Part shown: in pieces, positions 1-61,079 of the stretch
How positions within the stretch are numbered: position 1 is the first letter of the stretch
How the letters are laid out: every line of letters starts with the position of its first letter
From: Lachnospiraceae bacterium
GTDB lineage: Bacteria; Bacillota; Clostridia; Lachnospirales; Lachnospiraceae
Length of the DNA stretch: 61,079 bases
Reading direction: 5' to 3'
Assembly: GCA_017617545.1 (NCBI GenBank)
Contig: JAFZVZ010000012.1
Coordinates: forward strand, 1 to 61,079
The notes under the pieces: generated by a model
Database searches by the model: none
Seen by the model: only the letters and a program-made list of their open reading frames with translations
Told to the model about the DNA's origin: nothing
Program-made: the position numbers and the translations under genes

Positions 1-690
1 GATAACCCGGGCGGTAACGACAATCCCGACAACCCGGGCGGCAACGACAATCCCGATAACCCGGGCGGTAACGACAATCCCGACAACCCGGGCGGCAACG
101 ACAATCCCGATAATCCGGGTGGCAACGATAACCCCGATAATCCGGGCGGTAACGACAATCCCGATAATCCGGGCGGTAACGACAATCCCGATAATCCGGG
201 CGGTAATGACAACCCCGACAATCCGGGCGGTAACGACAATCCCGATAATCCGGGCGGTAATGACAACCCCGACAATCCGGGCGGAAATGACAATCCCGAT
301 ACACCGGCTGGCAACAGCACCACTGATACACCTGCTGGCAACGGAACTACCGATACACCTGCTGGCAACGGTACCACCGATACCCCGGCTGGCAACGGCA
401 CCACTGATACACCGGCTGGCAACGGAACAACCGATACTCCGGCTGGCAACGGAACAACCGATACTCCGGCTGGCAACGGAACAACCGATACTCCGGCCGG
501 CAACGGAACTACTGATACCCCGGCAGGCAACGGAACTACCGATACTCTGGCCGGCAACAGTACCACAGACACGCCGGCAGGCAACACAACAACCGATACG
601 CCGGCAGGCAACACAACAACCGATACGCCGGCCGGCAACAGTACCACTGATACCCCGGCAGGCAACACAACAACCGATACGCCGGCAGGC
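1..690 (+). repeat. Two adjacent 27-bp tandem repeat blocks
   Basis: Bases 1-300 carry about 11 copies and 301-690 about 14 copies of in-frame 27-bp units. The two blocks encode different nine-residue motifs (DNPGGNDNP and a TPAGN[GS]TTD type) but share the same period. Third-position differences between copies show that most copies are not very recent, although some neighbours are identical. Copy number is expected to vary by slippage. Confidence 0.9.
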
Positions 691-1305
691 AACACAACAC
701 AAAACACCTCCGGTAACACCACACAGAACACAACAGGCGGAAACGCACAGAATACTGCAGGTGGAACCACGCAGAACGCTACAGGCGAAGCAACACAAGC
801 TGCTACGGTGAAGACCGAAACCGGTTTCCTTTCGGTTCACGTGATCGAGGATAAGACAGGACGCGCTGTACCCGATGCAGTAATCGAGGTCGCATCCGTA
901 TCGAATCGCACTTCCGTGACATACATGACCGGAAAGGACGGCCGCATTGTCGATGCGAACGGAAACACTCCGACGGTGGCCGCAGGCGTATACACGATAA
1001 CGATCATGCAGGTTCCTGACGGATACGATGTGGTAACCGGAAAGACCGGCAACATAACCGTCGTAGCGAACAGCGAAAGCCTCTACGAGGCAATCGTATC
1101 TTCTGTCTCCGGTGAAATCACCGTTCCTAAGGATGAGACAAAGAAACAGACCGATACGACCCCTCCGGAAGCTAAGACGGAAACGATTGTCAAGACCGCG
1201 GATACCATTTCGAATTCGCTCATTATCCTGATGCTTCTCCTGTCCATCCTGACGATGGTCACGGTCATGCTGATCAAGACGGAACGGGCGAAAGAACGGT
1301 GTTGA
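1..1305 (+). CDS. Repeat-rich surface protein, Cna_B-like C-terminus (5' partial)
   Basis: Frame 1 is open from the first base to a TGA at 1303-1305, so the gene begins outside the window. It opens with about 11 copies of a nine-residue Asp-Asn-Pro-Gly-Gly-Asn-type repeat (1-300). About 14 copies of a second nine-residue Thr-Pro-Ala-Gly-Asn-type repeat follow (301-690), then a Thr/Asn/Gln-rich stretch. Residues from about codon 270 (FLSVHVIEDKTGRAVPDAVI onward) resemble a Cna_B/SpaA-type beta-sandwich, with a predicted TM helix (SLIILMLLLSILTMVTVML) and a basic KTERAKER tail at the end. No LPXTG-like sorting motif is visible, so anchoring is probably by the TM segment. The family suggests a wall-spanning stalk or adhesin; the ligand is unknown. 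Apparent ORFs in other frames here are by-products of the repeats. Confidence 0.85.
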   Translation, partial: DNPGGNDNPDNPGGNDNPDNPGGNDNPDNPGGNDNPDNPGGNDNPDNPGGNDNPDNPGGNDNPDNPGGNDNPDNPGGNDNPDNPGGNDNPDNPGGNDNPDTPAGNSTTDTPAGNGTTDTPAGNGTTDTPAGNGTTDTPAGNGTTDTPAGNGTTDTPAGNGTTDTPAGNGTTDTPAGNGTTDTLAGNSTTDTPAGNTTTDTPAGNTTTDTPAGNSTTDTPAGNTTTDTPAGNTTQNTSGNTTQNTTGGNAQNTAGGTTQNATGEATQAATVKTETGFLSVHVIEDKTGRAVPDAVIEVASVSNRTSVTYMTGKDGRIVDANGNTPTVAAGVYTITIMQVPDGYDVVTGKTGNITVVANSESLYEAIVSSVSGEITVPKDETKKQTDTTPPEAKTETIVKTADTISNSLIILMLLLSILTMVTVMLIKTERAKERC

Positions 1306-1383
1306 CAGTTCCGGAAGACACTGAACCGTCCCTAAGGTTGTCAAAAGGTTCTAATTCGAACTGACAATAGAAAAGCAAATAGT

Positions 1384-1415
1384 AAAGGCCGATCGTCGGA
1401 TGACGATCGGCCTTT
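1384..1415. terminator. Bidirectional terminator hairpin
   Basis: A perfect 14-bp stem (AAAGGCCGATCGTC / GACGATCGGCCTTT) with a GGAT loop lies between the converging surface-protein gene and the isomerase gene. It ends in AAA/TTT on both sides, consistent with termination in both directions. Confidence 0.8.
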
Positions 1416-1446
1416 GAAGTTTCTGATACTTGTTCTGAACTATTGA

Positions 1447-2922
1447 TTAAGCCCAGGGATTCTCCGTCGGGTACGGAAGGCTCTTCGGCTGGTTGTAAGC
1501 AATGTCCTTGATGCCGAGGAACTTGAATACCTCGAACAGGGTCTTGCCATAGTGACCGAATGCAACGGCACCGTGGTGAGGATATCTCTTCTGGATGAGC
1601 ACGTGACGATAGAAGCGTCCCATCTCCTTGATAGCGAAGATTGCGATACCACCGAAGGAACGGGTAGGTACGTCGAGGATCTCGCCCTCAGCGATGTAGG
1701 AAACAAGCTCTCCGTCGCTGTTGCACTGCAGACGATAGAAGGTGATGTCGCTAGCTGCGATGTCGCCCTCGAGCGTTCCACGGGTGAAATCAGGATCGCT
1801 TCCTTCCGGCTCAAGAAGACGGTGCTGGATGAGCTGGTACTTGATCGCACGGTCGCTGCACATCTTGCAGGACGGCGTGTTACCGCAGTGGAAGCCCATG
1901 AAGGTATCGGTAAGCTTGTAGTCGTACTTGCCCTTGATGTCCTCATCGTAGATGTACTGAGGAACGGAGTTGTTGATATCAAGAAGGGTGATAGCATCGC
2001 CGGATACGCAAGCGCCGATGTACTCGGAGAGTGCGCCGTAGATATCAACCTCGCAGGATACCGGGATACCGCGGCTTGCGAGACGGCTGTTTACGTAGCA
2101 AGGCTCGAAACCGAAGGTCTCGGGGAATGCAGGCCAGCACTTGTCAGCAAAAGCAACATACTTGCGGGAACCCTTGTGCTGCTCAGCCCAGTCAAGGAGC
2201 GTAAGCTCGAACTGTGCCATACGTGCGCTCATCTCAGGATAGTACTTGCCCTCACCCATCTCAGCTGCCATGTCAGCGCAAACCTCAGGGATACGAGGAT
2301 CGTTAGCATGTGCCTTGTAAGCTACATACAGGTCAAGCTCGGAGTTCTCCTCGATCTCAACGCCAAGCTCATAGAGACCCTTGATGGGAGCGTTGCAGGC
2401 GAAGAAGTCCTGCGGACGAGGTCCGAAGGTAATAATCTTGAGGTTCTTAACACCGATGATAGCGCGAGCGATCGGAACGAAGTCGCAGATCATTTTCGCA
2501 ATGTCATCAGCGGTTCCTACCGGATACTCCGGAATATAGCCCTTGAGGTGGCGCATTCCGAGGTTGTAGGAGCAGTTGAGCATACCGCAGTATGCATCGC
2601 CACGACCGTTGATCATGTCGCCGTCGCCTTCAGCAGCTGCAACGAACATAACAGGGCCGTCAAAATTCTTAGCGATCAAAGTCTCGGGCGTCTCAGGACC
2701 GAAGTTGCCGAGGAATACAACGAGAGCGTTGCACTCAGCCTTCTTAACGTCCTCAACAGCCTTCAGCATGTCAAGCTCATTCTCAACAGTTACGGGACAC
2801 TCATAGAGGTCACCCTTGTAAGCTGCCTTAATGGCACTGCGGCGCTTCTCGGAAAGAACGATCGGGAAGCAGTCACGGCTTACAGCAACAATACCAAGTT
2901 TTACTACAGGGATGTTGTTCAT
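1447..2922 (-). CDS. L-fucose/L-arabinose isomerase family protein
   Basis: A 491-aa protein of the FucI-like COG2407 superfamily, which interconverts aldoses and ketoses (fucose, arabinose) using a divalent metal. The N-terminus VVKLGIVAVSRDCFP, the segment LVVFLGNFGPETPE and the Cys-rich C-terminal third (GFHCGNTPSCKMC) fit the family; the true substrate cannot be read from sequence. The start at 2922 gives the family N-terminus MNNIPVVKLGIV and has AGAAAGG upstream; an upstream in-frame ATG at 2970 would add 16 unrelated residues. The gene is alone, with a near-perfect promoter at 2978-3006. No fucose kinase, aldolase or transporter is adjacent, so the catabolic context is missing. Confidence 0.8.
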   Translation of the reverse strand: MNNIPVVKLGIVAVSRDCFPIVLSEKRRSAIKAAYKGDLYECPVTVENELDMLKAVEDVKKAECNALVVFLGNFGPETPETLIAKNFDGPVMFVAAAEGDGDMINGRGDAYCGMLNCSYNLGMRHLKGYIPEYPVGTADDIAKMICDFVPIARAIIGVKNLKIITFGPRPQDFFACNAPIKGLYELGVEIEENSELDLYVAYKAHANDPRIPEVCADMAAEMGEGKYYPEMSARMAQFELTLLDWAEQHKGSRKYVAFADKCWPAFPETFGFEPCYVNSRLASRGIPVSCEVDIYGALSEYIGACVSGDAITLLDINNSVPQYIYDEDIKGKYDYKLTDTFMGFHCGNTPSCKMCSDRAIKYQLIQHRLLEPEGSDPDFTRGTLEGDIAASDITFYRLQCNSDGELVSYIAEGEILDVPTRSFGGIAIFAIKEMGRFYRHVLIQKRYPHHGAVAFGHYGKTLFEVFKFLGIKDIAYNQPKSLPYPTENPWA

Positions 2923-2977
2923 ATAAGTACCAAACCTTTCTCTTGCTCTATATTTGGCGTCTGCCGCCATTAAAACT

Positions 2978-3006
2978 ATTATACTTTATCGGAAAATGAC
3001 TGTCAA
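2978..3006 (-). promoter_or_regulatory. Promoter of the isomerase gene
   Basis: On the minus strand, TTGACA (3001-3006), a 17-bp spacer and TATAAT (2978-2983): full consensus. The over-represented octamer ATTTTCCG lies inside the spacer. Confidence 0.85.
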
Positions 3007-3047
3007 CCAAAACCGTGATACAATCTGCCCTGGGATCATCGCGTCCG

Positions 3048-4829
3048 TTACGCGATATCCTCCAGCTGGGACGTGTACAGGTGATAGTAATCACCGTGCT
3101 TTGCCATCAGTTCGTCGTGCGTGCCGGCCTCCGTGATGCCGCCGTCATCGATGTACATGATGAGGTCGCAGTTGCGTATGGTCGAGAGACGGTGAGCGAT
3201 CAGGAAGGACGTACGTCCCTTCAGCATGGAATTCAGACCCTGCTGAAGCGCGCGCTCCGTCTGCACGTCGATGCTCGAGGTCGCCTCATCGAGGATGAGG
3301 ATCGCGGGATCGGAAAGAACCGTGCGAGCGAAGGAGATCAGCTGCTTCTGGCCCTGGCTTAAGAGGGAACCGCGCTCCTTGACCTCGGTGTCATAGCCGT
3401 TCTGCATACCCGTGATGAACGAGTCGGCGCAGACAAGCTTCGCTGCCGCCCGGATCTCCTCGTCGGTTGCGTCGAGCTTGCCGTAGAGGATGTTGTCCTT
3501 GATCGTACCGGAGAAAATGAAGCTGTCCTGCATCATGATGCCCATCTGGCTTCGCAGGGACTTCAGTGTCACGTCGGCAACGTTCTGCCCGTCGATCAGC
3601 ACCTCTCCGGAATCCACGTTGTAGAACCGTGAGATCAGGTTTACGATCGTGCTCTTGCCGGCGCCGGTGGGTCCCACCAGCGCGACGCTCATTCCCGGTT
3701 TTACGTCGAAGGAAACACCGTGCAGGATTTCCTTGCCCTCCTCGTAGGAGAAACATACATTTCGGAAGGAGACAGCGCCCTTGATCGGCTTCATCTCAGT
3801 TGCATCCGGCACGTCGTCCACAGTCACCGGCTCGCCGAGAGTCTCAAAGATACGCTCCAGGTAAGCCATGTTGTTTAAGAAGTTGTTAAAAATATTACCG
3901 AGGCTCATGATCGGCTGCCAAAACCGCGAGGAGTAACTCGAGATCGCGAGAATGGTACCGATGGATTTGGCGCCCTGTCCGAACAGGATCATACCGGAAA
4001 TGAAGATGGCCGCACGGATACATACGGAGATCGTGTCGATACCGGGCCATACCAGGTTGTTGCAGCGCACGGCGTGCATCCAGGTTTGGCGGCAGTCATC
4101 GGAGAGATCCGCGAAGATCTTCGCGTTTTCGTCCTCGCGGGCAAAGATCTGCGTGATGCGCGCGCCGACGATATTTTCCTGCAGGTACGCGTTCAGGTTC
4201 GAGTTCTTGTTGGACACGCGCTGCCATGCCTTGCGCTGGCGGTTTTTGATCCAGAACAGGAACGCTGCGAGGAACGGTACGCCGCACATGACCACGAGTG
4301 TCATCTGTACATCCACGATCAGCATGAAAATGACGATCAGGATCAGGTTGATCATCTCAAGGATGACGTTGATCAGACCGTTTGAGAGCATATCCGAAAC
4401 GGAGTTCACGTAGTTGACAACACGGATCAGGATCTTGCCGTGAGGCCGGTCGTCGTAGTATTGGAACGGCAGTTTCTGCAAGTGCGCGAACAGGTCCTTG
4501 CGAATGTCGTAAATGATGCTCTGCGACACGCGGATCATCAGTTTCGACCGGATCAGTCCGAGAATGACGCTCACGGCGAAGACCAGAACCAGCAGTCCTC
4601 CCAAAAGGAACAGATACGGCTTGTCCGCGTTCGGGATGGCGTCGTCGATGGCCTTCTGTGTGAAGATCGGGGCAAGCAGTCCGGAAGCGGCGCCGAGTGC
4701 ACTGATGATCAATGCGAGGGCCATCTTCGGAAGGTATTTCTTAATGTATGCGGATGCAAGCAGGAGGTGCCTTATGTTAAAGGGTTCGTCAAGCCGTTCG
4801 TCCTGTTTGTAGGTATTTCTTTCAGCCAT
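3048..4829 (-). CDS. ABC exporter half-transporter, catalytically competent partner
   Basis: A 593-aa type IV (MdlB/BmrD-like) exporter half: a six-helix transmembrane domain (about residues 20-320), then a nucleotide-binding domain with Walker A GPTGAGKST (386-394), Walker B ILILDEATSSID with catalytic Glu515, and signature LSQGQ in place of LSGGQ (490-494). The non-canonical signature faces the degenerate Walker B of the partner encoded just upstream, as in asymmetric heterodimeric exporters. GAGGGGG precedes the ATG. The gap to the upstream gene is 16 nt, so the two are co-transcribed. Likely exports a drug, lipid or peptide; the substrate is unknown. Confidence 0.9.
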   Translation of the reverse strand: MAERNTYKQDERLDEPFNIRHLLLASAYIKKYLPKMALALIISALGAASGLLAPIFTQKAIDDAIPNADKPYLFLLGGLLVLVFAVSVILGLIRSKLMIRVSQSIIYDIRKDLFAHLQKLPFQYYDDRPHGKILIRVVNYVNSVSDMLSNGLINVILEMINLILIVIFMLIVDVQMTLVVMCGVPFLAAFLFWIKNRQRKAWQRVSNKNSNLNAYLQENIVGARITQIFAREDENAKIFADLSDDCRQTWMHAVRCNNLVWPGIDTISVCIRAAIFISGMILFGQGAKSIGTILAISSYSSRFWQPIMSLGNIFNNFLNNMAYLERIFETLGEPVTVDDVPDATEMKPIKGAVSFRNVCFSYEEGKEILHGVSFDVKPGMSVALVGPTGAGKSTIVNLISRFYNVDSGEVLIDGQNVADVTLKSLRSQMGIMMQDSFIFSGTIKDNILYGKLDATDEEIRAAAKLVCADSFITGMQNGYDTEVKERGSLLSQGQKQLISFARTVLSDPAILILDEATSSIDVQTERALQQGLNSMLKGRTSFLIAHRLSTIRNCDLIMYIDDGGITEAGTHDELMAKHGDYYHLYTSQLEDIA

Positions 4830-4845
4830 TTTCCGTCACCCCCTC

Positions 4846-6636
4846 TCACGCGCTGACCGCGGACTCGCCGAGCTGAAGTTTCACGAGTTCCGCATAGTAA
4901 CCGTCTGCCTCGACAAGCTCTCTGTGGTTGCCGGACTCGATGATCCGTCCGTCCTTTAAGACGAGTATCTTGTCGCAGAATTTCGTCGTGGAGATACGCT
5001 GCGCGATGATGATCTTCGTGCACGGAAAATCAAGGTTGCGCAGGCTGTGCTGGATCTGCTTCTCCGTCTCCATATCCACTGCCGACGTCGTGTCGTCGAG
5101 GATCAGGATGGAAGGCCGGATGGCGAGCGCACGTGCAAGCGAGATTCGCTGCTTCTGGCCGCCCGAGAGGCCGACGCCGCGCTCACCGACGATGGTGTCG
5201 TAGCCCTCCGGCATGTGGTGGATGAAGTCGGACGCCGCCGAGTAGCGGGCGTATTTTTCGACCTCTTCCGCGGTAAGCGCCATAGCGCCGTAGGCGATGT
5301 TGCCCTCGATCGTATCGGAGTACAGCAACACGTCCTGCGTCGCCAGACCGATGTTCTTTCGCAGATCTGTCAGTTTATAATTCTCAACCGGAACGCCGTC
5401 CACGCGCACCGAGCCTGAGTTGGGCTCGTAAAAACGCGGGATCATCTGGATCAGCGAGGTCTTGCCGCAGCCGGTCTCGCCGATGATGGCCACCGTCTCG
5501 CCGGGTTCCGCGGTAAATGTAATATCCTTAAGGACAGGTAATTTGCCGTCTTCGTACTGGAAACTGACATGGTCGAACTCGACCTTGCCCTCGAAGCGCT
5601 CCGGATGCGCGATCGCATCGGGATGATCAACAATCTCCGCCTCGGAGTAATAGATCTCCATGATCTTGTCGGACGCCGCACTGAAGCGCTGGAACTCGTT
5701 CATGATGTTGCCCATCATGCGCATCGGGTTCGCGATTGCCCAGATCAAAAGGGAAAATGCGGTGTAGTCACCCATGCTGATGCGGCCGTTGATGATGAAC
5801 ACGCCGCCCACCATGAGAAGGATTACCGGGAGCGCGTTGGCGATCAGCTCGACGAAGGGGAAGAACTTAAGCCACACCATCTGTGTCTTGATGTTGGTGT
5901 CTCGGTAGTCCATGTTGGACTTGTCGAACTTCTCCTTCTCGTATTCCTCGCGGGCAAATGCCTTGACCACGCGGTTGCCGGATATATTTTCCTGCGCATC
6001 GGTATTCATTCCCGCAAGCTTCTCGCGGAGTGCCTTGTGCATCGGGGCAACTTTCCTGCGGAATCTGAACACGATGAAGAAGATCAGCGGCGCTATGGAG
6101 ACAATGCACAGCGCCAGGACCACATCGATGAGGAAGAAGTACACCGCCGCGGAGCAGAACAGCGTGATCGACTCCACGATACAGCGGATTACCCACGCGA
6201 TGTTGTGGCGCACCGCATCCAGGTCGCCTGTGACGCGGGTCATCAGGTCGCCGGTACGGTAGGTGCTGTAGAACTTCATGTCCTGCCGCTGGATCTTGTT
6301 GTAAAGGAAGTTACGGATCCGAAACAGCGTGCCCTGGGAAACCCGCTCGTAGGCCATGCAGTCCAGATACACGATGATGACACGGAACAGAGTCAGACCG
6401 ACCATCAGCGTGAGCAGCGTGTAGATGGTTTCCTCCTTGTCGCTCAGGGGCTGTCCGGTTCTCTGCGCCTCCGAAAACAGGTTGATCAGCTCTCTCGAAA
6501 AATGAGGCACGACAAGCTGAAGCACGTTGTAAAGCGCGGTGCCGAACAGCGCCACAATAAAGAGTGCATGCCTTCCTTCCATGTTTTCCCAAAGCCAGCC
6601 GAGGCGGGATTTGGGGTACTTGTTTTTCTTGTCCAT
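4846..6636 (-). CDS. ABC exporter half-transporter, degenerate-site partner
   Basis: A 596-aa six-TM plus NBD half-transporter, first gene of the exporter pair. The NBD has Walker A GETGCGKTS and canonical signature LSGGQKQR, but Walker B reads ILILDDTTSAVD, with Asp replacing the catalytic Glu. This marks it as the degenerate half of a heterodimer; the competent site is formed by the other subunit's Walker motifs with this subunit's LSGGQ. The start at 6636 has GGAGG five bases upstream; an ATG at 6669 lacks a ribosome binding site. A 20-bp palindrome (6744-6763) lies about 110 bp upstream. Confidence 0.9.
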   Translation of the reverse strand: MDKKNKYPKSRLGWLWENMEGRHALFIVALFGTALYNVLQLVVPHFSRELINLFSEAQRTGQPLSDKEETIYTLLTLMVGLTLFRVIIVYLDCMAYERVSQGTLFRIRNFLYNKIQRQDMKFYSTYRTGDLMTRVTGDLDAVRHNIAWVIRCIVESITLFCSAAVYFFLIDVVLALCIVSIAPLIFFIVFRFRRKVAPMHKALREKLAGMNTDAQENISGNRVVKAFAREEYEKEKFDKSNMDYRDTNIKTQMVWLKFFPFVELIANALPVILLMVGGVFIINGRISMGDYTAFSLLIWAIANPMRMMGNIMNEFQRFSAASDKIMEIYYSEAEIVDHPDAIAHPERFEGKVEFDHVSFQYEDGKLPVLKDITFTAEPGETVAIIGETGCGKTSLIQMIPRFYEPNSGSVRVDGVPVENYKLTDLRKNIGLATQDVLLYSDTIEGNIAYGAMALTAEEVEKYARYSAASDFIHHMPEGYDTIVGERGVGLSGGQKQRISLARALAIRPSILILDDTTSAVDMETEKQIQHSLRNLDFPCTKIIIAQRISTTKFCDKILVLKDGRIIESGNHRELVEADGYYAELVKLQLGESAVSA

Positions 6637-6743
6637 GTGCTCCTCCGTGACGCGCGTCGCAGTCGCCATAAGTACTGCACACGCATCGTCTCTTGTTCAT
6701 AGTATAGAAGCTTGTATGTCATTGTATGGTTATAGAGTAACAA

Positions 6744-6763
6744 ATTGTTAACCTGTTAACAAT
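6744..6763. promoter_or_regulatory. Palindromic operator candidate of the ABC exporter operon
   Basis: ATTGTTAAC-CT-GTTAACAAT is a perfect 9+9 bp inverted repeat about 110 bp before the exporter start. TTGTTAA-type half-sites of this size are typical of MarR-family repressors of drug exporters. No MarR gene is in the window, so the cognate regulator would be elsewhere. Confidence 0.5.
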
Positions 6764-6905
6764 GTCCATTATTCGCAAGAGAATGTCTTAATCTGTGTTT
6801 TGTGCAGTCCACCTGTAGATCCGCTGATTCCGAACCCGGCGATGCCGCTGTTTTCGATCTCCGCACGAGCGGATGAACCGCATTACTATGGGGAAGAACC
6901 GTAAA

Positions 6906-6933
6906 GAGGCGCCCCGGACAACCGGAACGCCTC
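6906..6933 (-). terminator. Terminator of the 5'-nucleotidase gene
   Basis: Read on the minus strand, GAGGCG-TT-CCGG / CCGG-GG-CGCCTC forms an interrupted 10-bp stem with a TTGT loop, followed by TTTA. It lies about 100 bp past the nucleotidase stop codon. Confidence 0.5.
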
Positions 6934-7030
6934 GATGGGTTGTGTTTCTTCGATTTGTCGAAAATGATGATGTCACCACTGCCCTTCCGGTGACAATACC
7001 GCCGTTATCTCTCCGGCGGCAGACCTGTTG

Positions 7031-8533
7031 TTACCCTTCCAGCGGCAGACCCGTCGTGGTGCCGTCCGCAAGATGAACGATCAGTCTTCCGGCTCCCTCC
7101 GCATTCTGGTGCTGGCCCTCGATCAGGATCTCCTCGATCACCTGGCTGCACGAGCTTGCGACCACTCTCGCCTTGTGCTTCTTCACAACCTCGTCAAGCT
7201 CCAGATCGAACGAATCCATCATGTTGACATAGTGATAAAGCTGCAGTCCCACGGTAAACTCGCGCTCGTCGTCCACCGGCTCGCCTTGGTAGTTGAACTT
7301 TAAGAAACTGTGTGTCTTCTGGTCGTACTCGACCTCGAGGCCCTCCGAGAGCTGGTAGAACTCCGTGTGCGCGCCCTCGAGCGCCTCGTCGCGGAGCATC
7401 CGCATCAGGCCGTGCTTGAGCTGCGCTCCGGTCCAGTGTACCATGTACACCGGATCGTCATACGGGAACGCCACTGTGAAATCGCCCTTGGTCACGATCG
7501 GACCGAGAGCCTCGGTGCGGATGGAGCCCGAGGCGAGCAGGAAAATGTCGACACCGAGCGCATTTTTCAAAATATCCGAGAACAGATCGCCGAGCTCCGT
7601 CTCGCGGTTGCGCACGGGATGCGTGAGCTCACGGACAAATCTCGTGAGGATCTGGCCGTATTTGGCGTCCGTCTGGGTCTGGTACACGTCAATGACCTTC
7701 TCAATCGCGGGATCCTTCGGGCACGTCTCCGCGTTGATCGGGACCGGCGTCCACGTGTAGCTGTCGATGCAGTTGTTGTCCGTATCGATCACGATGTCAA
7801 AGCGGCCGATCTGGTCCGTGCCGGTTCCGGCCTGAACGATCGGGATGCCGTTCACTTCGGCGGGCTCCGTCAGGAACGTGTGCGAGTGTCCGCCGATGAT
7901 CACATCGACGCCCCACGCGGGATTCAAAAGAGCCGCCAGCTTCTTGTCCTCCTCAAACCCGATGTGCGTGAGCAGGACCGTGAAATCAACATCCAGCGAG
8001 TTGTACGTGTTGCAGATGCGCCCGACCTCGTCCGCCGCATCCTCGAGCGTGACGAACGTTCCGATCAGGTTGTCCTTGCGGCACTGCGCGAGCGCGATCT
8101 CGGTGATGATGCCGATGAACAAGATCTTCATGCCGTCGATCTCGATGATCTTGCACGGCGCGAACAGTCTCTTGTGGTTCGTGGAGATGTGCAGGTTCGC
8201 GTTGATGATCGGGAACTCCGCGCATTTTTCGAGAAAGAGAAGATGCGAGAGGCCGTAGTCCACCTCGTGGTTGCCCACCGTCACGATGTCCGGGGCGAGG
8301 ATGTTCATGATCTGGATCGTGGAGACGCCCTTGAACTCGGAGTCGATGATGGAGCCTCGGAACATGTCGCCGGAGATGGCGTAGATGACGTTCTTCTCCT
8401 CCTTGCGCACCTTGTTGATGTATCCGGAGAGCATGGAAACGCCGCCCACCAGGTTCTCATCGACAGTCTCCGCGAAGAAGTCGCCGTGCATGTCGTTGGA
8501 GTGGAGCAGCGTAAGTTTTTTCGTATTCTTCAT
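7031..8533 (-). CDS. Metallophosphatase / 5'-nucleotidase family protein
   Basis: A 500-aa protein of the calcineurin-like 5'-nucleotidase family, which hydrolyses nucleotides or related phosphoesters with two metal ions. Metal-site motifs are in order: LLHSNDMHGD (D, H), AISGDMFRGS (GD), TVGNHEVDYG (GNHE), and IIGGHSHT (GHxH). The C-terminal nucleotidase domain is present (SGSIRTEALGPIVTKGDFTVAFPYDD). No signal peptide is seen, so it acts in the cytoplasm, unlike most exported relatives. The start at 8533 follows AAAGGAATTGAGG; the ATG at 8557 would add eight residues. It is monocistronic between two terminators. Confidence 0.88.
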   Translation of the reverse strand: MKNTKKLTLLHSNDMHGDFFAETVDENLVGGVSMLSGYINKVRKEEKNVIYAISGDMFRGSIIDSEFKGVSTIQIMNILAPDIVTVGNHEVDYGLSHLLFLEKCAEFPIINANLHISTNHKRLFAPCKIIEIDGMKILFIGIITEIALAQCRKDNLIGTFVTLEDAADEVGRICNTYNSLDVDFTVLLTHIGFEEDKKLAALLNPAWGVDVIIGGHSHTFLTEPAEVNGIPIVQAGTGTDQIGRFDIVIDTDNNCIDSYTWTPVPINAETCPKDPAIEKVIDVYQTQTDAKYGQILTRFVRELTHPVRNRETELGDLFSDILKNALGVDIFLLASGSIRTEALGPIVTKGDFTVAFPYDDPVYMVHWTGAQLKHGLMRMLRDEALEGAHTEFYQLSEGLEVEYDQKTHSFLKFNYQGEPVDDEREFTVGLQLYHYVNMMDSFDLELDEVVKKHKARVVASSCSQVIEEILIEGQHQNAEGAGRLIVHLADGTTTGLPLEG

Positions 8534-8629
8534 AAACCTCAATTCCTTTCGTTTCATGCCGTATATTATATCACTTTACAGCGGAAAATGCACCTGTTTC
8601 CGTGCAAAATACGAGATTCCTTTCCGCAC

Positions 8630-8666
8630 AAAAAGCGAGGGAAGCGCCGTATCTTTTGCGCTTCCC
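8630..8666 (-). terminator. Terminator of the small lipoprotein gene
   Basis: On the minus strand, GGGAAGCGC / GCGCTTCCC (9 bp) with a 10-nt loop, then TCGCTTTTTG. It lies 50-85 bp after the lipoprotein stop. Confidence 0.8.
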
Positions 8667-8714
8667 CGTGCGTTCTTTGTTCTGTATTGCTGCCGTGCGT
8701 GCCGGGTGGCTTTC

Positions 8715-9110
8715 TCACTCGATCTCGAACGAGAATTTTCCGTCCTCGCACTTGCCGTCCGTCTCGAGGATGATGTACACCGTGCCCTTCACAAGCTCAC
8801 CGCCGGAGGCCTCGACCGACTCCCCCGCATTGATGGTGAACAGTTCGTTCTTGGTTCCGTCACTGTCGTAGTACACGGTAAAGCAGCCGGTGCCGAGCTT
8901 CGCCGAATACTTGATCTTACGCCCTTCCTCACCGTCGCACTTCGCGGTGAAGACCATCGTTCCCTTCAGGCTGCCAAACGACACGCTGTCGCTGGTTGTG
9001 ACACATATGGAAGCGACATAGCTCGAGGTGTATCGGCCGCAGCCGGTCAAACCGAGGCAGGCTGCGATCATGATAACCGTTACTGCAATGATTCTGATGA
9101 TCCGTTTCAT
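8715..9110 (-). CDS. Small lipoprotein of unknown function
   Basis: 131 aa: a basic start (MKRIIRI), a hydrophobic core and lipobox LTGC near residue 20-24 give a lipoprotein signal peptide, so it should be anchored outside the membrane. The mature part (about 107 aa) appears to be a beta-rich single domain without recognised motifs. The 5' region is elaborate for such a small gene: promoter 9188-9216 with two identical palindromes just upstream, and a GC-rich leader of about 70 nt. It stands alone between terminator 8630-8666 and the upstream anti-sigma-like gene. Confidence 0.75.
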   Translation of the reverse strand: MKRIIRIIAVTVIMIAACLGLTGCGRYTSSYVASICVTTSDSVSFGSLKGTMVFTAKCDGEEGRKIKYSAKLGTGCFTVYYDSDGTKNELFTINAGESVEASGGELVKGTVYIILETDGKCEDGKFSFEIE

Positions 9111-9187
9111 ATTAGGCTCCTTTCGATGTCCCCACTCCCCTGTTCCGCCGGATTTTCACCGGCTGCCGGGCTCCTCTTTACGGTTTC

Positions 9188-9216
9188 ATCGTACACTGAG
9201 CCTTTCTTTGCAACAA
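9188..9216 (-). promoter_or_regulatory. Promoter of the small lipoprotein gene
   Basis: Minus strand TTGTTG (9211-9216), 17-bp spacer, TACGAT (9188-9193). The -35 begins one base downstream of the palindrome pair at 9218-9261. Confidence 0.55.
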
Positions 9217-9217
9217 G

Positions 9218-9261
9218 TGACCGCGGTCACATTTCCCGGGAACCGGGTATGACCGCGGTCA
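9218..9261. promoter_or_regulatory. Twin 12-bp palindromes upstream of the lipoprotein promoter
   Basis: TGACCGCGGTCA occurs exactly at 9218-9229 and again at 9250-9261, 32 bp centre to centre (about three helical turns). CCCGG-GAA-CCGGG lies between them. As DNA this looks like a pair of dimer-binding sites abutting the -35. As RNA the two copies could pair into one long hairpin and terminate the upstream anti-sigma transcript. Confidence 0.6.
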
Positions 9262-9296
9262 TATTTTCGCAGCACGTCTATGTCAGTTTCATCGGA

Positions 9297-10778
9297 TCAA
9301 TACCACTCCTCCGGCGTGCCCCGTAAGTCATACACCCACTTGCCGTGATACGCGCCGACTGCCTCAACGCGCCAGTCGCTGACCGGGACCGCATTGATTT
9401 TTTCAATCTCCGGCAGTTTTTCCAGTTCCTCGATCACCTTGTACGGTACCTGCAGGTACAGCGAGTGCACATACTCATACTCCGATTTGTATTGCTGATA
9501 CTGCGGGTATTTTTCGAAAAATGCTGCTTCCTGCTCACGCTCCCACACACCGGGAAGCGAGTTCTTCAGATCCCGGCCGGTGAGCCCCAACTCCACGCGG
9601 GGATCATCGTTGCTCACGGGATTCTCCTGTTCCTTCAGCCAGTTGTACGCGGCATACTCCTCCGGGTACTGCTCCCGGAACATCCTCTGCCCCTCCTCCC
9701 AGGCATCGCCGAAGATAACGTCGATGGGAACGATCTCATCAGCGTCGCGACATCCCGTCAGCTTCTCATCGAGTTTTCCGCTTCCGTCACCGCGGATGAT
9801 GTACGGGTTCTGCACCGGTTCCGGTTCCTTTGGCGGAAGTGCAGTGAAGCCCTCCAGCTCCTCCAGTTCGTCGTATGCCCACACGAAGAAGTAGGCATAG
9901 TTTTCGGACGGGATAAATCCTTCGATCTGCGATTTCGTCATCAGCACGATAACGCGATCGGTATCCGAGACGAGGATCGCGCCCATGTCGCAGATCCTGT
10001 CGATCTCCGGCTGCAGCAACGGTCTGGCAAACTCCCGCACATACTCGGGGCATCGGCTGATGATGTCCCGGATCTCGCTGATATAATTCCACTCCTCCTC
10101 GGTATGGGAAGCACGCCATATACCCTCAAAGATCACCCACGGATCATGCTGTTCGTAGTACTCATAATCTCTCGCCGCCTCGGGGTATTCCTTATAGTAC
10201 ACGTTTTTCACATAATCGTAGTAGTCTTTCTCGTATTGCACGATAGCCGGATCTTTCTCGTATTTTGCGACAAATTCATCATGGAACGTGTTGATTTTAT
10301 ACTGGTAATCAGGATAAAACTCGATCTCCACCGCAAAATACGTATCGTCATCCTTAACCATCTCCAGGGCTTCCTTCATTGATTGCGGATAGATTTCCAT
10401 GTACCCGTAATTGGGGAGGTATTCATCACGGGCAAAAGGGCTCATCGCCTTCAATGTAAACGTCGCCGTGTCCGGAAATACCGGTGTCGGCGTCAGGACT
10501 TCCGTCGGTTGCACAGGCTCCGTCGGCTGCGCGCTCTCTCCGGTCGGCTCTGCGGTTACTGCTGCGGTCGGCGTGGTTTCGCCCGCGCTGTTCGCAGGAT
10601 CCGTATTCCCGCGGTTCTTTCCGAACTTCTGATACAACGGGATCGTTGCCCCGATAATCACCACAAGCGCAGCAGCCCCGATCACCAGCTGCCACCGGTT
10701 TTTCTTTCTTCTTTGTTCCGCTTCATATTGCTCAGTTTTCGATTTGATCCTCTCAAAAATCTCCTTATGGTTTCTCAT
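9297..10778 (-). CDS. Membrane-anchored anti-sigma-like protein
   Basis: 493 aa: a cytoplasmic N-terminus of about 30 residues rich in Lys, Arg and Glu, one TM helix (LVIGAAALVVIIGATIPLY), a Thr/Pro/Glu-rich linker (about residues 55-100), then a large extracytoplasmic domain rich in Tyr, Glu and Asp with no recognised motif. It overlaps the 3' end of the ECF sigma gene by 14 bp. Together with the one-TM topology, this suggests it senses an envelope signal and restrains that sigma factor. No zinc anti-sigma HxxxCxxC motif is present. The linker type recurs in two other extracytoplasmic proteins of the window (15828-17222 and 19519-20916). Confidence 0.7.
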   Translation of the reverse strand: MRNHKEIFERIKSKTEQYEAEQRRKKNRWQLVIGAAALVVIIGATIPLYQKFGKNRGNTDPANSAGETTPTAAVTAEPTGESAQPTEPVQPTEVLTPTPVFPDTATFTLKAMSPFARDEYLPNYGYMEIYPQSMKEALEMVKDDDTYFAVEIEFYPDYQYKINTFHDEFVAKYEKDPAIVQYEKDYYDYVKNVYYKEYPEAARDYEYYEQHDPWVIFEGIWRASHTEEEWNYISEIRDIISRCPEYVREFARPLLQPEIDRICDMGAILVSDTDRVIVLMTKSQIEGFIPSENYAYFFVWAYDELEELEGFTALPPKEPEPVQNPYIIRGDGSGKLDEKLTGCRDADEIVPIDVIFGDAWEEGQRMFREQYPEEYAAYNWLKEQENPVSNDDPRVELGLTGRDLKNSLPGVWEREQEAAFFEKYPQYQQYKSEYEYVHSLYLQVPYKVIEELEKLPEIEKINAVPVSDWRVEAVGAYHGKWVYDLRGTPEEWY

Positions 10779-11319
10779 GGTATCCCTCCTTCGCCAGCTC
10801 CTCCCGAAGAGCAGCCCGGGCGCGCTTCAGCAGACCGTTCACGCTGTGGTTCGTCCGGTTCATCGCAAGTGCGATCTCCTTCACGCTCATGTCCTCACCG
10901 TACTTGAGCCAGAGCACACGGCGATACTCCTCCGGCAGCCGCTGCATGGCGCCGTGCAGCAGATGCTTTTCCTCCTCGCGGACGCACTCCTCCAAAGCCG
11001 TGCTGCCCTCCTGCGCGAACTTCGCCAGATCCTCCCCCGAAACCGGCATCTCGCGATGTGTCTTCCGCAGATAATACAGCGCGTTGTTCCGCCCGATGGC
11101 ATACAGCCAGGTCTTGAACGAGGATTTTCCGTCAAATGACGGTCTCTTCGTCGTCAGCGTGAGGAGCGTCTCCTCCGCCATGTCCTCCGCGTCCTGCGGG
11201 TTGTTCAGATAGCGGTTCAGATAGAGAACAAGGCCGTCATAATAGGCATCGATGATCTCCATCAGACCGTCCCAGTCTCCGGCCAGAAAACGGCGGTAGC
11301 TACTTGCGCCGTCATCCAT
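10765..11319 (-). CDS. ECF-type RNA polymerase sigma factor
   Basis: 184 aa. Region 2 (NPQDAEDMAEETLLTLTTKRPSFDGKSSFKTWLYAIGRNNALYYLRK) and region 4 (LPEEYRRVLWLKYGEDMSVKEIALAMNRTNHSVNGLLKRARAALREEL, a helix-turn-helix) are clear. The ATG at 11319 follows GGGGGTGAGG; a GTG at 11328 is in frame but lies inside that ribosome binding site. It is translationally coupled to the downstream anti-sigma-like gene. A perfect 16-bp palindrome, CATTTTCCGGAAAATG, lies about 70-90 bp upstream and may take part in control. Confidence 0.9.
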   Translation of the reverse strand: MDDGASSYRRFLAGDWDGLMEIIDAYYDGLVLYLNRYLNNPQDAEDMAEETLLTLTTKRPSFDGKSSFKTWLYAIGRNNALYYLRKTHREMPVSGEDLAKFAQEGSTALEECVREEEKHLLHGAMQRLPEEYRRVLWLKYGEDMSVKEIALAMNRTNHSVNGLLKRARAALREELAKEGYHEKP

Positions 11320-11389
11320 CGTCCTCACCCCCTATCTGTCTTTTTCTTGCCCTTCTACTCCTTAGTTGCAGCAATGCGGAATAATAGTC

Positions 11390-11405
11390 ACATCATTTTC
11401 CGGAA
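11390..11405. promoter_or_regulatory. 16-bp palindrome upstream of the ECF sigma gene
   Basis: CATTTTCCGGAAAATG is a perfect palindrome in the sigma-factor leader, within a few bases of 11390-11405. It consists of two abutting inverted copies of the octamer over-represented in this window, and lies just upstream of a TATTAT -10-like sequence. Confidence 0.5.
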
Positions 11406-11554
11406 AATGAAAAAACATCTCCGAAACAAAACCGAGGCTGCGTCTGTTAGCATCTGCCGGCGGGGATACCATCCCATCCGATTCAGTATACCATACAAAC
11501 GCAACCTCGCGCAATGTCATAATATTACTTGAATTTTACTTGTTTTATGCAGTT

Positions 11555-12133
11555 CTACTGCTGTAGATTATCTTTGATGAACGGTTTGACTCTCCGTGCG
11601 ACAAGCACCGCCACCGCCATTTTGACAAGGTCCGGCACGATGAACGGGAACACGCACCAGCCGAGCACCGTCATCACGCCGACCGGCCCCTTGCTGCCGA
11701 TGTACACGTACATAAACCACGCCGTGCCAAACGCGTAGCAGACGGTCAGTCCGACCAGAAGCGCCGCGATCTTCACCGACTGCTTCTCGCCGAGCAGCTT
11801 CGTGAACAGCATGTACAGAAGACCCATGAAGATAAAGCCGATGATGTAGCCGCCGGTGCTCCCGAGAAGGACGCCGAATCCGCTGTTGAACCCTGAAAAT
11901 ACGGGCACGCCCACGGCGCCGAGCATGATGTACACCAGCACCGACATGGTTCCGCGCAATCCGCCCAGAAGCAGCAGCACCGCAAACACGGCAAACGTCT
12001 GCAGCGTGAACGGCACCGTCGTCGGTATGGTGATCCACGCGCCCACGGTGATCAGCGCCGCTCCGATGGCGATATAAACAAGATCCAGCGTGCGCATTGC
12101 CGTGCCGGTTCGTCTGACTGAAGCAGATGGCAT
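11555..12133 (-). CDS. bioY: Biotin transporter substrate-binding component BioY
   Basis: 192-aa integral membrane S component of an ECF-type biotin importer. The family pattern is clear: six hydrophobic helices, PFTLQTFAVF near the first third, the GSTGGYIIGF motif that precedes the biotin site, and a C-terminal PDLVKMAVA. It would work with shared EcfA/EcfT energy-coupling proteins encoded elsewhere, or alone at low affinity. GGAG lies 9-10 bases before the ATG. The promoter is at 12238-12266, and a stem-loop (12152-12181) sits between promoter and ribosome binding site. No BirA-box-like repeat was found. Confidence 0.92.
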   Translation of the reverse strand: MPSASVRRTGTAMRTLDLVYIAIGAALITVGAWITIPTTVPFTLQTFAVFAVLLLLGGLRGTMSVLVYIMLGAVGVPVFSGFNSGFGVLLGSTGGYIIGFIFMGLLYMLFTKLLGEKQSVKIAALLVGLTVCYAFGTAWFMYVYIGSKGPVGVMTVLGWCVFPFIVPDLVKMAVAVLVARRVKPFIKDNLQQ

Positions 12134-12151
12134 AGTTGATTACTCCTTATC

Positions 12152-12181
12152 AAAGCCGGAGACACGTCCGCCTCCGGCTTT
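12152..12181 (-). terminator. Hairpin in the bioY leader
   Basis: Perfect 10-bp stem AAAGCCGGAG / CTCCGGCTTT with a 10-nt loop, ending 5 nt before the bioY ribosome binding site on the minus strand and followed by only TTT. It may terminate read-through from tldE, or act as an attenuator or stabiliser of the bioY mRNA. Confidence 0.5.
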
Positions 12182-12237
12182 GTTGCTGTTTTGTTTATGT
12201 GTTACGCGGATCTGCCGATCGCAGTCCGTGCCACTCT

Positions 12238-12266
12238 TTTATACCACAGGATCCGTTTCCTGACAA
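12238..12266 (-). promoter_or_regulatory. bioY promoter
   Basis: Minus strand TTGTCA (12261-12266), 17-bp spacer, TATAAA (12238-12243), located between tldE and bioY. Confidence 0.75.
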
Positions 12267-12269
12267 CAC

Positions 12270-13568
12270 CTATTTACCGGAGATCACAATCCCGTTGAAG
12301 GCGATGTACGGAACAACCGAAGCACCGTCGCAGAGCTGCTCCTTCGAGATCGCTCGGATATCGGCAAATATGCTGCCGAGATTCCCGTTGACCATCGTCT
12401 CCATAACGGCGTCGGTGACCTTGCCGTTTTCGATGAGGAAGCTGTTCTTCGCGACGCCGGAAAATTCACCGTTCGTACCGGGCTGTCCGCCGGAGAAAGA
12501 CCCCATCAAAAGGCCGTGATCAACCGATGCGATGATATCCTCAAGCGCCGAATCACCGGGCTCCACCACAACGTCTGAACCGGTATTTTTGATCATCGGC
12601 CGTCCGGTCTTGTTGGACGCGTAGAGGTTTAGCATGTGCGTCTTCAGCACGCCGTGATCGAAGATCGTCACATCCTCCGTGCGGAAGCCGTCCTGCGTTC
12701 CGCGCTCTCCGACAACAATTCTCTCATCGAACGGTTTGAGCGCAACTGTAAGCTTCTCGTCCGCAACCTTCTCGCCGACCTTGTCAAGCCACTGGCTCGT
12801 ACCGTCGATGATCACATTGTTGCCGATATAATTGCTCATCAGCATGTACAAAAACTGCGTGACACAGCTCGGCGTCATGATCACTGTTCCCTCAAACTTG
12901 CCCTCCACGGACTTCGTATCGAGACTGTTCTGCGTGTCCTCCAGCTGCTTGCGCACATCGCACATATCGATAAACGGCGTATCCAGATCCTTCGTACAGA
13001 AACCGCATCCGTTCATGCCGGTCGTGCGCTCTCCGTCGACCGCGCTGAACTCCACCATGAACTCATACTGACCGCTGAAATCCTCAAACTCCGTCCCGTT
13101 CGTGTTGCGGCTGATCCAGTGCGAGCGGTCAAACGATGCCCCGCCCATCATGATACGGATCTTCGGATACTCCTTCTCAACCGCGTCAAGAAACTCCTTG
13201 GTTCTCTCGAAGAAGCGATCCATGTCCGGCTCATACACGCCCTGACGGAACACCTCTTTGCCCTGGTCCGGCGCAAAATCATGACACGGATCCTCCTCCG
13301 CGGACTCCGCTGCCGCGATGCCGTCATCCGCCAGCTTCGCAAGGCCCTCCTCAGAGATATCATTGCCGCTCACGCTGCCCATTCTGGCCCCGTGGAACAC
13401 CTTCAACGATCCGAAGTTGTTGAACACCGTGCGCATCAGCTTGAAGGAGGTGCCCTCAATGTTCAGCTCCTGCTTCTCCGACTGCACCAGAGTGTATGTG
13501 TATTTGTCGACATTTTTCGACTGTAAGATCGCGTCAAAACTGTCCGCGATCGCTCTGATCTCACTCAT
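12270..13568 (-). CDS. tldE: TldE/PmbA-family protein (metalloprotease partner subunit)
   Basis: 432 aa, the non-catalytic partner of TldD. In known systems the TldD/TldE heterodimer degrades unfolded or modified peptides and matures some ribosomally made peptides. Family features are visible (RMGSVSGNDISEEGLAKLA; FEGTVIMTPSCVTQF; GLLMGSFSGGQPGTNGEFSGVAKNSFLIENG), but the HExxxH motif of TldD is absent. The start at 13568 follows GGGGAGGACAGAAT; an ATG at 13598 would overlap the tldD stop region without its own site. It lies 19 bp after tldD in one operon. Confidence 0.85.
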   Translation of the reverse strand: MSEIRAIADSFDAILQSKNVDKYTYTLVQSEKQELNIEGTSFKLMRTVFNNFGSLKVFHGARMGSVSGNDISEEGLAKLADDGIAAAESAEEDPCHDFAPDQGKEVFRQGVYEPDMDRFFERTKEFLDAVEKEYPKIRIMMGGASFDRSHWISRNTNGTEFEDFSGQYEFMVEFSAVDGERTTGMNGCGFCTKDLDTPFIDMCDVRKQLEDTQNSLDTKSVEGKFEGTVIMTPSCVTQFLYMLMSNYIGNNVIIDGTSQWLDKVGEKVADEKLTVALKPFDERIVVGERGTQDGFRTEDVTIFDHGVLKTHMLNLYASNKTGRPMIKNTGSDVVVEPGDSALEDIIASVDHGLLMGSFSGGQPGTNGEFSGVAKNSFLIENGKVTDAVMETMVNGNLGSIFADIRAISKEQLCDGASVVPYIAFNGIVISGK

Positions 13569-13587
13569 ATTCTGTCCTCCCCTTTCC

Positions 13588-14973
13588 TTATCGTCCACCG
13601 ATCATGATCTTGCAGCGCAGATGAGGTCCGCCCATGCTGACTGCCATCGGCTGCTTCTTGCCGCAGAAGCCGCTGCCGCTCCACTCCACCTTGTCGGAGG
13701 CCATGTCCACGGTCTTCAGCATGTCGAACGCTACGCCGGACACGGTCGTGTCGAGAAGCGCACGCCCGAGCTTGCCGTTCTTGATCTCATAGCCGCAGGT
13801 CACACCGAACATGAACTCGCCCGTGAGGTCAGCCTGGCCGTTGCCGGAATCGATCAGATAGTAACCGTCATCCACCGACGCGATCAGCTCTTCCACAGTG
13901 TTCTTACCGGGCAGAATGCACGTATTTCTCATGCGGATCAGCGGTTCGTCGGAGAAGTTCCAGCCTCTCGCATTGCCTACGGGAGTCATCCCGTACTCCG
14001 CCGCGCTCTCACGGTCATTCATATAACCGACCAGGATACCATCCTTGATCAGCACAGCGTCCTCCGCCTTCGTACCTTCATCGTCCAGATATACGGGGAG
14101 ATCCGCCGGCTTTCCGTCGTACGTGTGTGCAAAATCCACCATCGTCACAAGGTCGGAAGCCACCCTCTTCCCGAGGTTCGGTCCCGCGACACTGCCGCCG
14201 CGAACGAGATCGGCTTCCACGGTGTGTCCTACCGCCTCATGCGCCAGCATACCGCCCATCATGCCGCCCAGCACAACCGTCTTGTAGCCGGCCTCCGCGT
14301 AAACGCCCTCCTTCTTGTCCATCAGGCGCTTGTACAGCTCCTCGATCTGCGGATACAGCGTCTCCGGATTCGTAAAATGATCATAGAAACTTCCGGAACC
14401 TCCCAACGCTTTAAACATCTCCACCGGCACGCCGTCCTTCGTCTCCGCACTCATCATGACGTAAACATAGCAGCGCGGTGATACGATATGCCCGTTGAAC
14501 GCATCGGACGTGTAGATGATCTTGTCAAGGGAATCCTCCGTGTATACCACGGTACGGCTTGCCAGATCCGGGTACGTCTTCGCAATGTGATCATCGATCG
14601 TACGGCACAATTCAATGATCAGCTTCTGTTCAACATCGACAATCTGTCCGTACAGCGGAATCGTCCCGGTTCCGAACGACGCGGGAAGCGCCGTTTTGCT
14701 GTCCGAATGACGTCCGAGTAAAAGCGCGTTGTCCGTCGCCGCCTTGATCACCTTCTCTGCCGCCTCCGGTGTATACTCCGCCACGGACGCAAACCCGAAC
14801 TTACCGTCACGGTTTACGCGCGCGCTCACGCCTTTTGATTCGCTGCGCGCGTTCTGTACCAGATTTCCTTTCATGATCACGACTCTGCGCGAACGGTTTT
14901 CCTGACCGCGCAAAACCGTCTGTACACCGTCGGCAAACAGTGCACACTTGGATTGCAATACATCCTGTAACAT
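13588..14973 (-). CDS. tldD: TldD-family metalloprotease
   Basis: 461 aa with the zinc-binding HExxxH motif in GGMLAHEAVGHTVEADL, followed by the TldD region DEGTKAEDAVLIKDGILVGYMNDRESA and C-terminal FMFGVTCGYEIKNGKLG. It is the catalytic subunit of the TldD/E protease and acts in the cytoplasm. The start at 14973 follows AAGGAGGAATGTT; the ATG at 15030 would add 19 unrelated residues. First gene of the tldD-tldE pair; its promoter (15044-15072) overlaps the terminator of the toxin-antitoxin operon. Confidence 0.9.
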   Translation of the reverse strand: MLQDVLQSKCALFADGVQTVLRGQENRSRRVVIMKGNLVQNARSESKGVSARVNRDGKFGFASVAEYTPEAAEKVIKAATDNALLLGRHSDSKTALPASFGTGTIPLYGQIVDVEQKLIIELCRTIDDHIAKTYPDLASRTVVYTEDSLDKIIYTSDAFNGHIVSPRCYVYVMMSAETKDGVPVEMFKALGGSGSFYDHFTNPETLYPQIEELYKRLMDKKEGVYAEAGYKTVVLGGMMGGMLAHEAVGHTVEADLVRGGSVAGPNLGKRVASDLVTMVDFAHTYDGKPADLPVYLDDEGTKAEDAVLIKDGILVGYMNDRESAAEYGMTPVGNARGWNFSDEPLIRMRNTCILPGKNTVEELIASVDDGYYLIDSGNGQADLTGEFMFGVTCGYEIKNGKLGRALLDTTVSGVAFDMLKTVDMASDKVEWSGSGFCGKKQPMAVSMGGPHLRCKIMIGGR

Positions 14974-15043
14974 AACATTCCTCCTTAATTCTTTCGGCCG
15001 CTGCCACTCCCCACACGATCGTGAATGCAACCGCCGTTAAGGT

Positions 15044-15072
15044 ATTATACCACGAAAAAACCGCTCGCACAA
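15044..15072 (-). promoter_or_regulatory. tldD promoter embedded in the higA terminator
   Basis: Minus strand TTGTGC (15067-15072), 17-bp spacer, TATAAT (15044-15049). The spacer is formed by the 3' arm and T-run of terminator 15058-15101. Confidence 0.7.
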
Positions 15073-15101
15073 TCGACGAAACTGTCAATCGCGAGCGGTT
15101 T
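15058..15101 (-). terminator. Terminator of the higB-higA operon
   Basis: Minus strand stem AAACCGCTCGC / GCGAGCGGTTT (11 bp), 22-nt loop, followed by TTT. It is the first hairpin after the antitoxin gene. Confidence 0.85.
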
Positions 15102-15123
15102 ATTTCTACGGTTCGATGAAGAA

Positions 15124-15426
15124 TTACTCTTCTGCGACGCGGCAGGGCTGAATGGAATTAATATCCTCTTCAATCGTTGCCTTCAGATTTCGCAGTTCTA
15201 TATCGTTCTGCATATCCAGAAAATACCTCTCCGTAACACCAAAATACTTTGACAACCGTAGAGCCGTGTCGGCTGATATCTTTCTCCTGTCGTGCAGTAT
15301 ATCCTGGATACGCGACACCGGAACATGAATATCCGTTGCCAAACGATACGCGGAAATCCCGTTTGGAGTCATGAACTCTTCCAGAAGGATCTCTCCTATC
15401 GTCGGTGTCTTAATCAGATAATCCAT
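15124..15426 (-). CDS. higA: HigA-family antitoxin (XRE)
   Basis: 100 aa with an XRE helix-turn-helix (about residues 10-65: GEILLEEFMTPNGISAYRLATDIHVPVSRIQDIL, then ADTALRLSKYFG), typical of HigA/VapI antitoxins that bind the toxin and repress their own operon. The start at 15426 follows GGGGGAGATGCT; the longer ORF upstream has no ribosome binding site. It lies 47 bp after the toxin gene, in the toxin-first order of HigBA systems. Confidence 0.88.
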   Translation of the reverse strand: MDYLIKTPTIGEILLEEFMTPNGISAYRLATDIHVPVSRIQDILHDRRKISADTALRLSKYFGVTERYFLDMQNDIELRNLKATIEEDINSIQPCRVAEE

Positions 15427-15473
15427 AGCATCTCCCCCTTCCGCCAAGACATGTAACACAAAAGTTACTTTCG

Positions 15474-15755
15474 TCAGTGATAATCAACGATTTCAACAGC
15501 ATAAAAATCCTTGCCATCCGCACGAAAACATATCCGATACTGATCATTGATTCGAATGCTGTATTGCCCCTTTCTGTCCCCGGCTAACCGTTCCAGGCGA
15601 TTGGCCGGCGGGACTGCCAGATCCTCCAAAGTTCCTGCATTATCCATCATGATCAGTTTTCGAAGCGCGATACGCTGAATTGTTGCGGGTAACTTTTTCG
15701 AAAAATGCTGATTATATATTCTCTCAGTCTCTTTGTCTGCAAACCCCTTTATCAT
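15474..15755 (-). CDS. higB: HigB/RelE-superfamily toxin
   Basis: 93 aa. The family pattern MIKGFADKETERIYN, LPATIQRIALRKL, LAVPPANRLERL and YSIRINDQYRICFR matches HigB-type ribosome-dependent mRNA interferases. The ATG at 15755 is the usual HigB start; a GTG at 15770 lies inside the -10 element and cannot be transcribed. The -10 is only six bases before this ATG, so the mRNA should be leaderless or nearly so. The antitoxin, by contrast, has a strong ribosome binding site. Confidence 0.88.
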   Translation of the reverse strand: MIKGFADKETERIYNQHFSKKLPATIQRIALRKLIMMDNAGTLEDLAVPPANRLERLAGDRKGQYSIRINDQYRICFRADGKDFYAVEIVDYH

Positions 15756-15761
15756 GTCTTG

Positions 15762-15790
15762 ATTATACACGCGTTACGTGTACATGTCAA
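15762..15790 (-). promoter_or_regulatory. higBA promoter with internal operator
   Basis: Minus strand TTGACA (15785-15790), 17-bp spacer, TATAAT (15762-15767). The spacer contains ACACG-TAACG-CGTGT, an inverted repeat suited to HigA autorepression. CATGTACA occurs twice at and upstream of the -35. Confidence 0.85.
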
Positions 15791-15827
15791 GAATGTACAT
15801 GATTTTCGTGTTACTTTTTCTGTTTGC

Positions 15828-17222
15828 TTACTCTCCGAAGCACAGTTTCAGCACGTCTGCCGGCTTCATGTTCTGCACGCCGAATTCGTCCGTCAGGCCT
15901 CCCTCGGCTTCCGTATTCCATGTGAAGCGGCCGGCGGCATCACTTTCCAGTTTCAGGTAGGTATCAGGGTTGCACAGGCGCGCCGGGTATCTGCGATACC
16001 ACTCCTTGTAATACTTCGACATGTAGGCATCCGCAAGTTTGTACGCCTCGCACTCCTCGGATAGACCGATGGCTCCAATCGCAACACCACCGCCGGGCTG
16101 TCCCGTGCGGCTCATATGGCCGTTGGTCGAATGAACGATCAGAATGCTTCCGTCATCGCAGGTGCCGAGCGAAATCCACACATGCCCCTTGATGCTGATG
16201 ACATCGCCGGGTTTCAGGCACGGAACCTCACCCGTCGCGGAGATCATGTTCGGCTGGTCGCTGTTCTCCGAAGGCAGCATCAGCTCTCTCGAAAAATCGC
16301 CCCATCCGCGGTCGGCAAGCTTGCCCGCCATCTTCGTGGAGCTGCCCACGTAACCGTCCTTGCCGCTCTCCGTCTCCATCGTGTTGTAGACCACCCAGCC
16401 GACGAAGCCGGAGCAATCAAGCCCCGCGTAATAGTACTCGTTGTATGCTCCGAACGGATAGTAACTTGTCTTCGGATCGCGCAGATCCGCATTGTCATCC
16501 TTGTCGCGGAACGTGTAATTCTCGTCCTGTTCGTTGAAAAACTTCACCCAGTCCGGCGAAACGCCGAGGGTTCTCGCCTGGATCGCGCTTCCCTCGTCCT
16601 GCCAGTCCCAACCGCCGCCATACACGTAGAGTGTCGTGCCGACCGGCATCATTGATGTCTTAATGAAGTTGATGAGCGTCTTCTCGCCCGGTGTTCCCTT
16701 CACGACAGGTTCGTACGCTGCCGCTGCCTCACCGATCTCCGTCACATCGACGACAACGTCATCCTTGACGGTAATGCGGTAGTCGTAGCCCTCCTTCAGC
16801 TTGTTCTGGATCGGATACAGCAGATTGTCGTCCGCATCCTCCGCGGAATTGTCGATAGCGTAAATCTTCTCGCTCCCGTCGATGCTGAAACGGTACAGGA
16901 ACTGCGCGATATTTTCCTTCTTCGTATCAGGCTCGCCGTAATCCTTCACGCCTAGATACTTCGCCTCGTACACCGCCTCGCCGGTCTCCGAGGGCGTCAC
17001 CGTCGGTGTTGCGGGCGCATCCGTCGGCTCTGCAGTAGGGGTTGCCTCAGAGGTCGGAGTTGCCTCCGCCGTGGGTGTCGCCTCCGTCGTCGGGGTTGCT
17101 TCACTCACGGGCGTCGCCGTGGGCGTCTTCTCCTCCGGCTCCTGATTGCCGCACGCCACCGCCGTCAACACAAGCATTGTCATGACAGCCAGCGCTGCCG
17201 CAGTTCGTCTGATCTTTCGCAT
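15828..17222 (-). CDS. NlpC/P60-like lipoprotein (putative cell-wall peptidase)
   Basis: 464 aa. A signal peptide ending in the lipobox TAVACG is followed by a Thr-Pro-Thr-x-Glu-Ala repeat linker (about residues 30-75), a middle domain of about 150 residues, and a C-terminal papain-like domain. Catalytic-type residues are Cys in GLDCSGFVGWV, His in KGHVWISLG and a third polar His in IVHSTNG. Such domains cleave peptidoglycan stem peptides; here it would act at the outer face of the membrane. The start at 17222 follows GAGGAGATTGGAAT. The ORF extends upstream without a signal peptide and was trimmed. Monocistronic, promoter at 17286-17314. Confidence 0.82.
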   Translation of the reverse strand: MRKIRRTAAALAVMTMLVLTAVACGNQEPEEKTPTATPVSEATPTTEATPTAEATPTSEATPTAEPTDAPATPTVTPSETGEAVYEAKYLGVKDYGEPDTKKENIAQFLYRFSIDGSEKIYAIDNSAEDADDNLLYPIQNKLKEGYDYRITVKDDVVVDVTEIGEAAAAYEPVVKGTPGEKTLINFIKTSMMPVGTTLYVYGGGWDWQDEGSAIQARTLGVSPDWVKFFNEQDENYTFRDKDDNADLRDPKTSYYPFGAYNEYYYAGLDCSGFVGWVVYNTMETESGKDGYVGSSTKMAGKLADRGWGDFSRELMLPSENSDQPNMISATGEVPCLKPGDVISIKGHVWISLGTCDDGSILIVHSTNGHMSRTGQPGGGVAIGAIGLSEECEAYKLADAYMSKYYKEWYRRYPARLCNPDTYLKLESDAAGRFTWNTEAEGGLTDEFGVQNMKPADVLKLCFGE

Positions 17223-17285
17223 ATTCCAATCTCCTCTTTCTCCATCCCGTTCGCATCCGGGCATAATCACGTAATCACTGTTACA

Positions 17286-17314
17286 ATAATACGCTCTAAC
17301 GCCTCTCTTATCAA
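17286..17314 (-). promoter_or_regulatory. Promoter of the NlpC/P60 lipoprotein gene
   Basis: Minus strand TTGATA (17309-17314), 17-bp spacer, TATTAT (17286-17291). An inverted repeat TTGCAAC...GTTGCA lies just upstream of the -35 (about 17316-17337). Confidence 0.7.
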
Positions 17315-17482
17315 GATGCAACTGTCGTACCGTTGCAATAGTGCAAAACTGACAACTATTCTGACAATTCAGCGTTGTAATCGTCCACAAAACAAATGCG
17401 GCCTGTCCCGGAAGCCGCAGCTCCGCGGGGCAGACCGCGTTGATCACATTGATTTTAGCCGGATCATTTTCCCATGACGCAC

Positions 17483-18283
17483 TTATACCGGGAAGCAGAC
17501 TTCCGTCAGGTACTCGTCGGGATTTTGCGTCTGCACGGGACCCACATGGTAAATGTTGAACATGGGACCGGTCACCTGGTACCCGTTGTCCCGGATCCAC
17601 GAAACGACAGTCGCCATCGCGTCTCCCATCTGGTCGTAGCTGCCCTTGACGAAGCAGCTCGCAACTCTGATTTCCGGCAGCGTCTTGAATTTGACGTGCT
17701 CGGTGTCCTCGTACGTGCCCTTCACGGTCATCCACACAAGGATGGAAACATCGGATTCCTTAAACTCGGGATCGAGGAACTCCGCGGCCGCGAGACACGG
17801 CTCCGCCGGGATCAGGGGCGTCTTGCACTCCTGCAGCATCCCCCACGCCATCCCCTCGTCCTCGTAGCGGGGAATGATCGTCTGCACCGTCGCGGCATAG
17901 CGCTCCGGAATCGTCTTTACTGTAACATCAAAACTCATGGTTAGCTCCTTTCGCAACCTCTTTCGGGCTGATTCCAGAAGCATCAGCTTGTACTCCGTCT
18001 CCTTCTGCGTCTCCGCCAGCTCGCGCTCTCTCTGCGAGAGGTACTCGTCCAGCTTGTCCCTGTCGTCGTAGATCTCCAGCACACGCGCAATATCGGCCAG
18101 GCCAAAGCCCATATCCTTCAGCGCGGTGATCCTCGCGGCAGTGTACAGCTGTTCTTCACGGTAATAGCGGTACCCGGAAAATGTATCGATCTCGGCCGGT
18201 TTCAGCAGCCCGATATCATCGTAATGACGGAGCATTCGGATGCTCACTCTGGATAATTTCGAAAAATCACCTATTTTCAGCAT
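17483..18283 (-). CDS. MerR-family regulator with GyrI-like effector domain
   Basis: 266 aa: N-terminal MerR winged helix-turn-helix (MLKIGDFSKLSRVSIRMLRHYDDIGLLKP...SGYRYY), a coiled-coil dimerisation helix (about residues 80-125), and a C-terminal GyrI/BmrR-like small-molecule binding domain ending GPMFNIYHVGPVQTQNPDEYLTEVCFPV. Members activate multidrug-efflux or detoxification genes by untwisting a long-spacer promoter. The start at 18283 follows GGGAGG. Its own promoter has a 19-bp spacer with a palindrome inside, indicating autoregulation. Confidence 0.9.
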   Translation of the reverse strand: MLKIGDFSKLSRVSIRMLRHYDDIGLLKPAEIDTFSGYRYYREEQLYTAARITALKDMGFGLADIARVLEIYDDRDKLDEYLSQRERELAETQKETEYKLMLLESARKRLRKELTMSFDVTVKTIPERYAATVQTIIPRYEDEGMAWGMLQECKTPLIPAEPCLAAAEFLDPEFKESDVSILVWMTVKGTYEDTEHVKFKTLPEIRVASCFVKGSYDQMGDAMATVVSWIRDNGYQVTGPMFNIYHVGPVQTQNPDEYLTEVCFPV

Positions 18284-18351
18284 GCTTGTTGCCTCCCATG
18301 GGTATGCCGCTTTCCTGCGGTCCACGGCATCATTTTCTTGAGCTCGACGTC

Positions 18352-18382
18352 AGTGTAAACCCTCACACGGTGTGAGAGTCAA
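18352..18382 (-). promoter_or_regulatory. MerR-type promoter with 19-bp spacer and internal operator
   Basis: Minus strand TTGACT (18377-18382), 19-bp spacer, TACACT (18352-18357). The spacer carries CTCACAC-x-GTGTGAG (18362-18376). A long spacer around a palindrome is the hallmark of MerR-activated promoters. Confidence 0.8.
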
Positions 18383-18395
18383 GCGGAAAATGAAA

Positions 18396-19202
18396 TTATT
18401 TTCCGACTTTTTTGCAGATATACAACAGATGGCTCGAGGCACCCAGAAGTTCGCGCTTCTCGCACGTCGCCAGATGGTACCGAAGGAACTCCTTAAACTG
18501 CTCGTCCGTCATCGAAAAATCCGTCCGATCCTCCGCGAGCTCCAGCACCGTGTCGACAGCTGCCGTGGCCAGATGCTCCACCGGCTCATCCCGGAACAGG
18601 TCCTCAAACTCGACGATGTCATAGCCCGTGAACAGCTGCTCCGCGTAGTGCTTCGTGCGGTATTCTTCGTCGAAGTTCTCCTCCATGCCGAGATGGAGCG
18701 TCTCCTTCAGATAGTTGTCGAACAGGATCGCGTATACCGAGAGGAACGCGAACATCATGATGCCTCCCGCCTTCGTCACGCGGATCGTCTCACGGATCGT
18801 CCTGCGCACATCCGCTGACTCATAAAGATGGTACATCGGCCCGAACGACAGCGTCACATCGAACGCTCCGTCCGCGAATGCCGAAAGGTCCGTCGCATCC
18901 CCCTGCACTGCCTGAAGCCGCACGGTTTCCTCCGGCAACAGCGCCTTCTTCCGGCGAAGCACCTCCAGGTTCTTCTCCACAAGCTCCACCGCGGTCACAT
19001 CGTAGCCCTCCTTCGCAAGCGCCACCGAATACCGGCCGGTCGCCGCGCCGAGCTCGATCAGCTTCGCCCCCGGCTTTGCATATCGATGGATGTACTCCAT
19101 CGTCGTCGCAAACTCGAGCTGCCCGTGACGGCTCCGCTCCAGCCGCGTGTCCTCCTCCACCTCGTCGTAAAAGCCCTTCACGATCTTCAACCTCTCATCC
19201 AT
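18396..19202 (-). CDS. Class I SAM-dependent methyltransferase
   Basis: 268 aa with a Rossmann-type methyltransferase core. Motif I is LIELGAATGRYSVALAKEG, the acidic ribose-binding residue is in VTAVELVEKN, the QGDATDLSAF loop follows, and motif IV is VTLSFGPMYHL. It is closest to the small-molecule methyltransferase group; the substrate is unknown. The start at 19202 follows AAAGGAGAGACATC. Its stop lies just upstream of the MerR promoter region; it is transcribed separately from the 25-aa gene, because terminator 19280-19313 lies between them. Confidence 0.85.
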   Translation of the reverse strand: MDERLKIVKGFYDEVEEDTRLERSRHGQLEFATTMEYIHRYAKPGAKLIELGAATGRYSVALAKEGYDVTAVELVEKNLEVLRRKKALLPEETVRLQAVQGDATDLSAFADGAFDVTLSFGPMYHLYESADVRRTIRETIRVTKAGGIMMFAFLSVYAILFDNYLKETLHLGMEENFDEEYRTKHYAEQLFTGYDIVEFEDLFRDEPVEHLATAAVDTVLELAEDRTDFSMTDEQFKEFLRYHLATCEKRELLGASSHLLYICKKVGK

Positions 19203-19279
19203 GATGTCTCTCCTTTCCCTGAGGCGGTTCTCCCTGTCCTGCATTTTTGCGTTTTCACATACCTGATGCTGCAGATACA

Positions 19280-19313
19280 AAAAGGCCGCCGATCCGGATG
19301 GACCAGCGGCCTT
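19280..19313 (-). terminator. Terminator of the 25-aa gene
   Basis: Minus strand AAAGGCCGC / GCGGCCTTT (9 bp) with a partly paired 16-nt loop, followed by TTTG. It lies 47 bp after the stop of the small ORF. Confidence 0.8.
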
Positions 19314-19359
19314 TACATTTCACATCAGTACTGCAAGTTCGCCGTATTCCTCATCCGTA

Positions 19360-19437
19360 TCACAACCGAAGACCGCTGACATTACCGTCGACCGTCTTAG
19401 AGTTGGGATTGGAATTAGAGGATACCATTGCGTACAT
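19360..19437 (-). CDS. Candidate 25-aa peptide gene, own promoter and terminator
   Basis: ATG at 19437, TGA at 19360-19362, 25 codons. The peptide starts MYAMVSS, is Ser/Asn-rich in the middle and ends DGNVSGLRL; it has no signal peptide and no TM segment. Gene signals are complete: promoter TTGACA-17-TATAGT (19468-19496), GAGGAG eight bases before the ATG, and terminator 19280-19313, giving a transcript of about 190 nt. No other credible gene lies in 19203-19518. I do not recognise the peptide. It could be a secreted or modified signal, a short regulatory protein, or an ORF on a regulatory RNA. Confidence 0.6.
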   Translation of the reverse strand: MYAMVSSNSNPNSKTVDGNVSGLRL

Positions 19438-19467
19438 AAGATGAACTCCTCGAAAAATATTGGGCTA

Positions 19468-19496
19468 ACTATACTACAAGGTTTTTCGATTGTCAA
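19468..19496 (-). promoter_or_regulatory. Promoter of the 25-aa gene
   Basis: Minus strand TTGACA (19491-19496), 17-bp spacer, TATAGT (19468-19473). Confidence 0.8.
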
Positions 19497-19518
19497 TCTT
19501 CATTTTCCCCTGCGTGAT

Positions 19519-20916
19519 TCATTCCGGAGCCGCTTCTGCGGCAAAAAGCACAATGGTCATATGCTTCCCGTCGCCTGTGATGACGGTTCCCGGAACCGGG
19601 TCTGATCCCGTGATCTTAGCATTCATGTCGGGATCATGGTTGCTCGGGTCCCAGCAGTAATACACCGTGACATTGGTTATTCCCGCCTGTTTCAGCTCCT
19701 CCTCGAGAGTTTCCACTGCATCCGCATAATAGATGCCTCTCAGATTCGGCAGCGTGTACGACGGTGCCGATGTCGCCGTCTCCTCCGTTTCCGAAGGATC
19801 CTCCGTAGTATGGAAACCTGCATACTGACGGTCGTCGATCTCGCGTACGGTCTGCTCGTCAAGAACCCCGTCGGAGACGAAAAGCTTCGCACTCACATTT
19901 TCGTATCTGCCGTAGTACAAATAGTGGAACACATAGTCTTCTCCCTCGTCGATAGCAAACCAACTCTGTACATGCTGCTCGCCATCCTCGTCGTAGTACA
20001 CGATGCGGCGCGCCAGCACCTCGTCCGTAAACTCCTCCGGCCGGAAGATCGGCGAGTTCGTCGCGTTGTAAAACTCTTCGCCCACCACCGTGACCGGATC
20101 CTCACGACCGGCCACATCGTACACTTCAACATCCGCCGCGCTGACCAGACGCTCCTCGTAATTCACCGTGTCTTCCTTCTTCCGCACGATGACACCGATA
20201 AAGTTTTTGTACCCGTCATCGTCTTTCTTGATAAACCACACGGCATCGTATCGGTCATAATCGGTATCCCTGTGCGTTGCGGAGTTGAACCTGTACTCAG
20301 CGAGCAGATCCGGTGACAGATATTTGTAAAAATCGTTCTTCCGGATATCCGACATAGTAATGAGGTGTTCGCCTGCGACAAGGCTGTTCCAGGACGCAAA
20401 CGGAAGCGGTTCGCCCGCGTCCGGATCCGGAGTAGGAGTAGGTCGCTGCCCCATCGTCGGCGTCGGTGTGAATACCGGAAAATCCGGCGGCGGAGTCGGT
20501 GTCGTCTCCGGCAAACTCGGCGTAGGCGTAGCCGTCGTATCCGGCAGTCCCGGAGTCGGCGTATATGCCGGCTCCATCGTCGGCGTCGTCTCCGGTACAC
20601 CCTGCGTCGGTGTAGCCGTCGTTTCGATCTTCATCGTCGGTGTCGCTGCCGTCTTGCCCGGTCTTTCGTTATTGCCCGGCTTGGCCGTCGGCACACCCAG
20701 TTTCATTATGGCGATACCGATCGCCAGCACGGCTGCTGCCGCCGCGATCCCCATCGCGGGGCGGAGCCATTTTCCGCGGGACGCCTTGCCCGCTCCTTCC
20801 GAATTGCCCACATAAGCTGCTTTCTTCTGATCCGCTCTGTACGGATCTGCTTCCTCGATCAACTTCTCGTCAATCCCGGAGAGCATTTGTAACATATCGT
20901 TATCTTCCGTCTTCAT
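19519..20916 (-). CDS. Anti-sigma-like membrane protein with C-terminal PASTA domain
   Basis: 465 aa: cytoplasmic N-terminus of about 60 residues (MKTEDNDMLQMLSGIDEKLI), one TM helix (AMGIAAAAAVLAIGIAIMKLG), a Thr-Pro-rich linker (about 85-180), an extracytoplasmic domain, and a final 70 residues resembling a PASTA domain (LPNLRGIYYADAVETL..., GSDPVPGTVITGDG). PASTA domains bind peptidoglycan fragments or beta-lactams in Ser/Thr kinases and PBPs. The start ATG overlaps the sigma-factor stop (ATGA), indicating translational coupling. I infer a sigma-factor regulator that reads cell-wall state. Confidence 0.75.
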   Translation of the reverse strand: MKTEDNDMLQMLSGIDEKLIEEADPYRADQKKAAYVGNSEGAGKASRGKWLRPAMGIAAAAAVLAIGIAIMKLGVPTAKPGNNERPGKTAATPTMKIETTATPTQGVPETTPTMEPAYTPTPGLPDTTATPTPSLPETTPTPPPDFPVFTPTPTMGQRPTPTPDPDAGEPLPFASWNSLVAGEHLITMSDIRKNDFYKYLSPDLLAEYRFNSATHRDTDYDRYDAVWFIKKDDDGYKNFIGVIVRKKEDTVNYEERLVSAADVEVYDVAGREDPVTVVGEEFYNATNSPIFRPEEFTDEVLARRIVYYDEDGEQHVQSWFAIDEGEDYVFHYLYYGRYENVSAKLFVSDGVLDEQTVREIDDRQYAGFHTTEDPSETEETATSAPSYTLPNLRGIYYADAVETLEEELKQAGITNVTVYYCWDPSNHDPDMNAKITGSDPVPGTVITGDGKHMTIVLFAAEAAPE

Positions 20917-21473
20917 AAGGGAAACCCTTCCTTTCTCAGCTTCGCTTCCAGCTTCCGCCGCATCCGGTAGAGGATGGACAGCGTCTTGCTCTCGCTGATC
21001 CCGTGGAGTTCCGCGATCCTGCGCACCGGCAGGAGATACCACACCTTCTGCACGAACACCTTGCGGTACAGCTCCTTCTGTCCCGCAAGAAACTCGTTGA
21101 TGCTCCGCAGCAGCGCCTCCTCGTTCAGATCCTCCTCGGAAGACCCGAGCACAGGCAGTACATTTTCCAACTCGGAAAATGAGGCTTCCGCCGCTCCCTC
21201 TCCTCTCTTCTTGCTCGCGGCGCTCCGATACCGGTCAATCGAGAGATTGCGGGCGATTCGCCCGAGGTACACACGAAGATTGTCCGGTTGGTTCGGCGGT
21301 ATGGAGTTCCACGCACGCAACAGCGTATCGTTAACGCACTCCTCCGCGTCCTCACGGTTGCCCAAAACGCCATAGGAAACCGACCGGCAGTATCCGGCAT
21401 ACTTCTTCTCGGTCTCCCTGATCGCGTCTTCCGACCGCGCCAGAAACAGTTTGAGGATCTCGCAGTCTTCCAT
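20913..21473 (-). CDS. ECF-like RNA polymerase sigma factor
   Basis: 186 aa. Region 2: GNREDAEECVNDTLLRAWNSIPP...LRVYLGRIARNLSIDRYR. Region 4: FVQKVWYLLPVRRIAELHGISESKTLSILYRMRRKLEAKLRKEG. GGTGG lies ten bases before the ATG. It shares a 4-bp ATGA overlap with the PASTA-containing anti-sigma-like gene, and is unrelated in detail to the other sigma/anti-sigma pair at 9.3-11.3 kb. The target regulon is not visible. Confidence 0.9.
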   Translation of the reverse strand: MEDCEILKLFLARSEDAIRETEKKYAGYCRSVSYGVLGNREDAEECVNDTLLRAWNSIPPNQPDNLRVYLGRIARNLSIDRYRSAASKKRGEGAAEASFSELENVLPVLGSSEEDLNEEALLRSINEFLAGQKELYRKVFVQKVWYLLPVRRIAELHGISESKTLSILYRMRRKLEAKLRKEGFPL

Positions 21474-21607
21474 AAAAGCTTAACCACCTTATCACAAATG
21501 CATTTGTCGGGAACACGGATACATCCGCGCTCCATCAACCTTCACCCGTACAGACGGAAAAAGATACGGGCAGATTGCATTTTCCGCACAAAAAGTCTAT
21601 AAACACC

Positions 21608-22522
21608 TCACTTTACTTCGAATTTGCACGTATACCCGCCTGCCTCAAGCCGGTATTTCCCCGCCGCAAGCTGGCCGGGTATCTCAAGGTAATTCTCATC
21701 AAACATGTGCGCTCCCGAGTGGTTCGGGTATTTCTCGGTGACGCTTACAAACGGTACACTCTCGCCTTTTCGGTACAGCGCAGTGTCCGTCCACTCCAGG
21801 CCCTCGTCAGTTCCGTTGCCGAGGCGGTAGTACAACTTCCCGCAACTGTACTCATATACCTCGAGCACGATCTTGCCCTCCTCCGGCACGCGTCTGCACT
21901 CCTCAGGTTCGTCCGTACGCGCAAGCACAAGCCCCGGAAGATGCTCTCCCTCCGCGAGGTACTTCTTGAACACCTCGTGCAGTTCCTTCAGTTTATCACT
22001 GTACTCGCGCGGAAAGATCATCGAGGAGAACCACACATCCGGCTTACCGTCGAAGTCAAACGTATAACCATACGTCTCGCCGTCGCACACAAACTCGTCC
22101 GTGAACTCCCTGTTGTGCCACTGCTCCATGCAGTACCTGCAGAAGACTTCCTTGAGTTCCTCCATAATGCTGATGTCGACGAGGTACTCGTCCACCTTCG
22201 GATCCTCGCAGTACCATTCAGCGTGCTCAATCGAGATGCGCGCGTGCGCATCATCCACGGCCTCAACCGTCTCCCGGTGTGAATTGCCGTTCATGTTGCC
22301 GCCGTAGTGGTATTCATACTTCACCAGCGTATTGCCGGCATACTCGCTCTTCGCCGCGGAGTTTCGGTCGTTCCCGCTCTGCGCGTTCTTTCCGGCCGCT
22401 TCGTTTATCACCGGCGCTCCGTCCGTACCGTTCTTTCCGCCCTGCTTGTTGCCTGCCGGCTTTCCACCCGTCTCGTTATCCTCCGGCTTCTTTCTTCCGA
22501 ACAACTTGTCAAACAGTCCCAT
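21608..22522 (-). CDS. Conserved-looking hypothetical protein
   Basis: 304 aa. It starts MGLFDKLFGRKK (a short amphipathic start seen in many cytoplasmic accessory proteins), followed by a low-complexity Gly/Asn/Lys/Ala linker (residues 13-60) and a 240-residue domain. That domain has Cys/Trp-rich segments (EWYCEDPKVDEYLVDI; VFCRYCMEQWHN) and a C-terminal beta-rich part (KYPNHSGAHMFDENYLEIPGQLAAGKYRLEAGGYTCKFEV) resembling an immunoglobulin-like fold. No catalytic motif and no signal peptide were seen; function unknown. Confidence 0.65.
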   Translation of the reverse strand: MGLFDKLFGRKKPEDNETGGKPAGNKQGGKNGTDGAPVINEAAGKNAQSGNDRNSAAKSEYAGNTLVKYEYHYGGNMNGNSHRETVEAVDDAHARISIEHAEWYCEDPKVDEYLVDISIMEELKEVFCRYCMEQWHNREFTDEFVCDGETYGYTFDFDGKPDVWFSSMIFPREYSDKLKELHEVFKKYLAEGEHLPGLVLARTDEPEECRRVPEEGKIVLEVYEYSCGKLYYRLGNGTDEGLEWTDTALYRKGESVPFVSVTEKYPNHSGAHMFDENYLEIPGQLAAGKYRLEAGGYTCKFEVK

Positions 22523-22656
22523 TTTCCATCCTCCCTAATCTGATCGCAAACCATTGCCTGATTGCATTTTAACACCCATTTTCCGCAAAAGAAAGATTGA
22601 TTATCTGTGTCAACGCTGATTTTCATCGCTACCCCCAAAACAGTATTCTTCAAAAA

Positions 22657-22698
22657 ACTGTTGACAACTGTTTTTAACTGTTATACACTGTTTACTGT
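22657..22698 (+). promoter_or_regulatory. GntR-ABC operon promoter with phased ACTGTT repeats
   Basis: TTGACA (22661-22666), 17-bp spacer, TACACT (22684-22689). The hexamer ACTGTT occurs at 22657, 22667, 22677 and 22687, exactly 10 bp apart, plus ACTGT at 22694. All copies face the same side of the helix and cover the promoter, as expected for cooperative binding of the YtrA-type regulator encoded first in the operon. Confidence 0.8.
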
Positions 22699-22761
22699 CA
22701 GGAGGAACTTCATCCTGCTTTTACACAAGTCAACTTTGTATTGTAATCGAAAGGATCTGCC

Positions 22762-23142
22762 ATGAGTATCATTATCAATAATTCTTCCATGGTGCCGGTC
22801 TATGAACAGTTGATGGCGCAGATCAAGCAGGCGATCATCAGCGGCGAACTCGCGGAGGGCGCGGTGCTCCCGTCCGTCAGAAATCTCTCCGCTGAGCTGC
22901 GGATCAGCGCGCTGACCGTCAAGAAAGCGTACGACCGACTGGAGGAGGAAGGCTTCGTGGTCACGGTTCACGGCAAGGGAACCTACGTGGCCGCCACAGA
23001 CCGGCAGCTGGCCGTTGAAGCCAGACGCAAGGCGGTTGAAGACGAAATGGATGCCGTCGTGCTGAAGGCCAGAGCCGTCGGTTTGGACGATGAGGAAATC
23101 CGGGATATCCTCGAGATCCTTCTGTCCGAACATCAATTATAA
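22762..23142 (+). CDS. GntR-family regulator, YtrA type
   Basis: 126 aa: GntR winged helix-turn-helix (PVYEQLMAQIKQAIISGELAEGAVLPSVRNLSAELRISALTVKKAYDRLEEEGFVVTVHGKGTYV) plus a short C-terminal dimerisation helix without a ligand domain. This size is typical of YtrA repressors of antibiotic-induced ABC transporters. AAAGGA precedes the ATG. The transporter genes follow after 17 bp. It probably represses its own operon through the phased repeats at 22657-22698. Confidence 0.92.
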   Translation: MSIIINNSSMVPVYEQLMAQIKQAIISGELAEGAVLPSVRNLSAELRISALTVKKAYDRLEEEGFVVTVHGKGTYVAATDRQLAVEARRKAVEDEMDAVVLKARAVGLDDEEIRDILEILLSEHQL

Positions 23143-23159
23143 CTATCGGGGGGATACCA

Positions 23160-24029
23160 ATGACAACGCAACATCCGGTTACGCTGAATAATCTGACAAA
23201 ACACTACGATGGATTTGACCTGAACGTTTCCATGACGCTCCCGAGCGGCACTGTCACAGGGCTGGTCGGGCGAAACGGATCCGGCAAGACCACTACGCTC
23301 AAAGCAATTCTCGGACTGATCAAGCCCGACGGAGGGGAAATTACCGTTCTGGGAAAGAATCCTCGGGAATTCACGGCACGCGACAAGGAAGACCTCGGTG
23401 TCATGATGACCAACCTCGGGTTGAAAGGAACGATCACCGTGACAACCGTGATCGCCATGCTCCGCGCGATGTACTCGTCATTTGACGAAGAGTTCTTTCT
23501 CCGCCAGTGCAAGGAACAACATTTGCCGCTCAAGAAAAAACTGCAGGAATTCTCAACGGGTATGAAGGCAAAGCTCTATGTTCTCATCGCGATCAGCCAC
23601 AATGCCAAACTGCTCATCCTGGATGAACCCACCGCGGGCCTCGACGTCGTATCCCGCACCGAGATGCTTGACCTTCTTCGGGAGTTTCTGGCACAGGACA
23701 GCGACCGCTCCGTCCTGATCAGTTCCCACATTTCCACGGATCTGGAAGGTCTGTGCGATAACATCTGTTTCATTTCGGACGGTCAGATCGCGCTGTGCGA
23801 GGACACCGACGTTATTCTCGACCAATACGGGATTCTCAAGGTCAGTGAAACAGACTTCGAAAGCCTGGACCACAGTCACATCCTGACAACCCGCAGGGAA
23901 TCCTACGGCTACTCCTGTCTGACAGATGAACGACAGTATTACATTGAAAATTATCCGTCAATCGTTGTTGAGAACGGCAGCATCGATAACGTTGCCATTC
24001 AGATCCTGACAGGGAGGAAACTATCATGA
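23160..24029 (+). CDS. ABC transporter ATP-binding protein (YtrB/BcrA-like)
   Basis: 289 aa. Walker A is GRNGSGKTT, the signature region EFSTGMKAKL is divergent (STGM instead of LSGGQ), Walker B is LLILDEPTAGLD, and the H-loop is SSHI. Divergent signatures of this form are common in YtrB-like subunits controlled by YtrA regulators. It pairs with the permease downstream (ATGA overlap). Likely an envelope-stress or antimicrobial-peptide export or repair system. Confidence 0.9.
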   Translation: MTTQHPVTLNNLTKHYDGFDLNVSMTLPSGTVTGLVGRNGSGKTTTLKAILGLIKPDGGEITVLGKNPREFTARDKEDLGVMMTNLGLKGTITVTTVIAMLRAMYSSFDEEFFLRQCKEQHLPLKKKLQEFSTGMKAKLYVLIAISHNAKLLILDEPTAGLDVVSRTEMLDLLREFLAQDSDRSVLISSHISTDLEGLCDNICFISDGQIALCEDTDVILDQYGILKVSETDFESLDHSHILTTRRESYGYSCLTDERQYYIENYPSIVVENGSIDNVAIQILTGRKLS

Positions 24030-24802
24030 AAGGACTGTTAATTCACTGTTTTCACCGCCACTATACGACGCTGATCATACTTCCTGCCGTAGGTCTGGTT
24101 GCTATGTGCGTTATTTTACATCTCATATTTCCGAGGACGGATTCCATAGCAGAGGTCGGGCTGTGGATGTCCGCTTTGTGCAGCGTGGTCCTTTTGATCG
24201 ACCTCTTCGGAATGAGCTCCGGCAAGAATAAACAATCGGATGCGCCTTATCTGCTTTGTCTCCCTACCGATGCGCGCACAATGGTCATAACAAGAACCGT
24301 GATCACGCTCGCGTACGGATGCGTGCTGTGGCTGATCGGTGTCGCATTGCAGTTGGCGTTTTATCTGGCCGCAAACCGTGAATTTTCACTGTCCGAGCTG
24401 CTCACTCTCGATCTTCGGATACTGGCCGTCACGCTTGTGCTGTGCGAGTTGCTGCTTCTTCTCTGCGAAGTACTCCCCACAATATTGTATTCTCTTCTCT
24501 ACCCTGTAATTTCTGTGGGTTTCATACTGTTGTGGTCACGGCATACCGACTTGATGCTCCTCCGGGATGATTGGGAACTTTACGAAGAGATGTTGGCGGA
24601 ATCGGACGGTTCGATGATGCAGATGTATCTGGTCAACAGTCTGCACCCTTCCGAGCCGAAGCCCGAACCGGATTTTCTGGAAGATCTGTTTTACTCCCAT
24701 ACACCGATCATGCGAGTTCTGATGATTGTGGCAATTACCTCGCTTCTTGTGTGGTTGCTCGCAAGACTTACGTTACGCGTAATGAAGCGACGGGAATACT
24801 AA
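24026..24802 (+). CDS. ABC-2-type permease subunit
   Basis: 258 aa with about six hydrophobic segments (for example TLIILPAVGLVAMCVILHLIF; LLLLCEVLPTILYSLLYPVISVGFILLW) and a loop of about 50 residues before the last helix. It is coupled to the ATPase gene by a 4-bp overlap and is the membrane partner of that subunit. The sequence is too divergent to name a substrate. Its stop codon overlaps the hydF stop from the opposite strand by 4 bp, with no terminator between. Confidence 0.8.
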   Translation: MKGLLIHCFHRHYTTLIILPAVGLVAMCVILHLIFPRTDSIAEVGLWMSALCSVVLLIDLFGMSSGKNKQSDAPYLLCLPTDARTMVITRTVITLAYGCVLWLIGVALQLAFYLAANREFSLSELLTLDLRILAVTLVLCELLLLLCEVLPTILYSLLYPVISVGFILLWSRHTDLMLLRDDWELYEEMLAESDGSMMQMYLVNSLHPSEPKPEPDFLEDLFYSHTPIMRVLMIVAITSLLVWLLARLTLRVMKRREY

Positions 24803-26055
24803 TCTCCGAGCAGGATTTCCAGGCTTCTCGCCAGTATCCCGTTCATATGCGCGATCGCGATCCCGTAGTTGACGATCGGCACACCTGCCGCGGACGCGAC
24901 CTCAAGCCGCCGCTGCATCTCCCGCTCGGGAAGCGTGCACCCGCCGCAGTGGATGACAAGCTTATACTCGCTCAGGTCGTTCGGAAAATCCCCGCCCGAC
25001 GTGAACGCAAACTGCGGCCGGAAACCCACTCGCTTCTCAATCCATGCCGGCAGCTTGACCGTGCCGATGTCCTCGCACTGCCGATGGTGCGTGCAGCCCT
25101 CGGAGATCAGCACCTTATCGCCTGCCGCAAGCCGGTCGATCGCCATCGCTCCGTCCACGAGCATCTTTAAGTTACCTTTGTATCTTGCAAACAATATGGA
25201 AAATGAAGTCAGCTTCACCTCCGCAGGCACCACCGCGTTCACCTTGGCAAATGCCTGAGAATCGGTCACCACAAGCGCAGGTGCTTTTCGAAGCGACGCA
25301 AGCGTGTCCGCGAGTTCCTCCGGCTGGCATACGATCGCGGTGCAGTGCGCGTCCAGAAGTTCCCTTAAAGTCAGTTGCTGCGGAAGGATCAGTCTTCCCT
25401 TCGGCGCGGACGAGTCGATCGGCATCACCAAGACAACCGTGCTTCCCGGCGCTACCAGGTCAGTCAGAATGCGCTTCTCCTTCGCTACCTTCGGCGCGAA
25501 CGAACCGAGCAGTTCCTTCAATTCATGGATCCCCTCGCCGGTAATCGCGCTTGTGAAGATGTACGGGATTCCTCTTTCATGCGTCTCCGCATCGGCAGTC
25601 TCCGAAAGCAACGATGCTGTTTCCGCTTCCGCAGCCCGTCTTTCGCGCACCACAGCGTCAACAAGGTCGGCTTTCGTGTAAGCGACAGCGAACGGTATTT
25701 TCCGCGAAGATATCTCCGTAAGGATTTCCTTATCAAGCTCTGTAAGTCCCACTGCGGCGTCCACCGCCAATACGGCGATGTCGGTCTGCGCGAGGATCCG
25801 GTTCGTGCGCTCCACGCGCAGCTTTCCGAGCTCTCCCTCATCGTCGAGACCGGGTGTGTCGATGATCACGACCGGCCCGAGCGGCAGCAGCTCCATCGCT
25901 TTGCGCACGGGGTCTGTTGTCGTCCCGCGAACTTCCGACACGATACTGACATCCTGTCCCGTCACCGCGTTGACGAGGGACGATTTGCCGGCGTTTCGCA
26001 GGCCGAACCAGGCAATGTGAACACGTTCCGCCGACACGGTTTCCTGTAAGCTCAT
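24799..26055 (-). CDS. hydF: [FeFe] hydrogenase H-cluster maturation GTPase HydF
   Basis: 418 aa. HydF is the scaffold on which the diiron subcluster is assembled and passed to hydrogenase HydA. The GTPase domain shows P-loop GLRNAGKSS, switch RGTTTDP and DTPG; the C-terminal domain has the iron-sulfur ligands in CTHHRQC and, about 50 residues later, HCGGC. The start at 26055 follows CGGAGGAAAATACT. A terminator (26081-26111) separates it from hydG, so it may have its own promoter or depend on read-through. Confidence 0.94.
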   Translation of the reverse strand: MSLQETVSAERVHIAWFGLRNAGKSSLVNAVTGQDVSIVSEVRGTTTDPVRKAMELLPLGPVVIIDTPGLDDEGELGKLRVERTNRILAQTDIAVLAVDAAVGLTELDKEILTEISSRKIPFAVAYTKADLVDAVVRERRAAEAETASLLSETADAETHERGIPYIFTSAITGEGIHELKELLGSFAPKVAKEKRILTDLVAPGSTVVLVMPIDSSAPKGRLILPQQLTLRELLDAHCTAIVCQPEELADTLASLRKAPALVVTDSQAFAKVNAVVPAEVKLTSFSILFARYKGNLKMLVDGAMAIDRLAAGDKVLISEGCTHHRQCEDIGTVKLPAWIEKRVGFRPQFAFTSGGDFPNDLSEYKLVIHCGGCTLPEREMQRRLEVASAAGVPIVNYGIAIAHMNGILARSLEILLGD

Positions 26056-26080
26056 AGTATTTTCCTCCGTATGTGTAAAA

Positions 26081-26111
26081 CGAGGAGTTTCCATTGCGCG
26101 GAAACTCCTCG
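26081..26111 (-). terminator. Terminator between hydG and hydF
   Basis: Perfect 12-bp stem CGAGGAGTTTCC / GGAAACTCCTCG with a 7-nt loop, followed on the minus strand by TTTTAC. Its 5' flank CAAAAACG pairs further with CGTTTTAC. Confidence 0.8.
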
Positions 26112-26160
26112 CGTTTTTGTCTGAAAATGTCTTAAATCCGCCGGTTACAGCGGATGCGCG

Positions 26161-27618
26161 TCAGAACCGGAAATCTCTCCGGTTCGAGTTCTTGATATCC
26201 TCGATGTTCTGCGCCGCGATGCCGCGCACCTTCTCGTTCGGGATCTTCGAAAGCTCCTCCTCGATCATGCGGAAGCCAACCTCCGCGGTCTCCGGTGAAG
26301 CATAGTCCACCAGATACTCCGCGAGCGTCATAAGCGCGTTCGGATGGCAGCAGTTGAGGATCTGACCGGTCTTGCACAGGCTCATGAAACGGTCTCCGGT
26401 GCGGCCCTCACGGTAGCACGCGGTACAGAACGACGGAATGTGCCCGCTCTCCATCAGCCATTTTACGACTTCGTCGAGAGACCGCTGGTCCGAGACATCA
26501 AACTGCTCCGTGTCATGCGGACGTTCCTCGGGCGTGTAACCCGCGTAGCCGCCGACCGAGGTTCTCGAGCCGCCGCTCACCTGCGACACGCCGAGTTTGA
26601 GAAGCTTCGAGCGAACCTGCTCGGTCTCACGCGTCGAGATGATCATGCCGGTGTAAGGAACAGCAAGTCGGATGCAGGCCGTGATCTTGGCAAAGGTTTC
26701 GTCGTCGATGCCGTTGTCAAACACATTCGGGTCGATGTCGTCAGCGCGCTTCACGCGCGGAACGCTGATCGTGTGCGGTCCGACACCGTGCACGGCCTCA
26801 AGGTGCTCTGCGTGCATGATCAGTCCGGCGAACTCGTACTTGTACAGCTCGAGCCCGAACAGAACGCCCAGGCCGACATCGTCGATGCCGCCCTCCATCG
26901 CGCGGTCCATCGCCTCAGTGTGGTACGCATAGTTGTGCTTCGGTCCCGCCGGGTGAAGCCGCTCATAGCTCTCCTTGTGGTAGGTCTCCTGGAACAGGAT
27001 GTAGGTGCCGATGCCGGCCTCCTTGAGCTTGCGGTAATTTTCCACAGTCGTAGCCGCGATGTTGACGTTCACGCGGCGGATGTCACCGTTTTTGTGATGC
27101 ACGCTGTAGATCGTCTTGATGCACTCGAGGATGTACTCGATCGGGTTGTTCACCGGGTCCTCGCCGGACTCGATCGCAAGACGCTTGTGGCCGAGATCCT
27201 GCAGCGCAATGACTTCTGCGCGCACTTCGTCCTGCGTCAACTTCTTCCGCGGTATGTGTTTGTTTTTGATGTGGTAAGGGCAGTAGACGCAGCTGTTGAC
27301 ACAGTAGTTAGACAGGTACAGCGGTGCGAAGATTACGATACGGTTACCGTAAAATGCGAGTTTGATCTCCTCCGCGATCTCATAGATCCGCTCGGTAACC
27401 TCGGGAAGATCGCAGGCGAGCAGCACCGATGCCTCACGGTGCGTCAGTCCCGCGCAGGTGCAGCCCTTGGCCGTCTTCTGCGGTCTCGCCTTCTCCAGAA
27501 TGCTTTCGATCAGCGGAAGGTCATGCTTGTGCTCCTCCGCATACTTCAGGGTTTCACGGATTTCTTCATCATTGATGAACTCCTCCGCCTTCAGGGATTT
27601 GGGGTCGTACTTAGCCAT
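26161..27618 (-). CDS. hydG: [FeFe] hydrogenase maturase HydG (radical SAM)
   Basis: 485 aa. HydG cleaves tyrosine to supply CO and cyanide for the H-cluster. It shows the radical-SAM CxxxCxxC in NYCVNSCVYCPYH, the ThiH-like barrel (AIESGEDP; VGLGVLFGLELYKYE), and the HydG-specific C-terminal second-cluster motif with Cys pairs in FCTACYREGRTGDR and a distal Cys in ILNCCHPNA. Start ATG at 27618 with AGAAAGGA upstream. It lies 97 bp after hydE, with a possible promoter (27681-27708) in the gap. Confidence 0.95.
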   Translation of the reverse strand: MAKYDPKSLKAEEFINDEEIRETLKYAEEHKHDLPLIESILEKARPQKTAKGCTCAGLTHREASVLLACDLPEVTERIYEIAEEIKLAFYGNRIVIFAPLYLSNYCVNSCVYCPYHIKNKHIPRKKLTQDEVRAEVIALQDLGHKRLAIESGEDPVNNPIEYILECIKTIYSVHHKNGDIRRVNVNIAATTVENYRKLKEAGIGTYILFQETYHKESYERLHPAGPKHNYAYHTEAMDRAMEGGIDDVGLGVLFGLELYKYEFAGLIMHAEHLEAVHGVGPHTISVPRVKRADDIDPNVFDNGIDDETFAKITACIRLAVPYTGMIISTRETEQVRSKLLKLGVSQVSGGSRTSVGGYAGYTPEERPHDTEQFDVSDQRSLDEVVKWLMESGHIPSFCTACYREGRTGDRFMSLCKTGQILNCCHPNALMTLAEYLVDYASPETAEVGFRMIEEELSKIPNEKVRGIAAQNIEDIKNSNRRDFRF

Positions 27619-27680
27619 TGTTAGATTGTCCTTTCTTGCGGGTCAGATCAATTCTTCCCCGTCAGATAATATGTGCCTTC

Positions 27681-27708
27681 ATTGTATCATTTTCCGCGGC
27701 AAATGCAA
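27681..27708 (-). promoter_or_regulatory. Possible internal promoter before hydG
   Basis: Minus strand TTGCAT (27703-27708), 16-bp spacer, TACAAT (27681-27686). The octamer CGGAAAAT lies in the spacer next to the -10. Confidence 0.5.
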
Positions 27709-27715
27709 CAGAAGT

Positions 27716-28771
27716 TTACACGTCTGTCGCAAAATCTCCGCGGTCCGTCACGATCTCGTATCCGATGGATGCGATCCGGCTCGCAAGGCACTGAATGCAC
27801 TGCGCGGACTCCTCGCCCGTGCAGATCTTATTGTCGTACAGTTCGTACTGCTTGCGCACGTCCACGGGACTTAAATTCGGCATCACCACGTTGGCTCCCG
27901 CAAGGATCCCGAGTTCCCGTCCCTGCGGATGCATCGTGCCGAGTGCGGTCGTCGCAGGCAGGAGCACTCTCGGACAGATCAGCCGGATCACACTCAACAG
28001 AAAGCATGTGAGTTCCACACTGCCCGCCGGTTCACCCGCGAACGGCGTCTCGTGGTGAGGAACGAACGGCCCGATGCCGCACATCTCCGGCCGGAAGGTC
28101 TCGATGAACCTAAGATCCTCCGCGAGGTTTCGCATCGTCTGGTACGGTGAGCCAACCATGAACCCGCAGCCGGTCTGGTACCCAAGATCCCTCAGGTCGC
28201 GCAGGCACCTCATGCGATTGTCGTAGCTCATCTCTGCCGGGTGAAGCTTGCGGTAATGCTCCGCGTTGGCCGTCTCGTGCCGCAGCAGGTACCGGTCCGC
28301 GCCGGCTTCCCGAAACTTCACGTAGCTCTCGCGGCTCCGCTCTCCGAGCGACAGCGTCACCGCACACTCCGGATGCTTCTCCTTGATCCCGCGCACGATG
28401 CCGCACACGACATCATCCGTATAATGGGGATCCTCGCCGCCCTGCAGCACGACCGTGCGCATACCGAGCCTCCACCCTTCGTCCGCGCAGGCCAGGATGT
28501 CCTCGTCCGACAGACGGTACCTCTCGCAGTTTCGGTTGCTTCTGCGGATGCCGCAGTACAGGCAGTCATTTTTACATATATTGCTGATCTCAATGAGACC
28601 CCGTACAAACACTTTCGTGCCGTAGTATTTCTTCCTCTCGGCGACCGCCGCTGCCGCGAGGTACTCCGCCGTCTCCGCGTCGCGGTTTGACAGCAGCTCC
28701 TCGTATTCCTCCACGCTCAGGCTGTGCTCACGGATCAGGAGATCCGACAGTTCTTTCTCTCGTTCGTTCAT
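27716..28771 (-). CDS. hydE: [FeFe] hydrogenase maturase HydE (radical SAM)
   Basis: 351 aa. Radical-SAM CxxxCxxC in NICKNDCLYCGIR, GGEDP motif in VVLQGGEDPHY, and BATS-like C-terminal region (LLPATTALGTMHPQGRELGILAGANVVMPNLSP). HydE processes a sulfur-containing precursor of the bridging dithiolate of the H-cluster. The start at 28771 follows AGGGAGAAATACAG; an ATG at 28828 would add 19 residues unlike the family. First gene of a hydE-hydG-hydF cluster; no hydrogenase structural gene is within 25 kb on either side. Confidence 0.94.
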   Translation of the reverse strand: MNEREKELSDLLIREHSLSVEEYEELLSNRDAETAEYLAAAAVAERKKYYGTKVFVRGLIEISNICKNDCLYCGIRRSNRNCERYRLSDEDILACADEGWRLGMRTVVLQGGEDPHYTDDVVCGIVRGIKEKHPECAVTLSLGERSRESYVKFREAGADRYLLRHETANAEHYRKLHPAEMSYDNRMRCLRDLRDLGYQTGCGFMVGSPYQTMRNLAEDLRFIETFRPEMCGIGPFVPHHETPFAGEPAGSVELTCFLLSVIRLICPRVLLPATTALGTMHPQGRELGILAGANVVMPNLSPVDVRKQYELYDNKICTGEESAQCIQCLASRIASIGYEIVTDRGDFATDV

Positions 28772-28918
28772 CTGTATTTCTCCCTGCGCGACAACTTCCT
28801 CAGAAGGAACTCCCGCGCTGCCGTTCACGGCCGATATTTAGCAGATTGTATCATCGGAAGGATTCATTGTCAAACGGAATATCCCCCCTTTTCAACTGTT
28901 ACAAAGGTATTCTTCGTA

Positions 28919-28947
28919 TTGACAAATCAGGTGCCGGGATTTATCCT
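28919..28947 (+). promoter_or_regulatory. Promoter of the GMP synthetase gene
   Basis: TTGACA (28919-28924), 17-bp spacer, TATCCT (28942-28947), leaving a leader of about 90 nt. The leader includes a TCCGATCGGA palindrome but no purine-riboswitch core. Confidence 0.7.
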
Positions 28948-29042
28948 AAATATATTACCGAAAATGCAGTTTCAGCCACTCGGATCGGGTCCGATCGGAC
29001 GCGCGGGAGCAGCATTTTACGAACAAAACGGAGGACACTCGA

Positions 29043-30026
29043 ATGGATACAAACAGAAGACCGGACACCATGGAACGAATCACCACTCCCGAGCTTGCAA
29101 AAGCCTTTATTGACGAGCAGATTGCAGCTGTCAAGGCGCAGGTCGGCGACAAGAAAGTCCTGCTTGCTCTCTCGGGCGGCGTTGACAGCTCGGTTGTCGC
29201 AGCTCTCCTCATCAAGGCGATCGGCAAGAACCTTGTGTGCGTACATGTCAACCACGGACTGCTTCGCAAGGGTGAGCCTGAGCAGGTAATCGAAGTGTTC
29301 CGCAACCAGATGGATGCCAACCTGATCTATGTTGACGCAGTTGACCGCTTCCTCGACAAGCTTGCAGGCGTCGCTGAACCCGAGCGCAAGCGTAAGATCA
29401 TCGGCGAGGAGTTCATCCGTGTGTTCGAGGAGGAAGCCCGCAAGCTTGAGGGCGTTGATTTCCTCGCACAGGGCACGATCTACCCCGACATTCTCGAGAG
29501 TGGCCCGGTCAAGGCGCACCACAATGTAGGCGGTCTTCCTGAGGATATTCATTTTGAAGGTCTCGTGGAGCCCATCAAGCTTCTCTTCAAGGACGAGGTT
29601 CGCGTCGTCGGCAAGGAGCTCGGGCTTCCGGACAATATGGTTTATCGCCAGCCGTTCCCCGGCCCCGGCCTCGGTGTTCGCTGCACGGGCGCGATCACGA
29701 GAGAGCGTCTTGAGCTCGTCCGCGAGTCCGACGCCATCCTGCGCGATGAGTTCGACAAAGCAGGTCTCGCCGGCAAGGTTTGGCAGTATTTTACGATCGT
29801 TCCGGATCTCAAGAGCGTCGGCGTGAAGGACAACCTCCGCTCCGTCGAGAACTTTGTTGTCATCCGTGCGGTCAACACCCGCGACGCGATGAGCGCCACC
29901 ATCGAGGAGATTCCGTACTCCGTACTGAACACCATTGTGAAGCGCATCATCACCGAGGTTCCGGGCATCAACCGTGTCCTCTATGATCTGACACCCAAGC
30001 CTACGGGCACAATTGAGTGGGAATAA
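29043..30026 (+). CDS. guaA: GMP synthase ATP-pyrophosphatase/dimerisation subunit, no amidotransferase domain
   Basis: 327 aa: PP-loop LLALSGGVDSSVVAALL, HVNHGLLRKGE, and the GuaA dimerisation domain with QPFPGPGLGVRCTG and the C-terminal PKPTGTIEWE. It adenylates XMP and replaces the group with ammonia to give GMP. Ordinary bacterial GuaA (about 510-520 aa) has an N-terminal class I glutaminase; here the ORF begins directly at the synthetase part, with GGAGG eight bases before the ATG and a promoter upstream, so this is not a truncation artefact. A separate glutaminase, as in archaeal GuaAa, should exist elsewhere, or free ammonia is used. Confidence 0.9.
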   Translation: MDTNRRPDTMERITTPELAKAFIDEQIAAVKAQVGDKKVLLALSGGVDSSVVAALLIKAIGKNLVCVHVNHGLLRKGEPEQVIEVFRNQMDANLIYVDAVDRFLDKLAGVAEPERKRKIIGEEFIRVFEEEARKLEGVDFLAQGTIYPDILESGPVKAHHNVGGLPEDIHFEGLVEPIKLLFKDEVRVVGKELGLPDNMVYRQPFPGPGLGVRCTGAITRERLELVRESDAILRDEFDKAGLAGKVWQYFTIVPDLKSVGVKDNLRSVENFVVIRAVNTRDAMSATIEEIPYSVLNTIVKRIITEVPGINRVLYDLTPKPTGTIEWE

Positions 30027-30037
30027 GACAAAAACAG

Positions 30038-30072
30038 TGGCGAGCCTTGAAGATTCAAGGCCCGCCATTTTT
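30038..30072 (+). terminator. Terminator of the GMP synthetase gene
   Basis: TGGCG-A-GCCTTGAA / TTCAAGGC-C-CGCCA, a 13-bp stem with one mismatch and a GA loop, followed by TTTTT. Confidence 0.9.
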
Positions 30073-30133
30073 CACTTCGCCGAATTGCGCCCGAAATCTC
30101 AGATGGTCCGGCAAAGAAGCCGGAGAGAATTTG

Positions 30134-30148
30134 TTAAGCAACGCTTAA
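30134..30148. promoter_or_regulatory. Palindrome upstream of the XRE regulator gene
   Basis: TTAAGC-AAC-GCTTAA inverted repeat about 50 bp upstream of a TATAGT -10-like sequence (about 30193). A candidate operator for the adjacent XRE protein. Confidence 0.4.
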
Positions 30149-30248
30149 GTTCTCTGAAAAAATGCTCTCTTTTCATTTTCATTCAAACGTCTTATAGTAA
30201 GGATAGTCGCTGTAACTCAAAACGAGAAAAGGGGGGAGAAGGTAAATC

Positions 30249-31397
30249 ATGAAAACCATAAAAAACCTGGGTAGCACGATTGCAAAGCTTCGTAAGGTAG
30301 CAGGCATTACGCAGGAACGTCTGGCGGACCAGCTTGGCGTTTCCGTGTCCGCCGTCTCACAATGGGAGAACGGAAGGACCATGCCCGATCTCTGCACAAT
30401 ACCCATTCTCTGCCACATACTGAAGGTCTCTTCCGATGAATTGCTTGAAATCAATCGCGAGCAGGACGATGCGGAAATTAAGAGGATAGATGTCGAAGCA
30501 AAGCATTTGATGCAACGGGCGCACTATGCCGAGGCAGAGGAATTGCTCACGAATGCACTTGTGCGATTCCCGGGAAGTTACGACCTTATGACAACAATGA
30601 TGACTCTCTGTCACTGCGTGGCTCCGTCCAATCCTCAAATGGCCGATCAAGAGTCCGGGAAAGAGCATTCGGCAAATGCATCCGTCAAAGAGAAGTATCT
30701 TCACAAGTGCATTGATCTTGCACAAACAATTATAAACGAGTGCAGGGATTCATCAAGTGTTGACTACGCAAGACTGATGCTCTGTTACTCCTATTCTCTG
30801 TTAGGGGAAGCGGAAAAAGCCATTGCAATCGCACAGGATATGCCCGGCATGACGGTCTGCAGGGAAGCATTGTTATCCACTTTCGGTAGGGACCGCGACA
30901 GATATAAAAGCATACAAAGTGAAATGGTTTTGCACGTAAAGTCGCTCTGTACAATGCTGGATTGCAATGTAAGATTTGAGGACGGCAGTTTCGCATATAC
31001 CCGGGCGGAGCGGGCGGCTTTGGCACAAAAGGTCATCGATTTGTTGCACGTTCTGTTTGAGGACGGTGATTTCGGTCTCTTCCATGATACTCTGATCCTT
31101 GCGCATTATCACATTGCCCACTTCACAGCATGCGATGAAAAAGATTGTGAGAAGACACTGACGCACTTAGAGGAGGCAGCCAATCACGGGGAGGCGTTTC
31201 TGAAAAACGAAAAGAAAAGAACACACACGTCCCTGTTCCTGCGAGGGCAGGAATACGGAGGCATTCGCATAAAAGGCCAAAACAAACCTACAGCATTCCT
31301 TCTTGAAATCATGAAAGACGATTGTTTTGATTTTGTGCGAAAAGATTCGAGATTTACAGACCTTGAAAAGCGTCTCCGAAAGACGACGGGGATGTAA
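30249..31397 (+). CDS. XRE-family regulator with TPR-like C-terminal domain
   Basis: 382 aa: N-terminal helix-turn-helix (GSTIAKLRKVAGITQERLADQLGVSVSAVSQWENGRTMPD), followed by about 310 residues of helical repeats with alternating Leu/Ala pattern, resembling peptide-sensing RRNPP-type or TPR regulators. GGGGGGAGAAGG precedes the ATG. The small RNA at 31446-31656 begins 50 bp downstream. A second protein of similar design is at 33987-35030. Confidence 0.85.
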   Translation: MKTIKNLGSTIAKLRKVAGITQERLADQLGVSVSAVSQWENGRTMPDLCTIPILCHILKVSSDELLEINREQDDAEIKRIDVEAKHLMQRAHYAEAEELLTNALVRFPGSYDLMTTMMTLCHCVAPSNPQMADQESGKEHSANASVKEKYLHKCIDLAQTIINECRDSSSVDYARLMLCYSYSLLGEAEKAIAIAQDMPGMTVCREALLSTFGRDRDRYKSIQSEMVLHVKSLCTMLDCNVRFEDGSFAYTRAERAALAQKVIDLLHVLFEDGDFGLFHDTLILAHYHIAHFTACDEKDCEKTLTHLEEAANHGEAFLKNEKKRTHTSLFLRGQEYGGIRIKGQNKPTAFLLEIMKDDCFDFVRKDSRFTDLEKRLRKTTGM

Positions 31398-31410
31398 AGT
31401 ATTGCATCCC

Positions 31411-31439
31411 TTGACTCTGTGCTTCCGACTTGCTATAAT
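31411..31439 (+). promoter_or_regulatory. Promoter of the tandem-module small RNA
   Basis: TTGACT (31411-31416), 17-bp spacer, TATAAT (31434-31439). Predicted start at about 31446, directly at the closing stem of the RNA. Confidence 0.85.
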
Positions 31440-31445
31440 ACTAGC

Positions 31446-31656
31446 AGATGTAGTAGGTGTGGCCGCCGGAGCCACGACTTGCTCCCTTTTCAGGGTAGGA
31501 GTCGAAGAAGGCCGTTAAGTTCGCAAACCGCTTATGCGGTGGGTAAGGCCGCTGGAGCCTCGGGTTGCCCCCTTTTCAGGGCTGGGACTCGGAAGAAAGC
31601 CGTTGAAGTCGCAAACTACATCAAGAGCTGCCCCTTTGGGAGGCAGCTCTTTTTTG
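31446..31656 (+). ncRNA. Structured small RNA with two tandem ~70-nt modules
   Basis: About 210 nt between a consensus promoter and a strong terminator, with no ORF preceded by a ribosome binding site. Outer stem GATGTAGT (31447-31454) pairs with ACTACATC (31615-31622). Inside are two similar modules (about 31455-31529 and 31540-31614) separated by the hairpin ACCGC-TTAT-GCGGT. Each module has a TGGC/GCCA or AGGC/GCCT hairpin with loop CGC[CT]GGA. A second hairpin follows with CCCTTTTCAGGG at its tip, then GAAGAA-x-GCCGTT and finally CGCAAA. Stem bases differ between modules in compensating pairs, which supports the fold. No downstream gene is in the same direction, so it acts in trans. Not recognised as 6S, SRP, tmRNA or RNase P. 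Confidence 0.75.
31623..31656 (+). terminator. Terminator of the small RNA
   Basis: AAGAGCTGCC / GGCAGCTCTT, 10-bp stem with 9-nt loop, continuing into TTTTTT. Confidence 0.9.
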
Positions 31657-31708
31657 TTTCCGTGTAGTGTATTCGTCCAGTTTCCTTTATGGCCAGTATC
31701 GGTCAATC

Positions 31709-32134
31709 TCACTGTTGCGACCGGATGAACTGCATCTGCGGGCTGTTCGGGTCGAGCTGCATCAACTCAATCTTGTTACCGTCCGGGTCATGCGTCCAGC
31801 ACTGCCAGTTGAAATCAGCTCCCTGCTTGGGCGCGTCATCCTGCGGCGCACCGGTTTCCGTAATTTTCCGCCAGATATCCTGTATGTCATCAACGGCGAT
31901 GCACATGTGGAAGAACCCGATGGTCTCGTCCCCGCCGGGGATCTCTCTCGTCCCGCCGTAGAACAGCTCGAGGAACTGACTTCCTGCGCCGTACAGGTAC
32001 ACGATCCACGGCTCCCCGTTCTCCGGTCTCGGGATATCAAACGCGCGTCGGAACCCCAGTGTATCCTCATAAAAACGAATTGATCTTTCCATGTCCCTGA
32101 CACGGAAAGCAACATGACCGATGCCTTGGATCAT
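31709..32134 (-). CDS. VOC (glyoxalase-like) family protein
   Basis: 141 aa of the vicinal-oxygen-chelate fold: IGHVAFRVRDMERSIRFYEDTLGFRR at the start with the metal-ligand His, FFHMCIAVDDI in the middle, and WTHDPDGNKIELMQ with Glu near the end, as in lactoylglutathione-lyase-like enzymes. The start at 32134 follows AAAGGAGAAGGCAT; a longer upstream reading frame overlaps the neighbouring gene and lacks a site. Possible methylglyoxal or ring-cleavage role; substrate not determinable. Last of three minus-strand genes. Confidence 0.85.
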   Translation of the reverse strand: MIQGIGHVAFRVRDMERSIRFYEDTLGFRRAFDIPRPENGEPWIVYLYGAGSQFLELFYGGTREIPGGDETIGFFHMCIAVDDIQDIWRKITETGAPQDDAPKQGADFNWQCWTHDPDGNKIELMQLDPNSPQMQFIRSQQ

Positions 32135-32166
32135 ATGCCTTCTCCTTTCGTGTTCTCTTTCACGGA

Positions 32167-32733
32167 TCAAAGCTGCTTCATCGGCTCGCCCCATGCCCCG
32201 AGGCTTCTGCCGTCGTAGCCGAAATACGTCTGCACCGTGGTCTTGACCGGTGCGATGCGCCTCAACTTCTGCTCCACACTTTCTCCGGACGACAGCGACT
32301 CGTCCTGCAGCACGTTCCGGATTTTGCATAGTATGACATCGCCGTCGTGTTTGGTGATGATATCGGTCACCTCCAGCTCGAATGTAACCGGTGATTTCTC
32401 GAGCACCGGAACATCCAGCACCGCGCCCTTTCCGATGTCCAGCGTGATCTTCATCTTGTCGGGATTACTCCCGCTCACGCACCCGAGATAATCCGCCACA
32501 GGCAGCAATTCCTCGGTGACAAGGTTAGCGGAAAATACTCTGCTCCTCTTGATATTGTCCTTCGTGAGCTTGCTGCCGCCGATGCAGCACATCACTCCCA
32601 GCTCATCCTCCCAGGTATAGCTGAACCAGCAGAAAAGCCCGAAATCCGGGTTCCCCTGGTCATCATAAGTACCGTACAAAAACAACGTCTGCGGACAGTA
32701 ATCGTTGTTCGGCTTCAAACTGATCTTACCCAT
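32167..32733 (-). CDS. Flavin reductase-like (FMN-binding) family protein
   Basis: 188 aa: resembles the FMN-binding split-barrel flavin reductase family (PQTLFLYGTYDDQGNPDFGLFCWFSYTWEDELGVMCCIGGSKLTKDNIKRSRVFSANLVTEELLPVADYLG). Such proteins reduce FMN or bind it as a cofactor. The start at 32733 is eight bases after AAGGAG; an ATG two codons earlier is too close to the site. It lies 32 bp upstream of the VOC gene and 23 bp downstream of the next gene, so the three probably form one operon. Confidence 0.8.
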   Translation of the reverse strand: MGKISLKPNNDYCPQTLFLYGTYDDQGNPDFGLFCWFSYTWEDELGVMCCIGGSKLTKDNIKRSRVFSANLVTEELLPVADYLGCVSGSNPDKMKITLDIGKGAVLDVPVLEKSPVTFELEVTDIITKHDGDVILCKIRNVLQDESLSSGESVEQKLRRIAPVKTTVQTYFGYDGRSLGAWGEPMKQL

Positions 32734-32756
32734 ACACATTCTCCTTTTCCCTGTAT

Positions 32757-33245
32757 TTACATCATACTACTCTTGTAGAATTTATATTGCTTCACGAACT
32801 CTTCCTTCGAAACCGGCGTTCTTACCCACGTCACGCCGGGCTGTTTCACACCGTTCCGGATCTCCGTGTATTTTTCCACCCACCAGGCAGTGGTCAGATT
32901 GAAATCGTACTCCTTGTGGCAGACGCCGCGGTCATCCTGCACCCAGCCCGGGATGTTTCCAAAACCGAACCGGAGAACCACCTTCCCGTGTGGCAGGTCG
33001 CTGTCTCCCGTGACGGTCCACTCATCGGGGATGCCCTTCTCCCCGACATCCAGTTTGAACGTCCACTTCAGCTCGAAATACTCCTCAACGTCCTCGTCGT
33101 ATAGGGAGATTTTCCGCTTGAACCCGTATTCCGTCTTCTCAAAGCTGCCGTCGGCCTTCTCCTTATGCAACGTATAAATGAAAAGAGTGTCGTCTTCATT
33201 CGGCCCGGCTGCATAGATGTTTCCGTTTTTCAGTTTGACATACAT
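32757..33245 (-). CDS. Hypothetical protein
   Basis: 162 aa, starting MYVKLKNGNIYAAGPNEDD after AGGAGGTCCGGT. Rich in Trp, Tyr, Lys and charged residues, with beta-strand-like alternation (ELKWTFKLDVGEKG; KVVLRFGFGNIPGWVQ; TTAWWVEKYTEI). No signal peptide, TM helix or known motif. First gene of a probable operon with the flavin reductase-like and VOC genes. Function unknown. Confidence 0.65.
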   Translation of the reverse strand: MYVKLKNGNIYAAGPNEDDTLFIYTLHKEKADGSFEKTEYGFKRKISLYDEDVEEYFELKWTFKLDVGEKGIPDEWTVTGDSDLPHGKVVLRFGFGNIPGWVQDDRGVCHKEYDFNLTTAWWVEKYTEIRNGVKQPGVTWVRTPVSKEEFVKQYKFYKSSMM

Positions 33246-33416
33246 ACCGGACCTCCTGACCCGCAAAATAAAGCGAAAACTATTTTGTTAATCTTACCAT
33301 ACTCGCAAGGTTTCGTCCATAACCAAAGGCGCACAAAGCTCTCCAAGCAATACATTCCCCGTCGGGCGCCGGGCATTTTCCGAAAGAATCCTACCACACG
33401 ACTATAGGATATTTCA

Positions 33417-33445
33417 TTGTATCGCACGCGCTCCCATGCTACGAT
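33417..33445 (+). promoter_or_regulatory. Promoter of the chimeric remnant
   Basis: TTGTAT (33417-33422), 17-bp spacer, TACGAT (33440-33445), followed by GGAGGAAGAAGG and the ATG at 33480. Confidence 0.6.
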
Positions 33446-33479
33446 TTTTTTATCTCATATACAGGAGGAAGAAGGTATT

Positions 33480-33872
33480 ATGAAATACATCAACATAGTG
33501 AACGGTCCGCAAAATGTGTCCGCCGTCATCCAGGGCTGCATGCGCATGCCGAGCCTCACGAAGGAAGCTGCCGCGAAGGTGATCCGCACCGCTTACGACT
33601 GCGGCGTCAACTTCTACGACCACGCGACCTGCTACGGGCGTGACGGTGAGGCCGAGACGCGGTTCGCCGAGGCTTTTCCGCTGACCGGGATCAACCGCGA
33701 GGACAATCGTCTCTGGAAGACGAAGGGCCTTTTGGTCACGCCGCACATCGCCGGCAACCTCACGCTTGAGCATACGCTCGACACCAACGTGGCGATGTTC
33801 TGCGAGGACCTGATCAACTTCGCGAAAGGCCGGCCGCTTACGTATGCGGTTGACCGCAACCGGGGCTATTGA
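33480..33872 (+). pseudogene. Chimeric remnant: aldo/keto reductase N-terminus fused to 2-hydroxyacid dehydrogenase C-terminus
   Basis: A 130-codon ORF with intact promoter and ribosome binding site. Residues 1 to about 75 match the start of an aldo/keto reductase (VIQGCMRMPSLTKEAAAKVIRTAYDCGVNFYDHATCYGRDG), including the catalytic Asp/Tyr region. From about residue 77 (LWKTKGLLVTPHIAGNLTLEHTLDTN, ending GRPLTYAVDRNRGY) it is the C-terminal end of a D-isomer 2-hydroxyacid dehydrogenase. Neither half is a complete enzyme. The simplest reading is an in-frame deletion joining two formerly adjacent genes. It is probably inactive, although a small product may be made. Confidence 0.75.
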
Positions 33873-33905
33873 CAGTAATACAAACAACTTTTATCCGACG
33901 AAAAA

Positions 33906-33935
33906 TGATCCGGCAGGTTTCACGCTGCCGGATCA
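33906..33935. terminator. Bidirectional terminator hairpin
   Basis: Perfect 11-bp stem TGATCCGGCAG / CTGCCGGATCA with an 8-nt loop between the chimeric remnant and the converging XRE gene; followed by CTTATTTTC on the plus side and TTTTT on the minus side. Confidence 0.8.
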
Positions 33936-33986
33936 CTTATTTTCCTACACATTTACAATCCCGGGTCTTTGATCGTTTTTCATTCA

Positions 33987-35030
33987 TCAATACGCGCCGC
34001 GGTAGTATTCAAGCTCGTTGTTCAGCGTGTCGATCGCCATCTTCTTCAGCTCATCGCTATAGCTGCCGGCACCAACCTCTGCCCTGAACTTCTCGACAAC
34101 TTCGTCCGCCTCCCGATCCTTGCCGTTGTGTTTGTACGCAAGCACCTTGAAGAAGGTGTTTCGCGCACGCTCTTTGAGATACGTATTCATATCGATGGAC
34201 TGTTCTCTTGCGGCAAATGCCCGAAGAATTCCCTCGCACCACTCGCACACGCGGATGGCCTCCTCCGTCCGCTCGAACCAGCCGTATTTGAGCGCCACCA
34301 GGTTCAGCTGATTCGCCACTGCATAGAACAACAGGGTGTTGTTCTTGTCCACGACGCCCTTCATCTTCTCGAATCCGCCTTCGAAAAATGCGACTTCCAT
34401 GTCCATATTTTCCTTGTTCCGGCTCGACTCGAAGCTCGGCAAAACGTTGATGTGGTCCTTTGCCTTCTCGAAATCCTTCTCGTGAATGTAGATCCACGCG
34501 ATCGAATGATGGATCTTCTCGGCGAGCGTGCGGTCGTTTGTGTGGCTGATCACGTATGTTCCCTTGCGGATCGCATCCTTGTAGATCTTGCGCACGTCAT
34601 CAAGCCTGTCCTGAAGGCGTCCCTCCACCGACTTGTCAACGTACATGCTGAGGAGCGCTGCATGCTTCAAAAACTCCTTCACGATCTCAAAGTTGCCCGG
34701 ATTAACGTTGGTCTCCGACGCCATATACTCGCAGATCCGAAGTTCGCTGCCCGCGCGGTCCATCTCGTCCCACATGCCGGAGATCGTTGCCAGGATGCGC
34801 TCCGTGACCTCCTCATTTTCCGCAATCATGGTATAGCCGAGAAGCGCGTCGGTACTGACACCGAGTACCTGCGCCAGCGGCACGATCATCGATACGTCGG
34901 GAAGGCCGACCTCGGACTCCCATTTGCTGACGGCCTGCGGCGTCACGCCGAGCAGGTCCGCAAGCTCCTCCTGCGTGAACCCCTTGTTCTTTCTGAATGC
35001 TCTTATGTTGCTTCCTAAATTCGTGTTCAT
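33987..35030 (-). CDS. XRE-family regulator with helical-repeat C-terminal domain
   Basis: 347 aa: helix-turn-helix MNTNLGSNIRAFRKNKGFTQEELADLLGVTPQAVSKWESEVGLPD, followed by about 280 residues of TPR-like helices (HSIAWIYIHEKDFEKAKDHI; YAVANQLNLVALKYGWFERTEEAIRVCEW). The same architecture as the protein at 30249-31397, though not closely similar. Such regulators commonly sense peptides or act globally; its target is unknown. Promoter at 35070-35098. Confidence 0.88.
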   Translation of the reverse strand: MNTNLGSNIRAFRKNKGFTQEELADLLGVTPQAVSKWESEVGLPDVSMIVPLAQVLGVSTDALLGYTMIAENEEVTERILATISGMWDEMDRAGSELRICEYMASETNVNPGNFEIVKEFLKHAALLSMYVDKSVEGRLQDRLDDVRKIYKDAIRKGTYVISHTNDRTLAEKIHHSIAWIYIHEKDFEKAKDHINVLPSFESSRNKENMDMEVAFFEGGFEKMKGVVDKNNTLLFYAVANQLNLVALKYGWFERTEEAIRVCEWCEGILRAFAAREQSIDMNTYLKERARNTFFKVLAYKHNGKDREADEVVEKFRAEVGAGSYSDELKKMAIDTLNNELEYYRGAY

Positions 35031-35069
35031 GTTTCGTTCCTCCGATCAATAGTTCGGTACCGTGGCTTC

Positions 35070-35098
35070 ATCATACAGGCAACCATAACGAAAAGCAA
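35070..35098 (-). promoter_or_regulatory. Promoter of the second XRE gene
   Basis: Minus strand TTGCTT (35093-35098), 17-bp spacer, TATGAT (35070-35075). Confidence 0.6.
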
Positions 35099-35108
35099 AC
35101 AACGGACT

Positions 35109-35125
35109 GTTGAGTGGAACTCAAC
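35109..35125 (-). terminator. Short hairpin at the acetyltransferase stop codon
   Basis: GTTGAGT-GGA-ACTCAAC, 7-bp stem containing the TGA stop of the GNAT gene. The following sequence is only weakly T-rich, so a terminator role is uncertain. Confidence 0.35.
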
Positions 35126-35699
35126 GCAGCTCCAATACGAGCGCGTCGTACGCTCTGCCGTCCACTACGTACACGCTCTCACCGCGGTCCACCTCACGGA
35201 ATCCAAGCTTCTCCGCGACCCGGAGCATCCGCACATTTCCGCTCCACGTCTCCATGACGAATCGATCCTCGCCGAGTCCCCGGTAATATTCCATGAACGC
35301 CTGCAGCGCCTTCACGCCGATCCCCTGCCCCCACACATCGGACTCACAGAGTTCAATGCCTAAGGCGCGCACGGCATGATTGTCCGGGGCATTTTTCGAA
35401 AAATCAACCGTCTCCCAATCAATCGGTGAATAATCCTCATTCATGAGATATGACGACACAAACCCGACGTGCCGGCCGTCCGCCTCAATCTCCAGCCGCA
35501 TGCGAATGTCCCCGTCCTCCGTGCCCTCCATGATCTCCGCCATCTGCGCTCGCAACTCGTCCTCATCCACCGGCTCCGGCTCCTCCCAGGGCATATCCGC
35601 CTTCATCCACTCCGTGTGCGTGGTGTTCCAACGCACCTCATCCTCGATATCCCCGGGCTGAAAATCCCGAAGGATAATGTTGTCACTCCTGATCTCCAT
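35121..35699 (-). CDS. GNAT-family N-acetyltransferase
   Basis: 192 aa of the RimJ/RimL-like group: IILRDFQPGDIEDEVRW at the start, acetyl-CoA-binding segment LCESDVWGQGIGVKALQAFMEYYRGLG (Q/RxxGxG/A pattern), and NVRMLRVAEKLGFREVDRGE near the end. It transfers acetyl groups to an amine; substrate unknown. It follows the zinc-ribbon membrane protein gene on the same strand after 36 bp. Confidence 0.88.
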   Translation of the reverse strand: MEIRSDNIILRDFQPGDIEDEVRWNTTHTEWMKADMPWEEPEPVDEDELRAQMAEIMEGTEDGDIRMRLEIEADGRHVGFVSSYLMNEDYSPIDWETVDFSKNAPDNHAVRALGIELCESDVWGQGIGVKALQAFMEYYRGLGEDRFVMETWSGNVRMLRVAEKLGFREVDRGESVYVVDGRAYDALVLELR

Positions 35700-35735
35700 A
35701 TCTCACCAACCGTTTTCTCCTGTATTCTTTGGGTA

Positions 35736-37364
35736 TCAGTCGAACCCGAACGCCGTCAGATATACCATCGCGATAAAGCACAGAATTCCGAACCATACGC
35801 CGAGGCTGACCGGAGGCACGAACAGCGCTCTCAGTCCGATGCCCAGCATCTCCTTCGTGATCTTGAAGTTGCCTTTCTTCCGGTACCGTTTCTTACTGCC
35901 ATCCGGCTGGATGATGTAGATCCACGGCCGCTCATACAGCTCGACGATACCGAATTTTACGAGGTACACGGGAACAGTCGGCACCGCGATGCAGAACCAT
36001 ACGGCGGAACCGCCGAGGGTCAGTCTGTGAAAATCAAAACCGTTGATGAACAGCGCAAGGATCACCGGGAGGAACATCGCGATCAGCGCCAGTGTGATCA
36101 TCCGCGCCACGCGGTACGGCGTCGCAAACCGCAGCACTACCGGCACCCTCTGTCCCTCAATTGTCTCGTAAAATGTAGGCGCCACAACCTTCCGCTCCAG
36201 GATGGAATCGTCCTGGACAAGTCTTCCGTTCTCGCGGTGAAAGCTCTGTTCCCCGGAGGTAAAAATCTCCCTGCCGCCGTTGACAAAGAAGGGATTCTTC
36301 ACGGTGTCACTGTACAGGCAGAGCATGATGACCAGCATCACGATCGCGAACATTCCGGTGATGTACAATCCTCCGCCGACACCGAATCCGCCGGCGTACA
36401 GCGCCCCGAAAAGGCCGCCGCTCACGATCACTGTCGCAAGGATCGCCTTCAGCCACCAGGGCAGAAAATAGTAATGCGACTCCTTCTCCGCGCGGACACT
36501 CACCTTGCCGGTCTGCCCGTTCACGGCGGCAACCGTATTGCCGCTGCTGATGTAATACACCGGAAGGAGCACAGGCAGTCTCATCGCCGAAGAGACATCC
36601 GCATCCACGTCGATCGCCTTGGTCTCCAGCACCTTGCGAACGGATGGCTTGTAGGTCGCCTCCACCTCTCTTCGCACGCGCGATTCCAGCTCCTTGTCAG
36701 CAACGTCCGATGTCTTGACGCGGTGTCCCGCCACATACGCAAAATCGAACTCCGTCAGCCCCTGCAGATCAAACGGCTCCATGCCGTCAAGAAGCAGGTT
36801 GTCCAACTGCGCTGAACGGTTTACAAACTCATTGAACAGATATCCCTCACAGGAATATTTCTTTCCCCCATCCATTCGCTCCGCGGTCATATGCACCGGT
36901 CCGCGGACCAGCTCATACGGGAGATAAAAGCCTTTCAGTTCGGAAAGCAGCGGCTCCAGATGCTTCGCCTCCCGCTTTCCCTTGTTGTCCCTGCACCACT
37001 CGGCAAGCCGCTCCGTCGCCTCCTGCTGCGTGATCCGGAACGGGATCACGCTCTCAGGCATTCCCTTGGAGTGGATGTACTCCTTTCTCGTCATGCTTCG
37101 GCCGCAGAAAGCGCAGCTCGAGAGGGCCTCATTTTCCTCAAAGATGACCTTGGCTCCGCAGCCTTCGCAGGACGCACTGAACAGGCGGAACTGTTTCACC
37201 GAAGTCTGCAGGTGTTCGCCCCGCATTTTACGAAAGCCCAGCTTCTGCTCCTGCGCCTCACTGATCTCAACCTTCGAGCCGCAGTGCTGGCACTGATATT
37301 TCTGGTAGTAAATGTCAAACACCGCGGGTGCGCCGCATTTCGGACAATGAATATCAGCGATCAT
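35736..37364 (-). CDS. Membrane protein with two N-terminal zinc ribbons
   Basis: 542 aa. Zinc ribbon 1 (CPKCGAP...CQHCG) and zinc ribbon 2 (CEGCG...CAFCG) lie in the first 95 residues, then a cytoplasmic domain of about 190 residues (FYLPYELVRGPVHMTAERMDGG...), two TM helices near the middle (LKAILATVIVSGGLFGALYAGG; ITGMFAIVMLVIMLCLYS), and further TM helices in the C-terminal third. The start at 37364 follows GGGAGGTGAAGAG. The double ribbon resembles DNA- or RNA-binding modules, but the protein is clearly membrane-bound. No function can be assigned. Confidence 0.75.
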   Translation of the reverse strand: MIADIHCPKCGAPAVFDIYYQKYQCQHCGSKVEISEAQEQKLGFRKMRGEHLQTSVKQFRLFSASCEGCGAKVIFEENEALSSCAFCGRSMTRKEYIHSKGMPESVIPFRITQQEATERLAEWCRDNKGKREAKHLEPLLSELKGFYLPYELVRGPVHMTAERMDGGKKYSCEGYLFNEFVNRSAQLDNLLLDGMEPFDLQGLTEFDFAYVAGHRVKTSDVADKELESRVRREVEATYKPSVRKVLETKAIDVDADVSSAMRLPVLLPVYYISSGNTVAAVNGQTGKVSVRAEKESHYYFLPWWLKAILATVIVSGGLFGALYAGGFGVGGGLYITGMFAIVMLVIMLCLYSDTVKNPFFVNGGREIFTSGEQSFHRENGRLVQDDSILERKVVAPTFYETIEGQRVPVVLRFATPYRVARMITLALIAMFLPVILALFINGFDFHRLTLGGSAVWFCIAVPTVPVYLVKFGIVELYERPWIYIIQPDGSKKRYRKKGNFKITKEMLGIGLRALFVPPVSLGVWFGILCFIAMVYLTAFGFD

Positions 37365-37399
37365 CTCTTCACCTCCCAATCTCAACAGCCTTGACTACT

Positions 37400-38116
37400 T
37401 TATTTCTTCTTGAAGCCTGAACCCGAGATGGGCTCACCCTCGCTCAGAAGGTGTGCAACCTCCCCGATCGCGCGGACGCGGAACCACGCGGTTCCCGGAT
37501 CCCGCTCCTCAGTCTCGATGACCGTAAGTCCGGTCGGCGCGCAGTAAAAGCCGTGCCACAGAAGCGGCGCCGAGATCCCGGTCAGATGCGCGACCACCGT
37601 GAGTGTCGCGATCATGTGGCAGAAGATCACGATCGTCTTCTCGCAGGGTCCCTCCGGCCCCCACTGCGTACGGAACACGTGGCCGTCCCTGCGGTATCCG
37701 TAGCTTTCCAGAAGACCGTCAAAGCCTTCCGTGATCACGCGGTAGCCGTCCTTACAGGAATCGTTGTCGTAGTAATGAGAACTCTGCCAGGTGTCCGCCG
37801 AGAAGAGTGTCTCGTCCTTCGTCCAGTCATCGGGATAGAAATCCCACGCGTGTCTGACTCTGCCCAATCGCTCGTTGTACGTGCGCCCGGTGTACTCCTC
37901 GATCCACGGAAGCACCGTCGCCTCCTTCCCGAGCGGATCAAGGCAGGTCCTGCACGTCTCCATTGCCCGCCCGAGCGGGGACACATAGTAGTCCGAAACG
38001 TCCGCATCGATGCGGCGGATCCATTTCGCGAGGCATGCCGCCTCTCTCCTGCCCTTCTCCGTCAATGAATCCGTACTGTAATCCGGCTCGCCGTGGCGAA
38101 TCATGATGATCCTCAT
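37400..38116 (-). CDS. Histidine phosphatase superfamily protein
   Basis: 238 aa with the catalytic RHG motif at the N-terminus (MRIIMIRHGEPDYS), the second phosphate-binding region YYVSPLGRAMETC, the acid region WIEEYTGRTYNERLGR, and the second catalytic His in IVIFCHMIATL. A phosphoglycerate-mutase-like phosphatase; substrate unknown. It lies 35 bp upstream of the zinc-ribbon gene and 43 bp downstream of the LysR gene. Confidence 0.88.
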   Translation of the reverse strand: MRIIMIRHGEPDYSTDSLTEKGRREAACLAKWIRRIDADVSDYYVSPLGRAMETCRTCLDPLGKEATVLPWIEEYTGRTYNERLGRVRHAWDFYPDDWTKDETLFSADTWQSSHYYDNDSCKDGYRVITEGFDGLLESYGYRRDGHVFRTQWGPEGPCEKTIVIFCHMIATLTVVAHLTGISAPLLWHGFYCAPTGLTVIETEERDPGTAWFRVRAIGEVAHLLSEGEPISGSGFKKK

Positions 38117-38159
38117 AGTTTTCCCTTTCGTGTATGGTTATTGTTGTTGTCTTATGCCT

Positions 38160-39068
38160 CTACTTCTCCGCTCCGCAGGCCGCCGTGAGATAGCGGACGT
38201 AGTTGACCGTCATCGGCGACGGGCGGATCGCCGTCGGAAGAATGTACCCGATCTCCATGTAATCATCCACGTCCAGCGGTTTCGCGATGATATTCGGGCC
38301 GTTCAGCTCCTCGCTGATCACACCGCTGCAGACCGTGTAACCGTTAAGGCCGACAAGCATGTTAAACAGCGTTGCGCGGTCGCACACCACGATCTCCTTG
38401 TCGCAATCCATCGTGCTCAGAAGCTCCTCCGAAAAATAAAACGAGTTGTGGCTTCCCTGCTCGTACGAAAGCCTCGGATACGGCTTCAGATCCTCGATCG
38501 TGATCACCTTTTTTGACGCCAGCGGGCTCTCCCGGCCGATAAAGACGTGTGGCTTCGCGGTGAACAGCGGCGTGAACGCAAGACTGTTCTCCCGCAGGGT
38601 CTTGCGGATCACGGTCTCGTTATACCGGTTCAGATACAGGATACCGACCTCGCTGCGAAGCTTCGCGACATCCTCGATGATGTCATACGTCTGCGTCTCC
38701 CTCATATGAAACTCATACTGATCGCCGCCGAACTCACGGAGCAGCCTCACAAACGCCTCCACGGCGAACGAGTAGTGTTGCGCCGAAACGCAGAAGCGCT
38801 GCTTGCCGACGGGCGCGCCGGCGTATCGCTCCGCGATCAGGTCGGTCTGCTCGATCACCTGGCGGGCGTAGCCTAAGAACTCCTCCCCCTCGGTTGTCAG
38901 CTCGATCCCTTTGTTGGAGCGTCGGAAAATCGTGATCCCGAACTCATTTTCCAGATCGCGGATCGCGGATGTCAGGCTCGGCTGCGCAAGAAACAGGCGC
39001 TTTGCGGCCTCCGTGATGTTGCCGGTCTCCGCGACGGTCACGACATATTGCAATTGTTTCAGCGTCAT
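38160..39068 (-). CDS. LysR-family transcriptional regulator
   Basis: 302 aa: LysR winged helix-turn-helix (MTLKQLQYVVTVAETGNITEAAKRLFLAQPSLTSAIRDLENEFGITIFRRSNKGIELTTEGEEFL) and a two-lobe effector domain. The start at 39068 follows AAAGGAGCAGCC. It is divergent from the methionine-synthase-like gene, with two T-N11-A palindromes between them, so it is the likely activator of that gene and may regulate itself. Ligand unknown; a sulfur-amino-acid precursor is plausible. Confidence 0.92.
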   Translation of the reverse strand: MTLKQLQYVVTVAETGNITEAAKRLFLAQPSLTSAIRDLENEFGITIFRRSNKGIELTTEGEEFLGYARQVIEQTDLIAERYAGAPVGKQRFCVSAQHYSFAVEAFVRLLREFGGDQYEFHMRETQTYDIIEDVAKLRSEVGILYLNRYNETVIRKTLRENSLAFTPLFTAKPHVFIGRESPLASKKVITIEDLKPYPRLSYEQGSHNSFYFSEELLSTMDCDKEIVVCDRATLFNMLVGLNGYTVCSGVISEELNGPNIIAKPLDVDDYMEIGYILPTAIRPSPMTVNYVRYLTAACGAEK

Positions 39069-39116
39069 GGCTGCTCCTTTCATTTCATAGATACTGTTCG
39101 CATTATAGCATGATTT

Positions 39117-39131
39117 ATAGATTTTTTCTAT
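39117..39131. promoter_or_regulatory. LysR-type box 1
   Basis: ATAGA-TTTTT-TCTAT inverted repeat containing a T-N11-A core (39118-39130) in the LysR/MetE-like divergent region. Confidence 0.55.
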
Positions 39132-39154
39132 GGCTGAGCTGCATTTTTAAATAT

Positions 39155-39183
39155 TTTACCTATTGTGTCAATAGGTTTATACT
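39155..39183 (+). promoter_or_regulatory. Promoter of the MetE-like gene with LysR-type box 2 in the spacer
   Basis: TTTACC (39155-39160), 17-bp spacer, TATACT (39178-39183). CCTATTG-TGT-CAATAGG (39159-39175), again T-N11-A, fills the spacer and lies 43 bp from box 1. Confidence 0.65.
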
Positions 39184-39214
39184 TTGCCCCATAACACACA
39201 AGGAGGAGCCGGCT

Positions 39215-40330
39215 ATGGCAGAGAAGACACCGTTTCGGTATGATTACGTCGGAAGTTTCCTTCGTCCGGCGCGCCTGAAGAAGGCGAGAATTGCATTTGA
39301 GAAGGGAGAGATCGGCCGCGACGCGCTCACGGATGTGGAGGATGAGTGCATTGAAGAGCTCGTGGCCAAGCAGAAAGAACTGGGGTACCATGTCATTACG
39401 GACGGCGAGTTCCGCCGCGCGACATGGCATCTGGATTTTATGTGGGGTTTTGACGGAGTTGCTCATCACAAGACGCAGACCGGTCTTCCGTTCCACGGCG
39501 AGCAGGCGATGATCGACGACACCTATCTCGTCGGAAAATTGTCCCTCACGAAGGAGCATCCCTTTGTTTCCCATTTCCGCTTTGTGAAGGCACTTGAGGA
39601 TGAACACACCGTGGCCAAGCAGACCATCCCCGCGCCCGCGCAGTTCCTGGCGCAGCTGATCATGCCTTTCGCGGCGGAAAATACGCGCAAATTCTACGAC
39701 AATGACGACGAGCTGATCGACGACCTCGTCACCGGTTACCGCGAGGTGATCCGCCAGCTCTACGAGGCCGGCTGCCGCAATCTGCAGCTCGATGACTGCA
39801 CCTGGGGCATGCTTGTCGACCCTCGTGTGAAGCTCTTCTACGGAACCGAGGGAAACGGCGTGGATCGCATCAAGGAACAGTACCTGACCATCAACAACCG
39901 CGTGATCGACGGACAGCCCGGGGATCTCGTCATCAACACGCATGTGTGCCGCGGCAACTTCCACTCCACCTACGCAAGCACGGGAGCGTACAACGATGTC
40001 GCGGAGTTCCTCTTCGCGGGAGAGCATGTGAATGCCTTCTATCTCGAGTATGACGATGAGCGCTCCGGCGGTTTCGACCCGCTTGCGAAGATCCCGGAGG
40101 GCAAAAAGGTCGTGCTCGGTCTGATCACCACCAAGTCCCCGAAGCTCGAGGACAAGGCGACGGTCATCGCACGCATTCATGAGGCCGCAAAATACATCCC
40201 GCTCGATCGGATCTGCCTCAGTCCACAGTGCGGTTTCGCGTCCTGCGAGATCGGCAACAAGCTGACCGAGGCCGAGCAGTGGGCCAAGCTTCATCTCGTC
40301 CGCGAGATTGCCGAGGAAGTCTGGGGATAA
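39215..40330 (+). CDS. Cobalamin-independent methionine synthase-like protein (YxjG/MetE C-terminal domain)
   Basis: 371 aa, equal to the C-terminal catalytic barrel of MetE. The zinc ligands are visible as His/Cys in NTHVCRGN and Cys in LSPQCGFAS, with the supporting Glu in AFYLEYDDERSG. Short homologues (YxjG/YxjH) transfer a methyl group to homocysteine or similar thiols from an unidentified donor. The start at 39215 follows AAGGAGGAGCCGGCT. Expression is likely controlled by the divergent LysR protein. Confidence 0.88.
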   Translation: MAEKTPFRYDYVGSFLRPARLKKARIAFEKGEIGRDALTDVEDECIEELVAKQKELGYHVITDGEFRRATWHLDFMWGFDGVAHHKTQTGLPFHGEQAMIDDTYLVGKLSLTKEHPFVSHFRFVKALEDEHTVAKQTIPAPAQFLAQLIMPFAAENTRKFYDNDDELIDDLVTGYREVIRQLYEAGCRNLQLDDCTWGMLVDPRVKLFYGTEGNGVDRIKEQYLTINNRVIDGQPGDLVINTHVCRGNFHSTYASTGAYNDVAEFLFAGEHVNAFYLEYDDERSGGFDPLAKIPEGKKVVLGLITTKSPKLEDKATVIARIHEAAKYIPLDRICLSPQCGFASCEIGNKLTEAEQWAKLHLVREIAEEVWG

Positions 40331-40345
40331 CACGCACTGTCTCCC

Positions 40346-40374
40346 TTGCATTTTCCGTTCAGATACGGTAAGAT
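40346..40374 (+). promoter_or_regulatory. Promoter of the DUF3592-like gene
   Basis: TTGCAT (40346-40351), 17-bp spacer, TAAGAT (40369-40374), starting 15 bp after the MetE-like stop codon. Confidence 0.6.
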
Positions 40375-40426
40375 GTTCTATAACCGTTTCGAACTGATGC
40401 GGATACTTCGGCAGGAGGGGTGTATT

Positions 40427-40945
40427 ATGGGTATCAAAAAGTCCATTCTTCTCGGGATTGGAGTAGGCGTGCTGCTTCCGATCGTATTTTTCATCGCTAT
40501 ACAGATCGGCAACGCCAAGGAAAAGAACTACGTGAACAACGGCGTGCTTACAACATGTACGGTGCAGACGGTGCTCACGGTCAACCACCGGCAGCAGGTA
40601 ACGGTAGTATACGAGGACGCGAACGGCAAGCTTGTAAAGGCAAACGCCGTGTTGAACAAGTCCGTGTACGCCGGAGAGAAAGTGCAGGCCTACGTGCTTG
40701 CATCTGACCCGACGGAGGTTTACTATCCGGCATCGTCCTTCTGGAAATATGCCGTCTATGTGATCATTGCTCTTTTTGCCATAGGCGCATGGATCCCGCT
40801 GATCGTGGAGATCCGGCAGCAGAAGTTCGAGAAGATGGCGGAGCAGCTTCGGGAGATGAACCGCCTGGAGAGAATGAAACGGGACAGAAACAACGTCGGC
40901 AACAATAACCGCCAGTCGAATTTCGACGACAATTTACCGTACTGA
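40427..40945 (+). CDS. Small membrane protein, DUF3592-like
   Basis: 172 aa: TM helix 1 (ILLGIGVGVLLPIVFFIAIQIG), a beta-rich domain of about 70 residues between the helices (TCTVQTVLTVNHRQQVTVVYEDANGKLVKANAVL), TM helix 2 (YAVYVIIALFAIGAWIPLIVEI), and a basic, Asn-rich cytoplasmic tail. The two-TM plus beta-domain layout is that of DUF3592 proteins, whose function is unknown. AGGAGGGG precedes the ATG. Confidence 0.75.
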   Translation: MGIKKSILLGIGVGVLLPIVFFIAIQIGNAKEKNYVNNGVLTTCTVQTVLTVNHRQQVTVVYEDANGKLVKANAVLNKSVYAGEKVQAYVLASDPTEVYYPASSFWKYAVYVIIALFAIGAWIPLIVEIRQQKFEKMAEQLREMNRLERMKRDRNNVGNNNRQSNFDDNLPY

Positions 40946-40978
40946 GCAGGACAACCGCTCAACAACAAGACAAAAATT

Positions 40979-41003
40979 ACGGGAAGCCAACACGGCTTCC
41001 CGT
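40979..41003. terminator. Bidirectional terminator between DUF3592-like gene and trpA
   Basis: ACGGGAAGCC / GGCTTCCCGT, 10-bp stem with a 5-nt loop; TTTCTTT follows on the plus strand and AATTTTTG on the minus strand, so it serves both converging units. Confidence 0.9.
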
Positions 41004-41020
41004 TTTCTTTACTCTTTTCA

Positions 41021-41857
41021 TTACGGCCGAAGCGCCGAAACCATCGAGTGAACGAACTCTCCGACCTTCTCCGGTGCTTCCGTGCCGTACTCCGCGATGA
41101 TCCGCACGATCGCGGACCCGACGATGGCACCGTCCGAGACTTCCGCGCATTTTGCGGCCTGCTCGGGTCTTGAGATACCGAAGCCGACGGCGCACGGAAT
41201 ATCCGTGTTCGCACGCACTTCCTTTACGATCGACTCAAGGTCCGTCCGGATCTCATTTCTCGCGCCGGTCACGCCGAGGCTCGAGACGATGTAGAGGAAG
41301 CCCTCCGCCTCCTTCGCGATCATCGCGATGCGCCCTGCCGACGTCGGAGCGATCAGCGAGATCAGCTTTACGCCGTACTTGCGGCAGGCCGGCAGAAACT
41401 CCTCGCGCTCCTCGAAGGGAATGTCCGGAAGGATCAGTCCGTCAATGCCGATCTCACTGCAGGTCTGCAGGAACCGGTCCGTGCCGTAGGAAAACACAAC
41501 GTTTGCGTACGTCATGAACACCAGCGGTATCGTCACATCCTTCCTCAGGTCGCGCACTAGATCAAAGATCTTGTCGGTGGTGACGCCGCCCTGAAGCGCG
41601 CGCACGTTGGCCTCCTGGATCACCGGGCCCTCCGCCGTCGGATCCGAGAAGGGAATGCCGAGCTCCACAAGGTCCGCGCCGTTTCTGACCGCCTCACGGA
41701 CAGCCTTCGCCGTGGTCGCCAGATCCGGGTCACCGCAGGTGATGAACGGGATGAATGCCTTGCCGTGGTCAAACGCGGAAGCGATCCTGTTCGCTTTCGT
41801 TTTGCAGGATGCATTTTCCGACGCATTGATCACATTGTTTTCGCATGTATTACTCAT
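41021..41857 (-). CDS. trpA: Tryptophan synthase alpha chain
   Basis: 278 aa. TrpA cleaves indole-3-glycerol phosphate to indole. Catalytic Glu is in [21 protein letters not shown] and catalytic Asp in [10 protein letters not shown]; the phosphate site is [11 protein letters not shown] and GAIVGSAIV. Last gene of the trp operon; it overlaps trpB by 8 bp and has GGGGAGGATATCC before its ATG. Confidence 0.97.
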
Positions 41858-43040
41858 GGATATCCTCCCCTCTGTATCTGGCGATTGCCGCGCAGTCCTT
41901 GTCGCCGCGGCCGGAGATCGTCACAACGATGCATTTGTCCTTGCCCATCGTCGGCGCGAGCTTCAGCGCGTACGCGACGGCATGAGCGGACTCGATCGCC
42001 GGGATGATACCCTCGGTTCTCGCGAGATACTCGAACGCCTCCACAGCCTCCTCGTCCGTGATGGCCACATACTCGGCGCGGCCGATGTCGTGAAGATACG
42101 CGTGCTCGGGTCCTACGCCGGGGTAATCCAGTCCGGCAGAGATGGAGTATACCGGCGCGATCTGGCCGTACTCATCCTGGCAGAAATAGGACTTCATTCC
42201 GTGGAAAATGCCAAGCTTTCCGGTGGAGATGGTCGCCGCCGTCTCCCATGTATCGATGCCGCGTCCGGCGGCCTCACAGCCAATCAGGCGGACCGACTTG
42301 TCCTCGATGAAATTGTAAAATGAACCGATCGCGTTGGAACCGCCGCCCACGCAGGCGATCACCGCATCCGGCAGCCGTCCTTCCTTCGCGAGCATCTGCT
42401 CCTTGATCTCCTTCGAGATGACCGCCTGGAAATCGCGCACGATCGTCGGGAACGGATGGGGTCCCATCACCGACCCGAGGCAGTAATGCGTGTCGCTGAT
42501 CCGGTTGGTCCACTCGCGCATCGCCTCGGACACCGCGTCCTTCAGCGTCGCGGTTCCCGTCTTCACCGGGATGACCTCCGCTCCGAGCAGACGCATGCGG
42601 TACACGTTGAGTGCCTGCCGGATCGTATCCTCCTCACCCATAAAGACGACGCACTCCATGCCGAGCAGCGCCGCTGCCGTCGCCGTCGCCACACCGTGCT
42701 GACCTGCGCCGGTCTCCGCGATCAGGCGCGTCTTGCCCATCTTCTTCGCGAGGAGCGCCTGGCCGAGCACGTTGTTGATCTTGTGCGCGCCGGTGTGATT
42801 GAGATCCTCGCGCTTCAGGTAGATCTTCGCGCCGCCGAGGTCCTCGGTCATCTTCTTCGCGTAGTACAGGCGCGACGGACGTCCGCCGTACTCCTCCAGA
42901 AGCTCCGCCAGCTCACGCTGAAACTCCAGATCGACCTTGTATTTGTTGTAAGCCTCCTCCAATTCAATCACGGCATTCATCAATGTCTCGGGGATGTACT
43001 GTCCTCCGTGAATACCGAACCGTCCGTTGGGATTACTCAT
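41850..43040 (-). CDS. trpB: Tryptophan synthase beta chain
   Basis: 396 aa PLP enzyme joining indole with serine. PLP Lys is in [23 protein letters not shown], the indole/serine site is [27 protein letters not shown], and the phosphate-binding loop is [10 protein letters not shown]. It is the TrpB1 (operon) type. Overlaps trpF by 8 bp upstream and trpA by 8 bp downstream; the trp genes here are tightly coupled. Confidence 0.98.
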
Positions 43041-43644
43041 TTCCGTCTTCCTTTCTGACCGCCTCGACGAGCTGTCTCATCTTCGCCGCGTCCTTCCGTC
43101 CTTCTGTCTCGATCCCGGAACTCACATCGACCGCCGTCGGATGCAGCTCCCGGATCGCTTCCGCAACATTGTCGGGATTTAGCCCTCCCGCGAGGAAATA
43201 CTTCCGCGTAAAATGCTTCAGCATTTTCCAGTTGAATGTCATGCCGGAGCCTGCCCCGGAATCCAGCAGGATCGCGTCCGCAGAGCACTCCGACGCCCTG
43301 GCAAGCACATCCTCCGCATCCATCCGGAAAGCCTTTATGACCGGCTTGTCCGTGAGCTCACGAAGCTTCGCGATATACGCTTCATCCTCCGTGCCGTGCA
43401 GCTGCGCAATGTCGATAATACCGGTGTTCAGAAGCCTTGCGACCTCCTCCGGCGTCTCATCGACGAACACGCCGACCGCCCGGATCGAAGGGTCCAGTTC
43501 GCTCTTAAGCTCCGCCGCCGTCTCCGGCGAGACGTACCTCCTGCTGCCTCTTGCGAACACAAAGCCGATGTACTCCGGCCGCAGGGCGTTGGCTGTCTCG
43601 ATATCCTGCGGGCGGGAAAGCCCGCACAGTTTGATCTCTGTCAT
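43033..43644 (-). CDS. trpF: Phosphoribosylanthranilate isomerase
   Basis: 203 aa barrel: catalytic Cys in [16 protein letters not shown] and catalytic Asp in [30 protein letters not shown] and [13 protein letters not shown] complete the phosphate site. It catalyses the Amadori rearrangement between TrpD and TrpC. Starts 72 bp after the trpC stop. Confidence 0.96.
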
Positions 43645-43716
43645 ACCATCACCATATATATGATCACGCGCACGGACTGCCGCTCCGGACTGCCCGTTTC
43701 CCGTGATACAATTCCG

Positions 43717-44541
43717 TCAGTACAACTCCGCGCCGCTTCGCAGCTCCGCAAACTTTGCCCGGATGTCCGGCGCGCGCATCAGCGTCTCACCGACAAGCGC
43801 GGCATCCGCACCGATCCTGCAGATGTCTCTCACGTCCTCCGCCGTCTTCACGCCGCTCTCCGACACGAAAAGCACATCGCGCGGGATCCGGTCGCGAAGT
43901 CGTCCGCTGTTCCCGGTGTCAACCGAAAAATCCTTCAGATTCCGGTTGTTCACCCCGATGATCCGCGCTCCGCTCTCGACCGCCGTCTCAGCCTCCGCCT
44001 CATCGTGGATCTCCACCAGCGCGGAAAGCCCCAGCGAGTCGCATATACTAAGATACTCCCGCAGCTCCGTGCCGTCAAGCAGGGATACGATGAGAAGCAC
44101 CGCGGACGCCCCGAGAAGCTTCGCCTCGTAGATCATGTACGGGTCCACCGTAAAATCCTTCCTCAGGCACGGAAGCGATACCGCGTCCGCGATCTCCCGC
44201 AGATACTCGTCGCTCCCGAGAAACCACTTCGGCTCCGTCAGCACCGAGACCGCGTCCGCACCCGCCGCCTCGTACTCACGGGCGATGTGCAGATACGGAA
44301 AATCCGGCGCGATCAGCCCTTTCGACGGTGACGCCTTCTTGCACTCGCAGATGAACGAAAGTCCCTGTCTGCGAAGTGCCTGTTCAAAGCGCTGTGTGCC
44401 CTTCGGAAGCGATTCCGCCATGCGGCGAAGGTCCGCCTCCGCCAACCGCAGCTTCGCTGCCGCAACGCGCTCCCTTGCATGCTCTGCCAACTGCTCCAGA
44501 ATGGTGAGTGTGGCTCCGTTTGTATTGTTTGCTGTAATCAT
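43717..44541 (-). CDS. trpC: Indole-3-glycerol phosphate synthase
   Basis: 274 aa: FICECKKASPSKGLI (catalytic Lys), VLTEPKWFLGSDEYL, LRKDFTVDPYMIYEA, IIGVNNRNLKDFSVD, and FVSESGVKTAEDV are the family landmarks. Not fused to TrpF, as is usual in Firmicutes. AGGTAAGC precedes the ATG; 26 bp after trpD. Confidence 0.97.
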   Translation of the reverse strand: MITANNTNGATLTILEQLAEHARERVAAAKLRLAEADLRRMAESLPKGTQRFEQALRRQGLSFICECKKASPSKGLIAPDFPYLHIAREYEAAGADAVSVLTEPKWFLGSDEYLREIADAVSLPCLRKDFTVDPYMIYEAKLLGASAVLLIVSLLDGTELREYLSICDSLGLSALVEIHDEAEAETAVESGARIIGVNNRNLKDFSVDTGNSGRLRDRIPRDVLFVSESGVKTAEDVRDICRIGADAALVGETLMRAPDIRAKFAELRSGAELY

Positions 44542-44567
44542 GCTTACCTGCCTGTCTGTCTAAATAT

Positions 44568-45590
44568 TTACTCCGGACGGTTGCTGACCTCGATCATCTT
44601 CTCAAGCGTCTCAAGTGCCTTGCCGGAATCGATGATCTCCGCCGCGAGACGAACGCCGTCCTTGAAGGTCTCCGCCTTGCCTGCGATGTAGAGTGATGCG
44701 CCTGCATTGAGCAAGACCGCGTTGCGCTTCGCGCCCTTGGCTCCGCCGAGGATGTCGCGGGTGATCGCTGCATTTTCCGCGGGAGTGCCGCCCTTGAGCT
44801 CATCCTTCGTGCAGCGTTCGAACCCGAAATCCTCCGGCGTGATAACCACGGAACGGAACCATCCGTCGCGGATCTCGCAGATCTTCGTCGGTGCGCTCAT
44901 GGAGATCTCGTCGAGCTTGTCCATGCCGTACACAACCATGCCGCGCTTTACGCCGAGGCTCACAAGAACCTGCGCGAGCGGCTCCACCAGGTACTCGTCG
45001 TACACACCGAGGAGCTGCATCGTCGGATGTCCGGGGTTCGTGAGCGGTCCGAGGATGTTGAAGACCGTGCGGAAACCAAGCTCCTTGCGGATCGGTCCGA
45101 CGTACTTCATCGAGGAGTGATACTTCTGTGCGAAGAAAAAGCACATGCCTGCTTCCTTGAGAAGCTCGATGCAGCGCTCCGGGCTCTGCTGGATGTTCAC
45201 GCCGAGCGCCTCGAGGCAGTCCGCCGTGCCGCACAGCGAGGATGCCGCGCGGTTGCCGTGCTTGGCCACCTTCACGCCGCCCGCTGCCGCTACGATCGCC
45301 GCGGTTGTCGAGATGTTGAAGCTCTGCGCGTTGTCTCCGCCGGTGCCGACGATCTCGAAGATATCCATACCGGTCTCCACCTGCGTTGCGTGGTCGCGCA
45401 TCGCTGCCGCGCAGCCCGCGATCTCATCGGTTGTCTCCGCGCGTGCGCTCTTCGTGGACAGCGCAGCGAGAAATGCCGCATTTTGCGTGGGCGTTGTCTC
45501 ACCGCTCATAATCTCGTTCATTACGGTATACGCTTCATCGTACGTGAGGTCTCCCTTGCTGACGATCTTGACAATTGCTTCTTTGATCAT
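44568..45590 (-). CDS. trpD: Anthranilate phosphoribosyltransferase
   Basis: 340 aa with the PRPP-binding [37 protein letters not shown] and the [20 protein letters not shown] motif. GGAGAACAAAACA lies upstream of the ATG. It is separated from trpG by 504 bp of repeat-rich DNA, unlike the tight spacing of the rest of the operon. Confidence 0.98.
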
Positions 45591-46094
45591 TGTTTTGTTC
45601 TCCTTTGTGTGTTTTATTGTTATTGTTTCCCTTTATTATTTCCCTTAGTCTAGTCGGGATACTGTGATCCTGCTTTTTTCATTAGCTCTGTCGGGATACC
45701 ACGGTTTTGCTTCTTTTCTCTCAAATTTCTGTTGCTTTGCTTCTTTTTCTCAGGTTCAACAGACATTTTCGAGACGCCGGTCCATGGATTTCATCCATTC
45801 TCCGTGTTTTTTCTGTTGACGACCGTTATTTCCTGGATTTCAACAGTAAAACTTTTGAATTATAAGCCATTGGACAGGTAACGTCTCTTCTTTTTTCTGT
45901 TGCTTTCGTCCTTTTGGCTTTTTTCAACAGTAATATTTCGGAAATCACCTTCTGAAGTATGCATCTCGTTTTCGTTTTTACTGTTGAGGATGCCAAAACA
46001 GATATGTTTCAACAGTAATCTTTCCGAAAGGCGTCGCTGTGACCTATCTTTTAAGTCCGGCGTCACTGTGACCGTCTTTTAAATCCGGCGTCGC
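45591..46094 (-). repeat. Repeat-rich spacer inside the trp operon
   Basis: 504 bp without a credible gene, pyrimidine-rich on the plus strand and more A+T-rich than its neighbours. TTCAACAGTAA occurs three times (about 45839, 45923, 46008) with inverted or partial copies (TTTACTGTTGA at about 45976; TTCTGTTGCTTT twice). GTCGGGATAC occurs twice (about 45654 and 45690). Next to trpG, a 28-29-bp unit (GGCGTCGCTGTGACC...) is tandemly repeated about 2.5 times (46030-46100), the last part-copy being the trpG 3' end. A TATAAT at 45858-45863 (minus) lacks a good -35. Confidence 0.6.
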
Positions 46095-46661
46095 TTACAG
46101 TTTCAGGAAATTCCGAAGCATCCGCGGCCCGTCCGGTGTCATGATTGACTCAGGATGGAACTGCACTCCGTAGATCGGATAGTCGCGATGGGCAACCGCC
46201 ATCACCTCGCCGTCCGCGGTGACGGCCGTTACAACCAGTTCCTCGGGCAGGGTATCGGGATCCGCCGCGAGCGAGTGATATCTCGCGACCTCGGTCTCTT
46301 TCGGGCATCCGCGGAACAGAGTGGATGTCGTGTCAATCTTCGCGACCGACTGCTTTCCGTGCATCAGCTGTTTCGCGTAAGTGATCGTCGCTCCGAACGC
46401 CGCGCATATGGCTTGATGTCCGAGACACACGCCGAGGATCGGGATCGTCTGTCCGAGCTCCTTCACCACATCGATGATGACGCCCGCGTCCTCCGGCCGG
46501 CCGGGGCCGGGCGAGAGAATGATGCGCTCGGGAGTGAGCTCCCGGATCTCCTCCACCGTCAGCTCATCGTTGCGGATCACCCGGATATCGGGGTTGATCT
46601 CACCGACCAGCTGGAAGAGGTTGTAGGAAAAGCTGTCGTAGTTGTCAATCAATAGGATCAT
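46095..46661 (-). CDS. trpG: Anthranilate synthase component II (glutamine amidotransferase)
   Basis: 188 aa class I glutaminase: LIDNYDSFSYNL, SPGPGRPEDAG, catalytic Cys in ILGVCLGHQAI, and His/Glu in GVQFHPESIMT. It feeds ammonia to TrpE and may also serve PabB for folate. Its start overlaps the trpE stop (ATGA). Confidence 0.96.
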   Translation of the reverse strand: MILLIDNYDSFSYNLFQLVGEINPDIRVIRNDELTVEEIRELTPERIILSPGPGRPEDAGVIIDVVKELGQTIPILGVCLGHQAICAAFGATITYAKQLMHGKQSVAKIDTTSTLFRGCPKETEVARYHSLAADPDTLPEELVVTAVTADGEVMAVAHRDYPIYGVQFHPESIMTPDGPRMLRNFLKL

Positions 46662-48124
46662 TCATCCACCTCCTGCGCCTGCTGCAGTGCCCGAAGCGAA
46701 GCCATCGCCTTGTTGCGGCACTCCTCGTACTCCTTCTCCGGTACGGAGTCCGCTACGATCCCGGCGCCGCTTCGTACAAACACGGTCCCGTTCTTCTTGT
46801 ATGCGATCCGGATCGCAATGCAGGTATCCATATTCCCCGTAAAATCAATGTATCCGATGGCACCGCCGTAGATGCCTCTCTTGTTGTTCTCAAGCTCCGC
46901 AATTCGCTGGCACGCACGGATCTTCGGCGCTCCCGAGAGCGTTCCCGCCGGCAGCACCGCCTCGATCGCGTCGAGGGCGTCACAGTCATCTCGGATCGTT
47001 CCGCGCACCGTGGAACCGATGTGCATCACGTGGGAAAAACGCTCGATCTGGTGGTATTTTTCGACGCGGACCGTACCGAACTGACTGATCTTGCCGAGAT
47101 CATTACGACCGAGATCAACGAGCATGTTGTGCTCCGCAAGTTCCTTCTCGTCTCGAAGAAGTTCCGCCTCGAGTTCCACATCTTCCTTCATCGTCTTACC
47201 TCTCGGCCTCGTCCCTGCGAGCGGGAATGTGTGAAGCACACCGTCCTCAAGCTTGACCAGCGTCTCCGGCGACGCTCCCGCAACCTCCACATCCGTGCCC
47301 GAGAGGTAGAACATGTACGGCGACGGATTGATGGTGCGAAGCACGCGGTACGTGTTCAGGAGGCTACCCTCGAACGGGGCGCTCAGGCGGTTCGAAAGCA
47401 CGATCTGGAACATATCTCCCTCGCGGATGTACTTCTTCGCCTTCTCTACCATCCCACAGTACTCTTCCCTGCTGAACAGCTCCGTAACCTCGCCTGTCAG
47501 GTGCCCCGCCGGCTCGTTCTTCTTCTCTCCGTGGCGAAGCAGCTCCGCCATCTTGATAAGCTCGGCCTTCGCCTCGCTATAGCCCGCCTCGACATCGTCA
47601 AGCCGCGCGCACACGATCAGCACGATCTTCTGCTTCACATGATCAAATGCGATCACCTTGTCGAACAGCATCACATCGACGTCGCGGAATTCCTCCGTGT
47701 CCACGGTCTTGCACCGCACCGTCGGCTCACGGTACCCGAGGTAATCGTATGACCAGTAGCCCATCAGGCCGCCCGCGAAAGGCGGAAGCTCCGGAAAGCG
47801 GGGAGCCTTAAAGCCTTCCAGAATTCCCCGGAGATACCCCGACGGATCGTCGGTGCGGATCACCTTGTCTCCGTCCGTCAGCTCTCCGTTCACGCAGGAG
47901 ATCGATCTCTTCGGATCGTACCCTAAGAATGTGTACCGGCCCCATTTTTCGTCCGCTCTCGCGGATTCAAGCAGGAAGCAGTGGTCCGAAACCGTCTTCA
48001 GTACCCGCAGCGCCTCGATCGGCGTCGTAAAATCCGAGAGCATCTCGCAGCTCACCGGCGCTACCGTGTAGCTGCCGTCCGCCGCAAGTTCCTTCAGTTT
48101 GTCCAGGCTTGGTGTGATGTTCAT
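46658..48124 (-). CDS. trpE: Anthranilate synthase component I
   Basis: 488 aa chorismate-utilising enzyme. The tryptophan feedback-site LLES motif is seen in HCFLLESARADEKWGRYTFLG; the catalytic core has DMFQIVLSNRLSAPFEGS, SPYMFYLSGTDVEVAGASPETLVKLEDG, PLAGTRPRGKTMKEDVELE, LVDLGRNDLGKIS and GTLSGAPKIRACQ. First gene of trpEGDCFBA, controlled by the T-box upstream and presumably by feedback inhibition. Confidence 0.97.
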   Translation of the reverse strand: MNITPSLDKLKELAADGSYTVAPVSCEMLSDFTTPIEALRVLKTVSDHCFLLESARADEKWGRYTFLGYDPKRSISCVNGELTDGDKVIRTDDPSGYLRGILEGFKAPRFPELPPFAGGLMGYWSYDYLGYREPTVRCKTVDTEEFRDVDVMLFDKVIAFDHVKQKIVLIVCARLDDVEAGYSEAKAELIKMAELLRHGEKKNEPAGHLTGEVTELFSREEYCGMVEKAKKYIREGDMFQIVLSNRLSAPFEGSLLNTYRVLRTINPSPYMFYLSGTDVEVAGASPETLVKLEDGVLHTFPLAGTRPRGKTMKEDVELEAELLRDEKELAEHNMLVDLGRNDLGKISQFGTVRVEKYHQIERFSHVMHIGSTVRGTIRDDCDALDAIEAVLPAGTLSGAPKIRACQRIAELENNKRGIYGGAIGYIDFTGNMDTCIAIRIAYKKNGTVFVRSGAGIVADSVPEKEYEECRNKAMASLRALQQAQEVDE

Positions 48125-48167
48125 GGTTACCTCCGTTTGGTTTGATCAAATTCCGCCGCGCGACCTC

Positions 48168-48322
48168 GCAAACTCGCTTCGCTCGTTTGCTCGTGTACGT
48201 GCGCTCGGCACCCGCACGCAGACTTCGTCTGCTTCCGCCCGGTCGTTCCGCTTCTCATCGGAAACTGCGTTTCCATGAGCAAGCGTCTCTCCCGGCCGCC
48301 GGCCGCCCGCCGGTGCGGGTGC
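48168..48322 (-). repeat. REP-like structured element in the trp leader
   Basis: Between the T-box terminator and trpE lies a GC-rich nest of inverted repeats. Outer arms GCACCCGCAC / GTGCGGGTGC (48208-48217, 48313-48322) enclose GCAGAC-TTC-GTCTGC (48218-48232) and CTCAT-c-GGAAAC / GTTTCC-ATGAG (48254-48279); GCAAAC / GTTTGC (48168-48173, 48185-48190) follows. No ORF fits. It looks like an inserted palindromic repeat that would fold in the trp mRNA leader. Confidence 0.55.
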
Positions 48323-48337
48323 TCTCGCTTAGCGCAC

Positions 48338-48620
48338 AAAAAAGTCCTTGACAGAAATGTCTTTCTGTCAAGGACGAATATAAACTCATTCGCGGTGCCA
48401 CCTTGATTCGCAGTTTGATGCTGCGCTCTCTGCGGGATACCATCATATCCCCGGCATGTCACGTCTGCCTCACGTCGCAGAATACTCTGGGAAACCCATT
48501 TGACTGCGCCCTCAGCGGTCCATTTGACAAAGTGTTTCTTGCCTGACTCTCAGCAACGCAGGCTCTCTGTGAAGGCATCAATGCCGTTATCTCCGCTTCA
48601 ACGGTTTTCGTATTTGATTT
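48338..48620 (-). promoter_or_regulatory. T-box riboswitch, tRNA-Trp specific
   Basis: Leader of the trp operon. Stem I begins AGCGGAGATAAC and closes with CCGCT; its specifier loop carries UGG (48520-48522), the Trp codon, in ATGGACC. AGAGAGCC and GCTGAGAG match stem I conserved elements. The T-box AAGGTGGCACCGCG is at 48391-48404. A 14-bp terminator GTCCTTGACAGAAA / TTTCTGTCAAGGAC with six U follows (48338-48375). Uncharged tRNA-Trp should stabilise the antiterminator and allow trp transcription. Confidence 0.93.
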
Positions 48621-48626
48621 GAGCGA

Positions 48627-48655
48627 ATTGTATCATCGCATTTTCCGATTGTCAA
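48627..48655 (-). promoter_or_regulatory. trp operon promoter
   Basis: Minus strand TTGACA (48650-48655), 17-bp spacer, TACAAT (48627-48632). CGGAAAATG lies in the spacer. Confidence 0.85.
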
Positions 48656-48673
48656 CAGTTTTTTTACGGATTA

Positions 48674-49471
48674 TCACGGAGTGCTGATCAGGTCGTAAAC
48701 TTCGATTTTCCCCCACTTGGGAGTGTACCGTGCCACAATGTAGTCCCCCGGGTCGGAGACCAACCGTTGGCGTTCCATCCCGTCAATGCAGGTGAGATAT
48801 TTCGCCAGGGCAGCGTCTATACCGGAAAATGCATAATAGCAATCCATACACGAGTGCTGCAGCTGTATGAACAACTCCTCCGAAACACGCATGAAAAAGA
48901 CATTTCCCGCGAAATTTTTCTCCTGCAGATGTTCAATCGCGAGCTGCAGCTGTTCCTTCGTGACGTTCTCTGTCACGTAAACCCGGAAGACGGTTTCCTT
49001 CCTGTCGATCTTGTCCGTGTAGGCGTCCACATTCACCGTATCGTTCACCGCAATAAGATCGACTACAGCCCGGTTGCCGCCAAATTCGAAGCAGTCCCGC
49101 ACAATGAGAAAATCTTCAAAACAATCGTAGATAATGTTCTGCAGTTCCTGGTTCAGCGCCGGCGCGTAGAAATAATGGCAGTAGGAATCCGTGAGAACGG
49201 TTCCCTTCCAGTCGCATTCGCCGAGCTCGAAAACACCATCACGGGAATACGCGATAAATCCCTGCTTTGCTCCGAACTTCGGAAACAACGACTCGCGTTC
49301 ATCGATACTGTCGACCTCAAAGTCAGTGCCGTAGATTCTTCCCAGCTGTTTCTCAATGCGTGATTTTTCGAGCTTCGTATATAAGTCCGAGTGATAGAAC
49401 AGAAGCCCAAAGATCGTGAGCACGGCGATGACGAACAACGTGATCAAAAATGTTTTCAAGACTCTCTTCAT
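48674..49471 (-). CDS. Hypothetical membrane-anchored protein
   Basis: 265 aa: one N-terminal TM or uncleaved signal anchor (VLKTFLITLFVIAVLTIFGLLFYH), and an extracytoplasmic domain of about 230 residues that is Cys- and aromatic-containing (DSYCHYFYAPALNQEL; DCFEDFLIVRDCFEFGG; SCMDCYYAFSG) without known motifs. It lies just upstream of the trp promoter on the same strand; no terminator is seen between, so the trp promoter region may receive read-through. Function unknown. Confidence 0.7.
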   Translation of the reverse strand: MKRVLKTFLITLFVIAVLTIFGLLFYHSDLYTKLEKSRIEKQLGRIYGTDFEVDSIDERESLFPKFGAKQGFIAYSRDGVFELGECDWKGTVLTDSYCHYFYAPALNQELQNIIYDCFEDFLIVRDCFEFGGNRAVVDLIAVNDTVNVDAYTDKIDRKETVFRVYVTENVTKEQLQLAIEHLQEKNFAGNVFFMRVSEELFIQLQHSCMDCYYAFSGIDAALAKYLTCIDGMERQRLVSDPGDYIVARYTPKWGKIEVYDLISTP

Positions 49472-49511
49472 ATCTCTCTGATTTACCCCCTAAGTATTTC
49501 GAACACTTTCG

Positions 49512-50126
49512 TTACCCGGCAATCCAGCCCAACTCGATGCCGCGATCAAGATTTTTACTGACCCATTCGTACACTTCCGGCATAAACTCCTTAACGATCG
49601 CCATGCGGGCCTCGATCTGGGACCGTACAGCGCCGCTGTTGCGCCATGTGTGGCCCTCGGTCAGCGTGTTATGCAGAAGCGGCTGAAGGCGGTCGAGGCA
49701 GGCCGCGTACTTGCTGTCGGTCGTCTCCATCGCGTCAAATTCCTCCCACAGCGCACGGATCTCCGCCCCCTGCTCCGGAGGCAGCTGCGCGAACAGCTTA
49801 TCTGCCGCCGCATTTTCCCGATCGGCCTTGGACGCGTTGCCGCTCACATCGTACGCGAACGTATCTCCCGCGTAGATCTCGATGAGGTCGTGCACGACAC
49901 ACAGTTTGATCGTACGCTCAACGTTTGGCTTCTCCACGCAGTACTCCTTGAAAAGCAGCGCCATCACAGCGATGTGCCAGGAGTGCTCGGCATCATTTTC
50001 CCGACGCTCTCCGCTGATCAGCAGCGTTCTCCGGTAAACCGACGTCATCTTGTCGATCTCCGCAGTGAACTTCAGCTGCTGGTCGAGCCTCATGTTGCCG
50101 GAGCTCAAAAAGTCCTCAATTCCCAT
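49512..50126 (-). CDS. HD-domain phosphohydrolase (YfbR-like)
   Basis: 204 aa: metal-binding residues in ENDAEHSWHIAVMALLF (H) and CVVHDLIEIYAGDTFAYD (HD), with a distal Asp in ACLDRLQPLLHN, as in HD hydrolases of the YfbR 5'-deoxynucleotidase type. The start at 50126 follows AAGGAAACGGAT; the longer upstream frame is noncoding. Promoter at 50161-50189. It is the first gene outside the contractile-injection locus. Confidence 0.88.
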   Translation of the reverse strand: MGIEDFLSSGNMRLDQQLKFTAEIDKMTSVYRRTLLISGERRENDAEHSWHIAVMALLFKEYCVEKPNVERTIKLCVVHDLIEIYAGDTFAYDVSGNASKADRENAAADKLFAQLPPEQGAEIRALWEEFDAMETTDSKYAACLDRLQPLLHNTLTEGHTWRNSGAVRSQIEARMAIVKEFMPEVYEWVSKNLDRGIELGWIAG

Positions 50127-50160
50127 ATCCGTTTCCTTGTCTTCGTAAAATGTTACTGCT

Positions 50161-50189
50161 ATTCTACCACATCGCACCCGGCTTAACAA
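50161..50189 (-). promoter_or_regulatory. Promoter of the HD-domain gene
   Basis: Minus strand TTGTTA (50184-50189), 17-bp spacer, TAGAAT (50161-50166). Confidence 0.65.
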
Positions 50190-50238
50190 CCTTTGTCTGT
50201 CAACGCGGCTGCCGCATATCATTTTCCGTCAAAACGTA

Positions 50239-50270
50239 AACTCCCCGGAAACTTTCGCTCCCGGGGAGTT
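50239..50270 (-). terminator. Terminator of the sheath-tube unit
   Basis: AACTCCCCGG / CCGGGGAGTT, 10-bp stem with 12-nt loop, 27 bp after the tube-protein stop; followed by TTTACGTTTT on the minus strand. Confidence 0.75.
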
Positions 50271-50296
50271 GTTATTCGTTTCGTTGTAACGGTCGA

Positions 50297-50719
50297 TCAG
50301 GAAATTCTTGTCATTCCCTCGTGAGCAAGCTCTACGGTCTCAACGGCAACTTCACTTGCGGTCGCGTTGAAATCCGGAGCCGTGTACTTCGTCGGCCATG
50401 CGTTGATGATCTGCCAGGAAGCAGCCGGAGCCTCTTCCTCGTCGAGAAGAGTGATGGTAACCGTCTTGCGCTCAACCGCACCGTTCACACCTGCGATCAT
50501 CCAGTCGTACATAACCGTGGAGTCGATGAGACCCTGCTTAAGAGTAACATTGCCATACTTCTTAAGTCCCGGGATCTTCTGAGGCGTCGTAACCTTGTCG
50601 CCCTCGCGGTACTCAATCACATCGATGGAAGCGTCAAAACCCGTAACCTCGGAGAAGCCGCCGGCATCAAGACCTTCAATCTCAACCTTGTATCTAAATC
50701 TGGTATGCGGATATGCCAT
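50297..50719 (-). CDS. Contractile injection system tube protein (gp19/Afp1-like)
   Basis: 140 aa matching the T4-like tail-tube family: FRYKVEIEGLDAGGFSEVTGFDASIDVIEYREGDKVTTPQKIPGLKKYGNVTLKQGL, then a beta-barrel completed by RKTVTITLLDEEEAPAASWQIINAWPTKYTAPDFNA. Hexameric rings stack into the inner tube that carries or delivers payload. It lies 20 bp after the sheath gene and ahead of terminator 50239-50270, making it the last gene of the locus on this side. Confidence 0.92.
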   Translation of the reverse strand: MAYPHTRFRYKVEIEGLDAGGFSEVTGFDASIDVIEYREGDKVTTPQKIPGLKKYGNVTLKQGLIDSTVMYDWMIAGVNGAVERKTVTITLLDEEEAPAASWQIINAWPTKYTAPDFNATASEVAVETVELAHEGMTRIS

Positions 50720-50739
50720 AACTATTCAACTCCTTTCTG

Positions 50740-52443
50740 TTATTCTGCACTGCCTGTATTCTGAGTAATTCTGAAGATTACAAATTCAGCAGGCTTCACG
50801 GGAGCCACGCCGATCACGCATACGAGGCGGCCGTTATCGATATCATCCTGGCTCATGGTGTTTCTGCCGATGTTCACGAAGAACGCTTCATCAGCGGTTG
50901 CACCGGCAAAGGAGCCGTTACGCCACATGTTGGTAAGGAATACGCTGATTGTTCTCTGAACTCTCGTCCACAGAGCCTGATCGTTGGGCTCGAACACTGC
51001 CCAGTTTGTATTGGCCTTGATCGACTCTTCGAGGAAAATGAACAGACGACGAACGTTGACATATTTCCAGCTCGGGTCTGCCGAAGCCGTTCTTGCGCCC
51101 CATACGAGGATGCCCTGTCCCGGGAAGGAACGGATCAGGTTGATGCCCTTCGGGTTGAGGATATCCTGCTCACCCTTGTTGAACTGGCAGTCAAGACCTA
51201 CGCATGCTCTGACAACTTCGTTTGCAGGAGCCTTGTGAACGCCTCTCGAGTTGTCGCTTCTTGCGAAGATACCGATCACCGAGCCCGACGGCGGGATCGC
51301 GATGTTCTTCTTGTCAAGCGGATCGAAGACCTGCAGCCAAGGATGATACAGTGCTGCATAACTCGAATTGAAGATATCTCTGTGAGCGATGATCTCATCA
51401 ACCATTCTCGCATCTCTCGGGAGATCGAGCACAGCAAATCTGCTGCCGAGGTTCTCGCAGTGAGCTACGAGGGTAAGCTGTACGTTAGGATCGGTAACGC
51501 CCGGAACCGCCATGATGGAAACAACATCATTGTCCAGGAAGGACTGGATACCGGTTCTGTTGCCGGCACCGCCGTCAGTACCGATGAAGTCAGCTGCGGA
51601 GATGTTGGAAACCGAACCATTGCTGCCGCCGGCAAATTCAACCGTAACAGCGTCGATGTCCTCTTCCGTAAGCGATGCGAACGGATCGCCGACTTTGTTG
51701 GATCCCTTATAGGTGATCTCAACAAGCTCCGACTTAGCAGCCTTCTTGGAGATGAAGTTTGCAGCGTCGATATTGAAGGAAGCGCACTCATAAAGTTCGC
51801 TTGTATCAGCATACTTAACTTCAAACGTAAGCTCGCAGGTGGTCAGAACCTTGGTCGGAAGAAGTTCCGTATCGGTGATGTCCGACTCGAAATCCTTCTC
51901 GAACGTGATGATGTTATCCTGGTTCTTCTCTACCTTGCTGAACTCTTTGGTCTCGCCCGCGGTAAATGCTACGATATCGCCGGGGTTAAATCCTGCGCCG
52001 CTCTTTACACGGTACTTCTTGTCGCCGAGCTTCTCAAGGGCCTGCGTCTTAGCCTTGGAAGACCGGGTGATCTTTACGCTGATCGCATCGCCCCACTCAC
52101 CGGGATCCTTCGCAACAAACGAAAGATCGCCAACCGTAGCCTTCGCGCACTTAGCGCTCTTGGGAGCTACACGGGTGATGAAGCATCTCGTACCGCCGTT
52201 AACGAAGAAATGCTCAACGGCGTAAGCCAAAAAGCGGTACTCGCCGAACTCGTTCTCGGAAAGGAATCCGCCGTAGGTTCTTCTGAACTCAGCAAAATTG
52301 GTGATAAGACGGGGAACTCCGCCAACCGGACCTTTTTCCGCAAGACCAACGAAACCCGCCGTGCTTGTACCGACGCCTTCCATCGGCTTTCCGCCCGATT
52401 CAAATTCCTCAACATATACACCGGGAGATAAATACTCTGCCAT
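50740..52443 (-). CDS. Contractile injection system sheath protein
   Basis: 567 aa. The conserved sheath N-terminus AEYLSPGVYVEEFESGGKPMEGVGTSTAGFVGLAEKGP and C-terminal domain (IRSFPGQGILVWGARTASADPSWKYVNVRRLFIFLEESIKANTNWAVFEPNDQALWTRVQ, ending IGVAPVKPAEFVIFRITQ) are unmistakable. An insert of about 200 residues (about 100-300) rich in Lys, Asp and Ser forms extra surface domains. Contraction of the sheath drives the tube through the target envelope. A single sheath gene is present. Two 11-bp direct repeats (52551-52585) upstream may control it. Confidence 0.94.
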   Translation of the reverse strand: MAEYLSPGVYVEEFESGGKPMEGVGTSTAGFVGLAEKGPVGGVPRLITNFAEFRRTYGGFLSENEFGEYRFLAYAVEHFFVNGGTRCFITRVAPKSAKCAKATVGDLSFVAKDPGEWGDAISVKITRSSKAKTQALEKLGDKKYRVKSGAGFNPGDIVAFTAGETKEFSKVEKNQDNIITFEKDFESDITDTELLPTKVLTTCELTFEVKYADTSELYECASFNIDAANFISKKAAKSELVEITYKGSNKVGDPFASLTEEDIDAVTVEFAGGSNGSVSNISAADFIGTDGGAGNRTGIQSFLDNDVVSIMAVPGVTDPNVQLTLVAHCENLGSRFAVLDLPRDARMVDEIIAHRDIFNSSYAALYHPWLQVFDPLDKKNIAIPPSGSVIGIFARSDNSRGVHKAPANEVVRACVGLDCQFNKGEQDILNPKGINLIRSFPGQGILVWGARTASADPSWKYVNVRRLFIFLEESIKANTNWAVFEPNDQALWTRVQRTISVFLTNMWRNGSFAGATADEAFFVNIGRNTMSQDDIDNGRLVCVIGVAPVKPAEFVIFRITQNTGSAE

Positions 52444-52550
52444 AATGATCGGTCAATCCTTATTTCAGATATGACCTTTCCTCCTTTCGGTAACGGATTT
52501 GACACCGCTTTTCAGCAGTATCATTGTTATGAGTCGATGATACCAGGGAA

Positions 52551-52585
52551 CTATAACTAAAATAATAATTGAGGCTATAACTAAA
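52551..52585 (-). promoter_or_regulatory. Direct-repeat control region of the sheath-tube unit
   Basis: TTTAGTTATAG (minus strand) occurs twice, at 52575-52585 and 52551-52561, 24 bp apart, in an AT-rich island about 110-140 bp before the sheath start. It may be a binding site for the STAND/BTAD regulator encoded in the locus. No standard -35/-10 pair is evident. Confidence 0.45.
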
Positions 52586-52613
52586 CCCGTCTTTTATCGC
52601 AAAGGCGCATAAA

Positions 52614-52661
52614 ATCAGCGCATTCCGGCGGCGGATCATGCTCTGCCGTCAAAATGCGCTG
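52614..52661 (-). terminator. Possible terminator after the 282-aa gene
   Basis: CAGCGCATT (52617-52625 region) pairs with AATGCGCTG (about 52652-52660) around a loop of about 27 nt, and ATTTTATG follows on the minus strand. The long loop makes it weak. It would separate the upstream locus genes from the sheath-tube unit. Confidence 0.4.
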
Positions 52662-52677
52662 TTGCTGATTCATGTTA

Positions 52678-53526
52678 TCACTTTTTGTTCCCGATGTCCT
52701 GTGAACTATTGTCCGATTCACTGTTTCTCCGGGAACCTCCGCCCTGAACGCCTGTCCCGCGCGGTCCGCCTGCTGCCGATCCGTTCACTGCCGCGTCGTT
52801 CGCGTCCGCGCCGTCAGTCACAGCCTTGGTGATCCGTTCGGGCTCGGTATACTCCGTCACCGGTTTCACATACGTCTGCCTGCGCGCGATGCGCAATTTA
52901 CGGATGAACCGGTTCTCCAGTTCGGTCTTTCGCACGATCGTCCGCTCGACAGCCATTCGCTCACTGATCTCCTCGGATGTACGCCCGTCGCGGCTCCGAA
53001 GCTCCGAGAGATATTCCCGGTCCTCATCGAGCGTGAGGAACGGCAACGCCTCCAGACGCTCACGCCCAACGTACTTGTACGCATTTCCTTTGAACTCCCG
53101 CAAAATCCTGTGTTCCGGAAGGTTTTTTCTCGTGCGAAAGGCAAATGCCCCCGCATTGAAGTTGGACGCCGCAGTGTAAAACTCTCCCCAGTGTTCGTAT
53201 TTGGTCCTGCGGCGCGAGCCGCGCAGTTTCTTCCTCGTTGCGTTATGCGTCGGTCCGTGGAAACTCCTCTGTGAGCTGACCGCCAGCGTCATCCTTCCCC
53301 GGTCGTCCGAACTGACCGAGAGGTTGTCAAACGAGTTCTTCAACCCGAACACCTCGTACGTCCTCTCGTCGGCCGGATGTTGATCATAGCCTTCGGGCTT
53401 CTTATGCTGCTCCCTCTTGCTGTTTCGTTCCCGTCGAATACTCTCCGATGCCTCGAGTTTTCGTTGCTCATGCTCCCGGATTTCCTCGGGCTCTACCGGA
53501 ACTTTACTGTTGTGCGCATACTCCAT
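52678..53526 (-). CDS. Unrecognised basic protein of the injection-system locus
   Basis: 282 aa, rich in Arg, Lys, Glu and Ser. The N-terminal 60 residues are charged and probably helical or disordered. A central part (about 60-200) contains FHGPTHNATRKKLRGSRRRTKYEHWGEFYTAASNFNAGAFAFRTRKNLPEH. The last 50 residues are Gly/Asn/Ser-rich and likely disordered. No signal peptide or TM helix. GAGAGGTACCAG precedes the ATG. Its position between the AAA+ ATPase and the sheath suggests a structural or loading role, but no family was recognised. Confidence 0.65.
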   Translation of the reverse strand: MEYAHNSKVPVEPEEIREHEQRKLEASESIRRERNSKREQHKKPEGYDQHPADERTYEVFGLKNSFDNLSVSSDDRGRMTLAVSSQRSFHGPTHNATRKKLRGSRRRTKYEHWGEFYTAASNFNAGAFAFRTRKNLPEHRILREFKGNAYKYVGRERLEALPFLTLDEDREYLSELRSRDGRTSEEISERMAVERTIVRKTELENRFIRKLRIARRQTYVKPVTEYTEPERITKAVTDGADANDAAVNGSAAGGPRGTGVQGGGSRRNSESDNSSQDIGNKK

Positions 53527-53635
53527 CTGGTACCTCTCTGCTAACCGCCCAAGATTGAACCGGAAACTGCCGCTCTGTCCCGGACAACCGTATGCATATT
53601 TCCGTCCTGCCCAGGCAACCGTACACCCATTTTAC

Positions 53636-55549
53636 TCAGTTCTCTGTAAGACAGGAATAATACTCGCCCGCCTCGGCTCTGGTAAACGCTTTGCCGCTCT
53701 TCGCGTACTCGTTCCGAAGCGCAGCCATGATATGTTTCATGCCGATTGGCTCCTCCGTGCCTGAAGCGGCCAGAAACGCACTGTGCAAAGCGATGTTTCG
53801 GATATTGCTTCCCGAAAGCTCATAGTGCGATACCAAAAACTCGAAATCGATGTTTCCAAGCGGAGCCTTCTTCGGGAACGCCCGCTTCCACAGTTCCCTG
53901 CGCCGGTCGGCATCGGGAAACGGAAAATCAATGATAAACCTCATGCGGCGCTTGAACGCCTCGTCGAAGTTCTGAACGAGGTTGGTGGCGAGGATGACAA
54001 CTCCGCTGAACTCCTCGATCTTCTGCAGAAGGAACGCCGCCTCCATGTTGCTGTATTTGTCGTTGGAATCCTTGACCTCAGTGCGCCGCGAGAACAGCGC
54101 GTCCGCCTCGTCGAAGAAAAGGATCACGTGACTTTGCTTCGCGTTGTCGAAAATCTCGTTCAGGTTTTTCTCGGTCTCACCGATGTACTTGCTGACAACA
54201 TTGGCAAGGCTGATGCGGTAGATGTCCATACCGAGCTCTTTCGCGACGATCTGCGCCGCCATGGTCTTGCCCGTGCCGGGTGAGCCGGTGAAGATCATGG
54301 ACACGCTCTTGCCGTAAGGCATTTTCCGACCGAAGCCCCAGCCGTCAAACACCTTGTGGCGCAGCCGCACCTGGTCGCAGGCCGCCTGCAGCAGCTCCTT
54401 GCTGTGCGCGGGAAGCACAAGGTCGTCCCAGTCGAAAACACTGTTGATTCGCACCGCTTTGCTGCCCATATCCGCGCCGAAGGAACGATAACAACCGTTC
54501 TTGATGTCACCCATCGTAAGCGTCCTGCTGCCTGCAAGAAGAGATGCGCATCGCAGCGCCTTCTTCACGGCTGCCGGCGTCAGTTCAAACTCACCCGTCA
54601 ATTCGGCGAGGTCGACATCGGTCGCAAGCGAATACTCTCTGCTCATGGTCTGCCACAGGATCAACTGTTCCTCAAGCGTCGGGAGCCCGACCCTCACCGT
54701 GTAGCTCTCCGTCCCGAACCCCACAGTGTCTTCGTTCCCGCAGATGATGATCGACATGCCGACCTCGTCGGCAATTCTCTCGACAAGTTCCTCGGAATCA
54801 ATATCTTCTCCGTAAAATGAGATCACGGGCACGCTCTCCGAAAGGAGCAGTTTTGTGCATAACTCTTCCGCCTGTTCCGCAGTCATTTTGGCAGGCAGAA
54901 CGACAGGTATATATCTCCTGTTCAGGGTTTCCATCGCACGGTACGTAACGGCATGCCTGCCAACACCCTTCTCGCCCGCGACGCAGATGACGGAAGGTTG
55001 TGCCGGCTCAAGTCCCGCGATGATCGCGGTCAGCTCACGCACCGCGTGCTCAGCGCTTTCGAGCGGGATATATGCATTCTCCCCGGGATCCGACACGGAG
55101 AAACACGGATCATAAAGCGCGCCGGTGAACAGATACGAGGCGATACCGCGCTTCAGACTCATCTGTACATTCGCGCACGGCTTCGTCCCGTCAAACAGCC
55201 GATCCAGTGCGGCTCCCTCAGAGAGCGAATCATAGAACGGCATAATATCCGAGCAGCCAAAGAAGATCGCGCTGACCGCTTCCGGCGTGACGGACGCATT
55301 ACCGCAGCCGAAACGGCTGAGCAGATCTACGTGGAGATTGCCCGATGCCGCGAACGCCGCAAGAACAACCGCGCACGCTTCAAACCGTCCGCAATCAAAC
55401 ACATTTCGCATGGTATCAAACGGCGTATCCCCGTCTTCCTCCAGCACACGGAGGAACCGTTCGGCCTCATTCTCGTTCCATCCCCGTTCGGAAAATGCTC
55501 CCAGATACTCATGGAGCGCGCCGAACAGTTTTTCATATCGCTCGTACAT
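53636..55549 (-). CDS. AAA+ ATPase of the contractile injection system
   Basis: 637 aa. The C-terminal AAA+ module is intact: Walker A FTGSPGTGKTMAAQ, pore-loop segment KYIGETEKNL, Walker B VILFFDEADALFSRR, sensor 1 ILATNLVQNFD, arginine finger in FKRRMRF. An N-terminal module has a damaged P-loop (AGEKGVGRHA, with Arg for the Lys and His for the Thr), so it probably does not hydrolyse ATP. AAA+ proteins of this kind are a marker of eCIS loci. The start at 55549 follows GGCAGGTGACTGTT; an ATG at 55570 overlapping the upstream stop is the alternative. Confidence 0.9.
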   Translation of the reverse strand: MYERYEKLFGALHEYLGAFSERGWNENEAERFLRVLEEDGDTPFDTMRNVFDCGRFEACAVVLAAFAASGNLHVDLLSRFGCGNASVTPEAVSAIFFGCSDIMPFYDSLSEGAALDRLFDGTKPCANVQMSLKRGIASYLFTGALYDPCFSVSDPGENAYIPLESAEHAVRELTAIIAGLEPAQPSVICVAGEKGVGRHAVTYRAMETLNRRYIPVVLPAKMTAEQAEELCTKLLLSESVPVISFYGEDIDSEELVERIADEVGMSIIICGNEDTVGFGTESYTVRVGLPTLEEQLILWQTMSREYSLATDVDLAELTGEFELTPAAVKKALRCASLLAGSRTLTMGDIKNGCYRSFGADMGSKAVRINSVFDWDDLVLPAHSKELLQAACDQVRLRHKVFDGWGFGRKMPYGKSVSMIFTGSPGTGKTMAAQIVAKELGMDIYRISLANVVSKYIGETEKNLNEIFDNAKQSHVILFFDEADALFSRRTEVKDSNDKYSNMEAAFLLQKIEEFSGVVILATNLVQNFDEAFKRRMRFIIDFPFPDADRRRELWKRAFPKKAPLGNIDFEFLVSHYELSGSNIRNIALHSAFLAASGTEEPIGMKHIMAALRNEYAKSGKAFTRAEAGEYYSCLTEN

Positions 55550-55566
55550 AACAGTCACCTGCCACT

Positions 55567-57714
55567 TCATTTTTCGCCGAAACAAGCCAGATACTGGCTT
55601 CTCAGCCATTTGCTCGGTCTCGTTCCGAAATCGGCATCGAGCCTTGCGGAATACTCCTCATAATACCGGTTCACCTTGTCCGGCTTTCCGAGCGCGGAGC
55701 AACAGACAAGAATGTCGTGCACCAACTGTTCGGAATACGGGTCAAGGCGGAGCGCATTCTTCAGGAACAAAAGCTCCCTCTCATACTCACCCGATTCCCT
55801 GTAATGCTCCGAGAGCATACGGCATGCGTTGACATAACAGCGGTCGTAATACTCCTTCTTCTCACGTGTCCAGAGACTGTCAAAGCTGCCCAGGAACCTG
55901 CCCCAGTAATTCTCAGCGGCCTGCTCATGCGCAAGCAATGTTCTCGTGTCATCCCTGTCAACACATTGGCAGACCGTAAGGATGTCCGCATCCGCCTCGC
56001 GAAGCATCGACATATCAACGGTATAGCTCCGGTTCTTATAGCTGATCACATTTTCCAGACCGTAAGCGGAAAGCTCGCGCCGCAGGTTATAGATCATGTT
56101 GTGCAGCATTGCCACCGCATTGGCCGGCATGTCATCGGGCCACAGCGCGTTGAGCAGTTCCTCTCTGCTGACCGTTCTCCCGCGGTTCTCCAGCAGATAC
56201 GCGATCAACTCCGGACTCCGTCTCGTCTTGCACTGGATCTCCTTTTGTTCGCTTCCCGCCAGAAGCTTTATGTCGCCGAAACGGAACACCGAAAGCACTG
56301 ACTGCTCCGGCTCGGGTTCATTTTCCGCGGTAATGGTCTCAAACAGCGACTTCTCCTTCTGATACAGGAACGGAAGGGGAAGATCACCCGCGGTAAAATA
56401 CTCCGCTGCCCTCTTAATATTGGCGGAATAAAGGTTCGGATTTGCCTCATACTTGAGCAGGCCCTTGTAGAACATCCGGTACATGCCGAACTTGTTCTCC
56501 TTGCCGAACTTACTGTCCGCAAGGTTGTACGCCCGCTCCATTCGGTCATACTCGCCACTGTAGTAGTGGTATTGCGCAAGGATGCCGAGCACCTCAGGAT
56601 CGACGATCGTCTCCAGGCTGCCGATTACTCTACCGCAATAACCGATCAGCTCAAACTCGCAGTTTCCGAGCAACTCCGCGCCGTAAGTGCGAAGGAAACG
56701 CTCCGCCGCCTGCGAATCATCACTTTCCTCAAACAGCGCCACAGCCTCCGCAAACCGCTTGTTCCGGATAAAATGATCCGCAGCCCGCTTGATCAGATCC
56801 CCTCTCATCTCCGAAGGCAGGAAGGAAGACAGTATACGCCGCAGCACCCCGGGGTAAAGCTCGCCGTCCTCCGACGCGATGCCGAGCGTGACAAGTTCAA
56901 AGGATTTGGCGCTGCCGTCCGCAACGCGAAAGACTTCCTTCGACAGTTCCTTATCCTCAAAGGCGATGAACGCCGTCATCAACAGGTAGTTTCGAAGATC
57001 CTCCGGAAGCATCGCAAGGATATTGTCACTCACATACTGCTTCAACAGTGTGCGGTCTGCCGCTGCATACGGGTCGCCTCCCCTTCGGGCAAGCGCCGCC
57101 GCAGCCGCGCCCCATCCTCCGGAAAATGAATGCAGCGTATTGACATACATATCCGACGGCTGTTCCGTAAACGCCGCTGCCAGCTCCGCCGTCTCGGCGC
57201 GTGTAAACCGCAGTTCCCGGACGCCCATCATCGCAACGCTTCCTTCCATCACGCCGGAGAGAAGAAACCTCGGGATCTCCCTCGCAGCGAAAACCGCCCG
57301 GTACGCTCCTGACATCGCCGGCTTTACGAGCATCTCCATCAGCGCGCACGCCCCCGGCTCGGTGATGAGAGAAGCATTATCGATCAGAAGCAGTCTTCCT
57401 CCGTCGCCGGCAAGCTCTTCTGCCGCCTTGCACGCTGCATCATAGGCTCTGTCTCCGTGCTCGATCCCCGCTTCCGGAAGTGCCTCTGCAAGAAGCTCGA
57501 TCAGCCTCTCACAGGAATTATCCTCAATGCCCACACTGACACAGACACTGTTCGCATTCTCCTCCGCCAGCTGGGCAAGATACGAGGTCTTGCCCCACCC
57601 CGCGCAGGCAACGATCAGTGTCGCTGAGCCATTGAGTTTCCTACCCTCACGCCGGACAAACGGGGAAGGCTTTGGGAAACGGTGTTTCAATTGTTTGAAT
57701 AATTCGTGCGACAT
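55567..57714 (-). CDS. STAND-type ATPase regulator with winged-helix and BTAD domains
   Basis: 715 aa. Residues about 30-250 form a MalT/STAND-like ATPase (P-loop IVACAGWGKTSYLAQ, Walker B GGRLLLIDNASLI, then AREIPRFLL). TPR-like helices run to about 450. An OmpR-type winged helix follows (about 470-560: RSPELIAYLLENRGRTVSREELLNALWPDDMPANAVAMLHNMIYNLRREL), then a bacterial transcriptional activator domain to the end (LLFLKNALRLDPYSEQLVHDILVCCSALG). The architecture is that of SARP/LuxR-like large activators. It sits inside the locus (2 bp from the payload-like gene), so it is the probable pathway-specific activator. Confidence 0.88.
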   Translation of the reverse strand: MSHELFKQLKHRFPKPSPFVRREGRKLNGSATLIVACAGWGKTSYLAQLAEENANSVCVSVGIEDNSCERLIELLAEALPEAGIEHGDRAYDAACKAAEELAGDGGRLLLIDNASLITEPGACALMEMLVKPAMSGAYRAVFAAREIPRFLLSGVMEGSVAMMGVRELRFTRAETAELAAAFTEQPSDMYVNTLHSFSGGWGAAAAALARRGGDPYAAADRTLLKQYVSDNILAMLPEDLRNYLLMTAFIAFEDKELSKEVFRVADGSAKSFELVTLGIASEDGELYPGVLRRILSSFLPSEMRGDLIKRAADHFIRNKRFAEAVALFEESDDSQAAERFLRTYGAELLGNCEFELIGYCGRVIGSLETIVDPEVLGILAQYHYYSGEYDRMERAYNLADSKFGKENKFGMYRMFYKGLLKYEANPNLYSANIKRAAEYFTAGDLPLPFLYQKEKSLFETITAENEPEPEQSVLSVFRFGDIKLLAGSEQKEIQCKTRRSPELIAYLLENRGRTVSREELLNALWPDDMPANAVAMLHNMIYNLRRELSAYGLENVISYKNRSYTVDMSMLREADADILTVCQCVDRDDTRTLLAHEQAAENYWGRFLGSFDSLWTREKKEYYDRCYVNACRMLSEHYRESGEYERELLFLKNALRLDPYSEQLVHDILVCCSALGKPDKVNRYYEEYSARLDADFGTRPSKWLRSQYLACFGEK

Positions 57715-57716
57715 GA

Positions 57717-59582
57717 TTATCCTTCGTATCCTAACGCCGCGGCAATCTCCTCAACGGTTGCTCCGCGACTGGGTATCCCGAGTGCGTCCAGCATGGCCTT
57801 TCTCTCTTCGCCTCTTGAATTACTAATGTTCTCAGCACGCCTAAACGTAATTGCTTTGAATGCCTGTTTATAATTATCCTCACTGAGATTGTTCCCATCC
57901 AGGGTAACATCAATTCTCAATCGGGCAATTGCGATTTTTCGCACTATAGCATCATTTTCAGTAACTTCCCGAACCTCCTCCATAGTCAATTCATCATCCT
58001 TCGGACTATTCGGATTCTCGGCCAAAATACTACGCGCGTTCTCTTTGATTTTATCTTTTTTCTTATCAATGTAATCATTGACTACGGTATGTATTCTACT
58101 GCTACTGTTTTTCTTAGCCTTACTCTTAGCTTTGGCATTGGCGATCGCACCGCCGAATTTAAATACCTGCCCCAAAATACCGGACACACCGCTTCCGATC
58201 AAGCCTAACGGTGTCTTTCCTGCCGCCATAGAGAATATGCTTGCGCCGAGACCTGCCAATAAAGATCCGCCTCCGACAATTCCTTCCCTCCATGCTTTAC
58301 CCTTTTCCTGTTGTGCTTTTTCCCTATTGTACGTTTCTGCCTGCGACATGGCATATAGTCTTGCCTTGGCAGCTGCCCTTTGCGCATTCTTCTTTGTGGT
58401 TCCTTGAATTCTTGATTCTTCTATATTACCAATCGTAGTCATGTCTGAAGCTCGGGTATGGGTAGGTTTCTCATTTTTGGAAATACCAGGTTTAGGATCG
58501 GGTTCAGAATCATATATTTTCGATGCTCTATCAGCTACCTTACCGTGTCGAGACGCACTTCTCGCGGCACCAATGGTTTTAAAAGTACTTCCTAACCCCC
58601 CCGCCGCAGCAGATGCAATTCCGACCCACCCAGTTTTATTCGGGTCCGAACCGTTTATCGACATAACTGAAGATGTCAACGAGAGAACGCTGGATGCTAA
58701 GCCAGACAGCCCTGCCATTGTGTCATATTTGACCTGTTTTTTCCTATCCCTCAACCCCTTGTTTTTCGCATTGCGATAATCCCCATAAGTACCATACAAA
58801 CTCGCCATGGAAGATCCCATCGCTGACAGACTGGAGAAAACCCGCAGATAACCGGCCGCCTCGGAACGTTTACCCATGTAATCGTCAGGATGATTCTTGT
58901 CATAATCATCCCCCAGGTTTGCAGCATGAATACCATTGTCGAGATTCAATGCTGATGCTGTAAGAGACATCGCCCCCGCCGCATGTCCAAACCCCGTAGC
59001 TACCTTCTTGACATCCGACGCCATAGCTTCCGGACTTCCCGGATCCTCATCTTCGTCATCAGGCACTTCTCGAGCTTTATGTTTATTTCTATAGTCCTCG
59101 ACTAGCAAATTCCATATGCTTGGAAGTCCTGGCTCCGCTCTTTTACTCTTTGGGCGGGATGTTTTACTCGGTGGCGTGGCTGTGTCTGACGAATCATCCG
59201 AAGCATCATTCGTGGTTGTAGTAGTTGTGACTGACGAATCACCCAGGGAATTTTCTCCGGGTGCCGGCTGTAGTGAAGCAGAACCGGCCTTATGCGGATC
59301 AGGATCATCATCGGATGTCGGAGGTAATTTCGGCGAAGCTTTTGGTGGCGCAGCTGGTGACTTTGCAGGTGTCTTACCATCTTCACTCTGCGGATTGGTT
59401 GTCGTCGTAGTAGTTAGTGCCGCATCGGATGGTGGCGGTGGTACCGGCGGTGCCGGTGGTGTCACATTAGATGTATCGTCTCCCGGAGAATTGGGAGAAA
59501 CATCCGTTTTTTTACCTTTGTGAGCCGGATCAGCCGGCGTACTCGCAACTGCAGGATTCGTATCTTTATCGACAGGCTCCAT
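57717..59582 (-). CDS. Candidate injected payload or accessory protein, paralogue B
   Basis: 621 aa. Residues 1-170 are Pro/Ser/Thr/Asp-rich and apparently disordered, with two TTTTTTN runs. A basic segment (LVEDYRNKHKAREV) follows. The body consists of long Ala/Gly/Ser-rich amphipathic helices, including GLSGLASSVLSLTSSVMSI and GGGSLLAGLGASIFSMAAG, interrupted by Lys-rich linkers. The C-terminal 80 residues (AIARLRIDVTLDGNNLSEDNY..., ending VEEIAAALGYEG) match the neighbouring paralogue. No signal peptide or catalytic motif was recognised. Its place at the head of the locus and the disordered N-terminus, which packages eCIS cargo in known systems, suggest a payload; a structural or chaperone role cannot be excluded. 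Base composition is visibly more A+T-rich than neighbours. Confidence 0.6.
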   Translation of the reverse strand: MEPVDKDTNPAVASTPADPAHKGKKTDVSPNSPGDDTSNVTPPAPPVPPPPSDAALTTTTTTNPQSEDGKTPAKSPAAPPKASPKLPPTSDDDPDPHKAGSASLQPAPGENSLGDSSVTTTTTTNDASDDSSDTATPPSKTSRPKSKRAEPGLPSIWNLLVEDYRNKHKAREVPDDEDEDPGSPEAMASDVKKVATGFGHAAGAMSLTASALNLDNGIHAANLGDDYDKNHPDDYMGKRSEAAGYLRVFSSLSAMGSSMASLYGTYGDYRNAKNKGLRDRKKQVKYDTMAGLSGLASSVLSLTSSVMSINGSDPNKTGWVGIASAAAGGLGSTFKTIGAARSASRHGKVADRASKIYDSEPDPKPGISKNEKPTHTRASDMTTIGNIEESRIQGTTKKNAQRAAAKARLYAMSQAETYNREKAQQEKGKAWREGIVGGGSLLAGLGASIFSMAAGKTPLGLIGSGVSGILGQVFKFGGAIANAKAKSKAKKNSSSRIHTVVNDYIDKKKDKIKENARSILAENPNSPKDDELTMEEVREVTENDAIVRKIAIARLRIDVTLDGNNLSEDNYKQAFKAITFRRAENISNSRGEERKAMLDALGIPSRGATVEEIAAALGYEG

Positions 59583-59609
59583 TACAAATTGCCCCCCTTC
59601 AATAATTCA

Positions 59610-61079
59610 TTACCCTCCGGTAATAACTTTTGCTATTTCCTCAATTGAAGCATTGTTTGCTAACCCAAGTTCTCCAAGCATAGTTGCTTTATTGGGCGAA
59701 TTGTAAATATTTCTTGCACGTCTCAATGCCAAAAATTTAAACGCAGCAGTCTTTTCTTCATCACTTAACGGCTGATCCACTATATCAACATCAAGGCCAA
59801 GCCTTCCGACAATAATACGCTGTTTCTCATTATCCTTAAGCGGTTGGTTTTCCAACAAAACATTAACAAAAGGGTCGTTTCTAAACGCGGCAGCTGTTTC
59901 TATCCGGTCTTTTTTGTACCCAATGTAATGATTGATATAGTCCAGTTTTTTTGTTTTGATTTCTTTCTTTGCGTCAGTATCTGAGTTTTCCTCAGCACAT
60001 CTACCGCCATATTTCAACACAGATCCGATTAAATCCGTCCCTAACAATGCTAGCTTTCCCAAAGGAGACTGAACATTTGCGAACGACTTCACTCCGGAGG
60101 AAATCAAGCCCAACGCAGATTGTGCGAATCCAAATCCACCTTTCACAATTTGATTTCCTTTAATCCCATTGAAATCATGTGCCATGCGCATAGCATAGTT
60201 TCTAGCCTTAAAGTCATGCCCGGGTTTATTTCCTGTATGTGCTGCCAATGGTTGATTTTGTTGAAAACCGTAATTTTGCGCCGTTAGGTCCCGAATTCTC
60301 TTATGTTCACTTCTGCCCGCTATACCTGATATCATTTTTGAAGTGTTTCCAACAAAACTGCCGATGCTCCCCAAAAAGCCAATAATTTTTGCAGCTTCTC
60401 CACGATCCTTCAAAACGTCTTTTTCTTGGTCTGTCAGTTTCAAATCCGGATTGGTTTTTTCCGCATCAAGACTAAGTCCCCAGTATTTTACAGCCTTCGA
60501 TGTTGCGGAAAGCAAGCCAGTCGCAGAACCACTGATATTGCCTATCATGGAAGCCCACGCCTGTGCTTTTTTTCTTTTTTTAGTACGAACCTTATTCTTG
60601 CCAATCGCTTTTCTGTTCTCATTAGCTTTTCGTGCGCTGCTTACAAACGACCACAATGGTAATGCTGCCGACAAACCTCCAAACACCTGATCGGCAAGCG
60701 GATCAGCCTCTGCTATATTATTATTAAGCTCAGCACCTCGTTTCCAATAGCTTTCGGCATCGAAAACCAAACCTGCTGCTGTAGCGGCTCTATCTCCCCA
60801 TTTAAAAATCTTATCCTCTGTTGATTCTTCGTCTGAAGCACCGGCCTGATTACCTCTTCGATGATTCCTTCGATAGTCAGTAACCAAACGCCGCTTCAGC
60901 ATGCTGGCTCTACCCTCAGCTGCCGCAGCTTGAGCAGCTCCGGCTTGTGGCAGAGCCGGTGGTGCCGGGGGGGCCGGTGGCGCGTTAGGTACCGGCGGGG
61001 CCGGTGGCGCTGCAGGTGCCGGTGCCGCTGCCGCGTCAGGTACAGGTGCTGGTGCCGCTGCCACGTCAGGTACAGGTGC
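59610..61079 (-). CDS. Candidate injected payload or accessory protein, paralogue A (5' partial)
   Basis: The frame is open to the right edge, so the start lies outside. The visible part is about 489 aa: an Ala/Pro repeat region (APVPD-type, then APPAPPVP-type) over about 55 residues, a basic segment (RLVTDYRRNHRRGN), Gly/Ala/Ser-rich helices (SMIGNISGSATGLLSATSKA; KGGFGFAQSALGLISSGVKS), and a C-terminal module (GRLGLDVDIVDQPLSDEEK..., RRARNIYNSPNK, ending IEEIAKVITGG). Segment order and C-terminus match the 621-aa gene 27 bp downstream, so the two are paralogues. A GTG at 61064 lies within the repeat and is not the start. Confidence 0.6.
   Translation of the reverse strand, partial: APVPDVAAAPAPVPDAAAAPAPAAPPAPPVPNAPPAPPAPPALPQAGAAQAAAAEGRASMLKRRLVTDYRRNHRRGNQAGASDEESTEDKIFKWGDRAATAAGLVFDAESYWKRGAELNNNIAEADPLADQVFGGLSAALPLWSFVSSARKANENRKAIGKNKVRTKKRKKAQAWASMIGNISGSATGLLSATSKAVKYWGLSLDAEKTNPDLKLTDQEKDVLKDRGEAAKIIGFLGSIGSFVGNTSKMISGIAGRSEHKRIRDLTAQNYGFQQNQPLAAHTGNKPGHDFKARNYAMRMAHDFNGIKGNQIVKGGFGFAQSALGLISSGVKSFANVQSPLGKLALLGTDLIGSVLKYGGRCAEENSDTDAKKEIKTKKLDYINHYIGYKKDRIETAAAFRNDPFVNVLLENQPLKDNEKQRIIVGRLGLDVDIVDQPLSDEEKTAAFKFLALRRARNIYNSPNKATMLGELGLANNASIEEIAKVITGG

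Follow-up and report, generated by a model that had tools for sequence, protein, structure and literature searches.

A candidate stand-alone RNA gene with two reciprocally paired modules in a genus of Lachnospiraceae

Does a compact segment of Lachnospiraceae DNA encode an RNA with two-fold symmetry built into a single chain, and what might such an RNA do? The question is raised by a locus in the 61,079-nucleotide stretch analysed here (hereafter, the window), in which an initial annotation recognized two similar tandem modules with mutually complementary flanks and took the whole for a trans-acting structured RNA or ribonucleoprotein component. Much of that reading stood, namely, a structured RNA that has a promoter and a terminator to itself, is retained in relatives and, as we interpret it, acts in trans; what it missed were a probable pseudoknot, symmetric helix extensions, the inclusion of the RNA in a common block with an XRE gene and a patchy distribution typical of accessory genes.

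Gene layout and module duplication

A promoter of the form TTGACT-17-TATAAT and an intrinsic terminator were found to delimit, as originally annotated, an RNA that measures 178 nt without the terminator (Table 1). The promoter attains a score of 11/12 in a motif scan of the region 31300-31800, where 0.2 such sites are expected per shuffle, and the position of its -10 box suggests that transcription would start at about 31446. The arms of the terminator are complementary at 10 of 10 positions and separated by 9 nt; the hairpin scan reported it on the minus strand only, probably because the loop limit of the scan is 8 nt. Two further genomes, G009 and G018, carry the terminator stem GCTGTC/GACAGC versus GCTGCC/GGCAGC, with both sides changed. 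The homologs of the RNA body in G011, G019 and G009 differ from that in the window at 0, 12 and 14 sites, respectively, and in the alignment, the G009 copy retains TTGACT-17-TATACT although the spacer has diverged and the surroundings are different. The whole RNA of 211 nt folds with -87.9 kcal/mol (z = -2.6; 3 of 200 shuffles fold equally well). That a real structured RNA gene exists at 31411-31656 is, in our assessment, highly probable.

Table 1. Coordinates of the RNA gene, its proposed structural elements and the adjacent upstream features in the window
Feature	Position	Strand	Details
XRE-family HTH protein gene, 382 aa	30249..31397	+	HTH_3, E 2.6e-13
Palindrome GGGATGTAA-4-TTGCATCCC	31389..31410	+	9-nt arms, 89%; directly 5' of -35 box, overlaps XRE stop codon
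Promoter	31411..31439	+	-35 TTGACT, 17-nt spacer, -10 TATAAT, TG ahead of -10
RNA body without terminator	31446..31623	+	178 nt; indel-free homologs in G011, G019, G009
P1 5' strand, 5' flank of module 1, GATGTAGT	31447..31454	+	pairs with 31615-31622
Module 1	31455..31526	+	GGU, P2 hairpin 31460-31474, P3 hairpin 31475-31504, conserved tail 31505-31526
Proposed pseudoknot 1	31465..31467	+	loop strand GCY, partner RGC 31510-31512; six-module comparison
P1' hairpin ACCGC-TTAT-GCGGT	31527..31540	+	module 1 3' flank (31527-31531) to module 2 5' flank (31536-31540)
Module 2	31541..31614	+	GGU, P2 hairpin 31546-31560, P3 hairpin 31561-31591, conserved tail 31592-31614
Proposed pseudoknot 2	31551..31553	+	loop strand GCU, partner AGC 31598-31600; same in all three modules 2
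P1 3' strand, 3' flank of module 2, ACTACATC	31615..31622	+	pairs with 31447-31454
Intrinsic terminator	31623..31656	+	arms 31623-31632/31642-31651, then T's

The two modules, each about 75 nt long, are related by duplication: they share a block of 48 nt with 79% identity (31448-31495 vs 31534-31581) and another of 25 nt with 84% identity (31504-31528 vs 31592-31616), repeated at a spacing of 86-88 nt. The inter-module complementarity reported at the outset was recovered in full, with GATGTAGT being the exact complement of ACTACATC and ACCGC that of GCGGT, and the within-module stems named there are likewise present. The reciprocal flank pairing of two homologous modules thus characterizes a symmetric (pseudo-dimeric) structured RNA at the level of secondary structure.

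Comparison with known sequences yielded no alternative identity for the locus. Rfam 15 produced no match at gathering score in the 61,079-base window, nothing better than E 0.21 for the RNA stretch itself and no match at E<=2 for two relatives. The best of the six matches to the stretch at E<=10 was RcsR1 (18.2 bits vs a gathering score of 60), spanning part of module 2 and the terminator. A small protein-coding frame was also rejected, given that the 25 variable sites of the RNA are distributed over the three codon phases as 9, 9 and 7, with no phase bias.

Proposed fold and pair conservation

In the proposed topology, the RNA would form one hairpin, with P1 below and P1' above an internal loop that is very large and symmetric, the same folded module of GGU, P2, P3 and conserved tail making up either side. 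As drawn, the flanks of one module find their partners in the flanks of the other, neither module closing on its own, so that the molecule would amount to a covalently fused pseudo-dimer.

The model comprises 47 pairs, distributed over P1, P1', P2 and P3 of either module, inner parts included, and the two pseudoknots, and was confronted with the gapless 178-nt alignment of the window/G011, G019 and G009 sequences, which contains 25 variable sites in all; pair counts refer to the three distinct sequences, excluding the G011 copy, identical to that in the window, and the decayed one of G018. Standard pairs occupy 97.9% of the 141 cells, compared with 30-47% when the partners are slid by 1-3 columns. 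Nine pairs differ between the sequences and six of these stay paired, two of them through compensatory double changes: the P1' pair at RNA positions 82/95 is A-U in the window and G-C in G019, and the module 2 pair at positions 101/115 turns from A-U into U-A in G009. P3 of module 2 additionally displays G-U/G-C exchanges in G019 and one broken end pair in G009. The number of both-sided changes is matched by 62 of 500 within-column shuffles and is not significant, such counts being often reached because three sequences carry little information. All eight pairs of P1, the principal helix between the modules, are invariant in the three distinct sequences, so that P1 is supported by complementarity, with covariation speaking neither for nor against it.

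Substitutions nonetheless tend to spare the fold. Relative to the window, five of the six changed pairs in G019 but only one of the three in G009 are still paired; random placement of the substitutions would break 3.3 pairs on average in G019, versus 1 observed (P 0.077), and 5.7 in G009, versus 2 observed (P 0.022). When the six modules are compared together, 99 of 102 cells are paired, a figure equalled in 2 of 5000 shuffles, and four pairs show both-sided changes, which is equalled in 307 of 5000.

RNAalifold, applied to the three sequences with no structure supplied, recovered P1, P1', both P2 and both P3, with slightly different helix ends, and predicted additional symmetric pairs (12-167/13-166 and 78-99/79-98). 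The latter represent inward extensions of P1 (G12-C167, U13-G166) and P1' (G98-C79, U99-G78), and reading the sequence shows a G.A mismatch ahead of each. The two mismatches that remain at symmetric positions beside these helices are replaced by standard pairs in G009 (10/169, A.A to G-U; 81/96, A.G to A-U). By contrast, when each of the three sequences is folded singly, other folds are energetically favoured: the energy of the drawn fold versus the minimum free energy, pseudoknots not counted, is -53.2 vs -66.9 kcal/mol for the window, -50.4 vs -67.2 for G019 and -45.6 vs -63.3 for G009. Module 2 of the window is poorly defined in single-sequence folding, with probabilities of 0.14 for P2 and 0.26 for P3.

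Within each module, GCY in the P2 loop (CGCYGGA) probably pairs with RGC in the tail (AARGC) to form a pseudoknot. None of its pairs is broken over six modules and one of the three varies: module 1 has C-G in the window and in G009 and U-G in G019, and every module 2 has U-A; we grade the pseudoknot as probable and no higher because a single pair varies. It competes with a tail-to-tail pairing of positions 65-67 with 154-156 predicted by RNAalifold. Both the pseudoknot and the symmetric helix extensions are additions to the fold model that the initial annotation did not contain.

The loops and the tail rank among the least variable segments of the six modules. In a stand-alone gene, this pattern could also signify a base-pairing sRNA with duplicated seeds, provided either by the C-rich and UUUUCA loops or by the conserved tail; however, the constant parts are long and it is the entire fold that tends to persist, which makes this interpretation improbable.

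Distribution and genomic surroundings

A BLAST search over 99 genomes retrieved clear homologs from four genomes only, namely, G000 (the genome of the window), G009, G011 and G019; G018 gave a partial one (E 2.3e-13). The matches listed for other genomes at E<=1 were short, the best of them having E 0.03; those above E 0.03 extend over 54 nt at most and were treated as chance. Possible second copies at G000:C13 and G020:C83 (L002, L034) were dismissed as weak BLAST matches in long open frames with repetitive sequence (552 and 446 codons, respectively). With the covariance model R1, the RNA was found intact in 4 of the 22 genus genomes (three distinct sequences) and decayed in 1 of 22, the remnant in G018 consisting of a module-2 part and the terminator; 17 of the 22 are without a clear copy, absences that are not certain because several genomes are incomplete drafts. 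The module model R2 returned the same five genomes, with a best value of E 0.10 beyond them. At E<=1, R1 matched 9 of the 22 genomes, of which five were taken as real; the other four (G013, E 0.007; G006, 0.022; G002, 0.14; G004, 0.2) were rejected as homologs, the best match of each lying inside a long open frame, and second-place matches in G011 (E 0.03) and G000 (E 0.98) were taken as chance. The pairs of module-1 P3 and of P1' are misplaced in R1, in which the G009 row lacks the first bases and overran the other end, and those of R2 are off by one column, so that the results of both rest mainly on sequence; R3 was built on the checked structure.

Beyond the genus, nothing convincing emerged in overlapping draws of genomes from the larger family and order. 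Among 397 family genomes, R1 gave at best E 0.045 (G035) and 0.07 (G271) and R3 matched G165, G389, G025 and G327 at E 0.001-0.06 per genome, taken as chance; among 392 order genomes, R3 retrieved G025 again. Eleven weak matches (L046-L050, L059, L060, L184-L187) were discarded as they lie by at least 80% inside open frames of 187 to 708 codons, and the match in G165 falls within a 320-aa frame read as PrmC-like. In a pattern scan covering 84,980 species, each represented by one genome, 55 stretches were returned, three of which contain both modules and correspond by length to the G019, G011 and G009 contigs, the other 52 yielding no R1 match better than E 0.22. Viral pattern scans gave 0 and 3 stretches, the latter without an R1 match at E<=10; no copy was present in the phage collection, and plasmids contributed one 37-nt match at the terminator end only. 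As far as searched, the RNA is confined to one Lachnospiraceae genus and patchy inside it. The conservation in relatives which the earlier reading presupposed was, accordingly, narrowly upheld, by intact copies in the genus and by no convincing match elsewhere in the genomes searched. This distribution, together with two kinds of surroundings, identifies the RNA as an accessory gene.

In three of the four intact copies (window, G011 and G019), the RNA adjoins the gene for the XRE-family protein, the C-terminal part of which is possibly TPR-like (TPR_19, E 0.0029, under its cut-off). The -35 box begins 13 nt past the XRE stop codon, and the palindrome in between is a possible operator, judging from its position. 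A block of 1.55 kb that includes the XRE gene and the RNA (window 30112-31660) is 97.2% identical to its counterpart in G019, versus 86% for the neighbouring guaA, and was apparently exchanged as a unit. Given that the three linked copies reside in one shared block, the XRE link may be a single event, the constant unit being promoter-RNA-terminator.

The G009 copy is set in different DNA. No XRE-like frame (E<=1e-5) was detected in the first 15 kb of its contig, which ends about 240 nt beyond the RNA, and the palindrome, as read from the sequence, is missing. The RNA is oriented divergently from a gene for a 490-aa protein with seven DUF4379 domains, and its downstream flank is partly common to G018. 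The flank past the RNA (L057 1-204) starts like a small gene that is a 156-codon open frame in G001:C35; this likeness ends at position 115, and it is part of the next ~90 bases (from about 150) that is common to G018. Homologs of the XRE protein with 50-53% identity occur in G003, G005, G020 and G009 and elsewhere in G000, where other DNA follows, and the 20 XRE homolog loci contain no convincing R1 match (best E 0.084).

These data bear on the possibility that the RNA is an effector or decoy of the adjacent XRE regulator in a two-gene cassette, in which an XRE dimer would control the promoter through the palindrome or be titrated by the symmetric RNA. The shared block and the palindrome situated between the two genes are what such a cassette would lead one to expect, but the G009 copy without regulator or palindrome, the XRE homologs that occur apart from the RNA and the possible single origin of the linkage argue against it, and we deem this scenario improbable. 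In the arbitrium arrangement, aimR...aimX, a gene for an HTH protein is likewise followed by a non-coding RNA gene, and the XRE protein is similar in size to AimR. Here, however, there is no room for a peptide gene between the two, one of the four intact copies has no adjacent regulator and the TPR match is weak.

A second type of XRE gene, 50-51% identical to that in the window, is present at G005:C18, G020:C125, G000:C20 and G009:C19 (L140, L141, L153 and L142). These genes have a common 3' end in four genomes, after which the DNA soon differs, and they seem to be exchanged as cassettes.

The region 3' of guaA (window 29600-30260) varies between species of the genus and looks like an integration hot spot. 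The last 15 guaA bases of G011 recur 1.8 kb further on with one mismatch (L055 8346-8360 and 10120-10134), closing a 37-residue frame without a Pfam match that presumably resembles the tail of a Vsr-type endonuclease. Tandem units of 63 bp, containing CCGATGT/CATCGGAAA, lie directly 3' of guaA in G019 (7.7 copies, L166 952-1434), where they are partly read as a repetitive 239-aa frame, and in G009 (2.9 copies, L164 2037-2220). Between guaA and the XRE block of G019 there is also a 167-aa frame (L056 11266-11766) that matches the C-terminal end of the PADLOC candidate PDC-S68 (E 5e-27) and is possibly a fragment or a small nuclease. Finally, palindromes of the form TTGTTACAC...GTGTAACAA, found near the G018:C2 copy (L058) and at G008:C13 16971-17014, possibly represent a dispersed repeat.

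Between the window and G019, 12 of 178 sites are changed in the RNA, compared with 16 of 1149 in the XRE gene (Fisher P 1e-4). Either the exchange of the gene part is more recent than that of the RNA part or the RNA evolves fast under structural constraint; faster divergence than that of the XRE gene is the opposite of strong conservation. The RNA could, then, be a hitchhiking relic, once functional and now drifting in a recombining island 3' of guaA, as might be read from this divergence, the broken pairs (two in G009, one in G019), the decayed G018 copy, the species-to-species variation next to guaA and the second guaA end in G011. Yet fewer pairs are broken than random substitution would predict, the promoter has retained its hexamers and the 178 nt are free of indels across three sequences, so this explanation, too, appears improbable.

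Mode of action and relation to known RNAs

A cis-acting riboswitch or leader was ruled out by the arrangement of the downstream genes. The next gene lies on the opposite strand in the window and is convergent in G019, an AraC-like gene follows about 350 nt on, behind a fragment, in G011, and a short convergent frame precedes the contig end in G009; accordingly, the annotated absence of a following gene in the same direction holds inasmuch as the window, G011 and G019 have none in common. The lack of a consistent same-direction downstream gene points to action in trans rather than in cis.

We tentatively favour the interpretation of the locus as a stand-alone structured non-coding RNA gene, the product of which would act in trans through two identical sites for a dimeric partner or for a pair of ligands. 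The RNA would serve as a scaffold or decoy, offering two-fold-related sites to a homodimeric protein or to two copies of one small ligand, which presupposes that the symmetry of the drawn fold extends to three dimensions. The nearest candidate partner is the XRE protein, a candidacy that the G009 copy does not support. A more far-reaching version, which we consider rather unlikely, would have the module duplication and the reciprocal flank helices create, within a single molecule, a pseudo-C2 dimer by which a homodimeric protein is clamped, making this a new class of small RNA, borne by an accessory gene exchanged between rumen and gut Lachnospiraceae and possibly linked to defence or regulation.

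Several known systems share individual traits with this RNA. The tandem glycine riboswitch also consists of two similar modules in contact, but each of its aptamers has a P1 of its own and a downstream gene is controlled, whereas the present RNA has swapped flanks and no target in cis. CsrB and RsmZ are stand-alone RNAs that sponge CsrA through GGA in hairpin loops, and the GGA in both P2 loops prompted us to consider this function; it was rejected, since a CsrA gene (PF02599) was detected in 0 of the 22 genus genomes in a search that was positive in 3 of 14 named genomes as a control.

Type III RNA antitoxins, such as ToxI and CptI, contain several repeats that assemble with the toxin (PMC8860590, PMC4627078). 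An RNA of this kind, with tandem pseudoknotted modules cut apart to bind an endoribonuclease toxin, would agree with the tandem and probably pseudoknotted modules, the separate promoter and terminator and the patchy distribution described here. Nevertheless, no toxin gene of the ToxN/CptN/TenpN kind was seen in Pfam/PADLOC scans of chosen neighbours (XRE, glyoxalase, DUF4379, AraC-like and others), and none is next on the same strand in the window, G011 and G019, the G009 contig being cut downstream; moreover, the modules, at about 75 nt, are larger and tied together by inter-module helices rather than separable head-to-tail repeats. We regard this alternative as very improbable.

A further parallel is provided by bacterial orphan structured RNAs that form symmetric assemblies, namely, the OLE dimer, reconstructed as a two-fold RNA-only dimer, and the ROOL and GOLLD cages (PMC12286853). 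Those RNAs are large and their symmetry arises between molecules, whereas here both halves are contained in one chain of 178 nt. The RNA is not described in the open PMC literature searched; sequence supplements fall outside that search, so that a prior listing may exist in one of them, such as that with the 16,482 models of PMC8040213. Symmetric natural RNAs being already known from OLE, ROOL and GOLLD, we rate the locus as adding to them a new orphan structured RNA family, unusual in its fused-dimer design. If this interpretation is correct, the RNA would offer a compact and experimentally easy case for the evolution of a quaternary-like architecture from RNA duplicates, and its double site would point to a dimeric partner that could be identified by pull-down.
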